The notes below the pieces were generated by a model. It was not told the DNA's origin, did not search any database, and saw nothing but the letters and a program-made list of their open reading frames with translations. From positions 1-64,000 of IMG/VR virus record IMGVR_UViG_3300027741_000025: 64,000 bases of DNA; one strand, 5' to 3'. Source of the stretch: a virus. Shown in pieces: positions 1-64,000 of this stretch (position 1 is its first letter; the number at the start of each line of letters is the position of its first letter). The translations under genes were made by a program, and so were the position numbers.

Positions 1-246
1 ACACCTACCAAGACACCAGTACCTACACCTACCAAGACACCAGTACCTACACCTACCAAGACACCAGTACCTACACCTACCAAGACACCAGTACCTACAC
101 CTACCAAGACACCAGTACCAACCAAGACACCAACTCGAACTCCAACAAAGACACCAACTCCAACAAAGACACCAACTCCAACAAAGACACCAACTCCAAC
201 CAAGACACCAACTCCAACAAAGACTCCAACTCCAACAAAGACACCA
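1..246 (+). repeat. In-frame tandem repeats, 24-bp then 18-bp units
   Basis: Five near-perfect 24-bp units occupy 1-120 (8 codons each), followed by about seven 18-bp units (6 codons each) to about 246. Unit lengths are multiples of three, so copy-number change keeps the frame and only alters linker length. Confidence 0.85.
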
Positions 247-288
247 GCCGCCACACCTCTTAGAACTCTACCTCCCATAGTGTATTAA
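1..288 (+). CDS. C-terminal part of a Pro/Thr-repeat virion protein (5' cut by window edge)
   Basis: Open from base 1 in frame 1 to a TAA at 286-288. It encodes T-P-T-K-T-P-V-P repeats, then T-K-T-P-T-P repeats, ending in a short tail (L-R-T-L-P-P-I-V-Y). The composition matches the Pro/Thr linkers of the putative adhesins at 13942-19158, 22729-23649 and 47114-51516, so this is probably the end of another modular tail or fibre protein. Here the repeat lies almost at the C-terminus, as in the protein at 13942. The N-terminal domains are outside the window, so a specific function cannot be given. Confidence 0.7.
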
Positions 289-291
289 CTT

Positions 292-702
292 ATGAAACTA
301 TATTTCAAACAATACATTAATGAAGGTATCGAAATAGACACGCCAGAAGCCAAAGAATTAAGAAAACTTGTAGATAGTGGTGAATACCGATCTGGTGATT
401 GTTATGTTTGCTCAAGACGCTTTGCAATGAAGATAAATGGAGATTATGTAGAAGGTGTTTTAATGGGAGGATATCCCAAAAGACCGATTCTTCATGCGTG
501 GGTGGAAAAAGATGGTTTTGTTTATGATCCTACAACACCAGAAGCACTATCCAAAGAAGAATATTACAAAATATATAATGCCAAATCCCATTATAAATCA
601 GATGGAGTTAAAGCAACTTTAAAATCATCACGGGAAAATAAACCAGGACCAGTGGGAGAAGTTCCAGAGCGATTTGAGTTTAAAGATGGTGTGTGGAAGT
701 AA
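292..702 (+). CDS. Capsid-targeted protein with Cys-His-Asp (transglutaminase/papain-like) signature
   Basis: 136 aa. The first residues (MKLYFKQYINEG) look like a T4-type capsid-targeting leader ending in I-N-E|G, which fits the gp21 cleavage rule (I/L-x-E before a small residue). The mature part has G-D-C-Y-V-C near residue 37, then L-H-A-W-V-E near 67 and V-Y-D-P-T-T-P near 77. A Cys, a His before a strand and an Asp before a Pro, in that order, is the pattern of transglutaminase-like and papain-like cysteine enzymes. It is short for those families, so the enzymatic assignment is inference. It starts 4 bases after the previous stop. Confidence 0.55.
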   Translation: MKLYFKQYINEGIEIDTPEAKELRKLVDSGEYRSGDCYVCSRRFAMKINGDYVEGVLMGGYPKRPILHAWVEKDGFVYDPTTPEALSKEEYYKIYNAKSHYKSDGVKATLKSSRENKPGPVGEVPERFEFKDGVWK

Positions 703-704
703 AC

Positions 705-1004
705 TTACATTGAAAATTTATCTTCAAAAGAATCTAAAATCTTAGGCTTAACTTTATTTTTATTTTCAGGTTTATTTGTAATTTTTGCGGCAGCTGACGC
801 AGGCTGATTAACCGGATTATTGTTGTTTTTTGTAATCAATTTGTCTGAGCACTTGCACCCTCTGCACTTGCAATTTTTGCAACTACATTTCGAACAGTCT
901 TTCAGCTTAGAACAAGGAAAGCAACGACATTCACAAGGAATTTCATTGATTATATCTTTGTTTTTTGTGTACTTATTTTCCATCCAATTTTTGAAACTTT
1001 TCAT
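705..1004 (-). CDS. Cys-rich, metallothionein-like capsid-targeted protein
   Basis: 99 aa when started at MKSFKNW (1004), the start shared by its relatives; an in-frame ATG five codons upstream is less likely. The leader is followed by I-I-N-E, a plausible prohead-protease site. Next comes a segment of about 30 residues with 11 cysteines in C-x-C and C-x2-C spacing interleaved with Lys, then a Lys/Asn/Pro-rich tail. Dense C-x-C is typical of metallothioneins and other metal-binding peptides; no named family is claimed. Convergent with the gene at 292-702. Confidence 0.6.
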   Translation of the reverse strand: MKSFKNWMENKYTKNKDIINEIPCECRCFPCSKLKDCSKCSCKNCKCRGCKCSDKLITKNNNNPVNQPASAAAKITNKPENKNKVKPKILDSFEDKFSM

Positions 1005-1018
1005 AATTTTAATCCTCA

Positions 1019-1030
1019 ACTAATAAATAC
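1019..1030 (+). promoter_or_regulatory. Candidate late-promoter-like motif ACTAATAAATAC
   Basis: The 12-mer ACTAATAAATAC ends 14 bases before the ATG at 1045. The same 12-mer occurs at 30230-30241 before the protease gene, and a one-mismatch form at 12762-12773 before another gene. It resembles the T4 late-promoter core TATAAATA. Function is inferred from recurrence and position only. Confidence 0.35.
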
Positions 1031-1044
1031 CTGATAAGGTATAT

Positions 1045-1275
1045 ATGAAAAAATTTAAAAAATGGCTGGCAGAAAATAAAGAAAATAAACCAACTATAGC
1101 TTATGGTGGATTCTTCAAAGACGGCAGAGTAATTGTTTATGTAGACGGAAAAAGATACGAATACGTAACAGATGCTGTTTACCATGAAAGATGGAAACGA
1201 AGAATACTCAGAGAACCATTTAAAGTATTAAACGAAATTAAAAAGGTAGCTATTAAGCAACCGGGAGAAGAATAA
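1045..1275 (+). CDS. Small capsid-targeted protein (MKKFKKWLAE leader)
   Basis: 76 aa, basic. It begins MKKFKKWLAE-N, a variant of the leader shared across this region, with L-A-E as a possible prohead-protease site. The remainder (G-G-F-F-K-D-G-R-V-I-V-Y-V-D-G-K-R-Y-E) looks like a short beta-hairpin followed by a basic helix. No family recognised. It lies between two minus-strand leader-bearing genes. Confidence 0.6.
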   Translation: MKKFKKWLAENKENKPTIAYGGFFKDGRVIVYVDGKRYEYVTDAVYHERWKRRILREPFKVLNEIKKVAIKQPGEE

Positions 1276-1277
1276 AC

Positions 1278-1610
1278 TTATTTTTTCCATGTTTTTTCTG
1301 CTCTAAGCAGACTATCTACATCTTTGTCAAATTGTTCCATTCCTTTGAAAACATATTTTTTCACCTGAGCTAATGTTTTGAAGGTTTTTATAATTTCGGA
1401 TGGTTTCATCTCATATACAGCAGTTGCAGGTTCTGCTCCATATTGAGACATCATCTTCTTATCATCCAAAACTTTTCTACAGATTTCATATGACGAATCT
1501 GCTAAAGCTATTTCTTTTGGAGTCGCCTTTGAAGCCCATCCTGGGTAATACTTTTTTGTATGGCTTTGTATGTTTTCTTTATTTTCACGCCACTCATGGA
1601 AACTCTTCAT
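1278..1610 (-). CDS. Small capsid-targeted protein (MKSFHEW leader)
   Basis: 110 aa, starting MKSFHEWRENKEN. After the leader: a Tyr/Pro/Gly/Trp stretch (Y-Y-P-G-W-A-S-K-A-T-P-K-E), then two predicted helices rich in Lys and Glu. It converges on the gene at 1045-1275 with 2 bases between. Unknown function; the leader suggests packaging in the head. Confidence 0.6.
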   Translation of the reverse strand: MKSFHEWRENKENIQSHTKKYYPGWASKATPKEIALADSSYEICRKVLDDKKMMSQYGAEPATAVYEMKPSEIIKTFKTLAQVKKYVFKGMEQFDKDVDSLLRAEKTWKK

Positions 1611-1646
1611 AATAATTTTCTCCCTGTAAGATAACTTATCTATACT

Positions 1647-2060
1647 TCAAAAGCCTATTTTCTCTACCTTATTAACATCTTTGTTTTTGCGTAAACTCTC
1701 AATAAAAGACTTAACATTCCATAGTTTATCTATTTTAACTTCATAAGAGCTATCACCATTTTGTTTAACGCTAACTACATTTCCGCCATTGGCTGAAACT
1801 ATATCTGAAATGGCTTCTATGTTGTTGGTATCCAAAACAATTATAATATTTTTATCAGAAAAAGCATTATATGAAACACCAACAATTAAAAATAAACAGA
1901 AGGCTAGTGCAAAAGCAGCAGGTCTAAACCAATTAATAGAAGGAGCCACAGGCTCAACTATTCGTCCCATATCAACAACAAGACCGTCATCTGTGGAACC
2001 ACTCTTTCGTAGAGAATCCATGTATCCAGGCAGGTTTTCAAGGCTCATTGGAGGTTTCAT
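1647..2060 (-). CDS. Single-pass membrane protein of unknown function
   Basis: About 137 aa from the ATG at 2060 (M-K-P-P-M-S-L-E-N-L-P-G-Y-M-D). I chose this start because it overlaps the upstream stop as ATGA and because the same N-terminus survives as a decayed copy at 2556-2603. An ATG at 2093 with an upstream AAAAAGG is an alternative. It has about 40 cytoplasmic-type residues, one hydrophobic segment (F-R-P-A-A-F-A-L-A-F-C-L-F-L-I-V-G-V), then a 70-residue C-terminal domain. The topology recalls anti-sigma factors but no homology is claimed. It lacks the capsid-targeting leader of its neighbours. Confidence 0.6.
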   Translation of the reverse strand: MKPPMSLENLPGYMDSLRKSGSTDDGLVVDMGRIVEPVAPSINWFRPAAFALAFCLFLIVGVSYNAFSDKNIIIVLDTNNIEAISDIVSANGGNVVSVKQNGDSSYEVKIDKLWNVKSFIESLRKNKDVNKVEKIGF

Positions 2061-2545
2061 AGCATTTTGGCGTCTGGAGGATTTTGCTTCCATCCAAATC
2101 CTTTTTCACCTTCGGAGGGTTTACTAACAGCCCATTTATTTTTGGGAACATCATGCTTCTTTATTAAAGAATCTAACATATCCTTAACTTCAGACGATAC
2201 TCTGTTGTCTTTTTTATCAACAGCAGTATCGGTTACTGGTTGATAGAAATAAATATCTTTTCTTATTTTTATGAAATAAATATCACCTAATTTTAAATAC
2301 ATAGAACCCATTTGAGGATCAATTAAACCAACGCCAGTAGAGCGAGCATAATTTCTTAAAACATCTACCATTGCAGGATTGTTTGTCTTTGGAAATTTTC
2401 TTATTGTTAAGTCTGGTGAACTTACTAACTTTATAACTTCTGATTCACCACTGTTGGCTGAGGACAAATTTTGATTATCATCCGGATTATCGAAATGAAA
2501 AAAAAATTCATTTTTACTGGTTAGCCATTCATTAAAACTTTTCAT
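2057..2545 (-). CDS. Capsid-targeted protein, paralogue of 2931-3332
   Basis: 162 aa from MKSFNEWLTSKNE (ATG at 2545), preceded by a GAAAGGAAG ribosome site. It shares most of its first 130 residues with the protein at 2931-3332: F-H-F-D-N-P, then E-V-I-K-L-V-S-S-P-D-L-T-I-R-K-F-P-K-T-N, then D-I-Y-F-x-K and Y-F-Y-x-P-x-T-D-T. This copy carries an extra C-terminal tail of about 30 residues. The two are products of a local duplication. Function unknown. Confidence 0.65.
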   Translation of the reverse strand: MKSFNEWLTSKNEFFFHFDNPDDNQNLSSANSGESEVIKLVSSPDLTIRKFPKTNNPAMVDVLRNYARSTGVGLIDPQMGSMYLKLGDIYFIKIRKDIYFYQPVTDTAVDKKDNRVSSEVKDMLDSLIKKHDVPKNKWAVSKPSEGEKGFGWKQNPPDAKML

Positions 2546-2555
2546 AATCTTCCTT

Positions 2556-2603
2556 TCAATCATAGTATACAGGCAGAATTTCAAGGCTCATTGGGGGTTT
2601 CAT
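2556..2603 (-). pseudogene. Decayed N-terminal copy of the membrane-protein gene at 1647-2060
   Basis: Starts ATGA-overlapped with the stop of 2600-2920 and reads M-K-P-P-M-S-L-E-I-L-P-V-Y-Y-D, then stop. It matches the first 15 residues of the gene at 1647-2060 at 11 or 12 positions. About 22 bases around the start are almost identical at both loci (2036-2060 and 2579-2603). It marks the edge of a duplicated and partly deleted gene unit. Confidence 0.65.
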
Positions 2604-2920
2604 TTTATATTTATATCCCCATGGTAGTTAAGATTTTCAATAGCTTTTTGTAGTGCTTCCCATCGAGCTTTACTAGGGCTGTTTCCCATTCCCCGTAACT
2701 TCTGATTAGTCCATTTCCATAAGTTGTTAGAAAGATCTTCGCCACGTTTTTCAAACTCCCATTCTTCTCTGGCTTTTTTTCTGCGAGCCTCCCAGTCGTC
2801 TTCGGTTGGATTCTGGGCAGTCATCCGAGAAGTGTTTTGTGGTATCGCCCAATCACCGCTGTATGGCACTTCGCTATCTTGCTCGCGCAGTCTCTGAATC
2901 CAATTATTAAAACTTTTCAT
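2600..2920 (-). CDS. Capsid-targeted protein (MKSFNNWIQ leader)
   Basis: 106 aa from the ATG at 2920, which has GAAAGAAAG upstream. The leader runs into L-R-E-Q, a possible cleavage site. The rest is charged and helical with several Trp (D-D-W-E-A-R-R-K-K-A-R-E-E-W-E-F). No family recognised. It sits between the two duplicated genes and its 5' end abuts the stop of 2931-3332. Confidence 0.6.
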   Translation of the reverse strand: MKSFNNWIQRLREQDSEVPYSGDWAIPQNTSRMTAQNPTEDDWEARRKKAREEWEFEKRGEDLSNNLWKWTNQKLRGMGNSPSKARWEALQKAIENLNYHGDINIK

Positions 2921-2930
2921 AATCTTTCTT

Positions 2931-3332
2931 TCAGTCATGATGCTTTATTAAAGAAACCACCATATCTTTGATTTCGGGCGATACAAATCGATCTTCTTTG
3001 TCAACCAGAGTATCAGTTTCTGGGTGATAAAAATAAATATTATCTCTTGTTTTTACAAAATAAATATCGCCTCTCTTAAGATACCCAGAACCCATTTTGG
3101 GATCAATTAAACTAACTTTTGTCTGGCGAGCATAATTTCTCAAAACATCTGCCATTGCAGGATTGTTTGTCTTTGGAAATTTTCTTATTGTTAAGTCTGG
3201 GGAACTTACCAGTTTTATAACTTCTGATTCATTGCCGTTAGTTGAGGACAAATTTTTATTATCAGTATAACTCGGATTATCAAAATGAAAAAATTCATTT
3301 TTAATACTTAGCCATTCATTAAAACTTTTCAT
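2931..3332 (-). CDS. Capsid-targeted protein, paralogue of 2057-2545
   Basis: 133 aa beginning MKSFNEWLSIKNEF. Closely similar to the protein at 2057-2545 over its whole length but ends after L-I-K-H-H-D, where the paralogue has a further tail. The near-identity of the central segment (V-S-S-P-D-L-T-I-R-K-F-P-K-T-N-N-P-A-M) suggests a recent duplication. Confidence 0.65.
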   Translation of the reverse strand: MKSFNEWLSIKNEFFHFDNPSYTDNKNLSSTNGNESEVIKLVSSPDLTIRKFPKTNNPAMADVLRNYARQTKVSLIDPKMGSGYLKRGDIYFVKTRDNIYFYHPETDTLVDKEDRFVSPEIKDMVVSLIKHHD

Positions 3333-3394
3333 GTCATTCCTTTCAAGATAAACTATATATGCTCAAAAATAACATTTTTTTCCCTATATATTAT

Positions 3395-4339
3395 ATGAAA
3401 TTTTATCAATTAGACCAAAAAATACAAGAAAATAATAACTTTAAATTAGCAGCAAAGTATATTATTGAAAACAATATAAATCTTAATGAATTCCTAGACA
3501 ACATATTGATTGTATTAAGTGAAAGTGAAGAGAATCCAGGATTCTTTCAAAGAATAGGGCGAAACATTTCAAACATGTGGAATAACTTCAGGGGAAATCC
3601 ATATGATGTTGAAAGTGTAACAAAAGCTTTACAAAAAGTAACTCAGTTTTTAAGTGGAAACGAACAATTAAAAAAAACTTATATCGATGAAATAAACTCT
3701 TTGGCAAATGTTGTCAAAAACATACAAGCAAAAAGTAAACCAGTAACACAAGGATCATCAGAAAAGTCAGAACCAAGCTCAGAAGCTCCAAAAAACGAAG
3801 AAGAATTGATACAAGGTTATATGAAAAGGCTCACTTATGGAAAGCCAATCGAGTCAATACAGGGCGGTCCTCACGAAAAATCAACTCGTCTTTATGCCGA
3901 AGTTTTGGCAAAACAAGATCCTCAGGAAGTTGAAAATACAAAAAACAAGTTAATTCAGGATTTGAAAGATAAAGTTGCTATGGTTGAGAAACTTGATCCA
4001 AGATCGAAACAAATTTTCGGACATGCTGAAATAAAAAAAGTTCTTGATCATGAAACCTGGGCTGTTTGGGATATTGGCAAACAATTGTATATGATGCAAA
4101 ATCCTTCAAAAAGTGGAGAAGGATATACTGTGGGAAATCCATTAAAAGATAAAAATATACAAGAAGATATAACAGACAGAATGGTAGGATGGGCAATAAC
4201 ACTAGGGGGGAGGATGGATCAAAACAATCCGTCAGTAATATCACCCAAACCTATTTATAGTAGCTTAAGATTAACAGAAATTGGTAGACAAGTTGTTCGC
4301 TCTGCAAAAAGCGGAGGCATTGATTTTCAAGATGAATAG
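3395..4339 (+). CDS. Putative internal head protein
   Basis: 314 aa from the ATG at 3395 (MKFYQLDQKIQE); an ATG at 3359 would add 12 hydrophobic residues and is less likely. Helix-rich N-terminus, then F-F-Q-R-I-G-R-N-I-S-N-M-W-N-N-F-R-G near residue 55, a Ser/Pro/Glu-rich linker near 125-145, and a C-terminal domain with W-A-V-W-D-I-G-K. The amphipathic start and the F-x3-I-G-x-N-I segment resemble the protein at 20547-21131, so both may be internal head proteins. Function unknown. Confidence 0.55.
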   Translation: MKFYQLDQKIQENNNFKLAAKYIIENNINLNEFLDNILIVLSESEENPGFFQRIGRNISNMWNNFRGNPYDVESVTKALQKVTQFLSGNEQLKKTYIDEINSLANVVKNIQAKSKPVTQGSSEKSEPSSEAPKNEEELIQGYMKRLTYGKPIESIQGGPHEKSTRLYAEVLAKQDPQEVENTKNKLIQDLKDKVAMVEKLDPRSKQIFGHAEIKKVLDHETWAVWDIGKQLYMMQNPSKSGEGYTVGNPLKDKNIQEDITDRMVGWAITLGGRMDQNNPSVISPKPIYSSLRLTEIGRQVVRSAKSGGIDFQDE

Positions 4340-4351
4340 TACATCTATACC

Positions 4352-4449
4352 AACCCCTTCTTAATTTTTTCTATAAATATATTCATGTTTTTCTTGTTGT
4401 AAACGTGACCAAAAAGATTCATCTCGGTCCAGACTTCAAAGGGGATGTT
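4352..4449 (-). pseudogene. Out-of-frame C-terminal tail of the kinase-like gene (copy 1 of a 98-bp repeat)
   Basis: On the minus strand this reads N-I-P-F-E-V-W-T-E-M-N-L-F-G-H-V and so on, to a stop after K-K-G-L-V. It starts 5 bases after the stop of the gene at 4455-5141. Adding one A to the A4 run just before that stop would join the two frames, giving S-P-K-M-V-S-C-N-I-P-F. So it looks like the lost C-terminus of that gene. It matches 5156-5253 at 95 of 98 bases. Confidence 0.65.
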
Positions 4450-4454
4450 ACAAC

Positions 4455-5141
4455 TTACCATTTTGGAGATCTTACTTTTGAGTTAGGTCCACCTAAATCA
4501 AAAATCACATAGGTGCCGTTTTCCCTTTTTCCTATATTTCCTGGATGGAAATCATCAATTGCTACTCCTGATTTTTTTACATCTTTTATTATTTTATCAA
4601 AATTGAATTTATTTTTAAGAATTGAAACAGCGTTTTGATAAATTTTATTTTCTGGATTTGATTCTTCAATTTGATCCCAAGACATTGTCATAAATGGATA
4701 AGTATAATTCATACTTTCGGGCAGGTCTTCCGAAACAGTATCGATTGCTTCATAATAAGTTTTAGATTCTAGTGCATCTATTGGATATATTCTTTCTTGA
4801 ACAATTATTCCAAAATTTCCATTATTCCATCTATCCCATTTTGGAACTTCGTATGTAAAATTTATTACTTTATATATTCTACACATGTAATTGTATTGTT
4901 TATTTTCTAAGTGTTTGGATATCCATAATTCATTTGCATCATATGTTGCTTTTAAAACTTCTCCATTTTGTAATAAATATGCTTCTCCGTTATCCCCTCT
5001 TCCTAATAATTTTATATTTTCTATATTTATTCCTTTTTCATTGAGAAGATTTTTATACTCATTTAATAGAATTTTGATTCTGAGGTGGTAGTTTGCCCTT
5101 GGATCATCCTCGTTTAATAACCAATTTTTAAAACTTTTCAT
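4455..5141 (-). CDS. Protein-kinase-like capsid-targeted protein, probably 3'-frameshifted
   Basis: 228 aa from MKSFKNWLLNE-D (ATG at 5141); L-N-E is a plausible prohead-protease site. The mature part has kinase-fold landmarks in order: Gly-rich loop L-G-R-G-D-N-G-E-A-Y-L-L near residue 46, a Lys in V-L-K-A-T near 63, a catalytic-loop-like I-D-D-F-H-P-G-N-I-G near 197, and F-D-L-G-G near 214 in the DFG position. D-x-H-P-x-N is the form used by aminoglycoside-phosphotransferase and RIO/ABC1-type kinases. The reading frame ends soon after the DFG-like motif, and a conserved tail lies out of frame at 4352-4449. If packaged and injected it could phosphorylate a host target, as T4 injects Alt; substrate unknown. 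Confidence 0.6.
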   Translation of the reverse strand: MKSFKNWLLNEDDPRANYHLRIKILLNEYKNLLNEKGINIENIKLLGRGDNGEAYLLQNGEVLKATYDANELWISKHLENKQYNYMCRIYKVINFTYEVPKWDRWNNGNFGIIVQERIYPIDALESKTYYEAIDTVSEDLPESMNYTYPFMTMSWDQIEESNPENKIYQNAVSILKNKFNFDKIIKDVKKSGVAIDDFHPGNIGKRENGTYVIFDLGGPNSKVRSPKW

Positions 5142-5155
5142 AACATATTTACACA

Positions 5156-5253
5156 AACCCCTTCTTAATTTTTTCTATAAATCTGTTCATGTTTTTCTTG
5201 TTGTAAACATGACCAAAAAGATTCATCTCGGTCCAGACTTCAAAGGGGATGTT
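5156..5253 (-). pseudogene. Orphan C-terminal tail, copy 2 of a 98-bp repeat
   Basis: Nearly identical to 4352-4449 and in the same orientation, encoding the same tail (F-E-V-W-T-E-M-N-L-F-G-H-V). The upstream sequence (5254 onward) is unrelated, so this is the end of a second kinase-like gene whose body is gone, next to the endonuclease insertion. The rest of 5254-5353 shows no gene. Confidence 0.6.
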
Positions 5254-5353
5254 TAATTTGACTCAGATGGAGCTGGTGCGAAAAGACAAATAAAATTATT
5301 GTTTAAATATTAAGAAATAATTTTAAAGTTATCCTTCGAGAAGGAGCGAAATT

Positions 5354-6484
5354 TTATGTGGATTTTAATTCGGATTGTTTGATTTTATATCTTTCTTTGT
5401 GCCTCAAAGATTCACAGTTTTTGCACTTATCTCTATAGCCATCGCGCCTAGATTTGTCTTTACTAAAAAGATCAAGAAGTTTTATTTCGTTACACTTTTT
5501 ACATTGCTTTTTGCCTTCCTTTTCGTAAGGATTTTCTTTAATCAAATGCGGCTTAGGTTTACTTCCTGATATGTGTCCACCTTCTTTTTCGCAGATGTAT
5601 CTTCCATTTCTTTTGATGTTTTTATCGTAGCTTTTCCTTAAAACAGAGTGATTTTCTTTACAATATTCACAATAAACATTAACTTTATCTAAAGCTATTT
5701 TTTCATGGTAGTGTTTTTTGGCTTTTTTTCTATTATTTTCTCTCCTATATTCATGATAATCAATTCCTGTGTTTTTTGTTCTGTAATCATCTGCCCATAT
5801 TCGAATCTGATTATAGTTCATTCCTAAATCATCTTCTGTCATTAATTTAAAGAGCCAATTATTCTTGAGAGCATATTCTTTGCTGTCTTCTATTTGATTT
5901 TTAAACTCATCCACTCTCTGCTTAGGTTTCATTTCAATTGCTTTTTTCTCGCCACTTTTATAAGTCACAAGACAGTCCAGACACCTACCTCTTCCGTTTA
6001 TTTGAAATCCTAATTGAGTTTCGAAATCCAATACTGTTTCATCTGAATCCAATATCCAGCAAAGTCTAAGTTCATAAGAAGAATCATACGAAAGCTTTCT
6101 GCCCGTTTTTTTAGATTCAAATACTCCTCTTCTTTTAGACTTATCATATTTATGTACAGAATGGTTTTCCGCTGTCATCACAGAGAGTTTATTCTTAAGT
6201 TTCTTTCCTTCCTCAGTAAGGTAAAAAGCTATTTTTGCTTCTGCCATTTTTCTGCATGTTTCTGGCGAACGTTTATAAGATGTGGATTCTGATATTCTTT
6301 TTTTTCCCTCCTTGGTGTAACAACAAGTTCTGCATTTGAATGTTCCATGATTTTTTATATTTCTGGCGGCTGAGTCTTTGTTTGTTGACATTTGATTTTT
6401 GCAGCCTTCAACACCGCAAAACATAGAGATTTTGTCTCTAAAACCATATTTTTTGTATTTAATTTCAAATTCTTCGATATTCAT
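5354..6484 (-). CDS. PD-(D/E)XK-type homing endonuclease candidate
   Basis: 376 aa. N-terminal Cys motifs (C-G-V-E-G-C and C-R-T-C-C) suggest a zinc ribbon. The middle has S-Y-D-S-S-Y-E-L-R near residue 132, then R-C-L-D-C-L-V-T-Y near 166 and A-I-E-M-K-P near 181. This is the E...D...E-x-K order of the PD-(D/E)XK fold seen in TnsA/Vsr-like and EDxHD-type phage homing enzymes. A C-terminal zinc-finger pair (C-K-K-C ... C-K-N-C) follows. Its ATG overlaps the stop of the upstream gene as ATGA, so the two are co-translated. Position beside the capsid gene fits a homing element. Confidence 0.6.
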   Translation of the reverse strand: MNIEEFEIKYKKYGFRDKISMFCGVEGCKNQMSTNKDSAARNIKNHGTFKCRTCCYTKEGKKRISESTSYKRSPETCRKMAEAKIAFYLTEEGKKLKNKLSVMTAENHSVHKYDKSKRRGVFESKKTGRKLSYDSSYELRLCWILDSDETVLDFETQLGFQINGRGRCLDCLVTYKSGEKKAIEMKPKQRVDEFKNQIEDSKEYALKNNWLFKLMTEDDLGMNYNQIRIWADDYRTKNTGIDYHEYRRENNRKKAKKHYHEKIALDKVNVYCEYCKENHSVLRKSYDKNIKRNGRYICEKEGGHISGSKPKPHLIKENPYEKEGKKQCKKCNEIKLLDLFSKDKSRRDGYRDKCKNCESLRHKERYKIKQSELKST

Positions 6485-6846
6485 TTGTTTTGCTTTTTCT
6501 CTTCGAATGTGTTCTTCATCGACTCTGATATTTTTTGTTTTTTCTCCTCTGACGATTTCGGCATCTTCAAGCCCTTATTCCATCCTGCCGAGTATCCAAA
6601 AATGAGATTATTCTCCCAGATTTCAGGATGATCTTTCATAAATTGACTCTTTTTATTAATAACATCTTCGGTTTGAATGGCTTTTATAGCCTTGGAAAGT
6701 TTCGCGCGACACTCTAAAGTTTTTTCTTTACCTATCTGACAACAACTTTTACATATCTTTAAAAATGGAGGCTCATTCTTCATCCATTTCTTTTTAGCCT
6801 TAACAGTTCTTTCCTCACCACATTCAGGACATTTAATTTGATACAT
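6481..6846 (-). CDS. Small zinc-ribbon/NUMOD3-like protein of the homing unit
   Basis: 121 aa from the ATG at 6846, which has AAGGAG seven bases upstream. N-terminal C-P-E-C-G-E-E and C-K-S-C-C form a zinc-ribbon-like pair. The C-terminus (G-W-N-K-G-L-K-M-P-K-S-S-E-E, then K-I-S-E-S-M-K) matches the NUMOD3 DNA-binding motif found next to GIY-YIG and HNH homing domains. There is no nuclease domain of its own. It probably supplies DNA binding for the nuclease at 5354-6484, or the two are halves of a split endonuclease. Confidence 0.55.
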   Translation of the reverse strand: MYQIKCPECGEERTVKAKKKWMKNEPPFLKICKSCCQIGKEKTLECRAKLSKAIKAIQTEDVINKKSQFMKDHPEIWENNLIFGYSAGWNKGLKMPKSSEEKKQKISESMKNTFEEKKQNK

Positions 6847-6921
6847 ATTTTTCTCCTTCACTAATATATTACCATTAAGTCAAATTCCACGCAATAGAAT
6901 TTTGATCTGAGGTTATACAAT

Positions 6922-6957
6922 AAAAAAACCCCGTGGTCTTTCGACCACAGGGTTTTT
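6922..6957 (-). terminator. Rho-independent terminator after the major capsid gene
   Basis: Ten-base stem at 6929-6938 and 6943-6952 (one mismatch) with a TTTC loop. A runs lie at 6922-6928 and T runs after 6952, so it can act in both directions. It sits 24 bases past the capsid stop and separates head-gene transcription from the endonuclease genes. Confidence 0.9.
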
Positions 6958-6980
6958 GTTTTGCAAATTATAGTGTAAAA

Positions 6981-8414
6981 TTACACGATAAAATTGGCTA
7001 TGTTGAGGCGAGCGTAGAACTTTGCTCCCTCTCTAAGCAACTTCTTCCCATACCTTGTTAACAGTCCTTTTCTTGGGGAGAAGGAATCTGGGTCTAACAC
7101 AACTGGTGTCTGTGTGAGTGGCACGTATGGGCAGTAGAAATATCCGCTGTCCATATAGCTGTCACCCTTATAACCCATAAGGAGCTGTCCGGTTGGGAAC
7201 AGTGGATCCTTATACAGTCTCCAACGATTGTTTACAGTACCGACATACTGGATGCCGAGTGAGCTTGTAAATGTTTCTGAAGGAGCTGGTGCGAAACCCG
7301 CAGTAGCTGTTTCGAAAACTGAAGCAACTTCTGGTGATGTAACAATGAAGTTAGCACCGCCACGAAGTGTCTTACGATGGATCACGTTGCTGACTTCAAC
7401 AACCTTGACGTATAGTGATTCATACTTTTCCTTGATGGTATCACCAAGAGCAGTATTGAAATCCCAAGCTGAAACAGTACCAGCGTTATTGCGGAGGTCA
7501 CCAAGAACTTCACGATCGATTTCAAGGTTGATTTCCTGAGCAAGAACGGCAGTTAGCTCAGCCTCGGCGTCGAGGTTGTGCTGTGAGCGAAGATCTTGCT
7601 GAGCTTCGTAGCTCCAAACTGCCTTCAGTTTGCGAGTCTTAGCGGCAATTTCCTGGCTCTCGATTGTCAGATTGATCTCTGGCATATCGGGGTTGTTTTC
7701 CATGTTGTATTCATAGCTGATTACAACCTTTGAACCACCCGATGAACCTGTCCAAGTTAGTGCAAGAGCACCATCAGCTAGGCTGAGTGTACCAGCAGTA
7801 ACATAAGCACCACCACTAACGTCAACGCTGGTAAGACTTAGGCTGCTGCTGTTTGCAGGAACAACGAATGTCTGGATAACGTTAACACCATCATAGACGG
7901 TACCAGTGACAGTACCAGCAACAACTGGAACGTGCTCAAGTGTAGCACTTGTGACGTTGCCCGAAACACTGGCGTGAACTTCGTTCTGAACGAACTGATG
8001 TGAATAGAAAACGTCAAGGTTAGCAGTGCCGTCAGCAAGCTGCTGTAGTGAGTTAGCATCATCGCCGGGGAAGCCGACTTTGTTGCTAGCACCACGGACC
8101 GCACCCTTGTCGCTTCCGTATCTAAAACGGAGATAGTAAACGAGACCGGTTGGTCCGAGCAATGGCTGGACTGAAACGATCTTGTTTGCAATCAACTGTG
8201 GATAAACTCTACGAACGAGTGGGATGCTGATTCTCTTGAATTGAGCAACGTCACCTGTGTCAGTAGCAGACTCATTGATGAGTCTCTGGTTTTCAAGAAG
8301 TACGGCTGTATTGGATCGGACAGTACGATCTTCGATTCCATCTAATAAGCCAGTCTTCTTCCAACGAGACTCTAACTCCTTAGCCTCGTTTAGAAATTTA
8401 GCATTGATATTCAT
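6981..8414 (-). CDS. Major capsid protein (T4 gp23-like)
   Basis: 477 aa. After an N-terminal helical prosequence, R-R-V-Y-P-Q-L-I-A-N-K-I and S-V-Q-P-L-L-G-P-T-G match the gp23 segment that opens the HK97-fold core. L-I-N-E48|S49 is the likely prohead-protease cut; L-N-E10|A is a second possible site. A beta-rich insertion (about residues 155-245) precedes the conserved I-E-S-Q-E-I-A-A-K-T-R-K-L and A-E-L-T-A-V-L-A-Q-E-I-N. AGAAAAGG lies upstream of the ATG. Last gene of the head cluster, followed by a strong terminator. Confidence 0.95.
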   Translation of the reverse strand: MNINAKFLNEAKELESRWKKTGLLDGIEDRTVRSNTAVLLENQRLINESATDTGDVAQFKRISIPLVRRVYPQLIANKIVSVQPLLGPTGLVYYLRFRYGSDKGAVRGASNKVGFPGDDANSLQQLADGTANLDVFYSHQFVQNEVHASVSGNVTSATLEHVPVVAGTVTGTVYDGVNVIQTFVVPANSSSLSLTSVDVSGGAYVTAGTLSLADGALALTWTGSSGGSKVVISYEYNMENNPDMPEINLTIESQEIAAKTRKLKAVWSYEAQQDLRSQHNLDAEAELTAVLAQEINLEIDREVLGDLRNNAGTVSAWDFNTALGDTIKEKYESLYVKVVEVSNVIHRKTLRGGANFIVTSPEVASVFETATAGFAPAPSETFTSSLGIQYVGTVNNRWRLYKDPLFPTGQLLMGYKGDSYMDSGYFYCPYVPLTQTPVVLDPDSFSPRKGLLTRYGKKLLREGAKFYARLNIANFIV

Positions 8415-8463
8415 AATTAACCTTTTCTATAAAACTTTTGTTTAAAAAATCCTTTTTTATACC

Positions 8464-9360
8464 TTAATTGGTTCTTTTAACACCAGCTAAGACTTGTAAA
8501 TCGTTGAAGTCACTTGTGTCGCTAGCATTTTCCGCAATGATAGCTTCACCGGCAACTAGTTGTCCTCTCCCCGATACATTCTTGCTTTTTTCGACTCTTT
8601 CATTCTGTTCATTAACAATCCCAGTCTTCTTAGCGACAACTGCAACTTCTTTCTGCTCAGTAATAACATTGTGAGCAGCTCTTACAGCTTCGTTAAGTTT
8701 GGTGTTCTCGGTGCTTAAGCGAATGCTTCTGGCTTCGAGGAGCTTGATTTGACCCTTCAGGTCATCAATAGCCTTCTTTGATTCTTCAAGTTTGGCACCT
8801 GAAGCAGCAGCATAATCTTCGTCACTTAAGTAATCACTTGTGATATCAACGATCTTGTCGAAGGCACTCTTGTGCTCAGCCATTCTTGGATCGTTCATAA
8901 TATCATGTTTGGCTTGTTCATAAATCTCAGATCCCTTGAACTGTAGGAACTGATCGACTTTATCAACAATGTATTCTTTCATCTCAGCGAGCTTCTTGTC
9001 ATACTCTTCGTATAGGGAAACTTCGAGATTACCATTCTTGCTTCTTTCTTCTTTGAGCATTTGGTAAGCTTCTTCATAACCCTCTTCAAGAGCAGCTTCA
9101 TACTCTTCGCTTTGAACTTCGAGTCTATTTCTTAGCTCACTGATAATTGAGTAAGCTTCGGTATAACCCTTCTCAGCGACAGTTTCGGCGTCTTTGAGTT
9201 CCTTGGAAAGCTCAGCATAAGCTTCCTCAAGTTTGTTGTTGAATTCAGTCTCTAACTCTGTCTTAGCTTCCTTCAGCATCTCCTCAATGGCTGAAGTAAC
9301 TTCACTAACTTGATCTTCAGGCAACAGTTTCTCAAGTGCCTCTTGGATTTTATTGTTCAT
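8464..9360 (-). CDS. Prohead scaffold/core protein (T4 gp22-like)
   Basis: 298 aa from the ATG at 9360, which overlaps the protease stop as ATGA and has GAGGTG upstream; a longer reading from 9417 would run far into the protease gene. Almost entirely Glu/Lys/Ala-rich coiled coil, with repeated A-Y-x-x-L/E-E-A-Y heptads. Position between protease and capsid gene is that of T4 gene 22. The core is expected to be digested by the prohead protease after assembly. Confidence 0.85.
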   Translation of the reverse strand: MNNKIQEALEKLLPEDQVSEVTSAIEEMLKEAKTELETEFNNKLEEAYAELSKELKDAETVAEKGYTEAYSIISELRNRLEVQSEEYEAALEEGYEEAYQMLKEERSKNGNLEVSLYEEYDKKLAEMKEYIVDKVDQFLQFKGSEIYEQAKHDIMNDPRMAEHKSAFDKIVDITSDYLSDEDYAAASGAKLEESKKAIDDLKGQIKLLEARSIRLSTENTKLNEAVRAAHNVITEQKEVAVVAKKTGIVNEQNERVEKSKNVSGRGQLVAGEAIIAENASDTSDFNDLQVLAGVKRTN

Positions 9361-10052
9361 GAGCCTACACCTCGCTTTAATGAATTGGTTGAATTTTCTA
9401 TTAATGTACCTAAGCAAGCAATTAAAGCTTGTTTATTCACTTTATATATGCTTGAGCTTTCATTTTTTCTCGAAAATTCTTCCACCGCAGAAGAATTTTC
9501 CATACTCACCACTGAACTTTCCTTTTTAGCTGGAACTTTTTCTTGGTAAGCAGCAAATGTGCTTGGATCGGCAACTGCATCGAATGTTATTAACTTGTAG
9601 CTTTCGCCAATCACAAGTATTCCATTCTCGTCAACTTTGCCATTACCAACACCTCTACTACTGATGCCAATTCTAACTCCATCGTTTAAAAGACTTTTCA
9701 GTATTTTTCCATGAGGAGTGTTGAGGATTTCCCCTTCACCCATCAATACATTTCCGTCCCACCAGAGCTTTGTAATAACATGACTTGCCTTCTCAAAGTG
9801 AATGATGCTATCAGTTGGATGATCCAACTCACCAATCAAGCCTCTGTGTTTTACGCACTCTTGTAATTTCTTGACGTTCTCATCGAGGACGCCATATGGG
9901 TACATTCTTTTGTTTTTATTAATTGCTTCTGCTTCTTGGAATTTACCTCTGAATTTGGTGAGCCCTTTATCACTCACCGATTCATTCAAATCCATCGTGA
10001 AGCCAGAATGCTGACAACTGTCTATGAATAGTATTTCTTGTATTTCTTTCAT
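9357..10052 (-). CDS. Prohead maturation protease (T4 gp21-like)
   Basis: 231 aa. Conserved blocks of the phage prohead serine protease family are in order: F-R-G-K-F and N-K-N-K-R-M-Y-P near residue 45, G-E-L-D-H-P with the catalytic His near 78, and G-I-S-S-R-G with the catalytic Ser near 131, then F-D-A-V-A-D-P-S. The variable C-terminus may be self-cleaved. AAGGAG upstream. It should cut after I/L-x-E, and the same motif recurs in the leaders of many small proteins in this window. Confidence 0.93.
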   Translation of the reverse strand: MKEIQEILFIDSCQHSGFTMDLNESVSDKGLTKFRGKFQEAEAINKNKRMYPYGVLDENVKKLQECVKHRGLIGELDHPTDSIIHFEKASHVITKLWWDGNVLMGEGEILNTPHGKILKSLLNDGVRIGISSRGVGNGKVDENGILVIGESYKLITFDAVADPSTFAAYQEKVPAKKESSVVSMENSSAVEEFSRKNESSSIYKVNKQALIACLGTLIENSTNSLKRGVGS

Positions 10053-10066
10053 AATTACTCCTTAAA

Positions 10067-11848
10067 TTATTTGGCTAAGGGGTTGTTAAGATTGGGCCAT
10101 GTATCCTTGCCTTGATTTGTGCCCAGATCGTCACTATCCTTGTCTACTCCTTTATCGCCTTTCATAGTAAACTCCATTGAACTTGGAACATAAGGATTGC
10201 TGAGTGAAGGATATGTATCTTCTCCACCAACATTGCCCCATGCATTGCTCATGAGTTCGTCATCAAGATCGTTCTTGATTGTTTTGCCGTCACTTACTGG
10301 AGATTTGCCAGTGTCTACTACACTGTCATCCTCAGCATCAGCAGCGGGTGAATAACTCTTCTTGGCATGAGCGTGAACCATTGGGTGGTCACCTGTGGCT
10401 GATACATTTGGTTCCATTGTTTCCCAATCCATTGATCCGAGGTTGCTCTCGTAAATGTCTCTGAGATAGTTGGCAACAAACTCAGCAAGCTGAACATCTG
10501 GCTCTTGCTCTCTATTTACAACATAAATACACTCTTGCATGAGCTGAGTGGTTTCACTTACTATTTCCTTTTCTCCGAGGCTTTCTGCAAGACTCTTCAA
10601 ACTATCAAGAGCTTCATACAGATCAGAGAACACCTTTAGCTCACCTGCTTCTGAAGCATCAACATAGTTGTAAAGTTTGTTTGCAACATCCTTGAATTCA
10701 ACATACTTGTCTTCGCTCTCTAGCTTAACGCCAGTGAGGCTAACAATCTTTGATACTCTGTCTGCGTATGCATCGAAAGCGGTTCTTAAGATTGCTTCGG
10801 AGATGAATTCACATGTATTATCATCATAATTTCTTGCACCAGCCATCTCAAGAGCACTCTTTACTGTTTCAGACATTTCTGACTGTGTGAGATAAAGAAC
10901 TTCTGGGAAACTGGCAACTACGTTCTCAAGAGCTGTTTCTAAACCATTGTTGTTTGAAACATTGTTATGCTTCTTGATTTCAACAACGTGCTTAGCAAAC
11001 TTTTCGCTTTCACAAAGCTTCTTAGCCTTGCTTCTGAGAACCTTGACTTCGGTGTCCATGGTCTTCCAATCAAAACTCAGAATCTTGCCTTCATTCTTCT
11101 TGAGATCTGATGGGATCTTAACAGCAACTACATTGCCTTTATCATCATGGTTTATGGTGCATTCCTTGTAGAATGGACCCATTTCTTTGTGATTTACATA
11201 ACCAAGAACGTTCTCTGTTAAAGTGTTCCATTCTTTCATGGTCTTAACAACGTACATTCTGGCTCTTGGGTTTGACATGCCCTTGAGTCTTCTTTTGGCT
11301 GGAGCTGTGAGAGTCTTGAAAGCACTCTTCATACCCCTTCTCTTTCTCTTGGTTATTAGCATTTTTCTGATACGCTCCTTGACAACAGATCGCTTTTGAT
11401 GTCTGTTTCTTAGTGGGCTACGTCTGCCGTGTGGATTGGCTACTTTAACCTTATAACCCTCAGCTAGACTTCTTTTTACACCTGGGAGCTTGAGGTACTC
11501 ACCTAGTTTAGCACCAGCTTCTTCTTCTTTGTTTTCAATAAGATCATCAATCAATGATGAAATAAGCTTCTTTGACTCATTCTTTTCGCTATCTTCGTCG
11601 ATCACAAGCTCTTCAACGTTCTCAAGGCTTAAGCCACTCGCGTCGAGTTTGTAGTTGGCACGAACATAGTCCTGATCAAGAGTCTTATAAACAGCTTCTG
11701 ACTCGTTAAAGAAAACTAATTCAAGTTGCTCTGTTTCTAAGACGTTAGCTAGAACTTCTTCTGCATTAACTAACTGCTCTTGAATTTTGGAAATGGATGC
11801 CTCTTCCATTTTCTTCAAGGCATCATAGCTGATTAATTTACGCTTCAT
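10067..11848 (-). CDS. Large head-module protein, probable prohead core/structural protein
   Basis: 593 aa, first gene of the head cluster, 15 bases upstream of the protease gene. Acidic N-terminal helices (1-135), a very basic patch around 150-195 (R-K-M-L-I-T-K-R-K-R-R-G), a mixed helical middle, and an acidic C-terminus. The end carries two copies of the short motif D-T-Y/W-P-x-L-x-N-P (D-T-Y-P-S-L-S-N-P and D-T-W-P-N-L-N-N-P). It occupies the place of the small T4 core proteins gp67/gp68 but is much larger and is not a recognisable portal. Family unknown to me. Confidence 0.6.
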   Translation of the reverse strand: MKRKLISYDALKKMEEASISKIQEQLVNAEEVLANVLETEQLELVFFNESEAVYKTLDQDYVRANYKLDASGLSLENVEELVIDEDSEKNESKKLISSLIDDLIENKEEEAGAKLGEYLKLPGVKRSLAEGYKVKVANPHGRRSPLRNRHQKRSVVKERIRKMLITKRKRRGMKSAFKTLTAPAKRRLKGMSNPRARMYVVKTMKEWNTLTENVLGYVNHKEMGPFYKECTINHDDKGNVVAVKIPSDLKKNEGKILSFDWKTMDTEVKVLRSKAKKLCESEKFAKHVVEIKKHNNVSNNNGLETALENVVASFPEVLYLTQSEMSETVKSALEMAGARNYDDNTCEFISEAILRTAFDAYADRVSKIVSLTGVKLESEDKYVEFKDVANKLYNYVDASEAGELKVFSDLYEALDSLKSLAESLGEKEIVSETTQLMQECIYVVNREQEPDVQLAEFVANYLRDIYESNLGSMDWETMEPNVSATGDHPMVHAHAKKSYSPAADAEDDSVVDTGKSPVSDGKTIKNDLDDELMSNAWGNVGGEDTYPSLSNPYVPSSMEFTMKGDKGVDKDSDDLGTNQGKDTWPNLNNPLAK

Positions 11849-12118
11849 AATTTTATAACTCCCTAGGTAAGTTTTGATCTTCTGACAAAAATCCTCTAAT
11901 ACGGTATATCAACTATTTTGTAATCACCTTTGATCACAAACAGACTGGTTGATAATCAGCCTTGTGGATTTTGTTCCACAACATTATGTATATATGATTG
12001 TGGGTTTAAAATTTTTCTTAAAAAATTTATCAAGGAATATTTTAAAAACACAATAAAATTGATATATACAATTGACTAACTTTAAATAGTCTAAAACCTA
12101 ATTATTAAGAGAGAAATT
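11849..12118 (+). other. Divergent intergenic region between head module and capsid-targeted gene pair
   Basis: 270 bases, very AT-rich, with no open frame I can support. It must carry promoters for both directions. A perfect 6-bp hairpin (TTGTGG at 11962-11967, CCACAA at 11976-11981) is present, and GATTGTGGG recurs at about 11995. A TTGACT at 12072 lacks a well-spaced -10. No confident promoter call. Confidence 0.4.
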
Positions 12119-12454
12119 ATGAAATCTTTTCAAAAGTTTATTGAAAGTCTTGACACTGGTCTTCGTGGAGAACTTGAAAAAAGCGTTGGAAATGCTTCTT
12201 TTAATCAGGATCAAGAAAAAGCTATAGCAACTGTTACCAACTTGATCATGATGGCAGCCAATGAATCACCAGCCAGACTCATGACTATGTTGAAAACACT
12301 TAGTTCAAGTGAGCCAGCCATGAAAGCTATTTATGATCAAATTGATGTTAGTGCACTAAGAATGGCTGCTAAGAAGCACGTCAGCCCAGAAGCTGTAGAC
12401 GATGACAACATGATTGCCACATCACCAGATGATGCTATGAGACATGGTGTCTAA
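12119..12454 (+). CDS. Capsid-targeted internal protein (MKSFQKFIES leader)
   Basis: 111 aa. Leader MKSFQKFIES, then a largely helical protein (E-K-A-I-A-T-V-T-N-L-I-M-M-A-A-N-E, then L-M-T-M-L-K-T-L) ending in an acidic D-D-D-N-M-I-A-T-S-P-D-D tail. GAGAG lies just upstream. It is divergent from the head-assembly genes, and its stop overlaps the next start (TAATG). The leader and location make an internal head protein likely; biochemical function unknown. Confidence 0.65.
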   Translation: MKSFQKFIESLDTGLRGELEKSVGNASFNQDQEKAIATVTNLIMMAANESPARLMTMLKTLSSSEPAMKAIYDQIDVSALRMAAKKHVSPEAVDDDNMIATSPDDAMRHGV

Positions 12455-12750
12455 TGAAAAGTTTTAATGAGTGGGTTTTAACAGAAGAAGCTAAGAAATC
12501 TTCTCCTAAAAAGAAGGTTGAAAAAAAGTCTTCTTCAAAAAAAGAAGACGTTAATACCACTAATAAAATTCATGCTGTAATGGATATTGCAGAAAGTATT
12601 CAACATGTGTTTAAAAAATATACTTTGAACACAAGAAAAGATGCTTGGAGAAAATTAAACACTCCAAAAGCAAAAGAACTTTTTGAAAAATTGCTCATAA
12701 ATCCCGATAGATCTCTCAACACTTTCAGAAATATAGCCACTGAAAAATAA
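12454..12750 (+). CDS. Lys-rich capsid-targeted internal protein (MKSFNEWVLTE leader)
   Basis: 98 aa. MKSFNEWVLTE-E gives a likely L-T-E cleavage site. Residues 13-32 are Lys/Ser-rich (K-K-S-S-P-K-K-K-V-E-K-K), followed by a helical domain (I-A-E-S-I-Q-H-V-F-K-K-Y). The basic mature protein could bind packaged DNA, as T4 IPI-IPIII are small basic internal proteins. Translationally coupled to the previous gene. Confidence 0.65.
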   Translation: MKSFNEWVLTEEAKKSSPKKKVEKKSSSKKEDVNTTNKIHAVMDIAESIQHVFKKYTLNTRKDAWRKLNTPKAKELFEKLLINPDRSLNTFRNIATEK

Positions 12751-12761
12751 TCCCTTGTCAA

Positions 12762-12773
12762 ACTACTAAATAC
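12762..12773 (+). promoter_or_regulatory. Candidate late-promoter-like motif ACTACTAAATAC
   Basis: One mismatch from the 12-mer at 1019-1030 and 30230-30241. It is placed 26 bases before the ATG at 12800, with an AAGGAGG ribosome site between. Confidence 0.35.
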
Positions 12774-12799
12774 TTATAGTCAGTAAGACAAGGAGGACT

Positions 12800-13486
12800 A
12801 TGAAAAGGAATTCATGGTTTTTGTTAGGGATTTTTCTGTACATAAGCGTTATTTTTACCGTTAAAATAACAAGTACAGAGAACTTATACCCAACACCTTA
12901 TTTAACTAGCACGAATCCAGTCGCTAGTTATGAGGGTGAGGTAGAAGATGATCTCAGTGATGTTCAGGTTCCCATTCCAATGAAGGACAGGGTTCCAAAT
13001 AGGACTGGCATACAATGTGTATGGTCGAGCATAGAAACTATTGCAAGATATTGTGGCGAAAATAAATTATATGACTTAACATATAATGATAACTATAAAA
13101 GTTATGCAAGTCCAAAATCTGCAAGAAAAATGTTTGAAACATATGAAGTGAAATATGAAATAACAACAAGTAAAAATGATAGAAGCTTGTTAATAAAGGG
13201 TTGCGTGATTGAAAGAAGAGGTTGTACTTTTGGAGTGCCAGGTCATGTTATGGTCATAGTTCATTACGATGAAGAAAAAGGTGTAATAAAATATATCAAT
13301 AATAGTGATCCGCAACTGAAAGTAAGAACTTGGACAATGCAAGAATTTAATAAAAGATGGGATGGTTGGGTTATGATTGTTTATGCCGAGAATGATAGGA
13401 TATCACATAGGCAAAACATTCCAATAAAAGATAGAAATGGTGAGCAAGGAAGCTACGACAAAAATTATGTTGTCACACCAAAATGA
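12800..13486 (+). CDS. Membrane-anchored or secreted C39-like cysteine peptidase
   Basis: 228 aa, strong AAGGAGG before the start. Residues 1-25 form a signal peptide or anchor (basic MKRN, then a hydrophobic run). The Cys site is in G-I-Q-C-V-W-S-S-I-E-T near residue 73. The His follows in P-G-H-V-M-V-I-V-H-Y near 151, then I-N-N-S-D-P near 172. Q-C at the helix start, then H, then N/D is the C39/papain-fold order. It should act outside the cytoplasm, perhaps on envelope proteins or during superinfection. It has its own promoter candidate and terminator. Confidence 0.6.
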   Translation: MKRNSWFLLGIFLYISVIFTVKITSTENLYPTPYLTSTNPVASYEGEVEDDLSDVQVPIPMKDRVPNRTGIQCVWSSIETIARYCGENKLYDLTYNDNYKSYASPKSARKMFETYEVKYEITTSKNDRSLLIKGCVIERRGCTFGVPGHVMVIVHYDEEKGVIKYINNSDPQLKVRTWTMQEFNKRWDGWVMIVYAENDRISHRQNIPIKDRNGEQGSYDKNYVVTPK

Positions 13487-13493
13487 TTCTTGG

Positions 13494-13529
13494 CAGACCC
13501 ACTGATGAAAATTGGTGGGTCTGTTTTTA
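13494..13529 (+). terminator. Rho-independent terminator after the C39-like peptidase gene
   Basis: Perfect 9-bp stem CAGACCCAC (13494-13502) with GTGGGTCTG (13515-13523), 12-base loop, followed by TTTTT. It starts 7 bases after the stop. Confidence 0.92.
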
Positions 13530-13531
13530 TT

Positions 13532-13768
13532 TCAAAATAATTTTGATGGAATTTCTCTTCTGATCCCAAAAGACGCAAACCTAGGCTTTCGCTTTTCCTT
13601 TTTTCTGTTTTTCTTAGTTGGAGGTAGGTCATCTCCACCCAAACTCATATTAGGATCTGCTGTTAATTCGCTTCCAAGGGGTGGATGATCATTTTGATCT
13701 GTGGCTGGGTCAGCCATAGAACCATAAATAAATCCTCCACCACTTTCAAGCCATTGTTTAAAGTTCAT
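13532..13768 (-). CDS. Small capsid-targeted protein (MNFKQWLES leader)
   Basis: 78 aa, starting MNFKQWLES-G-G-G, a variant of the capsid-targeting leader with a possible cut after W-L-E or W-L-E-S. The middle is Asp/Pro/Gly-rich; the end is strongly basic (K-K-N-R-K-K-E-K-R-K-P-R). Its ATG overlaps the stop of the small gene at 13765-13932 as ATGA. Confidence 0.55.
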   Translation of the reverse strand: MNFKQWLESGGGFIYGSMADPATDQNDHPPLGSELTADPNMSLGGDDLPPTKKNRKKEKRKPRFASFGIRREIPSKLF

Positions 13769-13932
13769 AGTTTTTTTAAAACTTCTGTAGCCTTATCCAA
13801 TTCTTCTTGTGTTTCAAACTTTAAAGTTGAAGAACCATCCTCGTTTTTTTCCACTCTATAGCTTGAATTTATCTCGTTGAGAAGTTCTCTTATTTTCTTA
13901 ATTTCACTTGTTGATACTTGTAAATTAAACAT
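13765..13932 (-). CDS. Short coiled-coil protein, unknown function
   Basis: 55 aa (M-F-N-L-Q-V-S-T-S-E-I-K-K-I-R-E-L-L-N-E to E-V-L-K-K-L). A strong AAGGAG lies five bases before the ATG at 13932, and the stop overlaps the next ATG as ATGA. Predicted as helix, strand pair (Y-R-V-E-K ... T-L-K-F), helix. Good start signal and coupling support a real gene despite its size. Confidence 0.7.
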   Translation of the reverse strand: MFNLQVSTSEIKKIRELLNEINSSYRVEKNEDGSSTLKFETQEELDKATEVLKKL

Positions 13933-13941
13933 TTTTTCTCC

Positions 13942-14928
13942 TTATATTGTAGCTGTTGGGGCTGGAGTAGCTGTAGCTGTTGGGGCTGGAGTAGCTGTAG
14001 CTGTTGGGGCTGGAGTAGCTGTAGCTGTTGGGGCTGGAGTAGCTGTCACTGTTGGTGTTGGAGTAGGTGTTGGAATTACGATAGTCTGTGTTAATATTGA
14101 TTCAAGCAAAGAATTCCATTCCTCACCAGCACCTTCTCCACCAATAGGAGGTGCATCATACCAATCCCAGCCCAGAACATATATTTTGCCATCTCCATAA
14201 GGAATCAAGGTAACTACGGATTGATTTACTCCATCGCCTTCGTAAATAGTAATAGAATTTTCTGGTAATGTGCTTGTAACTATTGATGATGTGGCACTAA
14301 GATCAATAAGAGCTCTACTCGCCTCAGGAAAAATTTCAGAACCAATTTCTGTTAAAGAAATTGGTTCGTCTGAACCATCAGTAGCATCTAGGCTAAATCC
14401 AAAAACCGCATTTAACACTTCTGGCACATCGCCATTATTTGGATGAAACATAACTAGTGTTCCACCACTGTACACATAGTTTTCCAAATAGGATTTGGCG
14501 CCGATGGTCAAATCAGGATTTAAATCCTCTTTTTCTATCTCAGGTATTAATAAAAACCCGCCTGAGAAACTTGCAAAACTTGATGCACTAATATCTGTAA
14601 ATGTTGTGTAAGATATACCGACACTATTCATAAAAGCAATAAGATTATTTGGTTCTCGACTGACGCTACCATTAACATTTTCTATATAGTCAACATATTT
14701 ATTGTTAATTAGTATATGAATGCCTCCTTGTTTGACTCCATCAATAATATTATTGAATTGCTCGCCATCAGCAAGACGTCCTACCATTTTTCTATTTTCT
14801 CCATTTACAACCATAACTCCATTAAGAGTTCTTTGTAAAGATTTGCCATTAAGTAAAGAGGTATCTAAACCTCCTTCTGTTGCCATATTAACAACATCGG
14901 GACTTAAATTAACTATAAAATCAGTCAT
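13942..14928 (-). CDS. Virion-associated protein with ThuA/GATase-like domain and C-terminal Pro/Thr repeats
   Basis: 328 aa. Residues 1-270 look like an alpha/beta fold of the ThuA/glutamine-amidotransferase-like type: G-I-H-I-L-I-N-N-K, then L-E-N-Y-V-Y-S-G-G-T-L-V-M-F-H near 160, and Y-G-D-G-K-I-Y-V-L-G-W-D-W-Y-D near 253. I see no catalytic Cys nucleophile, so it may only bind ligand. The final 45 residues are P-T-P-T/A-P-T-A-T repeats running to the stop. It lies directly downstream of the large adhesin at 15007-19158 and is probably part of the same fibre or decoration set. Confidence 0.5.
   Translation of the reverse strand: MTDFIVNLSPDVVNMATEGGLDTSLLNGKSLQRTLNGVMVVNGENRKMVGRLADGEQFNNIIDGVKQGGIHILINNKYVDYIENVNGSVSREPNNLIAFMNSVGISYTTFTDISASSFASFSGGFLLIPEIEKEDLNPDLTIGAKSYLENYVYSGGTLVMFHPNNGDVPEVLNAVFGFSLDATDGSDEPISLTEIGSEIFPEASRALIDLSATSSIVTSTLPENSITIYEGDGVNQSVVTLIPYGDGKIYVLGWDWYDAPPIGGEGAGEEWNSLLESILTQTIVIPTPTPTPTVTATPAPTATATPAPTATATPAPTATATPAPTATI
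13949..14045 (-). repeat. 24-bp tandem repeat encoding PAPTATAT
   Basis: About four near-identical 24-bp units at the 3' end of the gene at 13942-14928, in frame. Confidence 0.85.
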
Positions 14929-14962
14929 AATATATTCCTTTTAATTAAATGTGAATTAGTGC

Positions 14963-15000
14963 TGTGATAATATTTAGTGCTGTTGTGATAATATTTAGTG
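14963..15000 (-). promoter_or_regulatory. Paired 17-bp direct repeat, candidate tandem promoter or operator
   Basis: CACTAAATATTATCACA on the minus strand, perfect at 14963-14979 and 14984-15000 with a 21-base period (two helical turns). It lies 35-72 bases before the ATG at 14928. The core CTAAATA resembles the motif before the genes at 1045 and 12800. It could be a tandem late promoter or a dimeric repressor site. Confidence 0.4.
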
Positions 15001-15006
15001 TTGTTT

Positions 15007-18000
15007 TTATGGCAAGGATGCTCCACGCCAAGAATTTGAATACCCCCAATTGTTTGTTTTACTAATTGTCGAAGTAGAATAACTTAAATTAAATCCAGTT
15101 GATCCACTGTTAAAACTAGACGGCTGTGCGTACACCACAAAGAAAGGCAAAAAGTCCCCAGGAACTAAATTAATATTTACTGACTGTTCATTAGTAACTC
15201 CGCCTAAGTCATAATTACTCATTGTTGGAGATAAAGCATGAGATCCTAGCCATAGATAACTTCCGCTATCTGCAGATAGGTAAAAAGTATGAGTTTCTGC
15301 AGTTGTTGCCAAAAAATATCCTTGTATCTTAATGACTCCAGCACCCCAATTCATTAGGTTTTGACCAACAACTGTTCCCGAACTATATACAACACTTACT
15401 GTGCTGTGAGTGCCAAAATATTCAATTGTGTCATCCCATTCACTAGCATATATGTAAGCCGTATATCCTGCGTTTAAGCCCCCAGGATCAGGGTATGTTA
15501 TTGGGTATGGTGTATTAGTTGGAGTCGGAGTCGGTGTTGGTGTTGGTGTTGGACAAATTTCTATATTTGAAATAGTGTTGTAAGAAGCCCACATAAACGA
15601 TTTATTTTCACTTGAATAATAATAATATTTATTTGCAACCACAGTTTGAATTTGTGCTCCTAAGGAATCCAAATAAAAACTCATACCATTAGTAAGTGTT
15701 GGGCTTGGAGAATATATGGTTATTTCTCCCCAACCCTCCGATTCTAAAGCGCACGCAGTTTCATTATCAACCCAACCATACTTATTATTCATACCATCTG
15801 ATTCACTATATTTTATTGTATATGAATACGGTGCTAAATCACCAGTAGCTGTTGCTGTTGGTTCAGGTGTAGCTGTTGCTGTTGGTTCAGGTGTAGCTGT
15901 TGCTGTTGGTTCAGGTGTAGCTGTTGCTGTTGGTTCAGGTGTAGCTGTTGCTGTTGGTTCAGGTGTAGCTGTTGCTGTTGGCGTAGGTGTAGCTGTTGCT
16001 GTTGGCGTAGGTGTAGCTGTTGCTGTTGGTGTAGGTGTAGCTGTTGCTGTTGGCGTAGGTGTAGCTGTTGCTGTTGGCGTAGGTGTAGCTGTTGCTGTTG
16101 GCGTAGGTGTTGGTGTTGGTGTTGGTGTAACCACCACAGGTTCTACGAACGAACTAACTGCGTTATACCAAGTATTTGTGTCTGAGCTCACAATTTCGCC
16201 ATCTTTAGCCGAAACTACTTTTCTGTTTCCGCAATTATCAGTAAGTTCAAAGTATCCGGTTCTCTGGATACTTCTACGTTTTCCGGTAACTGGATCGACT
16301 ATTATTGCAGTATCCATATTGCCTTCTCCGTCATAGGCATAATTAGGAATAGTTTCTGGATGATCTGGACTAAGATTTAATTCATATGTCTTTGGACCAC
16401 AGCCACCTAATCCAGCTACTTCCAAGAATTTAGTTGCAATTTCTTTTGCTTCTGCAGCCTCCATTGCAACCCCATTGCCTTTGCCCACACAAAGAAAGAA
16501 GAGTTTTGTCTTGCCCTCAAGCCCAGTGATGCAATGCTCATCACCCCTAGAAGTTGGATCATAAAACTGATCGATTCCATCTCCATTACCATCAACGATT
16601 ATAATGTGGTTTATCGAAGGATCACCAGCACCATAATTAGTTTTGAGATATGCGGTATAAGTGTTGCCCCCTGCGTTAATTGGGAATATTTCTGAAATAT
16701 CTGCACCGTCGCCGTCCGATCCTATATCCCCAGTTATTGAAAACTGTGTGATGTTGATGTTGTTTGCCGCAAGCACGAACATTCCGGGGAACATAGCTGT
16801 GAAGTAACTGCTCCCTTCACCGAAATATCCATCACCGACCATGACGTGGCTGTCGCACACAGGGAGATATCGGTACTCAGGCCACTCAATATCGTCGCTA
16901 CCTGTTTCGTCTGGACCTCTTGATTCATCATAAAAATCGTCCTCTGGTCCTTGATCCCATGCTTGAGTGTGAGTGGAAGGAATGCTACTGTTAGCGTTAA
17001 GCCCACAAATAACTCCGGCTTCGGGACACCCGCAAGCTCCTTCACCACCGCTGACAACATTATTGCCTCCATAGCACTTAATGTAAAGATAAGGAAGCGT
17101 CAGATTGGTATTTAAAAAATTTGCTCCGTCATACATGTCGTCCATGCCGTCGTCTATTCCCATCTGCTTGAAAGCAGGAAGAACGCTCCACTCCTGCAAC
17201 GTGCCATTTGCGTCCAACTTGGCGTATTGAAACCTTGCGGCATGGTTGTAATCAGTGAAACTTCCGGCAACATAAACATTACCATCAGCGTCCAATTTTA
17301 TATCTTGAACTCTTGGACCCCAATTCCATCCATTATAACTGAATCCGAATCCGATATCGAATGTTCTGTCTATCGAAGTAGATGCAGCAGGATAGGTATA
17401 TTCCAATCTTGCTATCCTGCTCTGCCACAACCCGTTTGCATTGTCGAACCAACCACCAACTATTATCTTTCCATCATCTTGAAGAGCTATGGTGTTAACT
17501 CCGCCTTGATGATTGCCATCATCGGGTGTGTCTCCTGTCCAAACATCATCAAAGAAAACAGAAAGGAAATTATTGTCTCTAGTTCCGTCGCTGTTCAAAA
17601 GAGTCAGTCCCTTTCCACAATCTACGCCATTATAGGTGCTGAACCAGTGTCCAACTAAAACTTTATTATCAGGCTGAACCTTGATGGAACTTACTCTGGG
17701 ATTGCCACCGCCGATACTACTACCAAACCCAGACCCTACGCTAAAACTGCCGTCTGTGGTTCCGTCTTCATTCAACTTTATGATCTTGTTCGTGAACTGA
17801 CCGCCGACATATATTCCAAGGGTTCCTCCGGAATAGTCGCCCGTCACCTCTATTGCGTGAACAGCGCCATTCAATGAAACATTTCCCGCAAAGGTTCCAT
17901 CCACAATTCCATTGCTGTCCAAAAGGGCAATTTTGCTACAATTTACGCCGCCATATTGGTTAAAACTTCCACCAATCAAGATTCGGTCATCACTTAGCAC

Positions 18001-19158
18001 CTTGACCACATATATGTTGCTATTTGCACCCGGAACACAATTAAATTCATTAAGAGTTCCGTCCGAGTTCAGCCTGACGATGCGACCCGCCGATGCCTCG
18101 ACATCGAACTGATTGACTTGGTCAAAATGCCCGACCACAATCAATCTCTCATCTGACTGTTGAGCGACATCACGAACGTATCCGTTATCACCACCGCTGA
18201 AAACAGGAGGCATAAAACTTTCATCTTCTGTTCCGTCCTCGTTTATTCTTCTTATGTTGCGAGATTGGTCGTTTAACCCACTCACACCTCCGACCACAAT
18301 CTTTCCATCAGCCTGTATGAGCACAACATCGCCAAGACCAAGCTGATCAAAGTTGGGATCTATTCCATCTCCACTACCGCCATCTATATCGGCATCGTCT
18401 GAAAACAGAAACAGACCCTTAACAAGGTCAGTGACCTGGGAGTAACCCGTCTTGAGATTGCTTAGTTGCCCATTCAACTCTTCGTCGTCCGAGGCACCAT
18501 TTGCTTCGTAAATGTTGATCATTACGCCCTTGAAGTAAGCCGTGCCTCCATCATAGTCAGCATCAAATCCAATTCGGTAAGGACCGCCATCCATCAACTT
18601 CTCGTGCAACACAATTGTGTCAAGAACAGTTCCTAAGGTGTCCTCGCCTTCATAGGTGACGGCAGTAACGGTTCTGGCGGCTGGGTTATATGTGACCTTG
18701 AAGGTGTAGACGCCATTTTCTAGAACATCGGAGCCTCTTCTGTCTGAGTTCCATAAACCATAATACTCACCAGAATTGTTTACAAACTTGTTCGTGCCGT
18801 AAATGTATGGAGTTGGGCAATTAACAGAAAACGCTATTCTTGAAGGATCTGGATTCCAATTCCAATTTGGTAATTGTCCATCATTATAAAAACATATACC
18901 TTGGTCTGTGCAATCATCATTGTGATCTACTGTAAAAATAACTTCACAAACTTGATGCCCACTGATATTAAAATTAGTTCTTACGCTATATCCTGTGATC
19001 GGAGTGCTGCCGAACGGACCATCCTGACTAGAATTTCCAATAAAATACATACCATCAGGACCAAAGCCAAAGTCAGTGTTTAAGGTTTTCCCGGTTTGAT
19101 TACCATATTCGGCTAGCCAAGATGGTATTGAAGTAAGGTCGCTGGTATATGTTTTCAT
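15007..19158 (-). CDS. Giant modular adhesin: lectin-like, delta-60 propeller, PT linker, PA14/GLEYA-like
   Basis: 1383 aa. Residues 1-225 look like a concanavalin-type lectin sandwich. Residues 265-660 carry about six or seven delta-60 (DUF5122) repeats with the signature D-G-K-I-x-V-G-G and R-L-N-x-D-G-T-x-D-x-S-F, predicted to form a propeller. A further Asp/Gly/Cys-rich domain (660-1020) is followed by about 90 residues of Pro-Thr-Ala repeats (about 1015-1105). A Cys-bearing domain and a P-T-P-T-P spacer come next. The end (about 1235-1383) is PA14/GLEYA-like: [24 protein letters not shown]. These domains bind sugars or surfaces, so host or mucus/matrix attachment is the likely job. Confidence 0.7.
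15844..16125 (-). repeat. 24-bp tandem repeat encoding PE/TPTATAT linker
   Basis: About eleven 24-bp units (variants with P-E-P and P-T-P) forming the central linker of the adhesin at 15007-19158; all in frame. Confidence 0.85.
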
Positions 19159-19206
19159 ATAATTTCCTTTTTAATGATTTATAAAGGTATATATGAAAAC
19201 TACAAA

Positions 19207-19782
19207 TTATTTAACAATTAGACTTTTGATTTTATATCTATACTTTTCATAGAAGCTTTCGGCTTCGCTCATTATGTTTCTATCTATATAAATTTCTTTT
19301 TTATCTTGTGTGTTATTTTTTATCTTTATTTTATCTTTTATTCCAATCATTTGATGAATTTTATTGTAAGTTTCATTGTTTTGTAAATCTTCATCAAAAA
19401 ACACAAGGCAGTCGCCTGATTTTTTGATCATCTCATATATTCTTCTAACTCTAAAGCAGTAATAATTACAAGCAGTTCTTTCATCATAAATCTTATTATG
19501 AACTATGCTATCTAAAGATTTTTTTGGATCACCAACAACATAAACAAAGTTCAGATATTTAAATAATTCTTTGCAAGAAAACTCATGATTATAGAGAATG
19601 TGATCAAAATAAACCTTGGGTCTTTTTCTATATTCTGTGTTTGGTCTTTTAAAAGATAGACAATCTAAGTTGGAATATAAATTAAAATTTAACCTCTGAA
19701 GCCTAACACCAGAGTCCAAATTTTGAACTAATCTGTCACTTCCTGATTCTAAGTGACTTACAATTAAAAGAATTTTATTCAT
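19207..19782 (-). CDS. Sulfotransferase-like protein, degenerate
   Basis: 191 aa. F-V-Y-V-V-G-D-P-K-K-S-L-D-S-I near residue 85 resembles the 3'-phosphate-binding R-D-P-x-x-x-x-x-S motif of sulfotransferases, with Gly in place of Arg. L-V-F-F-D-E-D-L-Q-N near 125 resembles the later Y-E-D-L-x-x-N motif. The N-terminal strand (I-L-L-I-V-S-H-L-E-S-G-S-D-R-L) sits where the PAPS loop would be but lacks a clean P-loop. It might modify a virion or cell-surface glycan; activity is uncertain. Start overlaps the stop of the 31-codon frame upstream. Confidence 0.4.
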   Translation of the reverse strand: MNKILLIVSHLESGSDRLVQNLDSGVRLQRLNFNLYSNLDCLSFKRPNTEYRKRPKVYFDHILYNHEFSCKELFKYLNFVYVVGDPKKSLDSIVHNKIYDERTACNYYCFRVRRIYEMIKKSGDCLVFFDEDLQNNETYNKIHQMIGIKDKIKIKNNTQDKKEIYIDRNIMSEAESFYEKYRYKIKSLIVK

Positions 19783-19874
19783 TTTAATTCAACTGTTAAA
19801 TTACAAACAACTTCTTTTTTCTCTTCTGCGGAAGTTTCAATAGAAATTCCAGGTATTCCTTCGATTTTTAGCAT
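19779..19874 (-). CDS. 31-residue small protein coupled to 19207-19782
   Basis: Reads M-L-K-I-E-G-I-P-G-I-S-I-E-T-S-A-E-E-K-K-E to V-E-L-K. AGAGAGG lies seven bases upstream of the ATG at 19874, and the stop overlaps the next ATG as ATGA. It may be a true micro-protein or a translational-coupling leader. Composition suggests a two-strand, one-helix peptide. Confidence 0.5.
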   Translation of the reverse strand: MLKIEGIPGISIETSAEEKKEVVCNLTVELK

Positions 19875-19896
19875 AAATTACCTCTCTTTAGGAGAG

Positions 19897-20550
19897 TTAA
19901 TAATAATAAAGTTTATACTTAAAGCTTGGTCCACCTCGGCGGCTTTTGTGATAGACTTGCATAACAGCACACCATAGAATTAATTCTTTTACTTTGTGTT
20001 TTCTTGCTAAAGACACGAGATCATCTTCCTTAAATCCTTTCTCCCTCTCCGCCAGTAACCAAGAAGTTATTTTTTCAACACTTTCTTCTTCCGAGCTAGA
20101 CAGATGATTTAGCATATAATTACCCAAAAAAAATGCCTCATCGCGATCGTCGCCTTTTGATTCACTTGTGTCAGCCATTGTTTTAAGAATAGAGTCAAAA
20201 GAATGTCCTTTTTCAAGCTCTCCTCTTGCCCAATTTACCAAATTCTTTTCTCTTGATAGTCGATTTAGGTAGCGTGCATTATTATTAATAATGTGATCAG
20301 GTATTTTATGATCTTTTGCTATTTTATTTATTGAATCTATCGAATGTCCTTTTTCAAACTCTCCTCTTGCCCATTTATTATATTCCTCGACTTTTTTATA
20401 ATAGATGTCAGCCTCTTCTTTTGATTTCCAATGCTTTCCGTAGATGTCGCGAACGGAGTCTGGTTCTCCGCCTGGCTCGTGGGACCAGGGCAAGGGCTCT
20501 TCATCTTCGTGTTCTTCATTTTCTCTTAAAAACTTTTTAAAAGTTCTCAT
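19897..20550 (-). CDS. Capsid-targeted protein with WARGE-EKGHS helical repeats
   Basis: 217 aa. Leader MRTFKKFLRENEE with possible L-R-E site, then an acidic Pro-rich stretch. Residues about 55-200 contain three related helical units: W-A-R-G-E-F-E-K-G-H-S-I-D-S-I, W-A-R-G-E-L-E-K-G-H-S-F-D-S-I, and a diverged W-L-L-A-E-R-E-K-G-F-K-E-D-D-L. Each is followed by a helix-turn with K-D-H-K-I or R-K-H-K-V, which recalls helix-turn-helix repeats. The C-terminus is basic. Possibly a DNA- or protein-binding packaged protein. Start overlaps the stop of 20547-21131 as ATGA. Confidence 0.55.
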   Translation of the reverse strand: MRTFKKFLRENEEHEDEEPLPWSHEPGGEPDSVRDIYGKHWKSKEEADIYYKKVEEYNKWARGEFEKGHSIDSINKIAKDHKIPDHIINNNARYLNRLSREKNLVNWARGELEKGHSFDSILKTMADTSESKGDDRDEAFFLGNYMLNHLSSSEEESVEKITSWLLAEREKGFKEDDLVSLARKHKVKELILWCAVMQVYHKSRRGGPSFKYKLYYY

Positions 20551-21131
20551 GTTGTTGGAGGAGGTGATGGTCCACCAGAAGGAGTTCCACCAGAAGGAGT
20601 TCCACCAGAAGGAGTTCCACCAGAAGGAGTTCCACCAGAAGGAGTTCCAGCACCTCTTTGAGAGAATGTTGGTTGAGTATTTGCCGCAGGCTGCATTCTT
20701 GGAATCATTTCTTTTTGCTTTTCAAGAGTAGCCAATATTCTTTTCATGTAGAAGGCTAAATTAGTTTTTCCATCTGTCATTGTCATATTTTTAGTCTGAT
20801 CATTCTTTTCTAATGTATCGATTAATGCTTTCAAAGAATTAACAGCAGAATCAAATTTAGATCCAGGACCCATTACTGTGTCCTTTGCTTGAGCCCAGCC
20901 CCCCTTGACGCCTCCGCCGCTGATAACATTTTGTCCGAATTGCTTGATCCCAGAACCAATATTTTTTATTGTATCTAAAAATCCTTCTTGTAACTCAATA
21001 TCTGGATCTTTCGAAACATAATCTAATATGAATGTTTGTGGATCTATGTCCATTTCAACCATAAGATCGGCTGCTCTGACAATAGAGTTCTCAAGATTCT
21101 TGTGATCAACAAATTCATAAAAAGTTTTCAT
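20547..21131 (-). CDS. Putative internal head protein with C-terminal GGTPS repeats
   Basis: 194 aa. It begins MKTFYEFVDHKN, close to the T4 leader MKTYQEFIAE. Helical part with V-S-K-D-P-D-I-E-L-Q-E-G near residue 45 (L-Q-E|G is a plausible cleavage site), then F-L-D-T-I-K-N-I-G-S-G-I-K-Q-F-G. A Gln/Pro region precedes five G-G-T-P-S units and a Pro-rich end. It shares layout with 3395-4339. Role in the head is inferred from the leader. Confidence 0.6.
   Translation of the reverse strand: MKTFYEFVDHKNLENSIVRAADLMVEMDIDPQTFILDYVSKDPDIELQEGFLDTIKNIGSGIKQFGQNVISGGGVKGGWAQAKDTVMGPGSKFDSAVNSLKALIDTLEKNDQTKNMTMTDGKTNLAFYMKRILATLEKQKEMIPRMQPAANTQPTFSQRGAGTPSGGTPSGGTPSGGTPSGGTPSGGPSPPPTT
20567..20645 (-). 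repeat. 15-bp tandem repeat encoding GGTPS
   Basis: Five essentially perfect 15-bp units, in frame, near the 3' end of the gene at 20547-21131. Perfect identity suggests recent expansion. Confidence 0.9.
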
Positions 21132-21220
21132 TGTTTTTCCTTGTTATCGAGTTGCTAAATTATATATACACAATAAAAAAAAATTTTCTAATATATAATA
21201 GGCTTTACAAAAGGAAAAAC

Positions 21221-22294
21221 ATGAGAAGAAAACTTTTAATTTTAACGTCTTTTTTGCTTTCATTGATTAATTCTGGGCTAATTTACACAAAATTTGTTGT
21301 TATCGATAAACAACCACAGAAAATCGAAGAAAAAAAGTTTAATTCTCTTGAAGAAGCTGTAGAAGCCGTGAGCGAACAAGATTTGAAGCAATATGTTGAA
21401 AAATTATCTGATAAAGATCTTGAAGGCAGAATGAGCGGCAAATCTGGTAATAAAAAAGCCGCAGATTACATTGATTCTGTGTTGGATGAGAATGGAATAT
21501 CTCATGTAAGACAAAGATTTGGTATTAAAAAAGCAGTCAACATTGGTCCAAACAAAGAAGAAGGAGATGCATTCACAGAAAATATAATTGCTTATATTAT
21601 ATCGGACACTAATAAAGACGACATAATAGTTTTAGGAGCACATTTTGATCATATAGGCTACGGACCTGCATATAGTAGGGATAAGACTGCAATTCATCCT
21701 GGTGCTGATGATAATGCCAGCGGTGTGAGTGTTCTTTTGGAATTAGCCAAGATTCTGAAGACTATGAAATTAAATAAAACAGTTTGCTTTCAGTTTTATT
21801 CAGGTGAAGAAATGGGTTTATTGGGAAGCAAGTATTATTGCAATAACCCTATTCTGCCACTAGACGGTCCAGACATTAAAAAGCATTTGGCAATGATAAA
21901 TTTTGATATGGTGGGATATTTAGATGAAAAATATATCAGAAAAGCCAATATGTTTGAAAGCTCGGTTGATCTTAGAGAATATGTTTATAGTTTAAATGAA
22001 AAATATAATTTCGCAAAAAAGATTAGCGGATTCGGACCAGGTTCAAGCGACCACTCAAGTTTTTATAATAAAAAAATACCAATAGCTTTTATTCATACAG
22101 GAGTTCATCCATATTATCACACATCAAGAGATACTCCTGAAAAACTAAACTACAAGGGTATGGTTGAAATAACAAAATTCGCTCTTGAACTTATAAACAA
22201 AATTGATTACAATAATAATCCTAAATTCACAATAGTTGACTTCAAGCCTTTTGAAGCCAGCTACGATCACGAACAAATAAAATTCGGAGAATAA
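21221..22294 (+). CDS. M28-family metallopeptidase with N-terminal signal or anchor
   Basis: 357 aa from the ATG at 21221 (AAAGGAAAA upstream); an ATG at 21131 would precede the signal and is unlikely. Residues 1-25 are a signal peptide or anchor (MRRKLLILTSFLLSL). The di-zinc peptidase motifs follow in order: G-A-H-F-D-H near 138, D-D-N-A-S-G near 164, G-E-E-M-G-L near 194, F-D-M-V-G-Y near 228 and V-H-P-Y-Y-H-T near 295. All five metal ligands and the catalytic Glu are present, so it should be an active aminopeptidase outside the cytoplasm. Next gene starts 3 bases later. Confidence 0.9.
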   Translation: MRRKLLILTSFLLSLINSGLIYTKFVVIDKQPQKIEEKKFNSLEEAVEAVSEQDLKQYVEKLSDKDLEGRMSGKSGNKKAADYIDSVLDENGISHVRQRFGIKKAVNIGPNKEEGDAFTENIIAYIISDTNKDDIIVLGAHFDHIGYGPAYSRDKTAIHPGADDNASGVSVLLELAKILKTMKLNKTVCFQFYSGEEMGLLGSKYYCNNPILPLDGPDIKKHLAMINFDMVGYLDEKYIRKANMFESSVDLREYVYSLNEKYNFAKKISGFGPGSSDHSSFYNKKIPIAFIHTGVHPYYHTSRDTPEKLNYKGMVEITKFALELINKIDYNNNPKFTIVDFKPFEASYDHEQIKFGE

Positions 22295-22296
22295 TA

Positions 22297-22719
22297 GTGA
22301 CTAAACAAGAGCTTATCAATCTTTTAAACAATGATCTTAAAAATGAATGGAAGCATCATAATTTTTATCTTCATAACGCAAGCACACTCACAGGCTTGCT
22401 TTCAATAGAATATAAAGAGTTTCTATTAAAGCAGGCTGAAAGTGAAATGCATCATGTGACTCAGTGGTCAGACATGATAAAAGGCTTGGGCGGCATTCCT
22501 ACAAAAGTGTGCAACGAGTTTCCAACATTGTCTTCTCTTGGAGAGATTCTTAACTACGCTCTATCTATGGAAGAAGAAGTGTTGGCTAATTATGTCAAAA
22601 GAATAGATGATGCCGAACAACTGGGCGGGGTAGACGGATATTGGGTCACTATATTTCTTGAAAATCAAATACAAGACAGCAGACAAGATAGAGACGAAAT
22701 ACTTAAATTTTTAAGTTAA
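22297..22719 (+). CDS. Ferritin-like (bacterioferritin/Dps-type) protein
   Basis: 140 aa with a GTG start at 22297 preceded by CGGAGA. A four-helix-bundle pattern: N-E17-W-K-H-H in helix 1, E50-M-H-H53 (E-x-x-H) in helix 2, S-M-E-E-E-V near 90 in helix 3, and F-L-E-N-Q-I-Q-D-S-R-Q-D near 118 in helix 4. The helix-4 His usual for the second iron is missing, so the di-iron site may be altered. Co-transcribed with the M28 peptidase gene. It could store iron or protect against oxidative damage during infection. Confidence 0.65.
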   Translation: MTKQELINLLNNDLKNEWKHHNFYLHNASTLTGLLSIEYKEFLLKQAESEMHHVTQWSDMIKGLGGIPTKVCNEFPTLSSLGEILNYALSMEEEVLANYVKRIDDAEQLGGVDGYWVTIFLENQIQDSRQDRDEILKFLS

Positions 22720-22728
22720 TGTGGTTGC

Positions 22729-23649
22729 CTATGGTGTTGGTGTAGAACAAGGTTGCGTATTACAACTTCTGCTTTCAGATAGCGCAGGACAAGCACTGCC
22801 TCCATTTGCAGGAGCCACCAATACAGAGCGTCTGTGTGTTTGTGTGCCACCATCACAAGTTTGACTACACGCACTCCAAGCACCCCAAGCGCTGACCACA
22901 CAGTCTACTGGTAGTTGTGTAGGTGGCGTTGGTGTTGGCGTAGGAGTAGGAGTGGAAGTAGGAGTTGGTGTGGGTAATGTGTTTTGATCAACAAACCCGA
23001 AACAAACTGTGCAGTAATTTTCACTCACAGTATAATTAAATGTCACACTACTTACCATTCCGTCTATTCTAATGATATTAAATCCTTCTGCGCCTGTAAA
23101 CTGATCATATTGAGTAGAATTTGTTGGATTTTGATATGTTGTATCTATACTCCAAATTGGAGTAAATGGCGTTGAAACCTGAACAGGAACAGCAAGTCCT
23201 GGTTGACCAACACTAGCGAATGCAACCAAAGCATCTGTGACAGGACTACTGAAAGTAGCAGTAAATATACCAGATTGGGTATTTTTTATTTGAGTCCCAT
23301 TAAACGGCACACCATACTCTGCAGGAAAGGAATTCGCAGCATACATTCCAGTAAGCTCTCCCATTCCACCACCGCTTTGGGTAATCGCAACAGTAATATC
23401 GTTTTGACCGATTCCAGATGCTGTGTTTGATGTAACAGAATTAATAGTCATCCACTGAAATCCCGAACTACCAAAAACTTGTGGCGTGGGCGTTGGCGTG
23501 GGCGTGGGATTTGGGGTTGGAGTTGGCGTCAAATTAGAACCAAAATACAATATTTGATTTGTAATTTTATACAAAGGCTTTTTCCAAAACCTACGTACAA
23601 CACCCTTGGTTAAATCATAGTGTCCATGAGATTTAAAATATTTTTTCAT
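22729..23649 (-). CDS. PT-linked adhesin with C-terminal thrombospondin type 1 domain
   Basis: 306 aa. A basic N-terminus (MKKYFKSHGHYDLTKGVVRR) of about 40 residues is followed by a P-T-P-T-P-N linker (41-57). A beta-rich domain follows (60-225), then a second P-T-P-T-P-S linker, then W-G-A-W-S-A-C-S-Q-T-C-D-G-G-T-Q. That is the W-x-x-W-x-x-C-S-x-x-C-G-G hallmark of TSP1 repeats; it is followed by R-R-S and three further Cys (A-C-P, R-S-C-N, Q-P-C). It ends S-T-P-T-P. TSP1 binds glycans and matrix proteins, so attachment is the likely role. Confidence 0.7.
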   Translation of the reverse strand: MKKYFKSHGHYDLTKGVVRRFWKKPLYKITNQILYFGSNLTPTPTPNPTPTPTPTPQVFGSSGFQWMTINSVTSNTASGIGQNDITVAITQSGGGMGELTGMYAANSFPAEYGVPFNGTQIKNTQSGIFTATFSSPVTDALVAFASVGQPGLAVPVQVSTPFTPIWSIDTTYQNPTNSTQYDQFTGAEGFNIIRIDGMVSSVTFNYTVSENYCTVCFGFVDQNTLPTPTPTSTPTPTPTPTPPTQLPVDCVVSAWGAWSACSQTCDGGTQTHRRSVLVAPANGGSACPALSESRSCNTQPCSTPTP

Positions 23650-23651
23650 AA

Positions 23652-24464
23652 CTATGGTGTTACGAAATCACCATTTGCCAACACATATGGTATTTCTGTA
23701 ACCTTTGAGGGATTAGTATTGCTACCACTATATGTGTAGTTTATTTTTCGAGCAAAGTCGCCTTCCACCGCTCCAGCAGGATATTCGATTATTTGAGTTA
23801 TCCTATCACTACCATCTACTGTTATTTTTTGAAAAGTAAATAAGCCAGATCTTCCCTTAAGAAGCTCATAATCATCTTTTGAAGGTATTGTGAATCCAGC
23901 AGCCTCAATTACATCCTGATCTAAGGAATCAGAGGTGTCCAGCTTGATTAACATCCCGAGGCTATCTGGATAAGTTAATCTATTTTCTATTGTGTGTCTT
24001 TCAAAATAACTTGGAAGATCTGCAACACTTGCATATTTGTTGAATTTTAATAAAGATTCGGCGCCTGTATTGCTAAAATAAATCTTTATATCCTGACGCT
24101 TTAGATTATTCTTGGATACAACAATTGTGTCTGCATTATTTAATTTGGTAACAGAAGCAACAAGTAGTTCTGAAAAAACTGGGTTTGCATTTAATGCGGA
24201 TGCTATTTCCGAAGCTCTTGTTTGTGAGGCAGTTGCTCCAGCTATGTTTATTTGAATTGAGCTCCATATTTTAAAATCTCTATCCCAAGAATAATTTAGA
24301 GTCAAAGTATTCAAAGATGAAAGATCGTACGGACCAGAGTTCCAAGCTATTTGTTTTGTTTGAGCATTTTTATTTGCTGGTATCTTGTAAGTGATAGATG
24401 CTTGTCTATCACCTAAAACTAAATAGCCTTGAAATTCTTGATCAAATAAATTTTGAAAAAACAT
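23652..24464 (-). CDS. Putative virion structural protein
   Basis: 270 aa, beta-rich with Thr/Ser/Asn. N-terminus M-F-F-Q-N-L-F-D-Q-E-F-Q-G-Y-L-V-L-G; contains R-A-S-E-I-A-S-A-L-N-A-N and ends in I-P-Y-V-L-A-N-G-D. It lies 2 bases upstream of the TSP1 adhesin and is likely a base or partner for it. No family recognised. Confidence 0.5.
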   Translation of the reverse strand: MFFQNLFDQEFQGYLVLGDRQASITYKIPANKNAQTKQIAWNSGPYDLSSLNTLTLNYSWDRDFKIWSSIQINIAGATASQTRASEIASALNANPVFSELLVASVTKLNNADTIVVSKNNLKRQDIKIYFSNTGAESLLKFNKYASVADLPSYFERHTIENRLTYPDSLGMLIKLDTSDSLDQDVIEAAGFTIPSKDDYELLKGRSGLFTFQKITVDGSDRITQIIEYPAGAVEGDFARKINYTYSGSNTNPSKVTEIPYVLANGDFVTP

Positions 24465-24473
24465 TTTTAATCC

Positions 24474-24761
24474 TTATTTAACTAGCAGGTAAACTAAACC
24501 TATTACTTGAAGAGCAATAAATACAACTAAAACTTTATCTACAACTTTTGAGACATCCAGTTTTGCATCACTCTTTTTTGCTACTGACATCTTTTCTTCA
24601 ATTTTTTGTATCATTGATTTTTTGGCATCAACTTTTGATTCAACCGCCTTAGGAGCTAAAGATTTATTTTCTTTTGCGGGCTGTTTTCTATTTTTAGGAA
24701 CCATGGGCTTTTGTTTTTGATCCAATGGTTTTGTTTCATTTTTCTTGTTAGGTTTTTTCAT
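24474..24761 (-). CDS. Lys-rich protein with C-terminal membrane anchor
   Basis: 95 aa. Residues 1-70 are Lys/Pro/Gln/Glu-rich and probably disordered; the last 22 residues (V-L-V-V-F-I-A-L-Q-V-I-G-L-V-Y-L-L-V-K) form a single tail anchor. AAAGGGAG upstream. A tail-anchored cytoplasmic protein of unknown function. Confidence 0.55.
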   Translation of the reverse strand: MKKPNKKNETKPLDQKQKPMVPKNRKQPAKENKSLAPKAVESKVDAKKSMIQKIEEKMSVAKKSDAKLDVSKVVDKVLVVFIALQVIGLVYLLVK

Positions 24762-24794
24762 TTTTGTCTCCCTTTTAAGTACAGGTATATATAA

Positions 24795-25310
24795 TTATAT
24801 TCCCCATTTATTACTTAAGTAATTTATCAATTTTTTCTTATTTTCTTCAAAATTTGATTTGGATAATTCTTTTTGCTTCTCTCGGCTCTTAATTTCCTTT
24901 TCTTTAGCCCTTTTGTATAGTGGGTTTATCTTTTCCTCCCATACAATGTTTGGAACATAAGCCTCTAATTCTCCCGAAACTTCCTCATAAACATTTTGTG
25001 ATTCATATGCTACTTTAATTTTTTTATCATTTTCAAAAACAAATATTTCTAAATTAACGCCCATTCCAAGTCCATCAAAAAACCAACCTACGCAATCAAC
25101 ATTTGATTCTATATCCATTTCCTGTATGTCTTCGCCGGAAGTTTTCCAAAAATCATCATATGACAAAGTCTCTTTAACTACGCCTTGATCTAATATCTCA
25201 TGACCAAGATTTCTGGCTATACATACGAGCTTCCCTTGAAATCCCATGTATTCTTTTTGTATGGCTTCTACTGTTCTTTTTTCTTTTATTTGTTGTTCAT
25301 TAAATTTCAT
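24795..25310 (-). CDS. Conserved-looking protein of unknown function
   Basis: 171 aa from the ATG at 25310 (M-K-F-N-E-Q-Q-I-K-E-K). Central acidic and aromatic part with N-V-D-C-V-G-W-F-F-D-G-L-G-M-G-V-N-L-E-I-F near residue 77, and a C-terminal Lys/Glu coiled coil. The motif D-G-x-G-M-G-V-N-L-E-I looks like a beta-sheet core. No family recognised. Divergent from the peptidase at 25360. Confidence 0.5.
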   Translation of the reverse strand: MKFNEQQIKEKRTVEAIQKEYMGFQGKLVCIARNLGHEILDQGVVKETLSYDDFWKTSGEDIQEMDIESNVDCVGWFFDGLGMGVNLEIFVFENDKKIKVAYESQNVYEEVSGELEAYVPNIVWEEKINPLYKRAKEKEIKSREKQKELSKSNFEENKKKLINYLSNKWGI

Positions 25311-25359
25311 GGCTTCACGCAATATATATCTATAGAGTCAAAAGAAAAAGGAGTTTCTT

Positions 25360-26775
25360 ATGCTAAACAAAATATATAATTGGATTTTTCCAACTAAAAA
25401 AACAAACATTCTGAATAATAATCAACCCATAGAATATTGGGTGAATGATCCAACAACCCCGGAATTAATAGGAAGCACCATATATTCTGGCTCTGTTTTG
25501 CCTATTGATGTCAGCGGATTCGTAGGTGGTGGACACAAAATGACCACGCCAGAAGGCAGAGCAGCCAATTGCTATGCCATAGTCAACAACACTGTTGGCA
25601 ATATTACGCCAAAAATGAAAAAATTTCCTGGGCGTTGGGCAGCGACTAGTAAATTAAATGTATATCCAACCGCTGGTCAAGATCTAAATGCTTTTTACGA
25701 TAGACACAGCCTAAAGTTCTTTTATGCACTTGATCCTGTTGTTAAAAAGAATATTTATACAGCCGACAGTAGCGACATAGTTTCTCACGAAACTGGTCAC
25801 GCCCTTTTGGATGCTATAAGACCAGATTTTTGGAATGTTCAATCTTATGAAGTTTGGGCTTTACACGAATCTTTTGGAGATATAGTTGCGATATTAAACA
25901 TAATGGAAAATAAAGATCTTGTGAATATGGCTTTAAAACAAACTTCTGGAGATCTCAGCAAGAGTAATGTCATATCAAAGCTCGCAGAAGAGCTTGCCAA
26001 AGCTATATTCAATATAACAAAAGGAAAAAAGGGGTACAGTCCTTTATTTTTAAGAGATGCAGCCAATAACTTTAACTACGTCTCCCCAGACAGACTATCA
26101 GATAACACTCCTGATAACGTCTTGAGCAGAGAATGTCATAACTTTAGCAGAGTTTGGACTGGTGCGTGGTACGCCTGCTTAGTTGGAATTTATAATTTTA
26201 ATGTTAAAAATAATATTAATCAATACGATTCTTTGATGTCTGCAAAAGATATTATGGCTCGTTATTTTTTCGAAGCCGTTCAGAATGTGCCCATGACAGC
26301 CAGACTATTTGAAGCTTTGGCAAAAAAAATAATATTAATTGACTCTGGAAATGGATCAAAATATTCTGAAACATTAAATAAGGTGTTCACAGAAAGAAAT
26401 ATTATTGGAAAAATAAGCTTATTGAATAATTTTTCTTTTGATAATGTAAAAGGAGATAAAAAGTTTCTGAAAATAGAGTCTGAAGGAACTGAGATTTATA
26501 GCGATATGGAGAAAATAAAGACTTTAAAGATATCGGATTATGTGAGCAAAAAAGATATTTTAAATAAAAATCTTTATAATGTTGAAATAGAAGTGCCTTT
26601 CGAGGATAGATATGAATTATCAAAGGGTGGTATATTTATACAATCTACCAATAATATTGAAGAAAATGTAAATATTGCGGTTATGTGCTTAAATAGTTTG
26701 AGTAAGAATAATTTATTAGGAAATCTATTTAAAGTAGAAAACAATAAATTAGTCAGAAATAAATTTATAAATTAA
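25360..26775 (+). CDS. M4/thermolysin-like zinc metallopeptidase
   Basis: 471 aa with AAAAGGAG before the ATG. V-S-H-E-T-G-H-A-L near residue 142 is an HExxH zinc site, and A-L-H-E-S-F-G-D near 169 supplies the third Glu ligand (E-x-x-x-D) typical of gluzincins. An Arg/Trp/Gly region (R-V-W-T-G-A-W-Y-A) near 266 fits the C-terminal helical domain carrying the second His. No obvious signal peptide, unlike the other peptidases here. Its substrate could be intracellular, or the protein could be released on lysis or carried in virions. Confidence 0.75.
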   Translation: MLNKIYNWIFPTKKTNILNNNQPIEYWVNDPTTPELIGSTIYSGSVLPIDVSGFVGGGHKMTTPEGRAANCYAIVNNTVGNITPKMKKFPGRWAATSKLNVYPTAGQDLNAFYDRHSLKFFYALDPVVKKNIYTADSSDIVSHETGHALLDAIRPDFWNVQSYEVWALHESFGDIVAILNIMENKDLVNMALKQTSGDLSKSNVISKLAEELAKAIFNITKGKKGYSPLFLRDAANNFNYVSPDRLSDNTPDNVLSRECHNFSRVWTGAWYACLVGIYNFNVKNNINQYDSLMSAKDIMARYFFEAVQNVPMTARLFEALAKKIILIDSGNGSKYSETLNKVFTERNIIGKISLLNNFSFDNVKGDKKFLKIESEGTEIYSDMEKIKTLKISDYVSKKDILNKNLYNVEIEVPFEDRYELSKGGIFIQSTNNIEENVNIAVMCLNSLSKNNLLGNLFKVENNKLVRNKFIN

Positions 26776-26806
26776 ACTATACTATATTTGCCCAAAAAGA
26801 GATAGG

Positions 26807-26835
26807 TTGACTTAAAGTTAATTTAATGGTAAATT
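26807..26835 (+). promoter_or_regulatory. Sigma70-like promoter for the hyperacidic-protein gene
   Basis: TTGACT at 26807-26812 and TAAATT at 26830-26835 with a 17-base spacer, 37 bases before the ATG at 26873, with GAAAGGAAA between. The preceding gene ends at 26775. Host-type promoters in a late phage genome often mark early or constitutively expressed genes. Confidence 0.55.
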
Positions 26836-26872
26836 TTCACCTCTGTTGTTGAAAAAGAAAGGAAAATAAAAG

Positions 26873-27175
26873 ATGCCCCAAATTATAGACTTTGAAACCA
26901 TGCTCCCAGAGAAGCTTCTTAATGTTTTTTGTTTTTCAAGAGACGAAGATTATTTCGTTGATGATAACGATGATGAAGAAGAAGATTATAATGACTATGA
27001 AGATGAAGAAGAGGAGGATGGCGAGGAAGATGAAGACTGGGGCGGGGAGTGGGAAGAGGTAGGTGACGATGAGGATGAAGATGACGATGAGGACGATGAG
27101 GATTGGGATGAAGACGAGGATGAAGATGACGATGAGGATTGGGATGAAGATGAAGATGAAGATGAAGAATATTGA
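26873..27175 (+). CDS. Hyperacidic protein, possible DNA mimic
   Basis: 100 aa. A 28-residue ordinary N-terminus (M-P-Q-I-I-D-F-E-T-M-L-P-E-K-L-L) is followed by about 70 residues that are mostly Asp/Glu with spaced Trp (E-D-E-D-W-G-G-E-W, then D-W-D-E-D-E). It has its own promoter candidate, ribosome site and terminator. Such acidic proteins can mimic DNA (anti-restriction or anti-nuclease), bind cations or act as chaperones; the sequence alone does not choose. The tail is encoded by near-simple GAT/GAA/GAC repeats. Confidence 0.65.
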   Translation: MPQIIDFETMLPEKLLNVFCFSRDEDYFVDDNDDEEEDYNDYEDEEEEDGEEDEDWGGEWEEVGDDEDEDDDEDDEDWDEDEDEDDDEDWDEDEDEDEEY

Positions 27176-27207
27176 TTACAATCAAGATTAATTTCCTTTC
27201 TTTTTTA

Positions 27208-27234
27208 AAGCCCCTGATTTTTAGGGGCTTTTTT
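27208..27234 (+). terminator. Rho-independent terminator after the hyperacidic-protein gene
   Basis: AAGCCCCT (27208-27215) pairs with AGGGGCTT (27223-27230) around a 7-base loop, followed by TTTT. It lies just ahead of the terminase gene. Confidence 0.9.
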
Positions 27235-27247
27235 AATAGATAAACTT

Positions 27248-29011
27248 ATGGACTTTAAAGAGTATTATTTAAAACATTACGATCCCAAGTACTTTACCTT
27301 AAGTAATTATGAGTTCGCCATAGATCCAACAGAAACAATGGATGAGGTAAATTCATATGATATGGACAGACAAAAAAAAGAAATTGTTAAATGTGTCAAT
27401 AGTTTTGAGTATTTTTGTCACAAGTATATTAAAATCCTTCATCCTGTTAAGGGATTGATACCATTCGTTCCTTTTAACTATCAAAGAAAAGTAATAAGTG
27501 ATTACGAAAAGAACAGATTTAATATAATTTCTAAGTTTAGACAGGGCGGTCTTACCACAGTCACTCTTCTTTGGGGTTTGTGGAGATGTATGTTTAAATT
27601 GGATCAACAAATAATGTTGATATCTAAAACAGACAGAGAAGCCACAGACACAGGAGCTATAATAGACAGAGCGGTAGAGCACTTGCCTTCTTGGCTTATT
27701 CCAAAAAAAGACAAGAAGTGGAATGATCATTTAAAAGAATTTTCTGACACTGGGGGCGCCTTGAAATTCTATTCACCAGAAGCTTCCCGTGGTAAAAGCG
27801 TTACATTTTTAATAATAGACGAAGCTGCATTCATACCCGATATGGATAAACATTGGAAAGCTATGTGGCCAGTCTTGAGCACAGGTGGCAGCTGTGTTTT
27901 GATATCCACGGTTAACGGTATGGGAAACTGGTATGAACAAACATATAATGATGCAAGAGAAAAAAGAAATATGTTTAACGTCATAGATCTGGACTATTGG
28001 GAGCACCCAGAATATAACAACGAAAAGTGGATCGATGAACAAAAACGTCAGTTGGGAGAAAAAGGGTTTCTGCAAGAAGTTTTAAGAGAGTTCTTAGGCT
28101 CTGGCGAAACTTATATACCCTCTAATATAATAAGAGAATTGACTGAATATACAGAAAAAATGCCTCCCATCAAAAAACTTTTTCCTAAGTGGACAAATAA
28201 AAGCGGCAGAGCAGCACAGTTAGAAACCGACGAAAGCAACAAAGGTGCTTTGTGGATTTGGAAAGAACCAAATGAAAGTAGAGAATACATAATAGGTGTT
28301 GACTGTGCTGATGGCATGGGAGAGGATGCAGACAACAATTGTTTCCAGATTCTTGATATGGAAACACTTGAACAAGTTGCTGAGTTCTATAGTAATTTAA
28401 TAGCTCCGCATTTATTTGCACAAATAATAAAAGAAGTGGGTGTATATTACAATACAGCTTTAGTAGTGGTTGAAAACATGGCTGCCGGCGGAGCCGTCTT
28501 AAGTTCTCTGCAGAACACGCTGTTTTATGAAAATATATTTTTTGAAACTAAGAAGAGTGGGGCGCAAACAATAGGTTTTAAGGTAAATAGAATAAATAGA
28601 CCAATGCTACTGGAGGCTATGCAAAGTAGAATTCTTAGCAAATCAATTAGGATAAATAGTGCCCGTCTAACTTCTGAGTTGCAAACATTTGAATATAACC
28701 CAGTTACTAAAAGAGCCGAGGCTCAAAAAAGAAAGCATGACGATGCAATCTCAGCTTTATGTTTATCTTTGTACGTCAGAAACCAGATGATTCAAGACTT
28801 ACCAGTTGGAGCTTCTGCTCCCCAGGAAGCGACAAGTATTTTAAGCAGTGACGTTTGTCAAGAAATTAAAAGAGAGCTTTTTGATTCAAGATATGAAGAT
28901 TTTATTGAAGAAGAAATAAGCACAAGTTCCTCTATTAGTGAAGAGCAACAAGAGCTTCTTTTTAATTTATATAGAAAAAATAATAAAATATTAAAAGAGT
29001 TTGGATGGTAA
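27248..29011 (+). CDS. Large terminase subunit (T4 gp17-like)
   Basis: 587 aa. ATPase domain: K-F-R-Q-G-G-L-T-T near residue 97 in the Walker A position, without the usual Lys before T-T but with the upstream Lys variant seen in many terminases; L-I-I-D-E-A-A-F near 190 is Walker B plus catalytic Glu. Nuclease domain: I-G-V-D-C-A-D-G near 350, V-V-V-E-N-M near 406, and H-D-D-A-I-S-A near 498, matching the RNase H-like metal residues. It powers DNA packaging and cuts the concatemer. On the plus strand, away from the minus-strand head genes. No small terminase gene is evident beside it. Confidence 0.93.
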   Translation: MDFKEYYLKHYDPKYFTLSNYEFAIDPTETMDEVNSYDMDRQKKEIVKCVNSFEYFCHKYIKILHPVKGLIPFVPFNYQRKVISDYEKNRFNIISKFRQGGLTTVTLLWGLWRCMFKLDQQIMLISKTDREATDTGAIIDRAVEHLPSWLIPKKDKKWNDHLKEFSDTGGALKFYSPEASRGKSVTFLIIDEAAFIPDMDKHWKAMWPVLSTGGSCVLISTVNGMGNWYEQTYNDAREKRNMFNVIDLDYWEHPEYNNEKWIDEQKRQLGEKGFLQEVLREFLGSGETYIPSNIIRELTEYTEKMPPIKKLFPKWTNKSGRAAQLETDESNKGALWIWKEPNESREYIIGVDCADGMGEDADNNCFQILDMETLEQVAEFYSNLIAPHLFAQIIKEVGVYYNTALVVVENMAAGGAVLSSLQNTLFYENIFFETKKSGAQTIGFKVNRINRPMLLEAMQSRILSKSIRINSARLTSELQTFEYNPVTKRAEAQKRKHDDAISALCLSLYVRNQMIQDLPVGASAPQEATSILSSDVCQEIKRELFDSRYEDFIEEEISTSSSISEEQQELLFNLYRKNNKILKEFGW

Positions 29012-29014
29012 ATT

Positions 29015-29290
29015 GTGAAACATAACTATGAGACGGTTGTAAACTATTTAGAATTAGCTTATAAGAATTGTGATTCTTCAAATGAATCGGCAGATCTTAA
29101 AAGCATAATTTCTCAGCTTATAAATGGTTTTAATAAACTCATAATTAAAAATAAAAAAAGAAATAATAGCAGATTAGGTGAAGCCAAATCAGCCAAATAT
29201 GCATATCCATTAGAAACTCTCCAGATTCTAGAGGGATTGATTGAAAAAGAAAGAGAAAAGGGAAAATCAAATGAGACTATTGACAATTGA
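29015..29290 (+). CDS. Small helical protein downstream of terminase
   Basis: 91 aa with a GTG start 3 bases after the terminase stop. Helical and basic (L-I-I-K-N-K-K-R-N-N-S-R), then L-E-T-L-Q-I-L-E-G-L-I-E-K-E-R-E-K. It overlaps the next gene by 20 bases. Unknown function; the location would allow a packaging accessory role, which is inference. Confidence 0.5.
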   Translation: MKHNYETVVNYLELAYKNCDSSNESADLKSIISQLINGFNKLIIKNKKRNNSRLGEAKSAKYAYPLETLQILEGLIEKEREKGKSNETIDN

Positions 29291-29759
29291 AAATATAAAA
29301 TTATTTGATAAAAACAATTACATAAAATACGAGCAAAGCAACTTAAAAAACACACTACATCAATCGGGTGAGTTTTATATTTTGAGTTGTCTTTTTGGAA
29401 ACACAACAAGAGCAGATTTTTATTATGCCGGACTTGACAATAGAACTACATTAAGCACATCTGATGTTATGTCTTCTCTTGTGAACGAGCCCTCTGCAAA
29501 CGGTTACAGCAGACAAAAAATAACTTCTTGGTCTACACCAACCATTTCCAATTCTGTTTATGTTGTAAAAAGTGGCAATATAACTTTTAATGCATCAACT
29601 GGAGTAAGCCCAGCATGGGGACCAGTCAAAAATATATTTCTAACTGCTAAACAGAGTGGTATTGAATATTTAATTTCTTCTGTTAAATTAAATCAAGTAT
29701 TAACAATGGCTGCTGGAGATTCTATTGTTTTGGTTGTGAATCTTTCTCTAAGTAATTAA
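29271..29759 (+). CDS. Putative virion structural protein
   Basis: 162 aa from the ATG at 29271 (M-R-L-L-T-I-E-N-I-K-L-F), with AAAAGGG upstream. Beta-rich with N-T-T-R-A-D-F-Y-Y-A-G-L-D-N-R-T-T-L and N-G-Y-S-R-Q-K-I-T-S-W, and a C-terminal A-A-G-D-S-I-V-L-V-V-N-L-S-L. The pattern fits small tail or decoration proteins. Convergent and slightly overlapping with 29748-30200. Confidence 0.5.
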   Translation: MRLLTIENIKLFDKNNYIKYEQSNLKNTLHQSGEFYILSCLFGNTTRADFYYAGLDNRTTLSTSDVMSSLVNEPSANGYSRQKITSWSTPTISNSVYVVKSGNITFNASTGVSPAWGPVKNIFLTAKQSGIEYLISSVKLNQVLTMAAGDSIVLVVNLSLSN

Positions 29760-30200
29760 AGATTCGTTTAAATTTTCTATTTTTTGAATTTCTATACTAT
29801 GGATTATATTGATATAATCTGAAATTTCATATACTTTAAAATTAATCCATTCTGCTCCGCCATCTTTTATATCCAATAATAATTTCGAACAAGGTATGTA
29901 ATCTTTTTTTTTCTTAAAAAACTTTTTTATTTTTGTAGGCAAGATATTATCGCCTTCTCTAGCCAGGTATATCTTATAGCCATCGTCTGTTACATCTATT
30001 CCTTTTGATTGATTTTTATCATCATTTGCAATAATGTATTTACAAAAAACTTCTATTGCAGGCTCAGATGTCTCACTCTTGTCATAAAACCAAACGGGCA
30101 CACTAACACCCACAACCTCTATTTGTTTTCCTTCATAAATATCGTATCTTTGTTCTCTTGTTAAAAAAACATTGTGAGAAACGCACAGTATAGAATTCAT
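29748..30200 (-). CDS. Protein of unknown function
   Basis: 150 aa. Mixed alpha/beta with V-F-L-T-R-E-Q-R-Y-D-I-Y-E-G and F-F-K-K-K-K-D-Y-I-P-C-S-K-L-L-L-D-I-K-D-G. No family recognised. Divergent from the trypsin-like protease gene. Confidence 0.45.
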   Translation of the reverse strand: MNSILCVSHNVFLTREQRYDIYEGKQIEVVGVSVPVWFYDKSETSEPAIEVFCKYIIANDDKNQSKGIDVTDDGYKIYLAREGDNILPTKIKKFFKKKKDYIPCSKLLLDIKDGGAEWINFKVYEISDYINIIHSIEIQKIENLNESLIT

Positions 30201-30229
30201 AACATTATATGAGTAATATTTTTAGCAAA

Positions 30230-30241
30230 ACTAATAAATAC
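30230..30241 (+). promoter_or_regulatory. Third copy of motif ACTAATAAATAC
   Basis: Identical to 1019-1030. It ends 3 bases before the ATG at 30245. If it is a promoter, the transcript would start inside the gene unless translation starts later, so here it could be chance or mark a leaderless start. Confidence 0.25.
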
Positions 30242-30244
30242 ATT

Positions 30245-31123
30245 ATGGTTAAATATTTGTGTTTTTTCTTTTTGTTATTGTGTTTTACATCTTCGGCTTT
30301 TGCCCAAAGAATTAAACACCCAATGGATAATATGCCATTGGTCCCCACTGTTCCTCTGACGGGGGAAAACGATCTTTATGGAATGCCAATAGAAGAAAGA
30401 GGCGAAGAATACAAAAAGTTTTTATCTCCTTCTTTAAAAATTATGGTAAATGGAGCAAGCGGTTCTGGGACAATAATTTATTATGATAAAAAAGATAATA
30501 CAGCTTATGTGGCAACGTGTGGACACCTTTGGAATCCTGGTGTCTTGAATTATGAGCAAGCAAAAATCAAAAAGCTAAAATGCAAGGTTCTAACTTGGTT
30601 TCATAATAATAAGAAGTTAGATGAAACAAAAACATACGATGCAAGCGTTTTATTTTACAGTTATGTTGAAGGTTGTGATACAGCTCTAATAAAGTTTACG
30701 CCCGACTGGGTCCCTGATTATTTCCCAATAGCTCAAAAAGACTACCCTTATGTTAAAGGCACAATAGCTCATTCTATGGGTTGCGACGGAGGAAACGAAG
30801 TGGCTCATTATAAAGTAGAGATAGTAGGGTTAAGAAATAGAGGGGATTTAGTAACCATTCAAAACAGCCCAAGACCCGGCAGATCCGGCGGCGGTCTTGT
30901 CGATGATAACTTTTTCTATATAGGAACTTGTTGGGGAACTACAGCATTCGATGGTGGAGGACAAGGATTTTTTACATCATTACCTGTTATTCATGATTTT
31001 TGGAATAAGAATGGTTTCGACTGGCTTCTTAAAATTAAAAAACAAAAAGTAATTATTTTAAATAGAAATACAAATAAAAAAGAAATAATTGAAGGAGATT
31101 ATATTCTGATGCCATCTCTCTAA
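30245..31123 (+). CDS. Secreted trypsin-like serine protease
   Basis: 292 aa from the ATG at 30245; an in-frame ATG at 30209 would add 12 polar residues. Signal peptide M-V-K-Y-L-C-F-F-F-L-L-L-C-F-T-S-S-A-F-A, with A-F-A as cleavage site. The triad order is trypsin-like: V-A-T-C-G-H-L near residue 92, C-D-T-A-L-I-K-F near 143, and P-G-R-S-G-G-G-L near 212. It should act in the periplasm or outside the cell. Convergent with the nuclease gene at 31120 (4-base overlap). Confidence 0.8.
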   Translation: MVKYLCFFFLLLCFTSSAFAQRIKHPMDNMPLVPTVPLTGENDLYGMPIEERGEEYKKFLSPSLKIMVNGASGSGTIIYYDKKDNTAYVATCGHLWNPGVLNYEQAKIKKLKCKVLTWFHNNKKLDETKTYDASVLFYSYVEGCDTALIKFTPDWVPDYFPIAQKDYPYVKGTIAHSMGCDGGNEVAHYKVEIVGLRNRGDLVTIQNSPRPGRSGGGLVDDNFFYIGTCWGTTAFDGGGQGFFTSLPVIHDFWNKNGFDWLLKIKKQKVIILNRNTNKKEIIEGDYILMPSL

Positions 31124-31875
31124 GTCAATGAGTAGAATGGGCATAATTTACGAAAATCGCAGCGCCTGCAGTGATCCCCGGTCCTTCCGAAAACATTTTC
31201 CGGATCCTTAGCTTGAATATCATTGTATATACTCAATAGCATTTTCTCCACTCCATCAAGCATAGATTGATTGAATTTAGTTGGTATTAAATCTCCGCCA
31301 TCCAAATAATAAAGAGCAGCCCTTATATTTTCTGCTTTTATTCCAAAAAGCTTTTGTACAACTTTTGCATAGCACAACATCTGTGTATCTTGACGTATTG
31401 TTTGAGGAGTTTTCCTCCACCTACCCTTCTTCGTAGTCTTATAGTCTATTATAAAGCACATATCATCTTTGATTATCAATCGATCTATAACACCTGTTAA
31501 ATATTTCTCATGCGGAGGATCTAAATCATATTTAAAAAAATATTCTGTTTCTCCATCAAAGCCTACTCTATCGCTTAATTTTTTAATATTTGTTATATGT
31601 TCATTTAATTTATTTTTGTATTCAGATGTTAATTCTACCTTCTTATCCTCTAGCATCAGTTCACCTTTTAAATACGGCTGAAGAAATTTATTTATTTCTA
31701 TTTCACCTTTATTCTTGACATACTCCTCTGCCACTTTATGAACAAGTTTTCCGTAAAGAAAATACTCAGGCTCAGGCTCTTGAGATGATAGTTTTAAATG
31801 ATATTTGTATTTATATGCCTGGTTGCATTGATCCCAAAGTTGTTTTCTACTGACTGATAAATGTTCTATTTTCAT
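31120..31875 (-). CDS. Cas4/RecB-like PD-(D/E)XK nuclease with Fe-S cluster
   Basis: 251 aa. N-terminal S-V-S-R-K-Q-L-W-D-Q-C with Cys17; G-K-L-V-H-K near residue 43 (motif His); G-V-I-D-R-L near 126 and I-I-D-Y-K-T-T near 138 (D...D-x-K). C-terminal C-R-R-C-D-F-R-K-L-C near 237. Four Cys flanking the nuclease core is the Cas4/AddB iron-sulphur arrangement. Likely an exonuclease in phage recombination or replication. Divergent from the primase, which supports a replication role; no other cas genes are nearby. Confidence 0.85.
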   Translation of the reverse strand: MKIEHLSVSRKQLWDQCNQAYKYKYHLKLSSQEPEPEYFLYGKLVHKVAEEYVKNKGEIEINKFLQPYLKGELMLEDKKVELTSEYKNKLNEHITNIKKLSDRVGFDGETEYFFKYDLDPPHEKYLTGVIDRLIIKDDMCFIIDYKTTKKGRWRKTPQTIRQDTQMLCYAKVVQKLFGIKAENIRAALYYLDGGDLIPTKFNQSMLDGVEKMLLSIYNDIQAKDPENVFGRTGDHCRRCDFRKLCPFYSLT

Positions 31876-31931
31876 AAACTATAGGAGTAAATCGAATTGC
31901 AAAAAAGAACAAAAATCGATATAATTTGAAC

Positions 31932-32990
31932 ATGGGAATCTTTGAGAACTTCCAAAAATGGGCAGAAGATCGCTTTGACGGAGATGTAGTCGTCAAGGGA
32001 AACGAGATTGTATTAAACTCTATATTTGCAGATGATACAAAATACCATCTATGGTGTAGCCCATCAGGCGGCAAAACAGAAAGAAAAAATGGTGTTTTTC
32101 ATTGCTTCAAAACAGATAAAAAAGGCTCCCTTCCGAAATTAATACAAATTGTAGATAAGTGTAGCTTTGAAAAAGCCATATGCGTTCTACATGGTAGATC
32201 AACAATATCAGAATTAGAAGAAAAGCTTTTTGAGTTTTTTGAAAACATAGATGAAAATCAAGATGTAAAAATAAGCAAGCCCGAAAAAGTCCAACTATCT
32301 TTGCCAGAAGGAAGCTGTCTAATAAGCTCTTTGCCAAAGAATAATTTTTGGAGAAATTTAGCTTCTGAATATCTTGCTAAAAGAAAAATACCTACGGATG
32401 GATTGTATATCTGCAAGACAGCCCCTTATAAAGCAAGAATAATAATTCCATATTATGATTCTTCTGGAGATCTTTTTTATTGGAACGGTAGACATGTTGG
32501 TAATTCAAGAATTAGATACTTAGGTCCACCTAAAGAAGTTGGAGTCGGCAAGTCTGACGTTTTATTTTTCGCAGGAGGAAACTGGGCTGAGAAAAATGAA
32601 GAAATATATCTTTGTGAAGGAGAGTTTGACGCACTTAGTCTCTTCTACAGTGGGCTAAACGGGGTTGCTTGCGGCGGCAAAAACCTAAGTGAAAAACAAA
32701 TGAATTTAATAAAAGATTACAAGATAGTTATATGTCTTGATAATGACAAGGCTGGTCTGGGAGGCATGACCACAATGACAGACATGATTAACAAAAACAT
32801 TGAGTCAAAAAACTTAAAAGAACGATTAATGTTCGTTAGTCCTCATAAGTCCTATAAAGACTGGAACGAAATGTTTGTAAAAGAAGGTCCATCTGTCATG
32901 AAAAACTATGCACTAGCCACAAGAAAAAATTTAGATTTCCAAGCTCCTATGGGTATGGGTGGAGACTATTTTAGAATAAAGGGAATGTGA
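31932..32990 (+). CDS. Toprim-domain DNA primase
   Basis: 352 aa from the ATG at 31932 (M-G-I-F-E-N-F-Q-K-W). The N-terminal part (W-C-S-P-S-G-G-K-T-E-R, then F-H-C-F) looks like a reduced DnaG-type zinc region. Toprim motifs follow: Y-L-C-E-G-E-F-D-A-L near 227 with the catalytic Glu, and I-C-L-D-N-D-K-A-G near 266 with the D-x-D. No helicase domain is fused. Its 3' end is adjacent to, and not obviously truncated by, the TnpB element. Confidence 0.8.
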   Translation: MGIFENFQKWAEDRFDGDVVVKGNEIVLNSIFADDTKYHLWCSPSGGKTERKNGVFHCFKTDKKGSLPKLIQIVDKCSFEKAICVLHGRSTISELEEKLFEFFENIDENQDVKISKPEKVQLSLPEGSCLISSLPKNNFWRNLASEYLAKRKIPTDGLYICKTAPYKARIIIPYYDSSGDLFYWNGRHVGNSRIRYLGPPKEVGVGKSDVLFFAGGNWAEKNEEIYLCEGEFDALSLFYSGLNGVACGGKNLSEKQMNLIKDYKIVICLDNDKAGLGGMTTMTDMINKNIESKNLKERLMFVSPHKSYKDWNEMFVKEGPSVMKNYALATRKNLDFQAPMGMGGDYFRIKGM

Positions 32991-34123
32991 TCAACTACCC
33001 AGCCCCTAAAGGACTGGGTTTGTGATTTAACCTTATGGTTATCCACAATAGGCTTGTTGATAGAAGCCCTTGAAATATTAATTGCAGCATTGAGATCAGC
33101 ATTATTTTCATAATCGCAAGACAAACACTTGAATTCACTTTGATTTAAGCGATTATCTTCATGGCAATGACCACATTTGCTGCATGTTTGACTTGTATAA
33201 GCAGGTTTAATGTAAATGACAGGAATGCCAAGCAACTTGGCTTTGTAGTCAATAAAACTACGCAATTGAAAGAAAGCCCACTTGCCTATTCTTGCATTAT
33301 TGTCTTTCCACTTCTTGGTGTAACCTTTGCTCTTAACCTTTTTCTTAAAGTTCAAATCTTCTAATTTGATTCCAACCTTAAGTGCATTTGCTTTTTGCAC
33401 CAATTTCTTGCTTATACAGTGATTGACATCTTTCTTGTAATTCGCCTCCCTTTTACTTAATCTTTTTAGTTTGTATTTTGCCGATACTGATTTTTTGCTT
33501 TGCAACTCAGCCTTTAATTTTGTGATTTTCTTTCTGTATTCTTCAACTTTTTCTCCACTAAAAACTTCGCCATCGCTTGTGGTTGCCAAATTAACTACAC
33601 CCAAATCAACGCCAATAAATTTTTCAGTGTCATATGGAGCAAGTTCAGTTTTATCATAAAAGAAACTTACATAGAACCTGTTTGTTGGTTTGTCAAAGTT
33701 TAATTCGCTTTGACAACAAAGATCATAATCTTTGAGTGGTTTATGGTATTTGTATTTAATGCTTATCCTTTTGCCAAGAGTTGCCAAGGATATTACATTG
33801 TCTTTTTTGATTGAAAGGTTTCTTGTGTCGTAATCGATACTGCCCATTTCTTTAAAGTTAACAATACCAATTCTTTGTTTCTTGTTTTTATAAACATCAA
33901 CCACTTTGCCAATTGCTCTTATTGCCAATTGGCTTGAGAGGTTGTATTTCTGCTTGATTTCGTAGTAGACAAGTTTGTGTAAATTGACTTGTCCGAAAGT
34001 TTTGTTTTCAAATGCGACCCTTGAAACATAGTTGGCGGCACGGTTGAAAGCAATCATTGTTTGAGTTAATTGCTCTTTTTCCTTTTGGTTGACCACCAAT
34101 TTGACTTTTGTCGCAAGTTTCAT
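32966..34123 (-). CDS. tnpB: TnpB RNA-guided nuclease (IS605 OrfB)
   Basis: 385 aa from the ATG at 34123 (M-K-L-A-T-K-V-K-L). All RuvC-like residues are visible: F-I-G-V-D-L-G-V-V-N-L near 180, K-L-E-D-L-N-F near 270, and N-A-D-L-N-A-A near 345. The zinc finger C-S-K-C-G-H-C and C-L-S-C lies between the last two. It therefore looks intact. The last residues (V-V-D-H-I-P-F-I-L-K) and stop run past the right-end hairpin into antisense of the primase gene, so the stop is supplied by phage DNA. An omega RNA would cover the 3' end, with its guide at about 32970-32990. Confidence 0.9.
   Translation of the reverse strand: MKLATKVKLVVNQKEKEQLTQTMIAFNRAANYVSRVAFENKTFGQVNLHKLVYYEIKQKYNLSSQLAIRAIGKVVDVYKNKKQRIGIVNFKEMGSIDYDTRNLSIKKDNVISLATLGKRISIKYKYHKPLKDYDLCCQSELNFDKPTNRFYVSFFYDKTELAPYDTEKFIGVDLGVVNLATTSDGEVFSGEKVEEYRKKITKLKAELQSKKSVSAKYKLKRLSKREANYKKDVNHCISKKLVQKANALKVGIKLEDLNFKKKVKSKGYTKKWKDNNARIGKWAFFQLRSFIDYKAKLLGIPVIYIKPAYTSQTCSKCGHCHEDNRLNQSEFKCLSCDYENNADLNAAINISRASINKPIVDNHKVKSQTQSFRGWVVDHIPFILK
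32996..33020 (-). repeat. Right-end hairpin of the TnpB element
   Basis: ACCCAG and CTGGGT arms around CCCCTAAAGGA, forming an imperfect stem with a TTTA loop on the minus strand. It lies inside the 3' end of tnpB, as expected for the omega RNA scaffold. Confidence 0.65.
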
Positions 34124-34215
34124 ATTTTCATATACCTTCAATAGGTATGTATGCACTTATTTTAAAATTTTCCTTGACTTTTTAGGAAATTTTCCTATAC
34201 TAAACGGCAATTCCT

Positions 34216-34237
34216 CCCACCCGCTAAAGCAAGTGGG
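34216..34237 (-). repeat. Left-end hairpin of the TnpB element
   Basis: CCCAC and GTGGG arms with an inner GC/GC pair and a TAAA loop. It lies between tnpB's start and the next gene; shape and distance match IS605 left ends. Confidence 0.55.
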
Positions 34238-34255
34238 TTTCCTTGCCGGTGACAT

Positions 34256-34615
34256 ATGAATCCAAATTTAGAAAAATTCAAATATTTTATTGGCAAGCCA
34301 ATAACAGTTTTTACTGTGCACACAGGTAGAAACTTCACAGAAACTCAGTTTAATGACTACTTCACAGGTGTTTGCCAAGCTGTGCACATAGATACGATAG
34401 AAACACTACATCCTATTACAAATTGTAAAAATCTTTTCTTTTTCAACAACATTGTTGGAATTTGTGAAGAACAACAGTTAGACCCAGAGAATCCAGAACA
34501 TCAAGAAATTATAAATGAAATAAAAAGAGAAGTACCAGTAGAGCAAAATGATTTACAGCCGAATAATTCTGTAAACATAGATATAGATCTATTGAACAAG
34601 ATAATAGCTAAGTGA
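34256..34615 (+). CDS. Protein of unknown function downstream of primase
   Basis: 119 aa. Beta-rich N-terminus (Y-F-I-G-K-P-I-T-V-F-T-V-H-T-G-R-N-F) with F-T-G-V-C-Q-A-V-H-I-D, which resembles small ligand-binding beta-barrels; acidic C-terminus. Before the IS insertion it probably followed the primase directly in one operon. Not recognised. Confidence 0.5.
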   Translation: MNPNLEKFKYFIGKPITVFTVHTGRNFTETQFNDYFTGVCQAVHIDTIETLHPITNCKNLFFFNNIVGICEEQQLDPENPEHQEIINEIKREVPVEQNDLQPNNSVNIDIDLLNKIIAK

Positions 34616-34630
34616 ATATTGACCAAAAAT

Positions 34631-35734
34631 TCAAGTATCCTCTTCATCGTCATTCAACACACCTTTTCCACCCGCACTTATATATGTTAGGTGTAGGTTC
34701 AAAATCTCTGCCACATGCCTAACTAAAAATCCTTCCCACTTACTTTTGGAGCCTTCCACCTTAGAAACTTCGCTGGGATGAGATTTAAGTCTCTCTTCGT
34801 AATCTTTTAATATTTTTTTGAAAGATTTTTCAAAATCTATATCAAAATTAGTTTTGAATTCTTCAAAAGTTTTCCCAAATTTTTCTTCAAAAGTTCTTTC
34901 GAATTCACTTATCCTATTATCACCCTGGCTGGGCTTTTCAGCAGCCATAGCGTAATCAGGATGATCATCTTTGTTTTCACTTAATTTTTCAAAAACTTTT
35001 CTCTTTATATGGTTTATTGAATCTTTTTGTTGCCTTCCTCTTTCCGACATCTCAATAATTTCAGATATAGTTTTGGGAGCCGATGTTATTTTTTCTTTTG
35101 GTCCCCACCCATCTTTGCTCCAATAAATTTTAACTCGTGCCGGGTTGCCGCGAGTTGCCGCAACCGCTGCTCTTGACGTAGCTCCTGGAATGGCACCCAT
35201 TTGTGCAGTGTTAGTGCCCATTTGCGCAGCACCAGCATCCATTTGCGCGGTACCAGTACCAGACCCAGAAACAGACTCCTCTGATTCAGCATTGCCCTCA
35301 GCTGCACCAGAAAATTGTTTTATTATTTCCTTTTTAAATTTATCTGCCCAGCTATCTATTATTCTAAAAAGTTTTAAGTTCTTCAAATTTTCTGACTCTG
35401 TCTCAAGGTCTTCATTTAAAACAGACAATTCTGATTCAAGTTTATTGTACTGCTCTTTAATAAAATTGTATTGGGATAAAGTCAAGCGGTTAGATTCTTT
35501 TTTTACATCATCTTCGTGTCCAAGCGCTCCAAACTTATTTTTGTATACATATGGATTGTCTGGATTATTTCCACCCATCACAGTGTTGTGCCACCAATTT
35601 TTCATCCTGTCCCAAACTCTTGGCAAAACACCAGTCTGGGCGGGTTTATATCTAACAACTAGCAGGTCTTTTTTCAGTTGTGTTACAAAATCATCTACAA
35701 GTTTTGTAAGTTTATCTAATTCTACTTTTTCCAT
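34631..35734 (-). CDS. Coiled-coil protein, possible head or virion component
   Basis: 367 aa. Helical N-terminus, then W-D-R-M-K-N-W-W-H-N-T-V-M-G-G and N-P-Y-V-Y-K-N-K-F-G near residues 40-70, a form I associate with T4-like capsid-packaged proteins (recall, not a search). A coiled coil (75-125), a Gly/Ala/Met linker with A-Q-M-G/D repeats (about 150-180), and a charged C-terminal half. The linker is low-complexity. Function unknown. Confidence 0.5.
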   Translation of the reverse strand: MEKVELDKLTKLVDDFVTQLKKDLLVVRYKPAQTGVLPRVWDRMKNWWHNTVMGGNNPDNPYVYKNKFGALGHEDDVKKESNRLTLSQYNFIKEQYNKLESELSVLNEDLETESENLKNLKLFRIIDSWADKFKKEIIKQFSGAAEGNAESEESVSGSGTGTAQMDAGAAQMGTNTAQMGAIPGATSRAAVAATRGNPARVKIYWSKDGWGPKEKITSAPKTISEIIEMSERGRQQKDSINHIKRKVFEKLSENKDDHPDYAMAAEKPSQGDNRISEFERTFEEKFGKTFEEFKTNFDIDFEKSFKKILKDYEERLKSHPSEVSKVEGSKSKWEGFLVRHVAEILNLHLTYISAGGKGVLNDDEEDT

Positions 35735-35745
35735 GATAATATATA

Positions 35746-36198
35746 TTATACTTTATCAGAAATATATTCGTTTATTTTTTTCAGACTCATCAAGCAAGAG
35801 TCAAATCTATGGAAGTCACTTGTTAAATATTCAAAGGCAAGTTCGTCGAATTTATTATCACTTTCAACTTCAAAATAGATATATTTTCCTTTTTTACCGA
35901 GCACCTTATATTTATGCATCAATATATATGCAGCAACGCCTAAGTCAGTAGCAAATCTAATATTACCTGTTTCGTTAAAGTTATATTCTCTAATTTTCTT
36001 CAAACTCATTATGCAAGAGTCAAATCTGTGAAATTCACTGCTTAAATAATCAAGGCATATTTCATCAAATTTCTCTTCGTTCTTTTCTTCTTCTATGTCA
36101 AAAAGAACCTCTCTACCTCTTCTTCCTGCCAATTTATAATTATGCATAAGGACATAAGAAGCGGTCCCAAGATCTTCTACACTTTTTATTTTTTGCAT
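35746..36198 (-). CDS. Tandem DUF5659-like protein
   Basis: 150 aa made of two repeats of about 72 residues. Each has D-L-G-x-A-x-Y-x-L-M-H-x-Y-K-x-x-G, a hairpin ending in the Val/Leu-phe run, and Y-L-x-S-x-F-H-R-F-D-S-C-x-M-S-L-K-K-I. This layout matches my recollection of the DUF5659 domain found singly in phages. Function unknown. The two halves are similar enough to show internal duplication. Confidence 0.6.
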   Translation of the reverse strand: MQKIKSVEDLGTASYVLMHNYKLAGRRGREVLFDIEEEKNEEKFDEICLDYLSSEFHRFDSCIMSLKKIREYNFNETGNIRFATDLGVAAYILMHKYKVLGKKGKYIYFEVESDNKFDELAFEYLTSDFHRFDSCLMSLKKINEYISDKV

Positions 36199-36224
36199 AA
36201 CTTATATTAGTTAAAAATTTAAAA

Positions 36225-37226
36225 TTAAGTAGCAGCCTCTGCAGCTAATAAACAGCCCCTAGCAACGCTATAAAGAGGATCTTTTGGCTGTATAACCTCT
36301 CCTATTTTCACAGATAAATCTGCTTCTTTTAAGCATTGTGTAAAAAGCTCTTTGAACCCAGGTGGGCTTGATGTCCCGCCGGCTACAACAAAGTCTATAG
36401 CTTGGTCAGTTTTAACACTTTTGGATGTATTTAAAAGTCCTTTTTTAATACCAGTTACAGTATGTTCTATCATTATTCTGTACTGAGTTTGTATTGCTCT
36501 TTCAACAAGAGTTGTGGGTGTTTTTGACAAATCTATTTTATGTTTTTCTTTATTGATATAAGCTATACCTTCACCTGTGGCTTTAGCAGCCATTTTATCA
36601 ATCCAGTCTCCGCTATTAACTATTGAAAATGAAAATAAAGGGTTCCCAAACATGGCAAAGCAAACATTTACCATCCCACCGCCACATGAAACCGAAACAC
36701 CGGTATAGGCTTTGTGTCCAAGCTCGGCATAAACTAAAGCTAAGGCTTCATTGATGGGTCTGGGATCCACTGTGTAGCCTTTATCACTCTTATAAGCTCT
36801 GAATATAGCTTCTAACACCTTGCCGTGATACTCAGCGTCGGTTTCTTCATTTATGGCGTTAGATGGAACACAATAATACAAAACTTCCTTGTCCCTCTCT
36901 ACTTCTCCTATTAAACTATGGAGCATTATGCTTAATATTTGAAATGCATCTTTCTCTTTGGGGTTAACACACCCTGAAGTCATAGGTCTCTTTAATTCTA
37001 ATCCGCTCATGGTATAAGCCATGTTCACAGCAGATTCTCCAAGAGCATATGCAACTTTTTCTCTTTCAATAAGAGGAACCCCAGCATTTTTCATCATATT
37101 AAAAACAAACTTATTCTCCAAAGGCATCTCAAGAAATGCATTTATTTCTTTTTTATAAACAAAATTATCGTCTTCATCTCTTTTACAACAAACGAGCGTG
37201 TAAGTTCCACAATCCATCCCAATCAT
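36225..37226 (-). CDS. Actin-like ATPase (ParM/Alp type)
   Basis: 333 aa. The actin-fold nucleotide motifs are in order: phosphate-1 loop G-M-D-C-G-T-Y-T at residues 3-10, phosphate-2 S-V-S-C-G-G-G-M-V-N-V near 186, and adenosine loop V-V-A-G-G-T-S-S-P-P-G-F near 288. Length fits ParM/MreB-like proteins. It may form filaments for plasmid-like segregation of phage DNA or for positioning replication or capsids. It is followed by two small genes; the next gene upstream (37239-37472) starts 13 bases away. Confidence 0.8.
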   Translation of the reverse strand: MIGMDCGTYTLVCCKRDEDDNFVYKKEINAFLEMPLENKFVFNMMKNAGVPLIEREKVAYALGESAVNMAYTMSGLELKRPMTSGCVNPKEKDAFQILSIMLHSLIGEVERDKEVLYYCVPSNAINEETDAEYHGKVLEAIFRAYKSDKGYTVDPRPINEALALVYAELGHKAYTGVSVSCGGGMVNVCFAMFGNPLFSFSIVNSGDWIDKMAAKATGEGIAYINKEKHKIDLSKTPTTLVERAIQTQYRIMIEHTVTGIKKGLLNTSKSVKTDQAIDFVVAGGTSSPPGFKELFTQCLKEADLSVKIGEVIQPKDPLYSVARGCLLAAEAAT

Positions 37227-37238
37227 ATGATATCTCCT

Positions 37239-37472
37239 TTAATTCTTTTTTCCAAAATCGATTTTTTCTGGTATAAAGTCTGGAATAGCCCAGGTTACCT
37301 TATCTTCTAAATTATCTATTAAAGTTTCTTTTTTTGGATTAGATTTACCATCGGCAGATAAAGCACCAACAGAACCATTCATATTTATGTTTAAATCCAA
37401 AGTTATCGAAACTTTTAGTTCACCGTCCTTGGTTATAATTTTAACATCACTTGGTCTTATTAATTGCGCCAT
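37239..37472 (-). CDS. Small protein next to actin-like gene
   Basis: 77 aa. Beta-hairpin-like start (V-K-I-I-T-K-D-G-E-L-K-V-S-I-T-L-D-L-N-I-N), then a charged linker and W-A-I-P-D-F-I-P-E-K-I-D-F. ParM systems often carry a small partner gene, but that role here is only suggested by position. Confidence 0.5.
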   Translation of the reverse strand: MAQLIRPSDVKIITKDGELKVSITLDLNINMNGSVGALSADGKSNPKKETLIDNLEDKVTWAIPDFIPEKIDFGKKN

Positions 37473-37479
37473 ATTTCAC

Positions 37480-38049
37480 CTATTTCTTAGTGGACTCAGT
37501 AACTACTATTGCTGAGATAACTTGTAGGGAAACAGGACCAGAAGAACCATCAGGTAATTTAGCTTCAATTTTCTGGATATTCAGGTCACCTACATTGAAA
37601 ACTTGAACTTCTTTTGCCCCAAGATCAAAAATAGCGCTATCTATACCGTTAAGTCTTATTTGAACTGGATCTTCTGATTGATTTGCTATTTGGACAAAGT
37701 CAGCAAAGCTATTTGTATCACTTTGTATATCAATAACGTTATCGGTAAAGTCTGTACCATCATTGATAATTAGTTTATAAACTTTGGGAATATTGTTGAT
37801 ATCTGCTTTGTCATACCAGGCTGATCCGTCATCTTCTAAAATGATAAGAAATGCCAAATCAGCAGAAACATTTGGATAAACATACCTTTTCCAGTAGTTA
37901 GAGCCAGAAAATGTTTCTCCATCTTTTAATTCTCGGCTAATTCTATCCGGACCCATAGCGTAAACACTTCTTTGTATGCTTATTCCATTTGGATCGTTAT
38001 CTAACAAGCCTTGTGTGCCATTGTTTAATTTTACTTTAAATATGCTCAT
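37480..38049 (-). CDS. Putative beta-rich structural protein
   Basis: 189 aa from the ATG at 38049 (M-S-I-F-K-V-K-L-N-N-G); an upstream frame to 38151 has no supported start. Beta-rich with R-Y-V-Y-P-N-V-S-A-D-L-A-F-L-I-I-L-E-D-D-G-S and a Q-I-R-L-N-G-I-D-S-A-I-F-D-L-G-A jelly-roll-like end. TATAAATAC abuts the start codon. Probably a virion protein; not recognised. Confidence 0.5.
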   Translation of the reverse strand: MSIFKVKLNNGTQGLLDNDPNGISIQRSVYAMGPDRISRELKDGETFSGSNYWKRYVYPNVSADLAFLIILEDDGSAWYDKADINNIPKVYKLIINDGTDFTDNVIDIQSDTNSFADFVQIANQSEDPVQIRLNGIDSAIFDLGAKEVQVFNVGDLNIQKIEAKLPDGSSGPVSLQVISAIVVTESTKK

Positions 38050-38060
38050 GTATTTATATA
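38050..38060 (-). promoter_or_regulatory. TATAAATA box immediately upstream of the ATG at 38049
   Basis: TATATAAATAC directly precedes the ATG on the minus strand. It equals the T4 late-promoter consensus, but spacing to the ATG leaves room only for a leaderless mRNA or a later start. Confidence 0.3.
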
Positions 38061-38113
38061 TGCTCCACAGCCAGAAAACCATTGGATTTAGCAACAAACC
38101 GCTATATATCTGT

Positions 38114-38251
38114 ATGGAAGAAAAAGAAAAAATAGAAGAAGCAAAAGACACACTTGAAACTTTTTTCGGTCAATTTGGACAAAATGATTTATACACACAA
38201 ATAATATTAGAGATGATATTTGAGGAGATGTTTAAAAAAAATGAAAAGTGA
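38114..38251 (+). CDS. Small acidic helical protein
   Basis: 45 aa from the ATG at 38114 (M-E-E-K-E-K-I-E-E-A-K-D-T-L), an amphipathic helix protein ending in F-E-E-M-F-K-K-N-E-K. Overlaps the next gene by 11 bases (ATG at 38241). Divergent from 37480-38049. Unknown. Confidence 0.4.
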   Translation: MEEKEKIEEAKDTLETFFGQFGQNDLYTQIILEMIFEEMFKKNEK

Positions 38252-38600
38252 TTTAAAAATTTTATGGTTATATTTGGCTAAAAGAGACAAGAAAGGTGTC
38301 AAAATACTTTCAAAGCTCTACTCTAGAGACATAGGTCCAACACCACTAGAAGATCTGAAACTGTTAAATTTACCTTCAAGTTGGTACGGCAAGGTTAAAT
38401 CCTACATAGATGAAAACTTGTTATATTGGCAGCCTTGGATACAAACAGCAACGAGTTTTGATGAATTAAAAGCTAATTTAAAAGTTAGAGGATACTCAGA
38501 GCTGCCCGCCAACGGAAAACCTATGGTGTTGGTAACACCTACATTATTTGTAAATAGTAATTTTTTTGAAAAACAAAAAATTATGCTGCGGAAAAATTAG
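38241..38600 (+). CDS. Protein of unknown function
   Basis: 119 aa from the ATG at 38241 (M-K-S-D-L-K-I-L-W-L-Y-L-A-K-R). Basic, helical N-terminus; contains S-R-D-I-G-P-T-P-L-E-D-L and W-Y-G-K-V-K-S-Y-I-D. Although it starts M-K-S it lacks the F-x-x-W leader pattern. Convergent with 38597-38881. Confidence 0.45.
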   Translation: MKSDLKILWLYLAKRDKKGVKILSKLYSRDIGPTPLEDLKLLNLPSSWYGKVKSYIDENLLYWQPWIQTATSFDELKANLKVRGYSELPANGKPMVLVTPTLFVNSNFFEKQKIMLRKN

Positions 38601-38881
38601 AAATAAACTTCTTTTTCATTAATATAAAAAGTCCCAGAATGAACTTCAACCATAAGCATATCGCCATCAGCCCTGAGTATAACTCCGCCTCTTTTAATGA
38701 AATCTTTTGTTAATTCTTTGTAACAACCTTCTTCCGCAATTATTTTGGAAGATAATTTTTTTGAATGCTTAGGGTATACTCTTTGATTTTTCTTTATATT
38801 AAAGTCTTTGTTAACTTTTTCTTCTTTCATCCATTTACTGAATTCATTTATAAAAGAAAAATCTATATTGTTGTTTCTCAT
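38597..38881 (-). CDS. Small basic protein of unknown function
   Basis: 94 aa (M-R-N-N-N-I-D-F-S-F-I-N-E-F-S-K-W-M-K-E). Residues 9-20 are loosely similar to the capsid-targeting leader but offset from the start. The C-terminal half is a beta-sandwich-like stretch (G-G-V-I-L-R-A-D-G-D-M-L-M-V-E-V). Start overlaps the stop of the upstream gene by 4 bases. Confidence 0.4.
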   Translation of the reverse strand: MRNNNIDFSFINEFSKWMKEEKVNKDFNIKKNQRVYPKHSKKLSSKIIAEEGCYKELTKDFIKRGGVILRADGDMLMVEVHSGTFYINEKEVYF

Positions 38882-39711
38882 GTTAAGTAATTCTTGATGT
38901 CTTCCTTTTTTATATACTCTGCATTATTGAATTTTTTTCCATTACCATAATAATATGCTTTTCTTCCATTTTTTGCAAACCAATATAAGTAACAATCTAT
39001 TATTTCATTAGCTATGTTTTGTTGAGGATAGGTATAAAGTCCGTTTTCTAATTGAACACTTCCTGGCTTATTATCCTTGAAAGAATCATCACAACATAAC
39101 AATATAACTTCACTGCAATTAAATTTGTACGCTAAGTTTATTGATGCACAAATTGGATTTCTATAATCATCTATTTGGCAATAGCCGTCAGAAGATTTAT
39201 TGAAATTTATACTTTCTTCATTCGCCGGGCTGTACTTATATTTTATACCATTATAATTTTCTAAAAATTCTGGGCACGTTCTATTTGATGCTATGCACTT
39301 GGGGAGACTTCTTTTGTTTGGAAGAAAACGCAAGCAATCTTCATATGGATTATTCACAACATAATAACCAAGAGAGGTTGAGTTGTTATTCCACTTCTTC
39401 AAAGAATTGTTAACACCCATAAAACAAACACCATTGATTTTCTTTAATAAAAGATGAATTTCATCAAAATCATAACCATCTGATATTATTACGGCAGTAT
39501 TAAAGTTATTATTTTCTGAGTCTGCCCAAGGGTATTTTTTTCTGTTATTTTCAAATTCATTTTTTAACAAAAGAAAGTATTCATTTTCATTAATAGTTTT
39601 GTTTACATCTATTACCTGGCAAGAATTATTGCAAAAATTTCTTATCCAAAAATTATAGTTTGGAGTTTTTATGAATTCGTTATTTTTTATTTTTTTTGTT
39701 TTGGGTGACAT
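38878..39711 (-). CDS. Rossmann-like protein, possibly DUF115/glycan-related
   Basis: 277 aa from the ATG at 39711; a longer reading would need a TTG inside the upstream gene. N-F-N-T-A-V-I-I-S-D-G-Y-D-F-D-E near residue 85, followed by V-C-F-M-G-V-N-N-S-L-K-K-W and later C-S-E-V-I-L-L-C-C-D-D-S-F, resembles the alternating strand/loop pattern of DUF115-type Rossmann proteins linked to glycan modification. Several Cys. It could modify a tail or capsid protein; weak assignment. Confidence 0.35.
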   Translation of the reverse strand: MSPKTKKIKNNEFIKTPNYNFWIRNFCNNSCQVIDVNKTINENEYFLLLKNEFENNRKKYPWADSENNNFNTAVIISDGYDFDEIHLLLKKINGVCFMGVNNSLKKWNNNSTSLGYYVVNNPYEDCLRFLPNKRSLPKCIASNRTCPEFLENYNGIKYKYSPANEESINFNKSSDGYCQIDDYRNPICASINLAYKFNCSEVILLCCDDSFKDNKPGSVQLENGLYTYPQQNIANEIIDCYLYWFAKNGRKAYYYGNGKKFNNAEYIKKEDIKNYLT

Positions 39712-39712
39712 A

Positions 39713-41680
39713 TTACTTACAAGGAACAATTGCTACGCAATTGAGTTTTTGATCATCTCCTGTGATTTTACTTATATCCAATTGTATTTTGACATCTATC
39801 GGAGCCCCCTTGTAGACCATTTCTATTTCTGGTTTCTCTGGCATTAACAATTGGATGGTCGATGGAATATTTCCGTTTATCTCTATAACAGGAGGTATTC
39901 CGACAACCTGTATTTGGCTGGGTATACCAGAAGCATCAATCTTGATTTCTCTTGGGAAATCTTCTGGAATATTTAATCCAATAAATTCTGGGATATCACT
40001 CTTTATTTGAATGATAGTAGGAACACTTGTTGCATCTAAAAATATAGATTTTGGTATATCTGCTTCTGAGATAATTTTAATTTCAGATGGAAGCCTCACA
40101 TCTGGTGCTATTATTTTTATTTGCTCCGGAAGATCTACTTTTTCTATTTTTATTGAAGATGGAATATTAGATGTGTCTATCGTCAAAGGAGGAATACTTG
40201 GAGGAACAATATTTATTACAGACGGTATTCCCAAGCTGTCAACTTCTATTGTTGCATTCATAGAGGGGTTTTCAGAAGAATAGTTTCTGTTTCCCATAAA
40301 GCCCATTCCAGGCTCGATAAATTGCCCAGAAAGATCTTTCATAAATGGAACGCCAGTCGGACACTGAACTGTAACTATGGCGCTAAGTACCGGAGGTAGA
40401 CCAAATGGACCTCCCCAATCAACAACCATTGTTGGTGTTGAAAAAGATATCATAGATGGAATTAAAGGATACCCATTAATATCAAGTAGCCCACTTACTG
40501 TAATTCTGTTGGGAATGCTGGGCGGCATTCCGATCACACTAATGATAGATGGTATGTTAAGCCCGTTAGGATAAACATTAATTTTAGATGGTAAGCTAAA
40601 ACCTCCATCTACATGTATTGGAGATAGACTAATATAGGATGCCAAAGAGCCAGTTATATCTATTTTTACAGGGGATATTCCTATATCGGGTATTTTTATT
40701 GGACTTATCGATATCGGTGGAATAGTAATAGGCGATATTGTTATTTTGCTTGGAATGTTAATTGGCGATATGCCAATATTGATAGAAGAAGGCACAGCAT
40801 TTATGTTACCAACGTCTAGACACGGAAACACAATAGGAGGAATGTTATATTTGTTTGGAAGTGGAGAAAAAGGTGTTATTAATATAGGTGGTATATCTGG
40901 TGGTGGAGGAATAGGAATCTCTAAGGGAGTTATAATTTCCGCCACAACAGGCTCTAAGGGTGCAGTTCTGTCAGTAGGAGTGAATGTAACGGAGCATTTA
41001 TCATTAAAAATTGTTAAAACAGGATCTGGAGTTGAATTTGGAGCATATGTGTGATTACCTTGTAATACATTTGTAGTGTAATTCCCATCACCAAAATCCA
41101 ATCTAAAACTTGTGAAAGATCCATTTATTTCAAGTAAGTATTGAGCAAGCACGCCTGTTGTTTGACTGTTTTCAAGTATGTTAAATGTAAAATTTACATC
41201 TGGGCATCCATAATCATCAAATATAGCGGGAACTGCCTGTAGATTTCTTATCCTCCAGTCAAGTGTGGTCTTGTCAGTAGAAAAATTATTTCCTATAAAT
41301 TCTTGTACATTTATAATGGCATCGACCATCTGATTGTGATGCTCGGCTATTACAAAACCTCTTACTTTAACCCCAGAATAATTGTATTTTGTTTCTTCTC
41401 CGCCCAAATTACGAATACATTCTTTGAATTTAAAAACTTTTTGTTCGCCATTAACAAGTTTTTTTTCAACACTATTGTAGTAAAACAACTCTCCTTCTAT
41501 GTTTGCAAATCCATTATTTGACCATAATTCATTATTCTCAGAAGGTCTTATTTCTATTTCGTCCGCCCACGGAGCATTGTCAGAAGCCAATATTGCTTCC
41601 GATGTATTGAAAACAAGAAACAATGTCTCGTCAGAGTCATATTTGCTGGGATATAGTGGATTTGGCGGCGGTCTTGTCAA
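39713..41680 (-). CDS. Tail-associated protein with AEHHN-type N-terminal domain, PKD and IPS-repeat stalk
   Basis: 655 aa with a TTG start at 41680 supported by GAGG eight bases upstream; no in-frame ATG is closer. N-terminal domain (1-150) ends with I-A-E-H-H-N-Q-M-V-D-A-I-I, shared with the next two upstream genes. A PKD-like domain follows (R-L-D-F-G-D-G-N-Y). Residues about 265-620 are a long quasi-repeat of I-P-S-x-I-x-I with Pro/Ile/Ser every 11-13 residues, perhaps a beta-solenoid or extended stalk. Likely a fibre or whisker protein of the tail. Confidence 0.6.
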   Translation of the reverse strand: MTRPPPNPLYPSKYDSDETLFLVFNTSEAILASDNAPWADEIEIRPSENNELWSNNGFANIEGELFYYNSVEKKLVNGEQKVFKFKECIRNLGGEETKYNYSGVKVRGFVIAEHHNQMVDAIINVQEFIGNNFSTDKTTLDWRIRNLQAVPAIFDDYGCPDVNFTFNILENSQTTGVLAQYLLEINGSFTSFRLDFGDGNYTTNVLQGNHTYAPNSTPDPVLTIFNDKCSVTFTPTDRTAPLEPVVAEIITPLEIPIPPPPDIPPILITPFSPLPNKYNIPPIVFPCLDVGNINAVPSSINIGISPINIPSKITISPITIPPISISPIKIPDIGISPVKIDITGSLASYISLSPIHVDGGFSLPSKINVYPNGLNIPSIISVIGMPPSIPNRITVSGLLDINGYPLIPSMISFSTPTMVVDWGGPFGLPPVLSAIVTVQCPTGVPFMKDLSGQFIEPGMGFMGNRNYSSENPSMNATIEVDSLGIPSVINIVPPSIPPLTIDTSNIPSSIKIEKVDLPEQIKIIAPDVRLPSEIKIISEADIPKSIFLDATSVPTIIQIKSDIPEFIGLNIPEDFPREIKIDASGIPSQIQVVGIPPVIEINGNIPSTIQLLMPEKPEIEMVYKGAPIDVKIQLDISKITGDDQKLNCVAIVPCK

Positions 41681-41695
41681 TTCATTTTCCTCGTA

Positions 41696-44605
41696 TTAAT
41701 ATATTGTAGATAGCCATTGTTTTTCATTAATATCGCCAGGTCTTCCTCCAAGATACCTGAAAGTTAGATCTATATCATTGAATTTGACAAAGGATTTAGC
41801 ACTATAGTCATAGCTTATATATACATTATGATCCTGATCTGAAGTAGCCAGCAAAGTTTGATTAAGATCATCAAAACCAGTTACAGTAGAATCTTGAAGT
41901 GATTTAAAAGCTGTAGATCCAACTCCAGGACCACCGGTTGACCAAACTCCTGTTGTTGAATTGAATACCGATATGGCACCAGAGTTATTAAACAGAAATA
42001 TTGCACTGGAGAGATTTACTAGCTGACCTTCTGTCTTAGTTGGACCGGAAAGATCATTTATTTTTTTAATTTCAGAAATTGGATTTGATGTAATTCCACT
42101 TGTTTTATAAAAGTTTTTGAGTCTGAAGAATTTACCCTCCCCAGAATTTTGGAGTATGTATCCTGATCCATCTCTCCAAACCGATCTTGTGAAGCTATAC
42201 CCATCGGATGGCAAGGTATAATTTTTTATATCTTCTGCTCCGTTCTTGAATGAGCTTGAATTTAAACAATTTGTGCTATAAATATAATTTGATAGAGACA
42301 AAGAAACAACGCTAGTGTCTATTTTTGATACATTTCCATCTCCGCACGCATTTGCATTTGTCCCAGATGATTCATTTTTGTTATTCCCCAGAATAAAATA
42401 AATATTATCTCCTCCCGAAGGCAATCCAGCCCAACCCCATTGTCTAGATACGGCCGGTCCTATTAAAGTGTATGCAGAATAAACATCATAAAAAGAACTG
42501 TATTTTTGAAAAAACACTCCTTCATACAAAACAGGTTCGCCACTATCTCTTCCCGTAGCCCAAAACATCAAACCCTCAGAATTTTTATTACCAGACCCAT
42601 AGTTATCCATCTTAGCAAAACCATTATTTCTTTCGAATTCTCTTATAGATCTGCATTTTTCACTATATGAATAGCAACTATCACAACACTTTGTTCCACA
42701 ATCACAGTTGTTTGTTCCCACACTTCCTAAAAAACTACTATTGAATTTTGGGCCTATGTCAGAAGTGTTATTTAAAGTTTTAAATGTTTCACTTATAAGT
42801 CCAAATTCATGAGAAACAATCACATCAGATTTGCCTTTTGTCCATATCCATAAATTTGAATTTTCTATTACATCTATGCTTGATTTAAAGTTTGTAATCC
42901 GGTAGTTCCCACTATCAGTATCTGTTCTCAAAACTACATCATAAACTCCCCCAACACTAAACGAAGCTATTGTGTAACTTTGATTAAGATGAGTGAGATC
43001 ATCACTTATTCCCCATGAATAAGAATTTATTGCATCTGATGCATTTTGACCATTTTTTAAAGAAGCTGTGGCAGATACACTAACATTTTCAAACTTCTGA
43101 TTGACCGCAGAGCTGCTGCCTATTTTTATCACATCTCCTGAGATCACGCTAAAATTTGGGGAAGTTATACTTGTTGAAGCAGGATAGTTAGTATCAGAAT
43201 AAGAATAAATAATGTCGCCATTTTTGTAAATTATTGCAACATTTGAGTTTTGTTCGCCATCAGAGTAATCAAATTTAACGGTGGCCAAACCAGGATCTGT
43301 TGCCTCCCATTGATATTCATTGAGTCCGTCAGGTTCAAACAAAGCAATAGAAGAAGCTCTTGTAAAAGGATCGCCCGGAGTGCCTGAGCCTAAAAAATTA
43401 GACTGCGCGCCGTATCTGACTGTTTTTAGATTATAAGTTGGTATGTTTATTGAAATATAAGTGTTTATTGGAGATGTGATTCTATAGAGTCTTTTATTTA
43501 TTTCTTCTTCTAAGAAAGTTTCGCCCAAGAAAGTTTGGGTCACCCCGGGCACAAAATTAATTTCTGCTTCTGAAGGACAAAATTCTCTTACATTGACTAT
43601 ATTTCTGAGAATACACGTATCAGATCCAAAATCATTAGTAACAGTTAAAGATACATCAATAAAACCAGGATTTTCATAAGTATAAATTAAACTATCTTGA
43701 TCTAAATTTAAATAAATGGTAATTCCCCCAGATTTATCTCCTCCTTCTCCTATGACTAATCTATATTTTGGATTATTTCTTGTAGAAGAATAAATAATAT
43801 TGAAAGATCTACTATTTCCAACATCACTATGACTAATCCACTCATCTGTGGATTTCTGTAAAGTATAGTTTTCTGGCAAGAAACTTTCTGTAACTTCCAC
43901 ATTAACAGTTGTCAATACTTCGCCCGTGCCTAAGGTTTTAAAACTAAATGATTTGCTATATGCAAAATAATCACCAGATCCATAATTAAAATTCCACTTA
44001 TGTTCTGTGGAGCGACTGGTACCGTCAGTGCCCAACCTAAAACTTAAATCAGTGAATTTTATAACACTTGGTTTCAATCCTATTTTTTTATCAACACCAA
44101 ACCAAGCCTTGGGAGCTAAAACTAAGTATCGTAGATAATTAGTTCTTTGTTCAATTGTTCCTTCTAAAGGATTAGCTGCTCTTTCACCCTGTACTCCTGC
44201 AAATTTTTCTATGTTTATAACGGCGTCTTTTAAAGAATTATGATGCTCAGCCATCACATTCTGTGTAATATTTGTTATATCCTTGTATTTTTTAACATCC
44301 TCAAAGCCAGAAAGAATGTTAATTCCACTGAAATATGCTGTTGTTGAAGATGTTATTGTTTTTGTTGTGTAATAAAAAGATATGGCTCTTTGTTTTATTT
44401 CCTCGCATTGATCCGTCAGTGTTATTATTCCTCCTCCGCGAGATTGATCTGGGAATCTATCTATAGCTTCTGTGTTGCCATATACATATATTTCTTTGGA
44501 TACTCCTGGAATATAATCTTCCGCTAAAGAGACTCTTAGATAATCATGAACCTCATACAAATTTTTATTTGTATCGAAATTTTCTGGGTAGTTGCTGAGA
44601 TTCAT
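41696..44605 (-). CDS. Large tail protein, AEHHN-type N-terminal domain with PKD-like domains
   Basis: 969 aa. N-terminus N-Y-P-E-N-F-D-T-N-K-N-L-Y-E-V (residues 5-20) and V-M-A-E-H-H-N-S-L-K-D-A-V-I-N-I near 120 match the paralogue at 44613. Ig/PKD-like segments follow (E-H-K-W-N-F-N-Y-G-S-G-D-Y, V-S-L-T-V-T-N-D-F-G-S). A Cys cluster (C-D-C-G-T-K-C-C-D-S-C) lies near 645. The C-terminal third is beta-rich, perhaps a propeller. Probably an extended, surface-exposed tail or baseplate appendage. Confidence 0.55.
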   Translation of the reverse strand: MNLSNYPENFDTNKNLYEVHDYLRVSLAEDYIPGVSKEIYVYGNTEAIDRFPDQSRGGGIITLTDQCEEIKQRAISFYYTTKTITSSTTAYFSGINILSGFEDVKKYKDITNITQNVMAEHHNSLKDAVINIEKFAGVQGERAANPLEGTIEQRTNYLRYLVLAPKAWFGVDKKIGLKPSVIKFTDLSFRLGTDGTSRSTEHKWNFNYGSGDYFAYSKSFSFKTLGTGEVLTTVNVEVTESFLPENYTLQKSTDEWISHSDVGNSRSFNIIYSSTRNNPKYRLVIGEGGDKSGGITIYLNLDQDSLIYTYENPGFIDVSLTVTNDFGSDTCILRNIVNVREFCPSEAEINFVPGVTQTFLGETFLEEEINKRLYRITSPINTYISINIPTYNLKTVRYGAQSNFLGSGTPGDPFTRASSIALFEPDGLNEYQWEATDPGLATVKFDYSDGEQNSNVAIIYKNGDIIYSYSDTNYPASTSITSPNFSVISGDVIKIGSSSAVNQKFENVSVSATASLKNGQNASDAINSYSWGISDDLTHLNQSYTIASFSVGGVYDVVLRTDTDSGNYRITNFKSSIDVIENSNLWIWTKGKSDVIVSHEFGLISETFKTLNNTSDIGPKFNSSFLGSVGTNNCDCGTKCCDSCYSYSEKCRSIREFERNNGFAKMDNYGSGNKNSEGLMFWATGRDSGEPVLYEGVFFQKYSSFYDVYSAYTLIGPAVSRQWGWAGLPSGGDNIYFILGNNKNESSGTNANACGDGNVSKIDTSVVSLSLSNYIYSTNCLNSSSFKNGAEDIKNYTLPSDGYSFTRSVWRDGSGYILQNSGEGKFFRLKNFYKTSGITSNPISEIKKINDLSGPTKTEGQLVNLSSAIFLFNNSGAISVFNSTTGVWSTGGPGVGSTAFKSLQDSTVTGFDDLNQTLLATSDQDHNVYISYDYSAKSFVKFNDIDLTFRYLGGRPGDINEKQWLSTIY

Positions 44606-44612
44606 TTTTTTC

Positions 44613-46061
44613 CTAATCTATTGTTATTTCTTCTTTTAAGAAAGCTTTTTTAATTGTTTGATTGTTAAATGAAACAAACACCGAAGGGTTATATAAAGAA
44701 GATGGATAATTTATTTTATACATAAAATATATAGTATGTATATTTGGGTCTGTCTCTGTGTAGCTCCTGACTATTTCTGGTTTCCAAAGATTTTTTGATT
44801 GTCCGCCACAGTTGGCAGTATAGAAGCTTCCATTTATCGGACCAACCTTCCCAATCATAACATTATTTAAACTCAGGCTACTTCCGTCGCCCTTCGATAT
44901 TGTGATCAATTTTCCGTCGCCATCTATTGAGGATATTTTTCCGATTTTTGTTGTTGTTGCACCTCCTTGCTCATAAGCAAAGATTACATATTGGCCAGTA
45001 TAAGGCGAAGTCAAATATTTTCTAATATCTTCTTTGAATTTGAATTTATTATTATCAACACCACAAGAATAAAACTTTTTGATTACACAGCCATCTCCAT
45101 TAAAGTTCCAATATCTTTCTTTCACATCTCCATCTGTTTGATCAACAAATTCAAAAATAGTAGGGTTTTCGCCTATAGGCACGACTTCAAACTGATCGCC
45201 GGCATGGCACTCTTCTGGTTCTGCGAGAGAAAAGGATGTGCCGCTTGTCATGTTTGGAGTTGTTGTTAAAACATCAAATCCATCCGGAGAATTCTTTACA
45301 TAAAAGAATGGGGTTCTTAATGTATCATCCACTACTATATAATTATTCTTTGTGACTATTCCTTGCCCGCCCAATACACTCACAACAACCAACTCTACAG
45401 AATATGATCCTTCTTTTGCGTATGTGTGAATTGGATTTTTTTCAGTGGATGTTGTTCCATCTCCAAAATCCCAAAAACATCTAATTAATGGTCCATTTAA
45501 CTCATTTGGCGCCATGCCAAGACTAAAGTTTTGAAAAGAAACTGTGAGAGGAGCACCCCCAGAAATTGGATAAGCTCTAAACAATGGCTTTGGTGTAAGA
45601 AATCTATTCTCTTGGTTTTTTAATATCCCATTCAAAGATATATCGTTTGGATTTGACTTTAAACCTAAATTAATTTCTGTTTTTATAACAGCATCTTTTA
45701 CAGCATTGTGATGCTCTGCACTAACAGAGTTGGACACGGTGCTCCCTAGGGTCCATTGATTTTGTCTAGATCCCGCAAAACCACGAACCAAATTATTGAA
45801 AGTATTATCAGTCCTGGCTGCGTAATAAATTAATTCCCCGGAATTAAATTTTTTATTTGTAATTCTTATTAACCCCTGTAGAGGGAAACCTGATGCATCT
45901 TCGACAATAATTTTTTTTGCAGAATATCCTACACTTTGTTTCAAAGTAGTTGTTGCATTATTTTTAACCTCATATAGACTTTTTTTGGTGTCAATAGCTT
46001 CTGGGTATAAAGAAAGATCTCCGGTTATATAGCCGATATTTAAACTATCAATTCTTGCCAT
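44613..46061 (-). CDS. Tail protein, AEHHN-type N-terminal domain with PKD domain
   Basis: 482 aa from the ATG at 46061 (M-A-R-I-D-S-L-N-I-G-Y), with AGGTG seven bases upstream. S-L-Y-P-E-A-I-D-T-K-K-S-L-Y-E-V and V-S-A-E-H-H-N-A-V-K-D-A-V-I match the neighbour at 41696. A clear PKD domain at about 195-230: C-F-W-D-F-G-D-G-T-T-S-T-E-K-N-P and H-T-Y-A-K-E-G-S-Y. The rest is beta-rich with several Cys. PKD domains mediate protein or sugar contacts. Tail appendage likely. Confidence 0.6.
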   Translation of the reverse strand: MARIDSLNIGYITGDLSLYPEAIDTKKSLYEVKNNATTTLKQSVGYSAKKIIVEDASGFPLQGLIRITNKKFNSGELIYYAARTDNTFNNLVRGFAGSRQNQWTLGSTVSNSVSAEHHNAVKDAVIKTEINLGLKSNPNDISLNGILKNQENRFLTPKPLFRAYPISGGAPLTVSFQNFSLGMAPNELNGPLIRCFWDFGDGTTSTEKNPIHTYAKEGSYSVELVVVSVLGGQGIVTKNNYIVVDDTLRTPFFYVKNSPDGFDVLTTTPNMTSGTSFSLAEPEECHAGDQFEVVPIGENPTIFEFVDQTDGDVKERYWNFNGDGCVIKKFYSCGVDNNKFKFKEDIRKYLTSPYTGQYVIFAYEQGGATTTKIGKISSIDGDGKLITISKGDGSSLSLNNVMIGKVGPINGSFYTANCGGQSKNLWKPEIVRSYTETDPNIHTIYFMYKINYPSSLYNPSVFVSFNNQTIKKAFLKEEITID

Positions 46062-46722
46062 TTGATGCACCTAATTTTTTAGTATATTCATTTTGTAAAT
46101 TCATCATATTTGACTGTAAAGCATTCAGTTTATTTAAAACCTGTTGTTTTATAGGTATGTCATCTGGTAGAGATAAAACTGTCTCTACTAGATCTATATC
46201 TATATTATTTTCAAGCAAAATTTTAAGATTCATTTTCTCCAGGAGTTTTGTGCCCCAGTATTCTTTTTGAGCTTCAAAATCATCAAAATTCTTAATAGGT
46301 TCTATTTTTTCAATATTTTTATATGTTTGTAAGAAGAATTCACACTCTTCTTCTATGAATTTTTGCTTTTCTTCCAGGTCTGTTATTGTGTTTTTAACAC
46401 TTTCGACAGCTCTATTTAATTGCCTGTGTTTTATTTCAAGCTCTTTCTTGGTGAGTTCATCTGCTTCTTGATCTTTTAATTTATTTAATTTAATAATATT
46501 TATTTCTTGAAGCTCTAATTTATCTTTCTCTTCTTCAATTTGTAGTATTATGTTCTTTAAGTTATCTTTTCTTAGTTTTAATTCCCTTAGGCATTGCCAC
46601 ATTTTAGCTTGATTTGTAGGTTCTTTTCCTATTAAAAAATATTTTAATTGAAAATAGCTATGTCTTGAAACCACGTCAGTTTTCAACAAATCATCCATCC
46701 TTCTGATCAACTCATTAGGCAT
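46048..46722 (-). CDS. Coiled-coil tail protein
   Basis: 224 aa. Residues 50-135 are a long Leu/Lys/Glu coiled coil (L-R-K-D-N-L-K-N-I-I-L-Q-I-E-E-E-K-D). The N-terminus M-P-N-E-L-I-R-R-M-D-D-L-L-K and C-terminus are helical. It sits between a small tail protein and the PKD proteins, so may trimerise or tether a fibre. Its end overlaps the next gene's start. Confidence 0.55.
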   Translation of the reverse strand: MPNELIRRMDDLLKTDVVSRHSYFQLKYFLIGKEPTNQAKMWQCLRELKLRKDNLKNIILQIEEEKDKLELQEINIIKLNKLKDQEADELTKKELEIKHRQLNRAVESVKNTITDLEEKQKFIEEECEFFLQTYKNIEKIEPIKNFDDFEAQKEYWGTKLLEKMNLKILLENNIDIDLVETVLSLPDDIPIKQQVLNKLNALQSNMMNLQNEYTKKLGASNGKN

Positions 46723-46781
46723 ATTTTACTCTCTATAATATAAGATTTCTTTAAAACTAAGATAGTAAAATCTGAGACAAT

Positions 46782-47117
46782 CTATGACTCAGAAACTGAA
46801 GGAAAAAGAATCCATTTTATTTGAGATTCATCCCAATAATAGTTTTGTCCGTCGATTGGATAAGCTATGGGACTTTCCCACAAACAAGTCTGTTCATTTA
46901 AAATCCAAGAATTAAAAGGTTTAATTGGAATAAAAGCATCTAATGCTTTATCATATTTTCCGCCAATAGAAGCATAGTTTTTTCTTATGCTGTTTGTATA
47001 ACTTGTTTGTATCCAATTTTTTGGATCTCCTAAAAACCCGCTGTCTATAAAATCCTGCTCTGCTACTATTACTCTTAAAATATTTCCATCATTATCAATT
47101 TCTGCAAAATGACTCAT
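46782..47117 (-). CDS. Small tail protein of a type common in aquatic phages
   Basis: 111 aa. [21 protein letters not shown] with D-F-I-D-S-G, then R-K-N-Y-A-S-I-G-G-x-Y-D and D-A-F-I-P-I-K-P-F-x-S-W-I-L-N-E. I recognise this layout from small proteins in cyanophage and pelagiphage tail regions (recall, not a search). Function there is unknown. Its ATG overlaps the stop of 47114-49630. Confidence 0.6.
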
Positions 47118-49630
47118 GTTAAATACCTCACTATTACTATTCCGGATCCACCATGGGCAATTCCTCCGCCTCCACCACCTCGATTAATACCGCCAGCTGT
47201 CCCAGCATTAGAATTTGTATTTCCACCACCACCACCACCGACACTACCAGCCCCAGATACGTGTTCTCCGTTACCACCACCACCCCCAGAGTATGCGGTG
47301 TTGATTCCGTTTATTAATGAATAGCCACCTTTTCCCCCCGCCCCTCCAACTCCTTGATTATTCCCGGTTCCCGAACCTCCTGCACCACCGTACCCGCCAC
47401 CACCTCCGCCCGCTATCCAATTGCCCCATCTGTTGTTTCCACCCACTCTACCCTGCCCCGAAGTACCAGCGCCTGCACAACATCCTCCTTTAAATCCTGC
47501 TCCACCCCCAGAACCACCACGGTTACCGTTGTTGCTCCCACCCTCTCCATCACCTCCACCGCCGCCACCAATGGCTCTTAGAGTAGTAAAAACAGAATCG
47601 CCTCCATTGCTAGATTTTGCACCACCTGCACCAACAACAACGGGAACCGTTGTATCGGCTAAAAACGTGTATGTAGAAGAAACAAATCCACCACCACCGC
47701 CGCCGCCGGCGGCTCTTAGGTTTCCACCACCACCACCACCCCCGATCAATAACACCTCTACATCAAGAGGTTGAGAAGTATATATCTGCAAAGTTCCACT
47801 AGTTTTAAATGTATGAATAGTGTAGCCCCCTGAGTTTGTTACCACCCCTCCTACTGCATAAGGTTTTAAAGTAGCAGTAGGCGTTGGTGTGGCGGTAGCA
47901 GTAGGCGTTGGTGTCTTAGTAGGAGTTACTGTAGCAGTAGCAGTTGCTGTTGGTGTGGCAGTAGCAGTAGCTGTTGGCGTCTTAGTAGGAGTTGGTGTAG
48001 CAGTAGCTGTTGGTGTCTTAGTAGGAGTTACTGTAGCAGTAGCGGTTGCTGTTGGTGTGGCAGTAGCAGTAGCTGTTGGCGTCTTAGTAGGAGTTGGTGT
48101 AGCAGTAGCTGTTGGTGTGGCAGTAGCTGTTGGCGTCTTAGTAGGTGTTGGTGTAGCAGTAGCTGTTGGTGTGGCAGTAGCTGTTGGCGTCTTAGTAGGA
48201 GTTGGTGTAGCAGTTGGTGTTGGTGTAGCAGTTGGTGTTGGTGTCTTGGTTGGTGTGACTGTGGGTGTAGCAGTTGGTGTTGGTGTCTTGGTTGGTGTAG
48301 TTGTCGATGTTGGTGTGGCAGTTGGTGTTGGTGTATTTGTAAGTGTGACTGTGGGTGTAGCAGTTGGTGTTGGTGTCTTGGTTGGTGTAGTTGTCGATGT
48401 TGGTGTCTTGGTTGGTGTGACTGTGGGTGTAGCAGTTGGTGTTGGTGTCTTGGTTGGTGTAGTTGTCGATGTTGGTGTATTTGTCGATGTTGGTGTATTT
48501 GTAAGTGTGACTGTGGGTGTAGCAGTTGGTGTTGGTGTATTTGTAAGTGTGACTGTGGGTGTAGCAGTTGGTGTTGGTGTCTTGGTTGGTGTAGTTGTCG
48601 ATGTTGGTGTGGCAGTTGGTGTTGGATAAGTAAAACCTGGAAGTGTTTCAGTTAGAGTTGGAGTTGGAGTTGGAGTTGGAGTTGGAGTTGGACCCAAAAC
48701 CTCTTCTACAAGATAGCTGCACCATGGACAATGAATGTTTCCTGGAAGGAATGCTCCCCCAACCTCTGCCAGGTGTTGTTCCACATATTCAAATGTTGCA
48801 TCGCATACCTCTGCCGCCACTTCAAAAAAAACTATAGTATCTGTGTCGTACTGATAGCTCCAGTCAGGATTATAATCTGCTGTATATTTAATTATTTTTC
48901 CTAAAACATGAAGTGGAGGCTCCTGTCCACTTAATTGTTTTCTTGCACTACTTATTTTTAGTGAATCAGTTAATTTAATTACAAAACTATTGATCGATGA
49001 CGAACACCTAACTTTAAAATATGCTACTTCTGGTGTTGTAGTGGGTGTTGTAGTGGGTGTTGTAGTGGGTGTTGTAGTGGGTGTTGTAGTGGGTGTTTCT
49101 GTTGGTGTAGGAGTAGGTGTAGGCGTAGGAATCAAAGGAAATCCCAAATCATAGCCAACAGAATTACTTATAAATAAATATATTTTATCTTTTTGTAAAA
49201 TAGAGTTTATTAATATAGTTGGATTCCAAACAAGCAAAGATAAACCAGATTCAGACTCTTTATAAACTTCAGATATTTTGTTCTGGATTGTAGGATCCAA
49301 GTTATTTAAATTGAAATTTTCATCATTTCTATAAGTAATAAATTGATATTTCTTTGAAACATAACTAGTTTGATCTGCTATATATGTATTTATATCTATG
49401 TTATATGAATAAAATCCAAAGGGTTGACTTATAATATAGTATGTTTTTCCATCAATTAAATAATTGAAATTTGATATTTGAGCGGGCTGCCAAGAAAGAA
49501 TAGAAGAACCAAGATTAGATTCTGTTTTTATGTAAAGTATTTTGTTTTTAATCTCCTCTGGTAAAGAATTTAGATCGAAAATCTCCCCAGAATAAGAAAA
49601 AAATTGATTTATTTTTGTTACAATCAACAT
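47114..49630 (-). CDS. Tail fibre/adhesin: N-terminal repeats, long PT linker, Gly-rich tip
   Basis: 838 aa. Residues 1-165 contain two related units ([19 protein letters not shown] and [15 protein letters not shown]). A TP-TT linker, a Cys-bearing domain (205-315) and about 260 residues of Pro-Thr-Lys/Ala/Val repeats follow. The last 240 residues are poly-Gly blocks starting [12 protein letters not shown] and ending [11 protein letters not shown], the known Gly-rich domain of tail tips. T-even gp38 adhesins use poly-Gly sandwiches for receptor binding. Likely receptor-binding protein. Confidence 0.7.
47877..48690 (-). repeat. Compound GT-rich tandem repeat encoding PTPTxTPT linker
   Basis: Mixed 6-, 12-, 18- and 30-base units encode [16 protein letters not shown] and T-V-T-L-T-N-T-P-T variants. 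All keep frame. Blocks of identical variants suggest segmental duplication. Confidence 0.85.
49022..49105 (-). repeat. 12-bp tandem repeat encoding TPTT
   Basis: Five to six near-perfect 12-bp units encode the first short linker of the fibre at 47114-49630. Confidence 0.8.
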
Positions 49631-49641
49631 ACACTCTCCAG

Positions 49642-51516
49642 CTAGGCGATGGTCACATTCCCAGAAGAAAATGTACCCGTATATTTTTTACCATCATAAA
49701 TTAAATCAAATGTATCTCCAACATAACCAGAAGGTATATTGGCTACTGCGATCTGAGAAGATTCCAAATAGATATGCATCACAGAAGGAATGCCTAAAGC
49801 TTCAATATAATTAAATATTAAAACGCATGGTTTTGTTAAACTTGTAATATTCATACCAGCCAACTCGCCAAAATAATAATTATTTAAAGAATCATATTTT
49901 GTTAATAAATTTTTATTATAGTGAGATGTTGAGCTACTTATATTAAAATTACCATCTATAAGCGATCCACTATAGGTTACCCCATCTACTATTAAAACAA
50001 ACGGTTTGTTCAAGTAGCCACCACCTAAATAATCAATGCTAGCTACTGTACTGCCGTCAAATATTAAATTCATGGTGGCACCACTGCCAGTTGTCGATTC
50101 ATTATATGCAATTCCAAGCACCATTCTATCACATACAACGGTAGCCCCGGTTTCGCGAGAATCTAAACAACCCCAAATAAAATGTCCTGGTATCTGGCAC
50201 TTTTCATCTGTTGGGGGAAAGTTTGCATCACAATTACCATATAAATAAGAAAGCTGGATTGCCTGAGTTATTGTTGGAGTGGGTCCAGGAGTTTCCGTGG
50301 GTGTAGCTGTTGGTGTTGCTGTAGCGGTTGGTGTAGCTGTTGGTCCAAGTGTCTTTGTTGGTGTAGCTGTTGGTCCAAGTGTCTTTGTTGGTGTTGCTGT
50401 TGGTCCAAGTGTCTTTGTTGGTGTTGCTGTTGGTCCAAGTGTCTTTGTTGGTGTTGCTGTTGGTCCAAGTGTCTTTGTTGGTGTAGCGGTTGGTCCAAGT
50501 GTCTTTGTTGGTGTTGCTGTTGGTCCAAGTGTCTTTGTTGGTGTAGCTGTTGGTCCAAGTGTCTTTGTTGGTGTTGCTGTTGGAGGATAAGTAAATCCTG
50601 GTGGAGTTGCTGTTACAGTAGGAGTAGGTGTGGCCGTCGGTGTTGCCGTGCCGGTTGGCGTAGCTGTTGGAGGATAAGTAAATCCTGGTGGAGTTGCTGT
50701 TACAGTAGGAGTGGGTGTTATCACCAACGTCCCAGTAACTACTTCAAAGTCCACAACTATTTTATCCGTAGTGTTTATTGAAGAAGATAAAGTGAAACTT
50801 CCTGAACTTGCATTTTCTGTGAAGCTAACTTTTTTCCAAGACGAGATAGTTATCAAACTATTATTGTCTGATACCACAGGATAATAAGAAGCATTCTCCG
50901 ATGCGCCAAGTATTCTTGATCCATTAATATACACTCGTAATGATCCTGGCTTAAATATATATTCAACATAGTACTTATTAGAATCAGATAACATCGGTGC
51001 TACTTGGTAGAAATGTTGATGATAATCAGTAGGTATCGCCAGATTCGCTCTTACTACGTTGTCATTCAGATCCCAGGTAACACCATTGGAATTTTTAAAT
51101 ACTAAATTTCCATTATCGACAACACCCAAGCTAACATCATATTTATTTTTAAATTCCACAGTTAAGGCAGATGCTATTTTTAATCTTTCTTCATCTGTCA
51201 TTCTCACAAATCCACCACCATCTATATGGTCAGATATATGATGCATAGACAGGTCTACTGCATTCTTCTTCAGAGTCCCATCTTCGTTTAAAGAAACAGC
51301 CAGCCTGGCAAGAAGATCTCCGATATCCACACCTTGTGTTTGTAATATGGATATAAGATTGTTTACTTGTTGAGATATTATCTCGTCTCTTTTTGCCAGA
51401 GACCTTAGGGGTTTATTGTCGTATTCCCAATGATACGGATCCCCAGGCTGATAAAAAGGAGTGTTTTGGTTACTTAAATTTAAATGCTTAAAAGATTTCT
51501 CGTCGTTATTCTGCAT
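49642..51516 (-). CDS. Tail fibre with N-terminal attachment domain and PT linker
   Basis: 624 aa. N-terminus contains [19 protein letters not shown] near residue 93 and E-E-R-L-K-I-A-S-A, the form seen at the base of phage fibres. A beta domain (150-270) precedes [13 protein letters not shown] and eight [10 protein letters not shown] units (about 310-395). The C-terminal 200 residues hold a Cys-bearing domain plus two related G-T/S-F/L-I/S-x-G-N-x-x-I beta units. Likely attaches to the baseplate by its N-terminus. Confidence 0.65.
50290..50585 (-). repeat. 30-bp tandem repeat encoding [10 protein letters not shown]
   Basis: About eight 30-bp units at 50340-50580 with only third-position changes (GTT/GTA/GCG), flanked by shorter PT units. 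A second 60-base block around 50585-50715 is duplicated (P-P-G-F-T-Y-P-P-T). Confidence 0.88.
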
Positions 51517-51558
51517 AGAGATATATATCGTCTACATATAAAAAATGGAGCCAGAAAA

Positions 51559-52032
51559 CTATAGAAAATTAATTCGCCAATTCCATGTTATCTGCATATT
51601 TTCAGTCTTGGTCAGGTCTGGAAATGTCACCATACTGTATAAATCTCCGCTATTCATTTCTAAAGCCATTTCACTTAAAACCCTTCCGTTTATCTCTGAG
51701 TATTTTATAACGGATGTAAAAACAACCTGTGATGATATTGAAGGATCTATATTGGCTATTATAGGCTTGGATATTACTTTATTTCCAAACAATGCGTTTC
51801 TACCTCCATCTACTATCTTTGGAGAAGAGTTCAATGTCCCTCCATCTCCAAATATCATTTTAGAAACATAAAAGGAGTAAATATCACCTACTTCGTTAGC
51901 CAAACTCATGGCTAATGCTTCTTTTCCTTTATTCAAAATTGTGTTTTTCATTGTATAAAAAACTTTATTTTTATTTAAATCTTCTATGCAAACGTCAACA
52001 AAACCTTGAATTTTCTGACTTTCTTCTTTCAT
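51559..52032 (-). CDS. Putative baseplate/tail structural protein
   Basis: 157 aa. V-S-K-M-I-F-G-D-G-G-T near residue 57 and S-E-M-A-L-E-M-N-S-G-D-L-Y-S near 118 match small tail proteins found beside gpI-like genes in other phages (recalled, not searched). Beta-rich. Stop and start overlap with the upstream gene (ATGA at 52029-52032). Confidence 0.55.
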   Translation of the reverse strand: MKEESQKIQGFVDVCIEDLNKNKVFYTMKNTILNKGKEALAMSLANEVGDIYSFYVSKMIFGDGGTLNSSPKIVDGGRNALFGNKVISKPIIANIDPSISSQVVFTSVIKYSEINGRVLSEMALEMNSGDLYSMVTFPDLTKTENMQITWNWRINFL

Positions 52033-55000
52033 ATTTCTCCCTTTTCTCTGAATCCTTCTAAAGTTGTTATTTCGAAGCTAATGCTTTCTTTTTGGGACAT
52101 ATAGTGATTGACACCAGAATTATCTGTTGGGCTGACGATTTCTTTTCCACTTCTGTCTACTGAAAACTGTGCTTGCGGCAAACTCAAATAATCTTCATCA
52201 ACAACGGCGTTAGTTTTCATGTACTTATAAATCTCCACTTCCATCTCAACGCCTTCTGTTCCAAAATTTTCAAAAAGACCAGCCAACCAGATTGTTTTGC
52301 CATCTATCTCTGAAATAAAATAGTAATTATCCCCAGAATTCAAATTTATATATGGATCATCATAAACTTCTTTTACTAAAATCGAAAAATCTTCTTTAAA
52401 ATTGTCAGAGATAGTCTTCACAGAAGAATCACTATTTTTACCATTAACTATACTTAAAGTTTGCTCAAGATTAGTAGGGCAATCTGCTTTCAGACCTACA
52501 TAGGCAAAATATCCTTCAGAAGAAGGCAGCAATATCTGCCTATACTCTAGATTGGTTGAACCCAAGTTGCTTCCATTGTAAGTATCTATGTATAAAATAT
52601 CCTCATCCTCAGAATAACCCACTATTTTACACAAATAGTCATCGCCCCCAACAGTAAAGAATACATAGTTATTATTTCTATTTAAAATAGACATACCTTC
52701 TGTATTATTAAATTTGATTTTTGATCTATTTGAATGTCGAATATTACAAGTGCTGGTTGCGTTTTCATTATTAATTTCTACAGCATCTAAGTTTTTGTCT
52801 AAAATAGAGTATGTTTTGTTTAATAAGTTTCCCGTTATCAAATTATTATTGTTGCTTAACAATAATTTATTGTTTGGTAAAATTTCTATTATGTCAAAAT
52901 TATAGTAAGACCCACCTATATTGATTCTCACATAGCACCCAGCAGTTGGTAACGGCGTAGGCGTCGGTGTGTGCGATCTTGAGACGGTTGCTATGTTTAA
53001 ATCTTTGAAAGAAACACTGTTGTCTGAAAGTTCTACAATATCATCTTTTGTTACAAATTCTGTGTCGTAACTAAAGAGTTTATTATATAATTTAAAATTA
53101 AAAGGTGCCACGTTAAGTGGTTCCATCGCATCCGTGACAACAACGAAATTCCCAGATCGTGATACACGATACCCACCAGAATTTAATCCCGATGTGACTT
53201 CTATATGACAATTTTCCGATATTGGTATGTCGGCAAGATTTAAATCACCACTAAATAAAACTACTTTTTCATTGTAAAAATTTAGTCTACCAGAGAACAC
53301 TAGTTCTTTAGATGCCATGTCACTTCTTATTTTCAGCTGGTTCATTAATTTATTTCTATAAAACCATTGTTGTGTGGCGCCAGCTATAACCGACTCTTGG
53401 CTTGTGTTTTCAATCAATACATCGTAGTCTTCAATTGGCGGCGTAACAAATTCGTTTTGCCCACCATATAGGTTTATAGTTTTTAATATTGAGTGAAAAG
53501 GAGTATTTTCTGCAATTATACTTTTAACTTCTGATATTCTATCATTCGATAAACTTTCTACTTCTAAGTCTATATCAAATTTTCCACTCCTGCAGTATGA
53601 GCAAGAATCTAAAAAGTCTTTATCTATGTCGCATGGATCTAAACTGTCTCTCATACTGCCATTATATTCATCCATGTTATAAACATTTTCACTGTATGGA
53701 AACTCTGTTCTTATTTTGCCAAAAACTATGTTTTTAACAAAAGGATGCCTTTTAGTTAGTATTGAACTAACCATTGGATCACGCTCGGATATAAGTCTAG
53801 TATTCCAGTTTTTCAAAGGGATGGTTAAAACACTCTGTCCATCAACAATAGTTTTTTCTTCCCTTTCATCTATGAGTTGAAGATTTTTTATATAAGTATC
53901 AACAGATTCCTCTGATAAGGAGGGAATTTTAAAATAATATAAGAACCTTATAATATCTCCCGGAACTAATCCCACACTACTAGAAACTTGAGCAAAATAT
54001 TCGCCATATTCATTTTCTATAATCTCGATATTGTGTGTGTCACCATTGGATATATCGACACTTATTGTTTCTGTGCTATTATTTTTTGTTAAATATATTT
54101 CAAAGTAATCAGTAGTTAAAGAAGCTGGTTTTTTAGACAGTTTAAAAGTATTTGTTTCCAAAACAAAAAATGACTCTTGTGTGAAAAAAGGAGATGTTAT
54201 TTGCCAAAAATTTTCCAAACTTATGAGCCGCATCCCAGCCTGTGAAAAACTATCCTTTAAAGATCCAATTGTTCCTTTCTTTTTATAAAGGGGAACTGCT
54301 TCTTTTATTTGTCTTCTCCATAATGTTGGATCTTGACTCTTTAATTTAACGTCGAGTGTATTGCTTAGGTAAGTTATCATATACTCACCCACAGCGTTAG
54401 AATCTAGAAGATCTACAATTTGATTTCCGATATCTTCTAAAACAGTAAATCCTTCAGCAACAGAGCTGTTGAATTTTTGAATAACATCTGGTGATCGATC
54501 TGTGTCGGTAAGCATGATTTTGTACATTTCCGGCAAGTATCTGTCCAGAAGTGTTTCATATTTACCAGGAGTGGTGTGATGCGTAGGTGATGTCGTAGAC
54601 AAAGCATTCGAAGATCTGAGATTAAATTTAATATTATCTGAAAATACACTGCTTGATACTTTTGGCATCCAGCTCCAACATATAAAATAATCTCCCTCTC
54701 TCATCCCTGTGGGATCCCATGTGTATTCAAAATGCCCAATAGAATCAGTCTTTTTTATCAAGCTATTCGCCAGATCCCCAGAGAACCATGCTGGGAATTC
54801 CGCAGTACCCACAGTTTTAACAGATATAACACCTTTGTAATAAAAGGTATCCGAATACACAGGATCGTTTGTAGATGTTTCACTAAACTTCAGAGAAGCC
54901 CCAGCTAAAGTTTTAGAGGCAGGATAAGAAAGTATTATTGATGTTTCATTTAAAACATACGAAATAGTAGTCCCTATCTTTATCCCATCTCCTTCAACCA

Positions 55001-55274
55001 ACATTCCAACTTTTAAATTTGTATTATATGTGAGATTGCTTATTTTCCTTGAATCAGAGTTTAAATCTCCTGTTATAACTAACGAAGGATTTTGTTTTAT
55101 TTCAAAATTATATTCTTTTTGTTCTGTGTCTCCAAAATCTCTTTCAACAAAGTATATCTTTACATTTTCAACTTTATATGGATCTATTAAATTATTATTT
55201 TCATCTGTTATTTTTAAATTAAACAGAATGTTATCCGCAACAGATGGATTTTGATCTATTGTTAAAGTTTTCAT
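52029..55274 (-). CDS. Baseplate protein with P2 gpI-like tail domain
   Basis: 1081 aa. Residues 1-230 look like Ig-like domains. Residues about 235-345 carry the gpI/tail-protein signature: L-L-D-R-Y-L-P-E-M-Y, then L-D-S-N-A-V-G-E-Y, W-R-R-Q-I-K-E-A-V-P-L-Y-K-K-K-G-T-I-G-S-L. The rest is beta-rich with C-x2-C pairs near 560. A short P-T-P-T-P-L-P-T insertion lies near 770 in an otherwise ordinary baseplate protein, and a small repeat unit follows. It links the J-like wedge to fibres. Confidence 0.75.
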   Translation of the reverse strand: MKTLTIDQNPSVADNILFNLKITDENNNLIDPYKVENVKIYFVERDFGDTEQKEYNFEIKQNPSLVITGDLNSDSRKISNLTYNTNLKVGMLVEGDGIKIGTTISYVLNETSIILSYPASKTLAGASLKFSETSTNDPVYSDTFYYKGVISVKTVGTAEFPAWFSGDLANSLIKKTDSIGHFEYTWDPTGMREGDYFICWSWMPKVSSSVFSDNIKFNLRSSNALSTTSPTHHTTPGKYETLLDRYLPEMYKIMLTDTDRSPDVIQKFNSSVAEGFTVLEDIGNQIVDLLDSNAVGEYMITYLSNTLDVKLKSQDPTLWRRQIKEAVPLYKKKGTIGSLKDSFSQAGMRLISLENFWQITSPFFTQESFFVLETNTFKLSKKPASLTTDYFEIYLTKNNSTETISVDISNGDTHNIEIIENEYGEYFAQVSSSVGLVPGDIIRFLYYFKIPSLSEESVDTYIKNLQLIDEREEKTIVDGQSVLTIPLKNWNTRLISERDPMVSSILTKRHPFVKNIVFGKIRTEFPYSENVYNMDEYNGSMRDSLDPCDIDKDFLDSCSYCRSGKFDIDLEVESLSNDRISEVKSIIAENTPFHSILKTINLYGGQNEFVTPPIEDYDVLIENTSQESVIAGATQQWFYRNKLMNQLKIRSDMASKELVFSGRLNFYNEKVVLFSGDLNLADIPISENCHIEVTSGLNSGGYRVSRSGNFVVVTDAMEPLNVAPFNFKLYNKLFSYDTEFVTKDDIVELSDNSVSFKDLNIATVSRSHTPTPTPLPTAGCYVRINIGGSYYNFDIIEILPNNKLLLSNNNNLITGNLLNKTYSILDKNLDAVEINNENATSTCNIRHSNRSKIKFNNTEGMSILNRNNNYVFFTVGGDDYLCKIVGYSEDEDILYIDTYNGSNLGSTNLEYRQILLPSSEGYFAYVGLKADCPTNLEQTLSIVNGKNSDSSVKTISDNFKEDFSILVKEVYDDPYINLNSGDNYYFISEIDGKTIWLAGLFENFGTEGVEMEVEIYKYMKTNAVVDEDYLSLPQAQFSVDRSGKEIVSPTDNSGVNHYMSQKESISFEITTLEGFREKGEI

Positions 55275-56836
55275 TGAATTTGTTCGTACTGGAAGTTTAA
55301 GGTAATAATTCCCGGTCTAATTATTTCATTGAATTTAGGAGCAATAATTGAAACACCACCTGCTTCCATATCATTTTCATTTGTAAAAGAAACCTCATAA
55401 TGATCTGGCTCCTTTATATCAGCTAATTTTTTAATAACATCTACGTCTCTTATTGTTTTTCCATAATCCCAATTACTTAACAAAAATAGATCCAATAATC
55501 TTCTTGTAATTTTTTCTCTCATTTCATCTTCAAACTTTCTGTAGAGCCTATCTATAAAAATATCCACAGAAACATCAACCAACACTACTACGCCATCTCT
55601 TATGCAAACAAAATCCGTTATCATTTTATTTGCTTCTATATAAGTTTTAAGTTCGTCTTTAAGTTGATCGCTTGCTTTTTCTAAAGTTTGTTCATCTTGC
55701 TTTGCCAGAATATAAAGATCTACTATATTTGCTGAGCAACCATAATTTCTTAAAGAAGCAACAGATTTTCCAATTTGTCCTTGATAAGGACTTACGAATT
55801 GTTCAGATAATGTTTTATAATCCAGTCCTGTAACAGCTCTATTCTGAGTCCTAAGATATTGAGGAAGCTTTCTTCTTATATCATCTATTGTGTCGCCATT
55901 ATACCCAAACTGCCCTTTGGTATAATTATTAAAAGTAACTGGAACGCTAATCTCATAATTAGGAGGGTTAATTATAGTTTGGGTACTAACACTACCAGCA
56001 ACAATATTACCTATGGATCCGCCGCCGGTCCTATACGTTACTGATACTTGAGATCCTTGCGAAGGCAAAAGCCCGGCTCTATTATTTCCAAATATAATAT
56101 AAGCAGTATAGGTAGAATCAAATTCAACTCTATACTCTCTTCTTGGTTGAGAATCTGTAAAATATTCTACTTCATTCCATCTAACTCCATCAACTGAAAC
56201 TCTAATAGAATCATATATTACAGGGAAGTAACCTAAAGCAACAGTTTGACCAACTTGACCCGTTCCATCTATAATATCGTTTCGAGTCACTCCTTCAAGA
56301 CCAACAACGCTTGCATTAACAAAACTACCAGCAGGTATAATTATATCGTCATCAAGAACGGGATTATTATCGGCATCTGAAGGGAACAATTCTATTCTTA
56401 TAATTCTATCCCCACTAACTGTTTCTATATCGAATGGTGTTGGTATAACTAAATCGAAATCTAATGCATTATTAATTGTTGCTGTCCAAAGAGATCTTGC
56501 GCTTATTGGTGGTTGGGGTTTAAAGCCAACCAATTTGGATAATCTGAATGCATTTTCTAATTCTGTTACTGTGTCTATGAATATTTCATTTGCAATTTGA
56601 TCCATCTTGAAACTTAGAGTATCTGCTATAAATGCCCAGTTCTCTATGAGCATAATTGCAATCGAGGATTCTACAAAGTCGTTAAATTCCGTGGAGTATT
56701 TTTGTCTTATAAACTCCACCAACCTAGTCTTCATAGACCAGAAATCTTGGTTTGTATAATTTAAATTAAAAATATTAGGTTTTTTAATAGTTTGTGATTG
56801 TGCGTACGGCGTTATATCAAATGGACAGTTGCTCAT
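55271..56836 (-). CDS. Baseplate wedge protein (T4 gp6 / baseplate J-like)
   Basis: 521 aa. N-terminus with D-F-V-E-S-S-I-A-I-M-L-I-E-N-W-A-F near 55 and A-F-R-L-S-K-L-V-G-F-K-P near 95. The core has Y-I-I-F-G-N-N-R-A-G-L-L-P and V-T-Y-R-T-G-G-G near 250, then R-A-V-T-G-L-D-Y near 330: the G-D-G-x-x-G-x-x-P/Y-x-x-G-G pattern of the J family. It forms the wedge that ties gp25 to the rim. ATGA-coupled to the next gene. Confidence 0.88.
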   Translation of the reverse strand: MSNCPFDITPYAQSQTIKKPNIFNLNYTNQDFWSMKTRLVEFIRQKYSTEFNDFVESSIAIMLIENWAFIADTLSFKMDQIANEIFIDTVTELENAFRLSKLVGFKPQPPISARSLWTATINNALDFDLVIPTPFDIETVSGDRIIRIELFPSDADNNPVLDDDIIIPAGSFVNASVVGLEGVTRNDIIDGTGQVGQTVALGYFPVIYDSIRVSVDGVRWNEVEYFTDSQPRREYRVEFDSTYTAYIIFGNNRAGLLPSQGSQVSVTYRTGGGSIGNIVAGSVSTQTIINPPNYEISVPVTFNNYTKGQFGYNGDTIDDIRRKLPQYLRTQNRAVTGLDYKTLSEQFVSPYQGQIGKSVASLRNYGCSANIVDLYILAKQDEQTLEKASDQLKDELKTYIEANKMITDFVCIRDGVVVLVDVSVDIFIDRLYRKFEDEMREKITRRLLDLFLLSNWDYGKTIRDVDVIKKLADIKEPDHYEVSFTNENDMEAGGVSIIAPKFNEIIRPGIITLNFQYEQIQ

Positions 56837-56859
56837 AATGTTAATATAGTTTTTAATTT

Positions 56860-57276
56860 TTAAGTTAGTGGAATCTGTAATCTTAATTCTTGCACCTCAG
56901 ATATCTGTTCTGGGTCCACAAATGTTATTTTAATATACAAGATGTTATCTACGTCTTCTCTTGGATCCATTGGATTCAAGCTGCTATTCGGAGTTTCCCT
57001 GGAAACTTCTATCTGACTAACTGCTATTCTTGGCTCCCACGTAGATATTGCTTCTGCTATCATGTTTTGTGCCATAGTTTCCAGCGCTGCGTCGTTTTGT
57101 TCAAATATCAACCTCTTTAGAGGTGTTCCATAATCAGCAAGAAAAACGCGTTCTCCTGGATTTGTTAATAATAAAGATAACAAATCTGATTTTATTTGAG
57201 AGACTCCGCTCTGAGTTCTAAAAAATCCAAGTGGATTTTTTATTACAGGATATGGTAAACCAAGAAAATTAGCCAT
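56860..57276 (-). CDS. Baseplate wedge protein (T4 gp25-like)
   Basis: 138 aa. L-L-L-T-N-P-G-E-R-V-F-L-A-D-Y-G-T-P-L near residue 33 is the hallmark of the gp25/GPW family (N-x-G-E-R-x-x-x-P-x-x-G), followed by a helix and paired strands. It connects the sheath baseplate end to the J-like wedge. Length is normal. Confidence 0.92.
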   Translation of the reverse strand: MANFLGLPYPVIKNPLGFFRTQSGVSQIKSDLLSLLLTNPGERVFLADYGTPLKRLIFEQNDAALETMAQNMIAEAISTWEPRIAVSQIEVSRETPNSSLNPMDPREDVDNILYIKITFVDPEQISEVQELRLQIPLT

Positions 57277-57303
57277 ACACTATATAAGCTTATATTTTTT
57301 TAT

Positions 57304-59562
57304 TTAAATGCCAGAAGCCTGATTTTCTGATGATTCCCCAGAAGTAATGGCTTGTTTTGCTCTTAGGGTGCTCTCATCTGCGGCTTTATCTGCCGGAGTA
57401 CCAGCACTAGATTCGCAGCAAGGAGTAGTTGGACACAATGCAAGAGGCTCTAGCATGAATATACTTGCTCCTTGTGCTGTGCAACTGGCACTTGCATAAA
57501 CTCTATCGCTCAACCTTAAGCAACCACCCACATATACAACAACAGGACCTAAGCATGGAACACATCCTTCATCATTGTTCTTTGGTTGGCAATCTTTACC
57601 GGCAAGCAATAAAATTTTCTCATTTGCTACAAATACATGTGACTTTTTAGTAACATTCACACAGTAATCTTCAGTAGAAACAACTTTGAGTCTGCTTACT
57701 ATCTCTACAGAATCAGATGGATTTTTTTCTGGGTCTCCGATTATTTCAACTTTATCTTTGCATGTAGAAACAACATACCGCCCCCCAGAACGTAAGAAAA
57801 TATAAGAATTTTCAGAGTTGGTGCTTTCTTGCATTCTTATTATGTGAGGTCCACAGCTGCCAGGTTTTGTTTTTTGAGGAGCAAGTAACTGGATGTATTG
57901 CTGTTGTGTTTCGTCTTGAGAAGATGAATCATTCATCATTATCTCCAGCCCATAGCCTGTTCTCATTTTAACATAGGCTTTTTTAGCCTTAGCTTTTGGA
58001 CTAGCTCCTTCTTTTCGAGTCTCAGAGCACTGTTCGTTTGCCTCATCACACATGTCTAGTGTGTGATTAGAAGTGCTTTGTATATGTATGCCTCTTCTGG
58101 ATCCTGCTGTGCAAGGAGCAATTGTATGATCATTTAATTCCACCTTATTACCAGTGGCAGTTTTTAACATTATGTAATTATTTTCACTTCTTGCTGGAAT
58201 ATCTCCGCTGGTCTCCAAGTCACTAATTTCTATAGAATGCCCTGTTGCACTTTTGAGATACATTCTCCCTGCAAAAGTATTGTTACAACCAAAATCAAAC
58301 GCCTTTGTTGACCTTGCCCAACCCATATCACCAGACGGCTCTTCAACACTGTCATCCATAACAAAAGTATGTCCAGATATACTCATAAACTGTATACCAG
58401 TTTGTGGTAAATCACACTTATTATTTTGTGGTGTATTTGGACCCTTATAAGGTCTGCACTCATTCTCATGTTTAAAATAAGGGTTATCTCCAACCTGACT
58501 ATCAGGATATTTAGAATTTGGGCTGCCTGTACTTGGATGTCCTCCTATAATTTTTTTATTACTTGTTTTACCATCGCAATCTAATTTTTCTTTCGGATTA
58601 TAGCCTATGGGACCAATATTTGTTGTTCGTGCTTCGGGTGAAATAGCGCTTTCTCCAAAAGCCTGATATCTACTTATTAATCCATACTGTTTAGTTGTAT
58701 CATCTTCTGGACTTCCTTCATCTTGTCCTGGGACACAACTCACATCTCCTGGCTTGGCTCCACAACTTGTGTGTGCCCACTGACCACCATAGTGCAAGTG
58801 ATCATCTTTAAACATCATCCAGTTACCACAGCTGGACATCAACTCCATTCTTTTCCATTTTCTATTGCACTTAGCATCTCCATCTACCATTTTAAGCATG
58901 TGTTTTTCTGGTGTCTTAAAGCCGTAGATATTTGGATATGTTATTCTTTTTTGAGCTTCTACATCTTGGGAAAAATCAACAATTGAATTAAGATCAAACC
59001 CATTATAGCTTTCTGTATTCCAAGGCGGCAGAACTTGACTTTCATCGTTAGCCCCTACTAAATATCCTTTTCTTTTGCCCTCATATATTTTTTTATATTC
59101 GCTGTCTGGACCTCCCATGGAGCTATACAGCCAATTATGTCTTCCTTGGGGTCCTCTATTTCTGTGCCAAACTGTTCCTAAATAATATGGCGCATTTCTA
59201 TCTCCATTTTCAAACATGATGGCAACAGTGCTGCCTGCAGGCGGAATCCAATTTAAGCCACAATCATCAATTCCACCCATGCTTGATATTGGATAAGCCC
59301 AAGGAAATTCTTTTAAAGGTCTTTTAGGATTGTGTAGAAATGGACAGAAAAATCTTATTCTGTTCATTTTCCATATATCAATAGTATCAATACAGAAAGC
59401 TAAATAAATACCGTGTAAAGTTTCTTCTTGTACGAAAACTTTCATTCCATCATTAAGAACACTTTGAACTACAGATTTTGTTTCATATCTCATGTTTCCA
59501 AATCGTGTTTCAATAGCCCTTAGTCTAAGGTCTATTTTCTTTAAATCTTCTGGGTTAAACAT
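57304..59562 (-). CDS. Central spike/hub protein with gp5-like OB fold
   Basis: 752 aa from the ATG at 59562, which overlaps the upstream stop (TAATG); a GTG at 59574 is the alternative. Residues 60-150 have R-I-R-F-F-C-P-F-L-H and W-A-Y-P-I-S-S-M-G-G, then W-I-P-P-A-G-S-T-V-A-I-M-F-E-N-G-D, and Y-L-G-T-V-W: the T4 gp5/VgrG OB-fold. No lysozyme domain is evident. The C-terminal half is repetitive beta structure (S-x-x-G-H-x-I/F, T-x-x-G-N/H-K/S-V/I-E), as in needle helices, and Cys-rich. Confidence 0.82.
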   Translation of the reverse strand: MFNPEDLKKIDLRLRAIETRFGNMRYETKSVVQSVLNDGMKVFVQEETLHGIYLAFCIDTIDIWKMNRIRFFCPFLHNPKRPLKEFPWAYPISSMGGIDDCGLNWIPPAGSTVAIMFENGDRNAPYYLGTVWHRNRGPQGRHNWLYSSMGGPDSEYKKIYEGKRKGYLVGANDESQVLPPWNTESYNGFDLNSIVDFSQDVEAQKRITYPNIYGFKTPEKHMLKMVDGDAKCNRKWKRMELMSSCGNWMMFKDDHLHYGGQWAHTSCGAKPGDVSCVPGQDEGSPEDDTTKQYGLISRYQAFGESAISPEARTTNIGPIGYNPKEKLDCDGKTSNKKIIGGHPSTGSPNSKYPDSQVGDNPYFKHENECRPYKGPNTPQNNKCDLPQTGIQFMSISGHTFVMDDSVEEPSGDMGWARSTKAFDFGCNNTFAGRMYLKSATGHSIEISDLETSGDIPARSENNYIMLKTATGNKVELNDHTIAPCTAGSRRGIHIQSTSNHTLDMCDEANEQCSETRKEGASPKAKAKKAYVKMRTGYGLEIMMNDSSSQDETQQQYIQLLAPQKTKPGSCGPHIIRMQESTNSENSYIFLRSGGRYVVSTCKDKVEIIGDPEKNPSDSVEIVSRLKVVSTEDYCVNVTKKSHVFVANEKILLLAGKDCQPKNNDEGCVPCLGPVVVYVGGCLRLSDRVYASASCTAQGASIFMLEPLALCPTTPCCESSAGTPADKAADESTLRAKQAITSGESSENQASGI

Positions 59563-61136
59563 TATTTTACACACTTTCCACAGTTTTTATCTTCTGAAAT
59601 ATTGAGCTTAAATCCATCTGGGTCATCACCAAGAGGAGCATTTCTATTCATTTCAACATTTGGAGCATCTAACATCACCTTTAATATAGTGACATAAGAA
59701 CCGGATTTTATTTGATGATTAACCGACATTATTCGCCAGTTTTTATTACTAAAAACAGGATTGCAGGCTGGTTCTGCCAACCATTCTGGACAACCCGCAT
59801 CACTTAAAACCAAGTTTTGACTTTTCAAATGAAAAGGATTCACCACTATCAAAGATAGTGTTTTGCTAAAAAAATTTATTGGAAAAACATATTTAGGATC
59901 ACCTATTATTTTTAATTCTGCTTCTATTGATGGAATTATTTCTCTTGGAGCATTAGCTTTTTCATGAGCTGCATTTGCACTGGCAGTATCTTTGGCTTGT
60001 CGATCCGGAGCTCGGTTGTTATCCTGACCGCCAGTACTCATTTTAGAAGCTGTGCCTCCTTTATCTTTATCGCTTTCCGCGCAGCTAGCTCCTGCTTTTG
60101 CACCGGCTGCACTAGCACCCGCTTGAGAAGCACCAGATGATCCTGATGATGCAAATTGCCAATTGCATTGGGGGTTAAAGCTTAATACTGGGCTTTTATT
60201 TCCTCCGTTAACTATGTAAGTTCCAATATTAGCATGACACTCACTTAATCCTTCTTTTTCGTTTGGCTCTGGGTCCTCTAACAAAAGTATTGTTCCTCCT
60301 TCTTTTGGTATTCCTTTTGTTTCCTTTCCCTTCCACTGAAGAAGTATTCCTTTATCGTTTTCTGTTTTATATGGAGATATCCATCTTCTTAAAGTTGCCA
60401 ACTTATTTTGTTGGCAAGAACCCCACACACTTTTTGGACCTTCTTTTCCACCGTCTGAGTTTTTAAAATTCCACTCTTTTCCATCTTTGTCTACAAATTC
60501 TACATTTAAAGTTGGAGGCGGAAGGTTTTCCTTCATAAACTTTCTTATTGCTTCTTTTAAAGAAACTTTTTTATCTTCTGTTCCTATGTTACACTCTTGT
60601 CTTACTTCACTAATTCTTCCTACCATGTCTTGGGCTTCTAACGTGTATTTTATTTTACCTCCCTCGTAAACCACATTCATTTTTAGTGGAAGCAAATGTA
60701 TTGGAGATCCGTTTTCTGTCACAACAGAAAATTTTTGAACAGATTCTCCACCGCATTTCTTTTCAACTATCCACCCAAAGTCTAGCTCCACATAATTCAT
60801 ATCTCTCGAAACATCTCCAAGACTTTTGTTAAGTGCTTGAAAAGATTTTGTGAAATTTCCGCCTTGTTCATCGAATATTTCAATATTAACCCCCATTCCT
60901 TCAGAAGCACCATATTCCAAAGACGTAATAACAGCCGTGTTATCTCCATCGGGTCTGGAGTTGTTACCTACTGTTACCACCTCTTTATCAAATCCTATTT
61001 TTAATTCAACAAAAGTTGCAAAAGAATATCCTTCATATTTTTTATCTCCATCGATCACTCCGTCAAAAGGAAGTCTAGGGGGTCTGCCTGCACAAGAAAA
61101 TTTAGACAAACAATTAACTAAAAAATCTTCAGCCAT
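59562..61136 (-). CDS. Baseplate hub protein (gp27/P2 gpD-like)
   Basis: 524 aa. Beta-rich N-terminal half with A-V-I-T-S-L-E-Y-G-A-S-E-G-M-G-V-N-I-E-I-F near residue 73; a helix and P-P-P-T-L-N-V-E near 205; a low-complexity Ala/Ser/Gly segment (about 325-400); then N-W-R-I-M-S-V-N-H-Q-I-K-S-G-S-Y near 475, typical of hub proteins. Sits immediately before the spike gene, as expected for a hub. T4 relationship is inferred from position plus pattern. Confidence 0.65.
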   Translation of the reverse strand: MAEDFLVNCLSKFSCAGRPPRLPFDGVIDGDKKYEGYSFATFVELKIGFDKEVVTVGNNSRPDGDNTAVITSLEYGASEGMGVNIEIFDEQGGNFTKSFQALNKSLGDVSRDMNYVELDFGWIVEKKCGGESVQKFSVVTENGSPIHLLPLKMNVVYEGGKIKYTLEAQDMVGRISEVRQECNIGTEDKKVSLKEAIRKFMKENLPPPTLNVEFVDKDGKEWNFKNSDGGKEGPKSVWGSCQQNKLATLRRWISPYKTENDKGILLQWKGKETKGIPKEGGTILLLEDPEPNEKEGLSECHANIGTYIVNGGNKSPVLSFNPQCNWQFASSGSSGASQAGASAAGAKAGASCAESDKDKGGTASKMSTGGQDNNRAPDRQAKDTASANAAHEKANAPREIIPSIEAELKIIGDPKYVFPINFFSKTLSLIVVNPFHLKSQNLVLSDAGCPEWLAEPACNPVFSNKNWRIMSVNHQIKSGSYVTILKVMLDAPNVEMNRNAPLGDDPDGFKLNISEDKNCGKCVK

Positions 61137-61147
61137 TTTTCCTCATT

Positions 61148-61480
61148 TCATGTTAAAATAGCATCAGGTATTCTTAAGTTTAATCCTGGCTTAAAATCAA
61201 ATATGTCTTTTATCCCATTGACTTCCATTATTTTCCACCAAAAGTCTGGTGTTCCATAAACTTTTTGAGATACTAAATCTGGTCTATATTCATAACCTGG
61301 GGATACAACCATGAACTTGTCATTTTGACTTGTTTTAAAATTTTTCTTTTTATACGTATTAAAAGTTATCAGTTTGTTTTCTGTATAATAAACAACAGTC
61401 GAGTTATAATATCTGCTTGAAAAATTTACAAATTTTGCAGGATTTGTTGTTGTTTCTTCATAGTAATTTGACATAATCAT
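61148..61480 (-). CDS. Baseplate wedge protein with LysM-like end (T4 gp53-like)
   Basis: 110 aa. Y-R-P-D-L-V-S-Q-K-V-Y-G-T-P-D-F-W-W-K-I-M near residue 68, followed by N-x-I-x-D-x-x-x-F-x-P-G-x-x-L-R-I-P, is the gp53/LysM-like motif of wedge proteins. Start at 61480 chosen because it overlaps the upstream stop (ATGA). An ATG at 61474 would also fit. Confidence 0.8.
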   Translation of the reverse strand: MIMSNYYEETTTNPAKFVNFSSRYYNSTVVYYTENKLITFNTYKKKNFKTSQNDKFMVVSPGYEYRPDLVSQKVYGTPDFWWKIMEVNGIKDIFDFKPGLNLRIPDAILT

Positions 61481-62013
61481 GCCCCACTTCTTAATATTTT
61501 CGATTGACCAGGAAGACTATTGCTGCTGTACACGATATCCCATTGTGTGTCTACGCTAAATTTATAAGGTATTTTGGTTACTTCGTCCCAAGCTACATCT
61601 GTGGGAAATTTAACAGAGTAAGACTTTAGAACAGCACATATTGCTTTAGACTCACTTAAAAGTTTTCCGCAAGATAAAACACAAACTGGGGGAGGCGCAT
61701 AAGGGGCACCAGAGTTACCATCTCTTGGATAAACTGCACTTTGAATGGCTCTTAAATAACTTAAGTTTTTTACAGCATCTCCATCTTTTAAAATCATAAA
61801 GTAAGATGTCCAATTAATAGCCCTATTTTCTGAGTGTGAATAAGTTTTCATTGGAAAGCTTCTTCCAATTATTGGTTCATCATTATATTGAGCCGACTTT
61901 CCGTCAGATATATCTGGCAGTATTCTCATGGGAATTTTACCATAGCCAGGAATAGAAATATAACAATCTTCTATTGGATTTAATGTTCCCCCTGAAATTG
62001 TAGATTGCATCAT
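61477..62013 (-). CDS. Putative tail/baseplate structural protein
   Basis: 178 aa. N-terminus M-M-Q-S-T-I-S-G-G-T-L, then P-I-E-D-C-Y-I-S-I-P-G-Y-G-K-I-P-M-R and W-T-S-Y-F-M-I-L-K-D-G-D; Cys-containing V-C-V-L-S-C-G-K-L-L; end W-D-I-V-Y-S-S-N. Lies between tape measure and gp53-like gene, the place of tail-tube initiator or hub-connector proteins. AGAGGATC precedes the ATG. Confidence 0.55.
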   Translation of the reverse strand: MMQSTISGGTLNPIEDCYISIPGYGKIPMRILPDISDGKSAQYNDEPIIGRSFPMKTYSHSENRAINWTSYFMILKDGDAVKNLSYLRAIQSAVYPRDGNSGAPYAPPPVCVLSCGKLLSESKAICAVLKSYSVKFPTDVAWDEVTKIPYKFSVDTQWDIVYSSNSLPGQSKILRSGA

Positions 62014-62044
62014 GATTGATCCTCTTTAATAGTTTAGTATATTA

Positions 62045-64000
62045 TTATACATTAGCTATGTTTGTTATTCCCTTACTTGCAGTCTGATTAAAGCTGCCGG
62101 TAGACCACTTATAATACCTAGGAGGACTAGTCACCACAGAATTTGTAAGGGTGGAGCCACCCGCCTGACCTCCGCCGCCACTGCTAGAGGATGGTTGCAT
62201 GAGCGCCACCATATCTGTTAGCAATCCAACCATCTCTGTTAACTTCTCAACTTGTGTTTGACTGCTTCCAGCTATGGTTCCTAACTCTGGACCTCCTACG
62301 CTTGATACTGATGGTTCTTTTGTCACTTGATCTCTTTGAACTCTTTCGTGCATTGATGCTGATGTTGCTGTTTGTGCTGAAGTAGATTTAGTAGCACTTG
62401 CCGCTGATAAACTGTCATTTAAAAGCGTCCCAGCTTTACTTCCGAGCCAACTGGCTCCATCTAATACTTTTTGACCCGCCCACAAAGCTCCCTTTCCTAC
62501 CGTTTTCCAACCATCGATATATTTTTGCCCCAGCCACAGAGCGCCTTCGCCAACAGTCTTTCCTACCGCTTTCCAACCATCGATATATTTTTGCCCCAGC
62601 CACAGAGCGCCCTCGCCAATAGTCTTTGCCCCATCCCATAGTTTTGATCCTAAATTTTTTGTGCCTTCCCACAATGTTGATCCAAGATTTTTTGCACCAT
62701 CCCAAGCACTACTTGCTATCGACTTTGCTCCTTCCCATGCGCTGCCCGCTAGTTTTCCTGCACCACTTATTAGTCCGTCTCCAAAAAAGTCAATTCCTGC
62801 TGATAGTACAGGTCCTATAAACGGAATCGCCCCAGCCAGTCCGCTTGCCAGTTCTTTTACTGCTCCTCCAACATTTCCTTGAACCAATGCCGACAATGCA
62901 AACCCGGCGCCAGCCAAAGCGCCTATTCCAGGTAATTTCTTTAATAAACTTTTACCTACTCCTCCTAATCCTGCCTTGGCTATAAAACCGCCAGCCTTAC
63001 CAAACATACTTCCCATTAAACCGCCACTTTTACTAAATAGCCCCCCAGCTTTTGCAGCAACTCCCCCTGCTTTACCAAACAAACTACCTAACAAACCACC
63101 GCCTTTGCTTAACAATCCTCCGGCTTTTGTAGCAACTCCTCCTGCTTTACCAAACATACTCCCTAACAAACCTCCAGCCTTAGAGACAGCAGGATTTTTT
63201 GAAGCCTTTCCCCAAAGATTTCCCATCAATCCTTTGCCTTTTTCCATAACACCTGCTGCGCGAGCTTTTGCTTTACCGAATAACCTTCCCATTAATCCGT
63301 CAGATTTTCCGGCAATCTCTGCCGCAGCTCCAAGAGGAGAATCTGATATTGCTTCTGTAAGACCGCTGCAACAGCATCCGCTGCCTGATTCTGCCGCTTC
63401 TCCTCCTCCACCTCCAAAAAAAGATCCCAACATAGATTTACCAGCCCCAGCAACAGAAGATAATAATCTCTTGCCTTTTCCTAACAATCCTTTTCCCTTA
63501 CCCAGAACGCCAGCACCCGCACTCAACGCACTTGAACCTGCGCCTAAAATACTTTTGCCTGCTCCGCTATTTTTCATGCCACCAAAACCAGCCAAAACAG
63601 ATTTAAAAAATCCTTGTTGTGAATTTTTTGCTCCGCTAAAACCTTTCACAAAGCCAGAAAATAAGCTCTTGGAATAACCAGCTATTTCTGAAAAACCTGT
63701 TTTCATAGTTCCTGATATTAACGACACAATTGATCCTATTCCTTTCATTATCCCAAATGGTAATTTTGCAAAAAAGAATATTATTTTTGTGACAAGGTCT
63801 GGAACTATACTGTGTCCTACAAGTATGTCGTAAAGCCATCTAAATGGAGCTAATATACTATTAGCCAAATTGTTTGCCCAAGTTATAATTCCATTAAAGA
63901 TGCCTGTAAAGATACCTGTAAAGCTTGTGATAAAAGATCTATATAAACCTTGTCCTATTTTGAATATATCAAAAGTTGCTATTCCCTGTAATACTTCTGC
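62045..64000 (-). CDS. Tape-measure protein, C-terminal part (5' cut by window edge)
   Basis: At least 651 aa, open to base 64000 with no stop, so the start lies outside; the internal TTG at 63868 is not the start. Hydrophobic helices with L-V-G-H-S-I-V-P-D-L-V near residue 60, a phrase common in tape measures. Long Gly/Ala/Lys repeats follow (G-G-L-L-G-S-L/M-F-G-K-A-G-G-V), a Cys-Cys-Cys spot, hydrophobic segments (about 320-400) and W-L-G-Q-K-Y-I-D-G-W repeats. Ends in a Ser/Gly-rich tail. It sets tail length and reaches the host membrane. Confidence 0.75.
   Translation of the reverse strand, partial: AEVLQGIATFDIFKIGQGLYRSFITSFTGIFTGIFNGIITWANNLANSILAPFRWLYDILVGHSIVPDLVTKIIFFFAKLPFGIMKGIGSIVSLISGTMKTGFSEIAGYSKSLFSGFVKGFSGAKNSQQGFFKSVLAGFGGMKNSGAGKSILGAGSSALSAGAGVLGKGKGLLGKGKRLLSSVAGAGKSMLGSFFGGGGGEAAESGSGCCCSGLTEAISDSPLGAAAEIAGKSDGLMGRLFGKAKARAAGVMEKGKGLMGNLWGKASKNPAVSKAGGLLGSMFGKAGGVATKAGGLLSKGGGLLGSLFGKAGGVAAKAGGLFSKSGGLMGSMFGKAGGFIAKAGLGGVGKSLLKKLPGIGALAGAGFALSALVQGNVGGAVKELASGLAGAIPFIGPVLSAGIDFFGDGLISGAGKLAGSAWEGAKSIASSAWDGAKNLGSTLWEGTKNLGSKLWDGAKTIGEGALWLGQKYIDGWKAVGKTVGEGALWLGQKYIDGWKTVGKGALWAGQKVLDGASWLGSKAGTLLNDSLSAASATKSTSAQTATSASMHERVQRDQVTKEPSVSSVGGPELGTIAGSSQTQVEKLTEMVGLLTDMVALMQPSSSSGGGGQAGGSTLTNSVVTSPPRYYKWSTGSFNQTASKGITNIANV
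62461..62640 (-). repeat. 66-bp tandem repeat in tape-measure gene
   Basis: Two adjacent 66-bp copies (offset between identical segments at 62511 and 62577) encode a 22-residue unit with W-L-G-Q-K-Y-I-D-G-W; partial copies lie either side. Multiple of three, in frame. Confidence 0.8.

Follow-up and report, generated by a model that had tools for sequence, protein, structure and literature searches.

The kinase-like gene and its surroundings

The window that we analyzed covers 64 kb at the start of a virus record of 144,363 bases. It encodes a T4-type major capsid protein and a gp21-type prohead protease, and in the same region there is a kinase-like ORF bracketed by a 114-bp direct repeat (4336-4449 and 5140-5253; 92% identical). 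The best matches of the capsid protein in an annotated phage collection were one uncultured phage record at 73% identity, followed by Flavobacterium phages at 38%. The features of the locus are listed below, where L numbers are our handles for loci in other records.

3359..4339, plus strand: convergent gene that marks the limit of the insert; L005-L007 have it too, with neither kinase nor remnants in front of it
4345..4449, minus strand: remnant copy 2 (the tail), the final 34 codons plus stop codon of a TnsA-like homing endonuclease; part of the repeat, matches the C-termini in L029, L069 and L025
4450..4457, minus strand: TAAGTTGT, lead-in to remnant copy 2, includes the kinase TAA; shared with the kinase-less L012
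4455..5141, minus strand: kinase-like ORF of 228 aa (TAA at 4457-4455 included), from motifs, fold predicted with the A2 alignment and kinase matches
5109..5141, minus strand: leader MKSFKNWLLNE of the capsid-targeting type, with F4, W7 and an L-x-E (LNE) at residues 9-11
5149..5253, minus strand: remnant copy 1, adjacent to the kinase start on its upstream side; part of the repeat, similar stub in L012
5354..6484, minus strand: resident TnsA-like endonuclease ORF of 376 aa (PF08722, E 5.2e-06, above cut-off)
6481..6861, minus strand: small 126-aa ORF preceding the one of 376 aa; the pair is conserved in L011 and L014
6981..8414, minus strand: major capsid protein, T4-type (phrog_138, E 2.8e-85)
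9357..10052, minus strand: prohead protease, gp21-type (phrog_207, E 9.2e-49)

There are other repeats in the region. The very start of the record (1-260) is an array of tandem repeats of 12-24 bp, of the type ACACCTACCAAGACACCAGTACCT. A direct repeat at 2208-2480 and 2992-3264 (83% identical) corresponds to two paralogous genes (2057-2545 and 2931-3332) with the leader MKSFNEWL. An intergenic element of approximately 70 bp that contains CGCACCAGCTCCAT, at 5257-5325 in the window, is common to L005, L006, L007 and L012. L005 has copies of this element at 6442-6511 and 7484-7550 that flank the counterpart of the convergent gene, a second instance in this region of a gene enclosed by repeats.

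A predicted compact kinase fold

The kinase-like ORF starts with an ATG at 5141, with an alternative TTG at 5156. A sequence-only reading of this DNA had claimed a Gly-rich loop, a Lys, D-D-F-H-P-G-N and F-D-L-G-G after the leader, and all of these are present, as LGRGDNGEAY, VLK, DDFHPGNIG and IFDLGG. The catalytic set of a kinase is complete: the GRGDNG loop, K64 (the beta-3 Lys), D197, N202 and D215 (the DFG Asp).

No kinase homologue turned up when we searched annotated phages, IMG/VR, GTDB genomes and 26 related phage records directly, and the window protein alone had no significant family match. A Pfam match to Aca2_YdiL (E 0.046) was below the cut-off and we took it as chance. Scanning for the pattern DFHPGNxG gave zero matches; matches to D[LF]HPGN were mostly unrelated, with some large proteins that have kinase-like motifs. 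The relatives were recovered with the DNA patterns LGxGxNGxAYxL and NGxAY...GxVxK, which gave 15 phage sequences that we aligned as A2. GxNGxAY and GxVxK are invariant in A2, which is partly selection because the search patterns fix both the glycine loop and the Lys. Outside of this selection, N202 and D215 are invariant and T66, E71, G204 and G209 are nearly invariant, while conservation of the catalytic-loop Asp (D197) is incomplete.

AlphaFold2 with A2 produced a model with a pLDDT of 82.8 and a pTM of 0.81; the single sequence gave 36.9 and 0.27, which is unusable. The top Foldseek matches in the PDB were PknB (E 3.8e-05, probability 1.00), GCN2, PknA and APH(2''), and the top matches in BFVD were phage proteins, several of them with a protein kinase annotation. 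TM-scores against the PDB entries reached only about 0.4, which fits a model that has no C-lobe. When we compared the A2 profile with PDB sequences, 60/60 of the matches listed were kinases, with weak E-values (best 0.009). The suggestion that the protein is kinase-like was therefore borne out by the catalytic residues, the model, the Foldseek matches (APH(2'') included) and the A2 profile. Together they support a predicted compact protein-kinase fold without the C-terminal subdomain for the 4455-5141 ORF, as a member of a phage family.

Only 13 residues lie between D215 and the C-terminus, and the model has no helices past the DFG-equivalent. The stand-alone relatives also terminate shortly past this point (L119 ends one residue past that Asp), and kinases without a C-terminal subdomain, stand-alone forms included, have been described from phage polyvalent proteins (Iyer et al. 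2017, PMC5512222). Given the short relatives and this description, no missing tail is expected.

Two arrangements of related genes were seen along the way. L157 has a tandem pair of kinase-family genes (2240-2962 and 2967-3662), each with the leader MIKLVNLL. L093 and L095-L098 have very large phage ORFs with the motifs of two kinase-like domains (LGSGAFGYAF with DLHPGNVG, and IGSGAFGKAF with DIHSANLG), and these ORFs look like polyvalent proteins.

Endonuclease remnants on both sides

After the kinase stop there is a gap of 5 bases (4454-4450), followed in another frame by NIPFEVWTEMNLFGHVYNKKNMNIFIEKIKKGLV-stop (4449-4345), the tail that is carried by each copy of the 114-bp repeat. For the tail comparison, we fetched loci by capsid-protein similarity. 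The tail, NIPFEVWTEMNLFGHVYNKKNMN.FIEKIKKG.V, corresponds to the final ~34 codons of a gene for a TnsA-like homing endonuclease, and the peptide is in frame at the C-termini of endonuclease ORFs in L029 (88%), L069 (21/21 residues) and L025 (58%). The L069 ORF has a TnsA-like domain (PF08722, E 6.8e-10) and NUMOD3, which marks it as the homing-endonuclease type. Searching annotated phages for the homing endonuclease gave one weak match, in a Xanthomonas phage.

The tail also occurs where there is no kinase. L012 and L014 have it as a stub on its own, and in L012 the stub is preceded by TAAGTTGTAACATCCCC exactly as copy 2 is in the window, including the TAA at which the kinase ORF terminates. 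When 22 related records were searched, only the window record and the L012 and L014 records had the repeat at ≥92%; the L069 record had it at 83%. A complete nuclease domain is absent from the window copies, which hold the last ~34 codons only, so both are remnants rather than endonuclease genes. Judged by these sequence comparisons, a free-standing gene for a TnsA-like homing endonuclease left its 3' end here as the out-of-frame tail, which is separate from the kinase gene.

The four stubs, which come from three phages (the two in the window, L012 12401-12513 and L014 15152-15274), have nearly the same start point. Copy 2 differs from the L012 stub by 7 synonymous and 2 non-synonymous changes (binomial 7e-5; 0.004 if the synonymous share is set generously). 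Such mainly synonymous differences indicate recent coding constraint, on intact ancestors or on the stubs themselves. If it was on the stubs, the remnant would be a functional small gene or element that is kept for its short encoded peptide, and both the common start and an in-frame ATG inside would fit with that. However, there are only four stubs, the divergence may be older than the truncation of intact genes, and none of the possible starts was shown to have a clear ribosome-binding site, so we consider a function of this kind unlikely.

The position of the kinase stop raises a different concern. It lies in sequence that is common to the L012 stub, which puts the end of the ORF at a junction, where the protein could have lost a few of its original last residues. 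As no close homologue of the kinase was found, its C-terminus is provisional. At the extreme, the ORF would be a 3'-truncated pseudogene in which a deletion joined the shortened end to the endonuclease remnant, and the AT-rich composition of the gene (28% GC, compared to 36% for the window) could be counted in favor of this. We find it improbable, as the catalytic motifs are all there, the relatives likewise end soon after the DFG-equivalent and nothing is missing from the predicted fold for a kinase of this type.

No need for a frameshift

The tail was originally read as the end of the kinase, one base out of frame. The geometry behind that reading is real: a stop, a 5-base gap, and an AAAA run at 4464-4461 (minus strand) where a one-base insertion yields one ORF. 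What did not stand is the assignment, since the tail belongs to the endonuclease. There are two conceivable explanations for a longer kinase. A single A may have been lost from the run, through a recent frameshift or a sequencing or assembly error, or the ribosome may make a programmed -1 shift at A-AAA, which does lead into the tail frame.

The A4 run carries nothing special. With its frame open for another 14 codons upstream, the tail can be fused to the kinase by a single inserted base anywhere between 4484 and 4455, a choice of 30 positions. None of the kinase relatives that we found has the tail, and a full-length homologue with kinase and tail was absent among the relatives reached in related phages. 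A lost A would also have to account for the second tail copy upstream of the kinase and for the kinase-less copies in L012 and L014. As for a programmed shift, reading the sequence gave no standard slippery heptamer in frame at the A4 run, and the RNA around it has no extra structure compared to shuffles (z 0.33). Since the tail is an endonuclease remnant that occurs with or without the kinase, the frameshift reading fails, and we rejected a frameshift, an indel error and a programmed -1 shift. We would give a lost A very little chance and programmed shifting next to none. The kinase ORF terminates at the stop in the lead-in to remnant copy 2, and no frameshift is needed.

We are confident that these are two unrelated neighbors: a compact kinase-like ORF with a leader of the capsid-targeting type, and the 3' remnants of a homing endonuclease that bracket it. 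One false frameshift candidate is removed by this, and the case is a reminder that a decayed homing endonuclease beside a gene can mimic a broken gene tail.

Leader and probable packaging

T4 internal proteins have a capsid-targeting leader of 10-19 residues in which residues 4 and 7 matter, and they are cleaved after L/I-x-E (PMC9026906). The leader motif MK[STK][FY]..[WYF] opens 10 window ORFs (at least 60 aa) and none in 20 first-order Markov controls, so it is beyond chance. In 5/10 of these ORFs, L/I-x-E occurs within the first 30 residues. With this excess, the L-x-E of the kinase and a gp21-type protease in the phage, the proposal of a capsid-targeting type of leader is supported.

The kinase relatives in L121, L127, L135, L155 and L157 have another leader, MI[KR]L..LL, with L-x-E at residues 7-10. 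This leader is also found on other ORFs of the same locus in L121, L127, L155 and L157, and the L121 record has a gp21-type protease and a T4-type capsid protein as well. In the L119 record (G027), a match to the gp21-type protease at 114919-115617 crosses six TGA and one TAA codons, and it may be a case of a recoded stop or a decayed gene.

From the leaders and the protease, we believe that the kinase is likely packaged and injected. It would enter the prohead, have its leader trimmed by the gp21-type protease and be injected with the DNA. If active, it would probably phosphorylate a host protein early in infection, by analogy with the T7 precedent cited in PMC5512222. A T4-type phage that likely injects a kinase, and relatives of this kinase under another leader in other phages, make virion-delivered phosphorylation of host proteins testable.

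History of the locus

In L005-L007, which have a capsid protein that is 99% identical, the kinase and both of the remnants are missing from this site. Related phages have differing genes here, several of which are endonucleases or endonuclease-like. L014 has yet another insert at the same place, an ORF of 546 aa with DUF7487 (E 2.5e-40) at 13488-15161, directly upstream of its stub.

In T4, segments are gained and lost by recombination between short homologies (PMC9391042). The remnants likely acted as such homologies when the kinase gene was acquired, and recombination between the two remnant copies would be predicted to lose it again. We suggest that scraps of endonucleases may serve as recombination points for the swapping of injected effectors. 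A broader picture, which we offer only tentatively and would not be surprised to see fail, is that T4-type phages have a family of virion-packaged kinases without a C-lobe, with genome-specific leaders, that are swapped via the homologies left by displaced homing endonucleases.

Comparison with known systems

T7 gp0.7 is a phage kinase that is synthesized in the infected cell and not carried in the virion. The window kinase would resemble it in being expected to act on host proteins. Only the relative in L127 matches the gp0.7 family (phrog_15752, E 9.5e-05); the window protein had no significant match to the profile of this family, and hhalign of A2 against T7 gp0.7 gave a probability of 25.6.

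The window kinase also resembles the kinases of phage polyvalent proteins. Like them, the window protein keeps the ATP-binding and phosphotransfer residues without the C-terminal subdomain. The features given for that group are a Gln in the last strand of the N-terminal subdomain, a Glu N-terminal to strand 2 and an insert between the catalytic His and Asp (PMC5512222). The Gln is present in the window protein (IIVQE) and in L144, L149, L152 and L156, and is absent from the L121/L127/L157 group. As for the Glu, the window protein has E53 in NGEAY, in a column of A2 that varies. Unlike the kinases of PMC5512222, the window kinase has a T4-type capsid-targeting leader and lies in a T4-type head-gene region.

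In its short N-terminal leader, its L/I-x-E cleavage motif and the gp21-type protease of the phage, the window kinase is like the T4 internal proteins and Alt. It differs from these in that the cargo has a kinase fold and in that packaging is deduced from the leader and protease.

The endonuclease remnants have a parallel in segD, which sits between T4 genes 23 and 24 (PMC2988022). Both are of the free-standing homing-endonuclease kind, inserted beside the major capsid gene and variable among close relatives. Unlike segD, the source of the window tail is a TnsA-like nuclease with NUMOD3 and not a GIY-YIG enzyme, and only 3' remnants are left, in two copies. The kinds of element at this locus are already known, and it is their arrangement that is informative.
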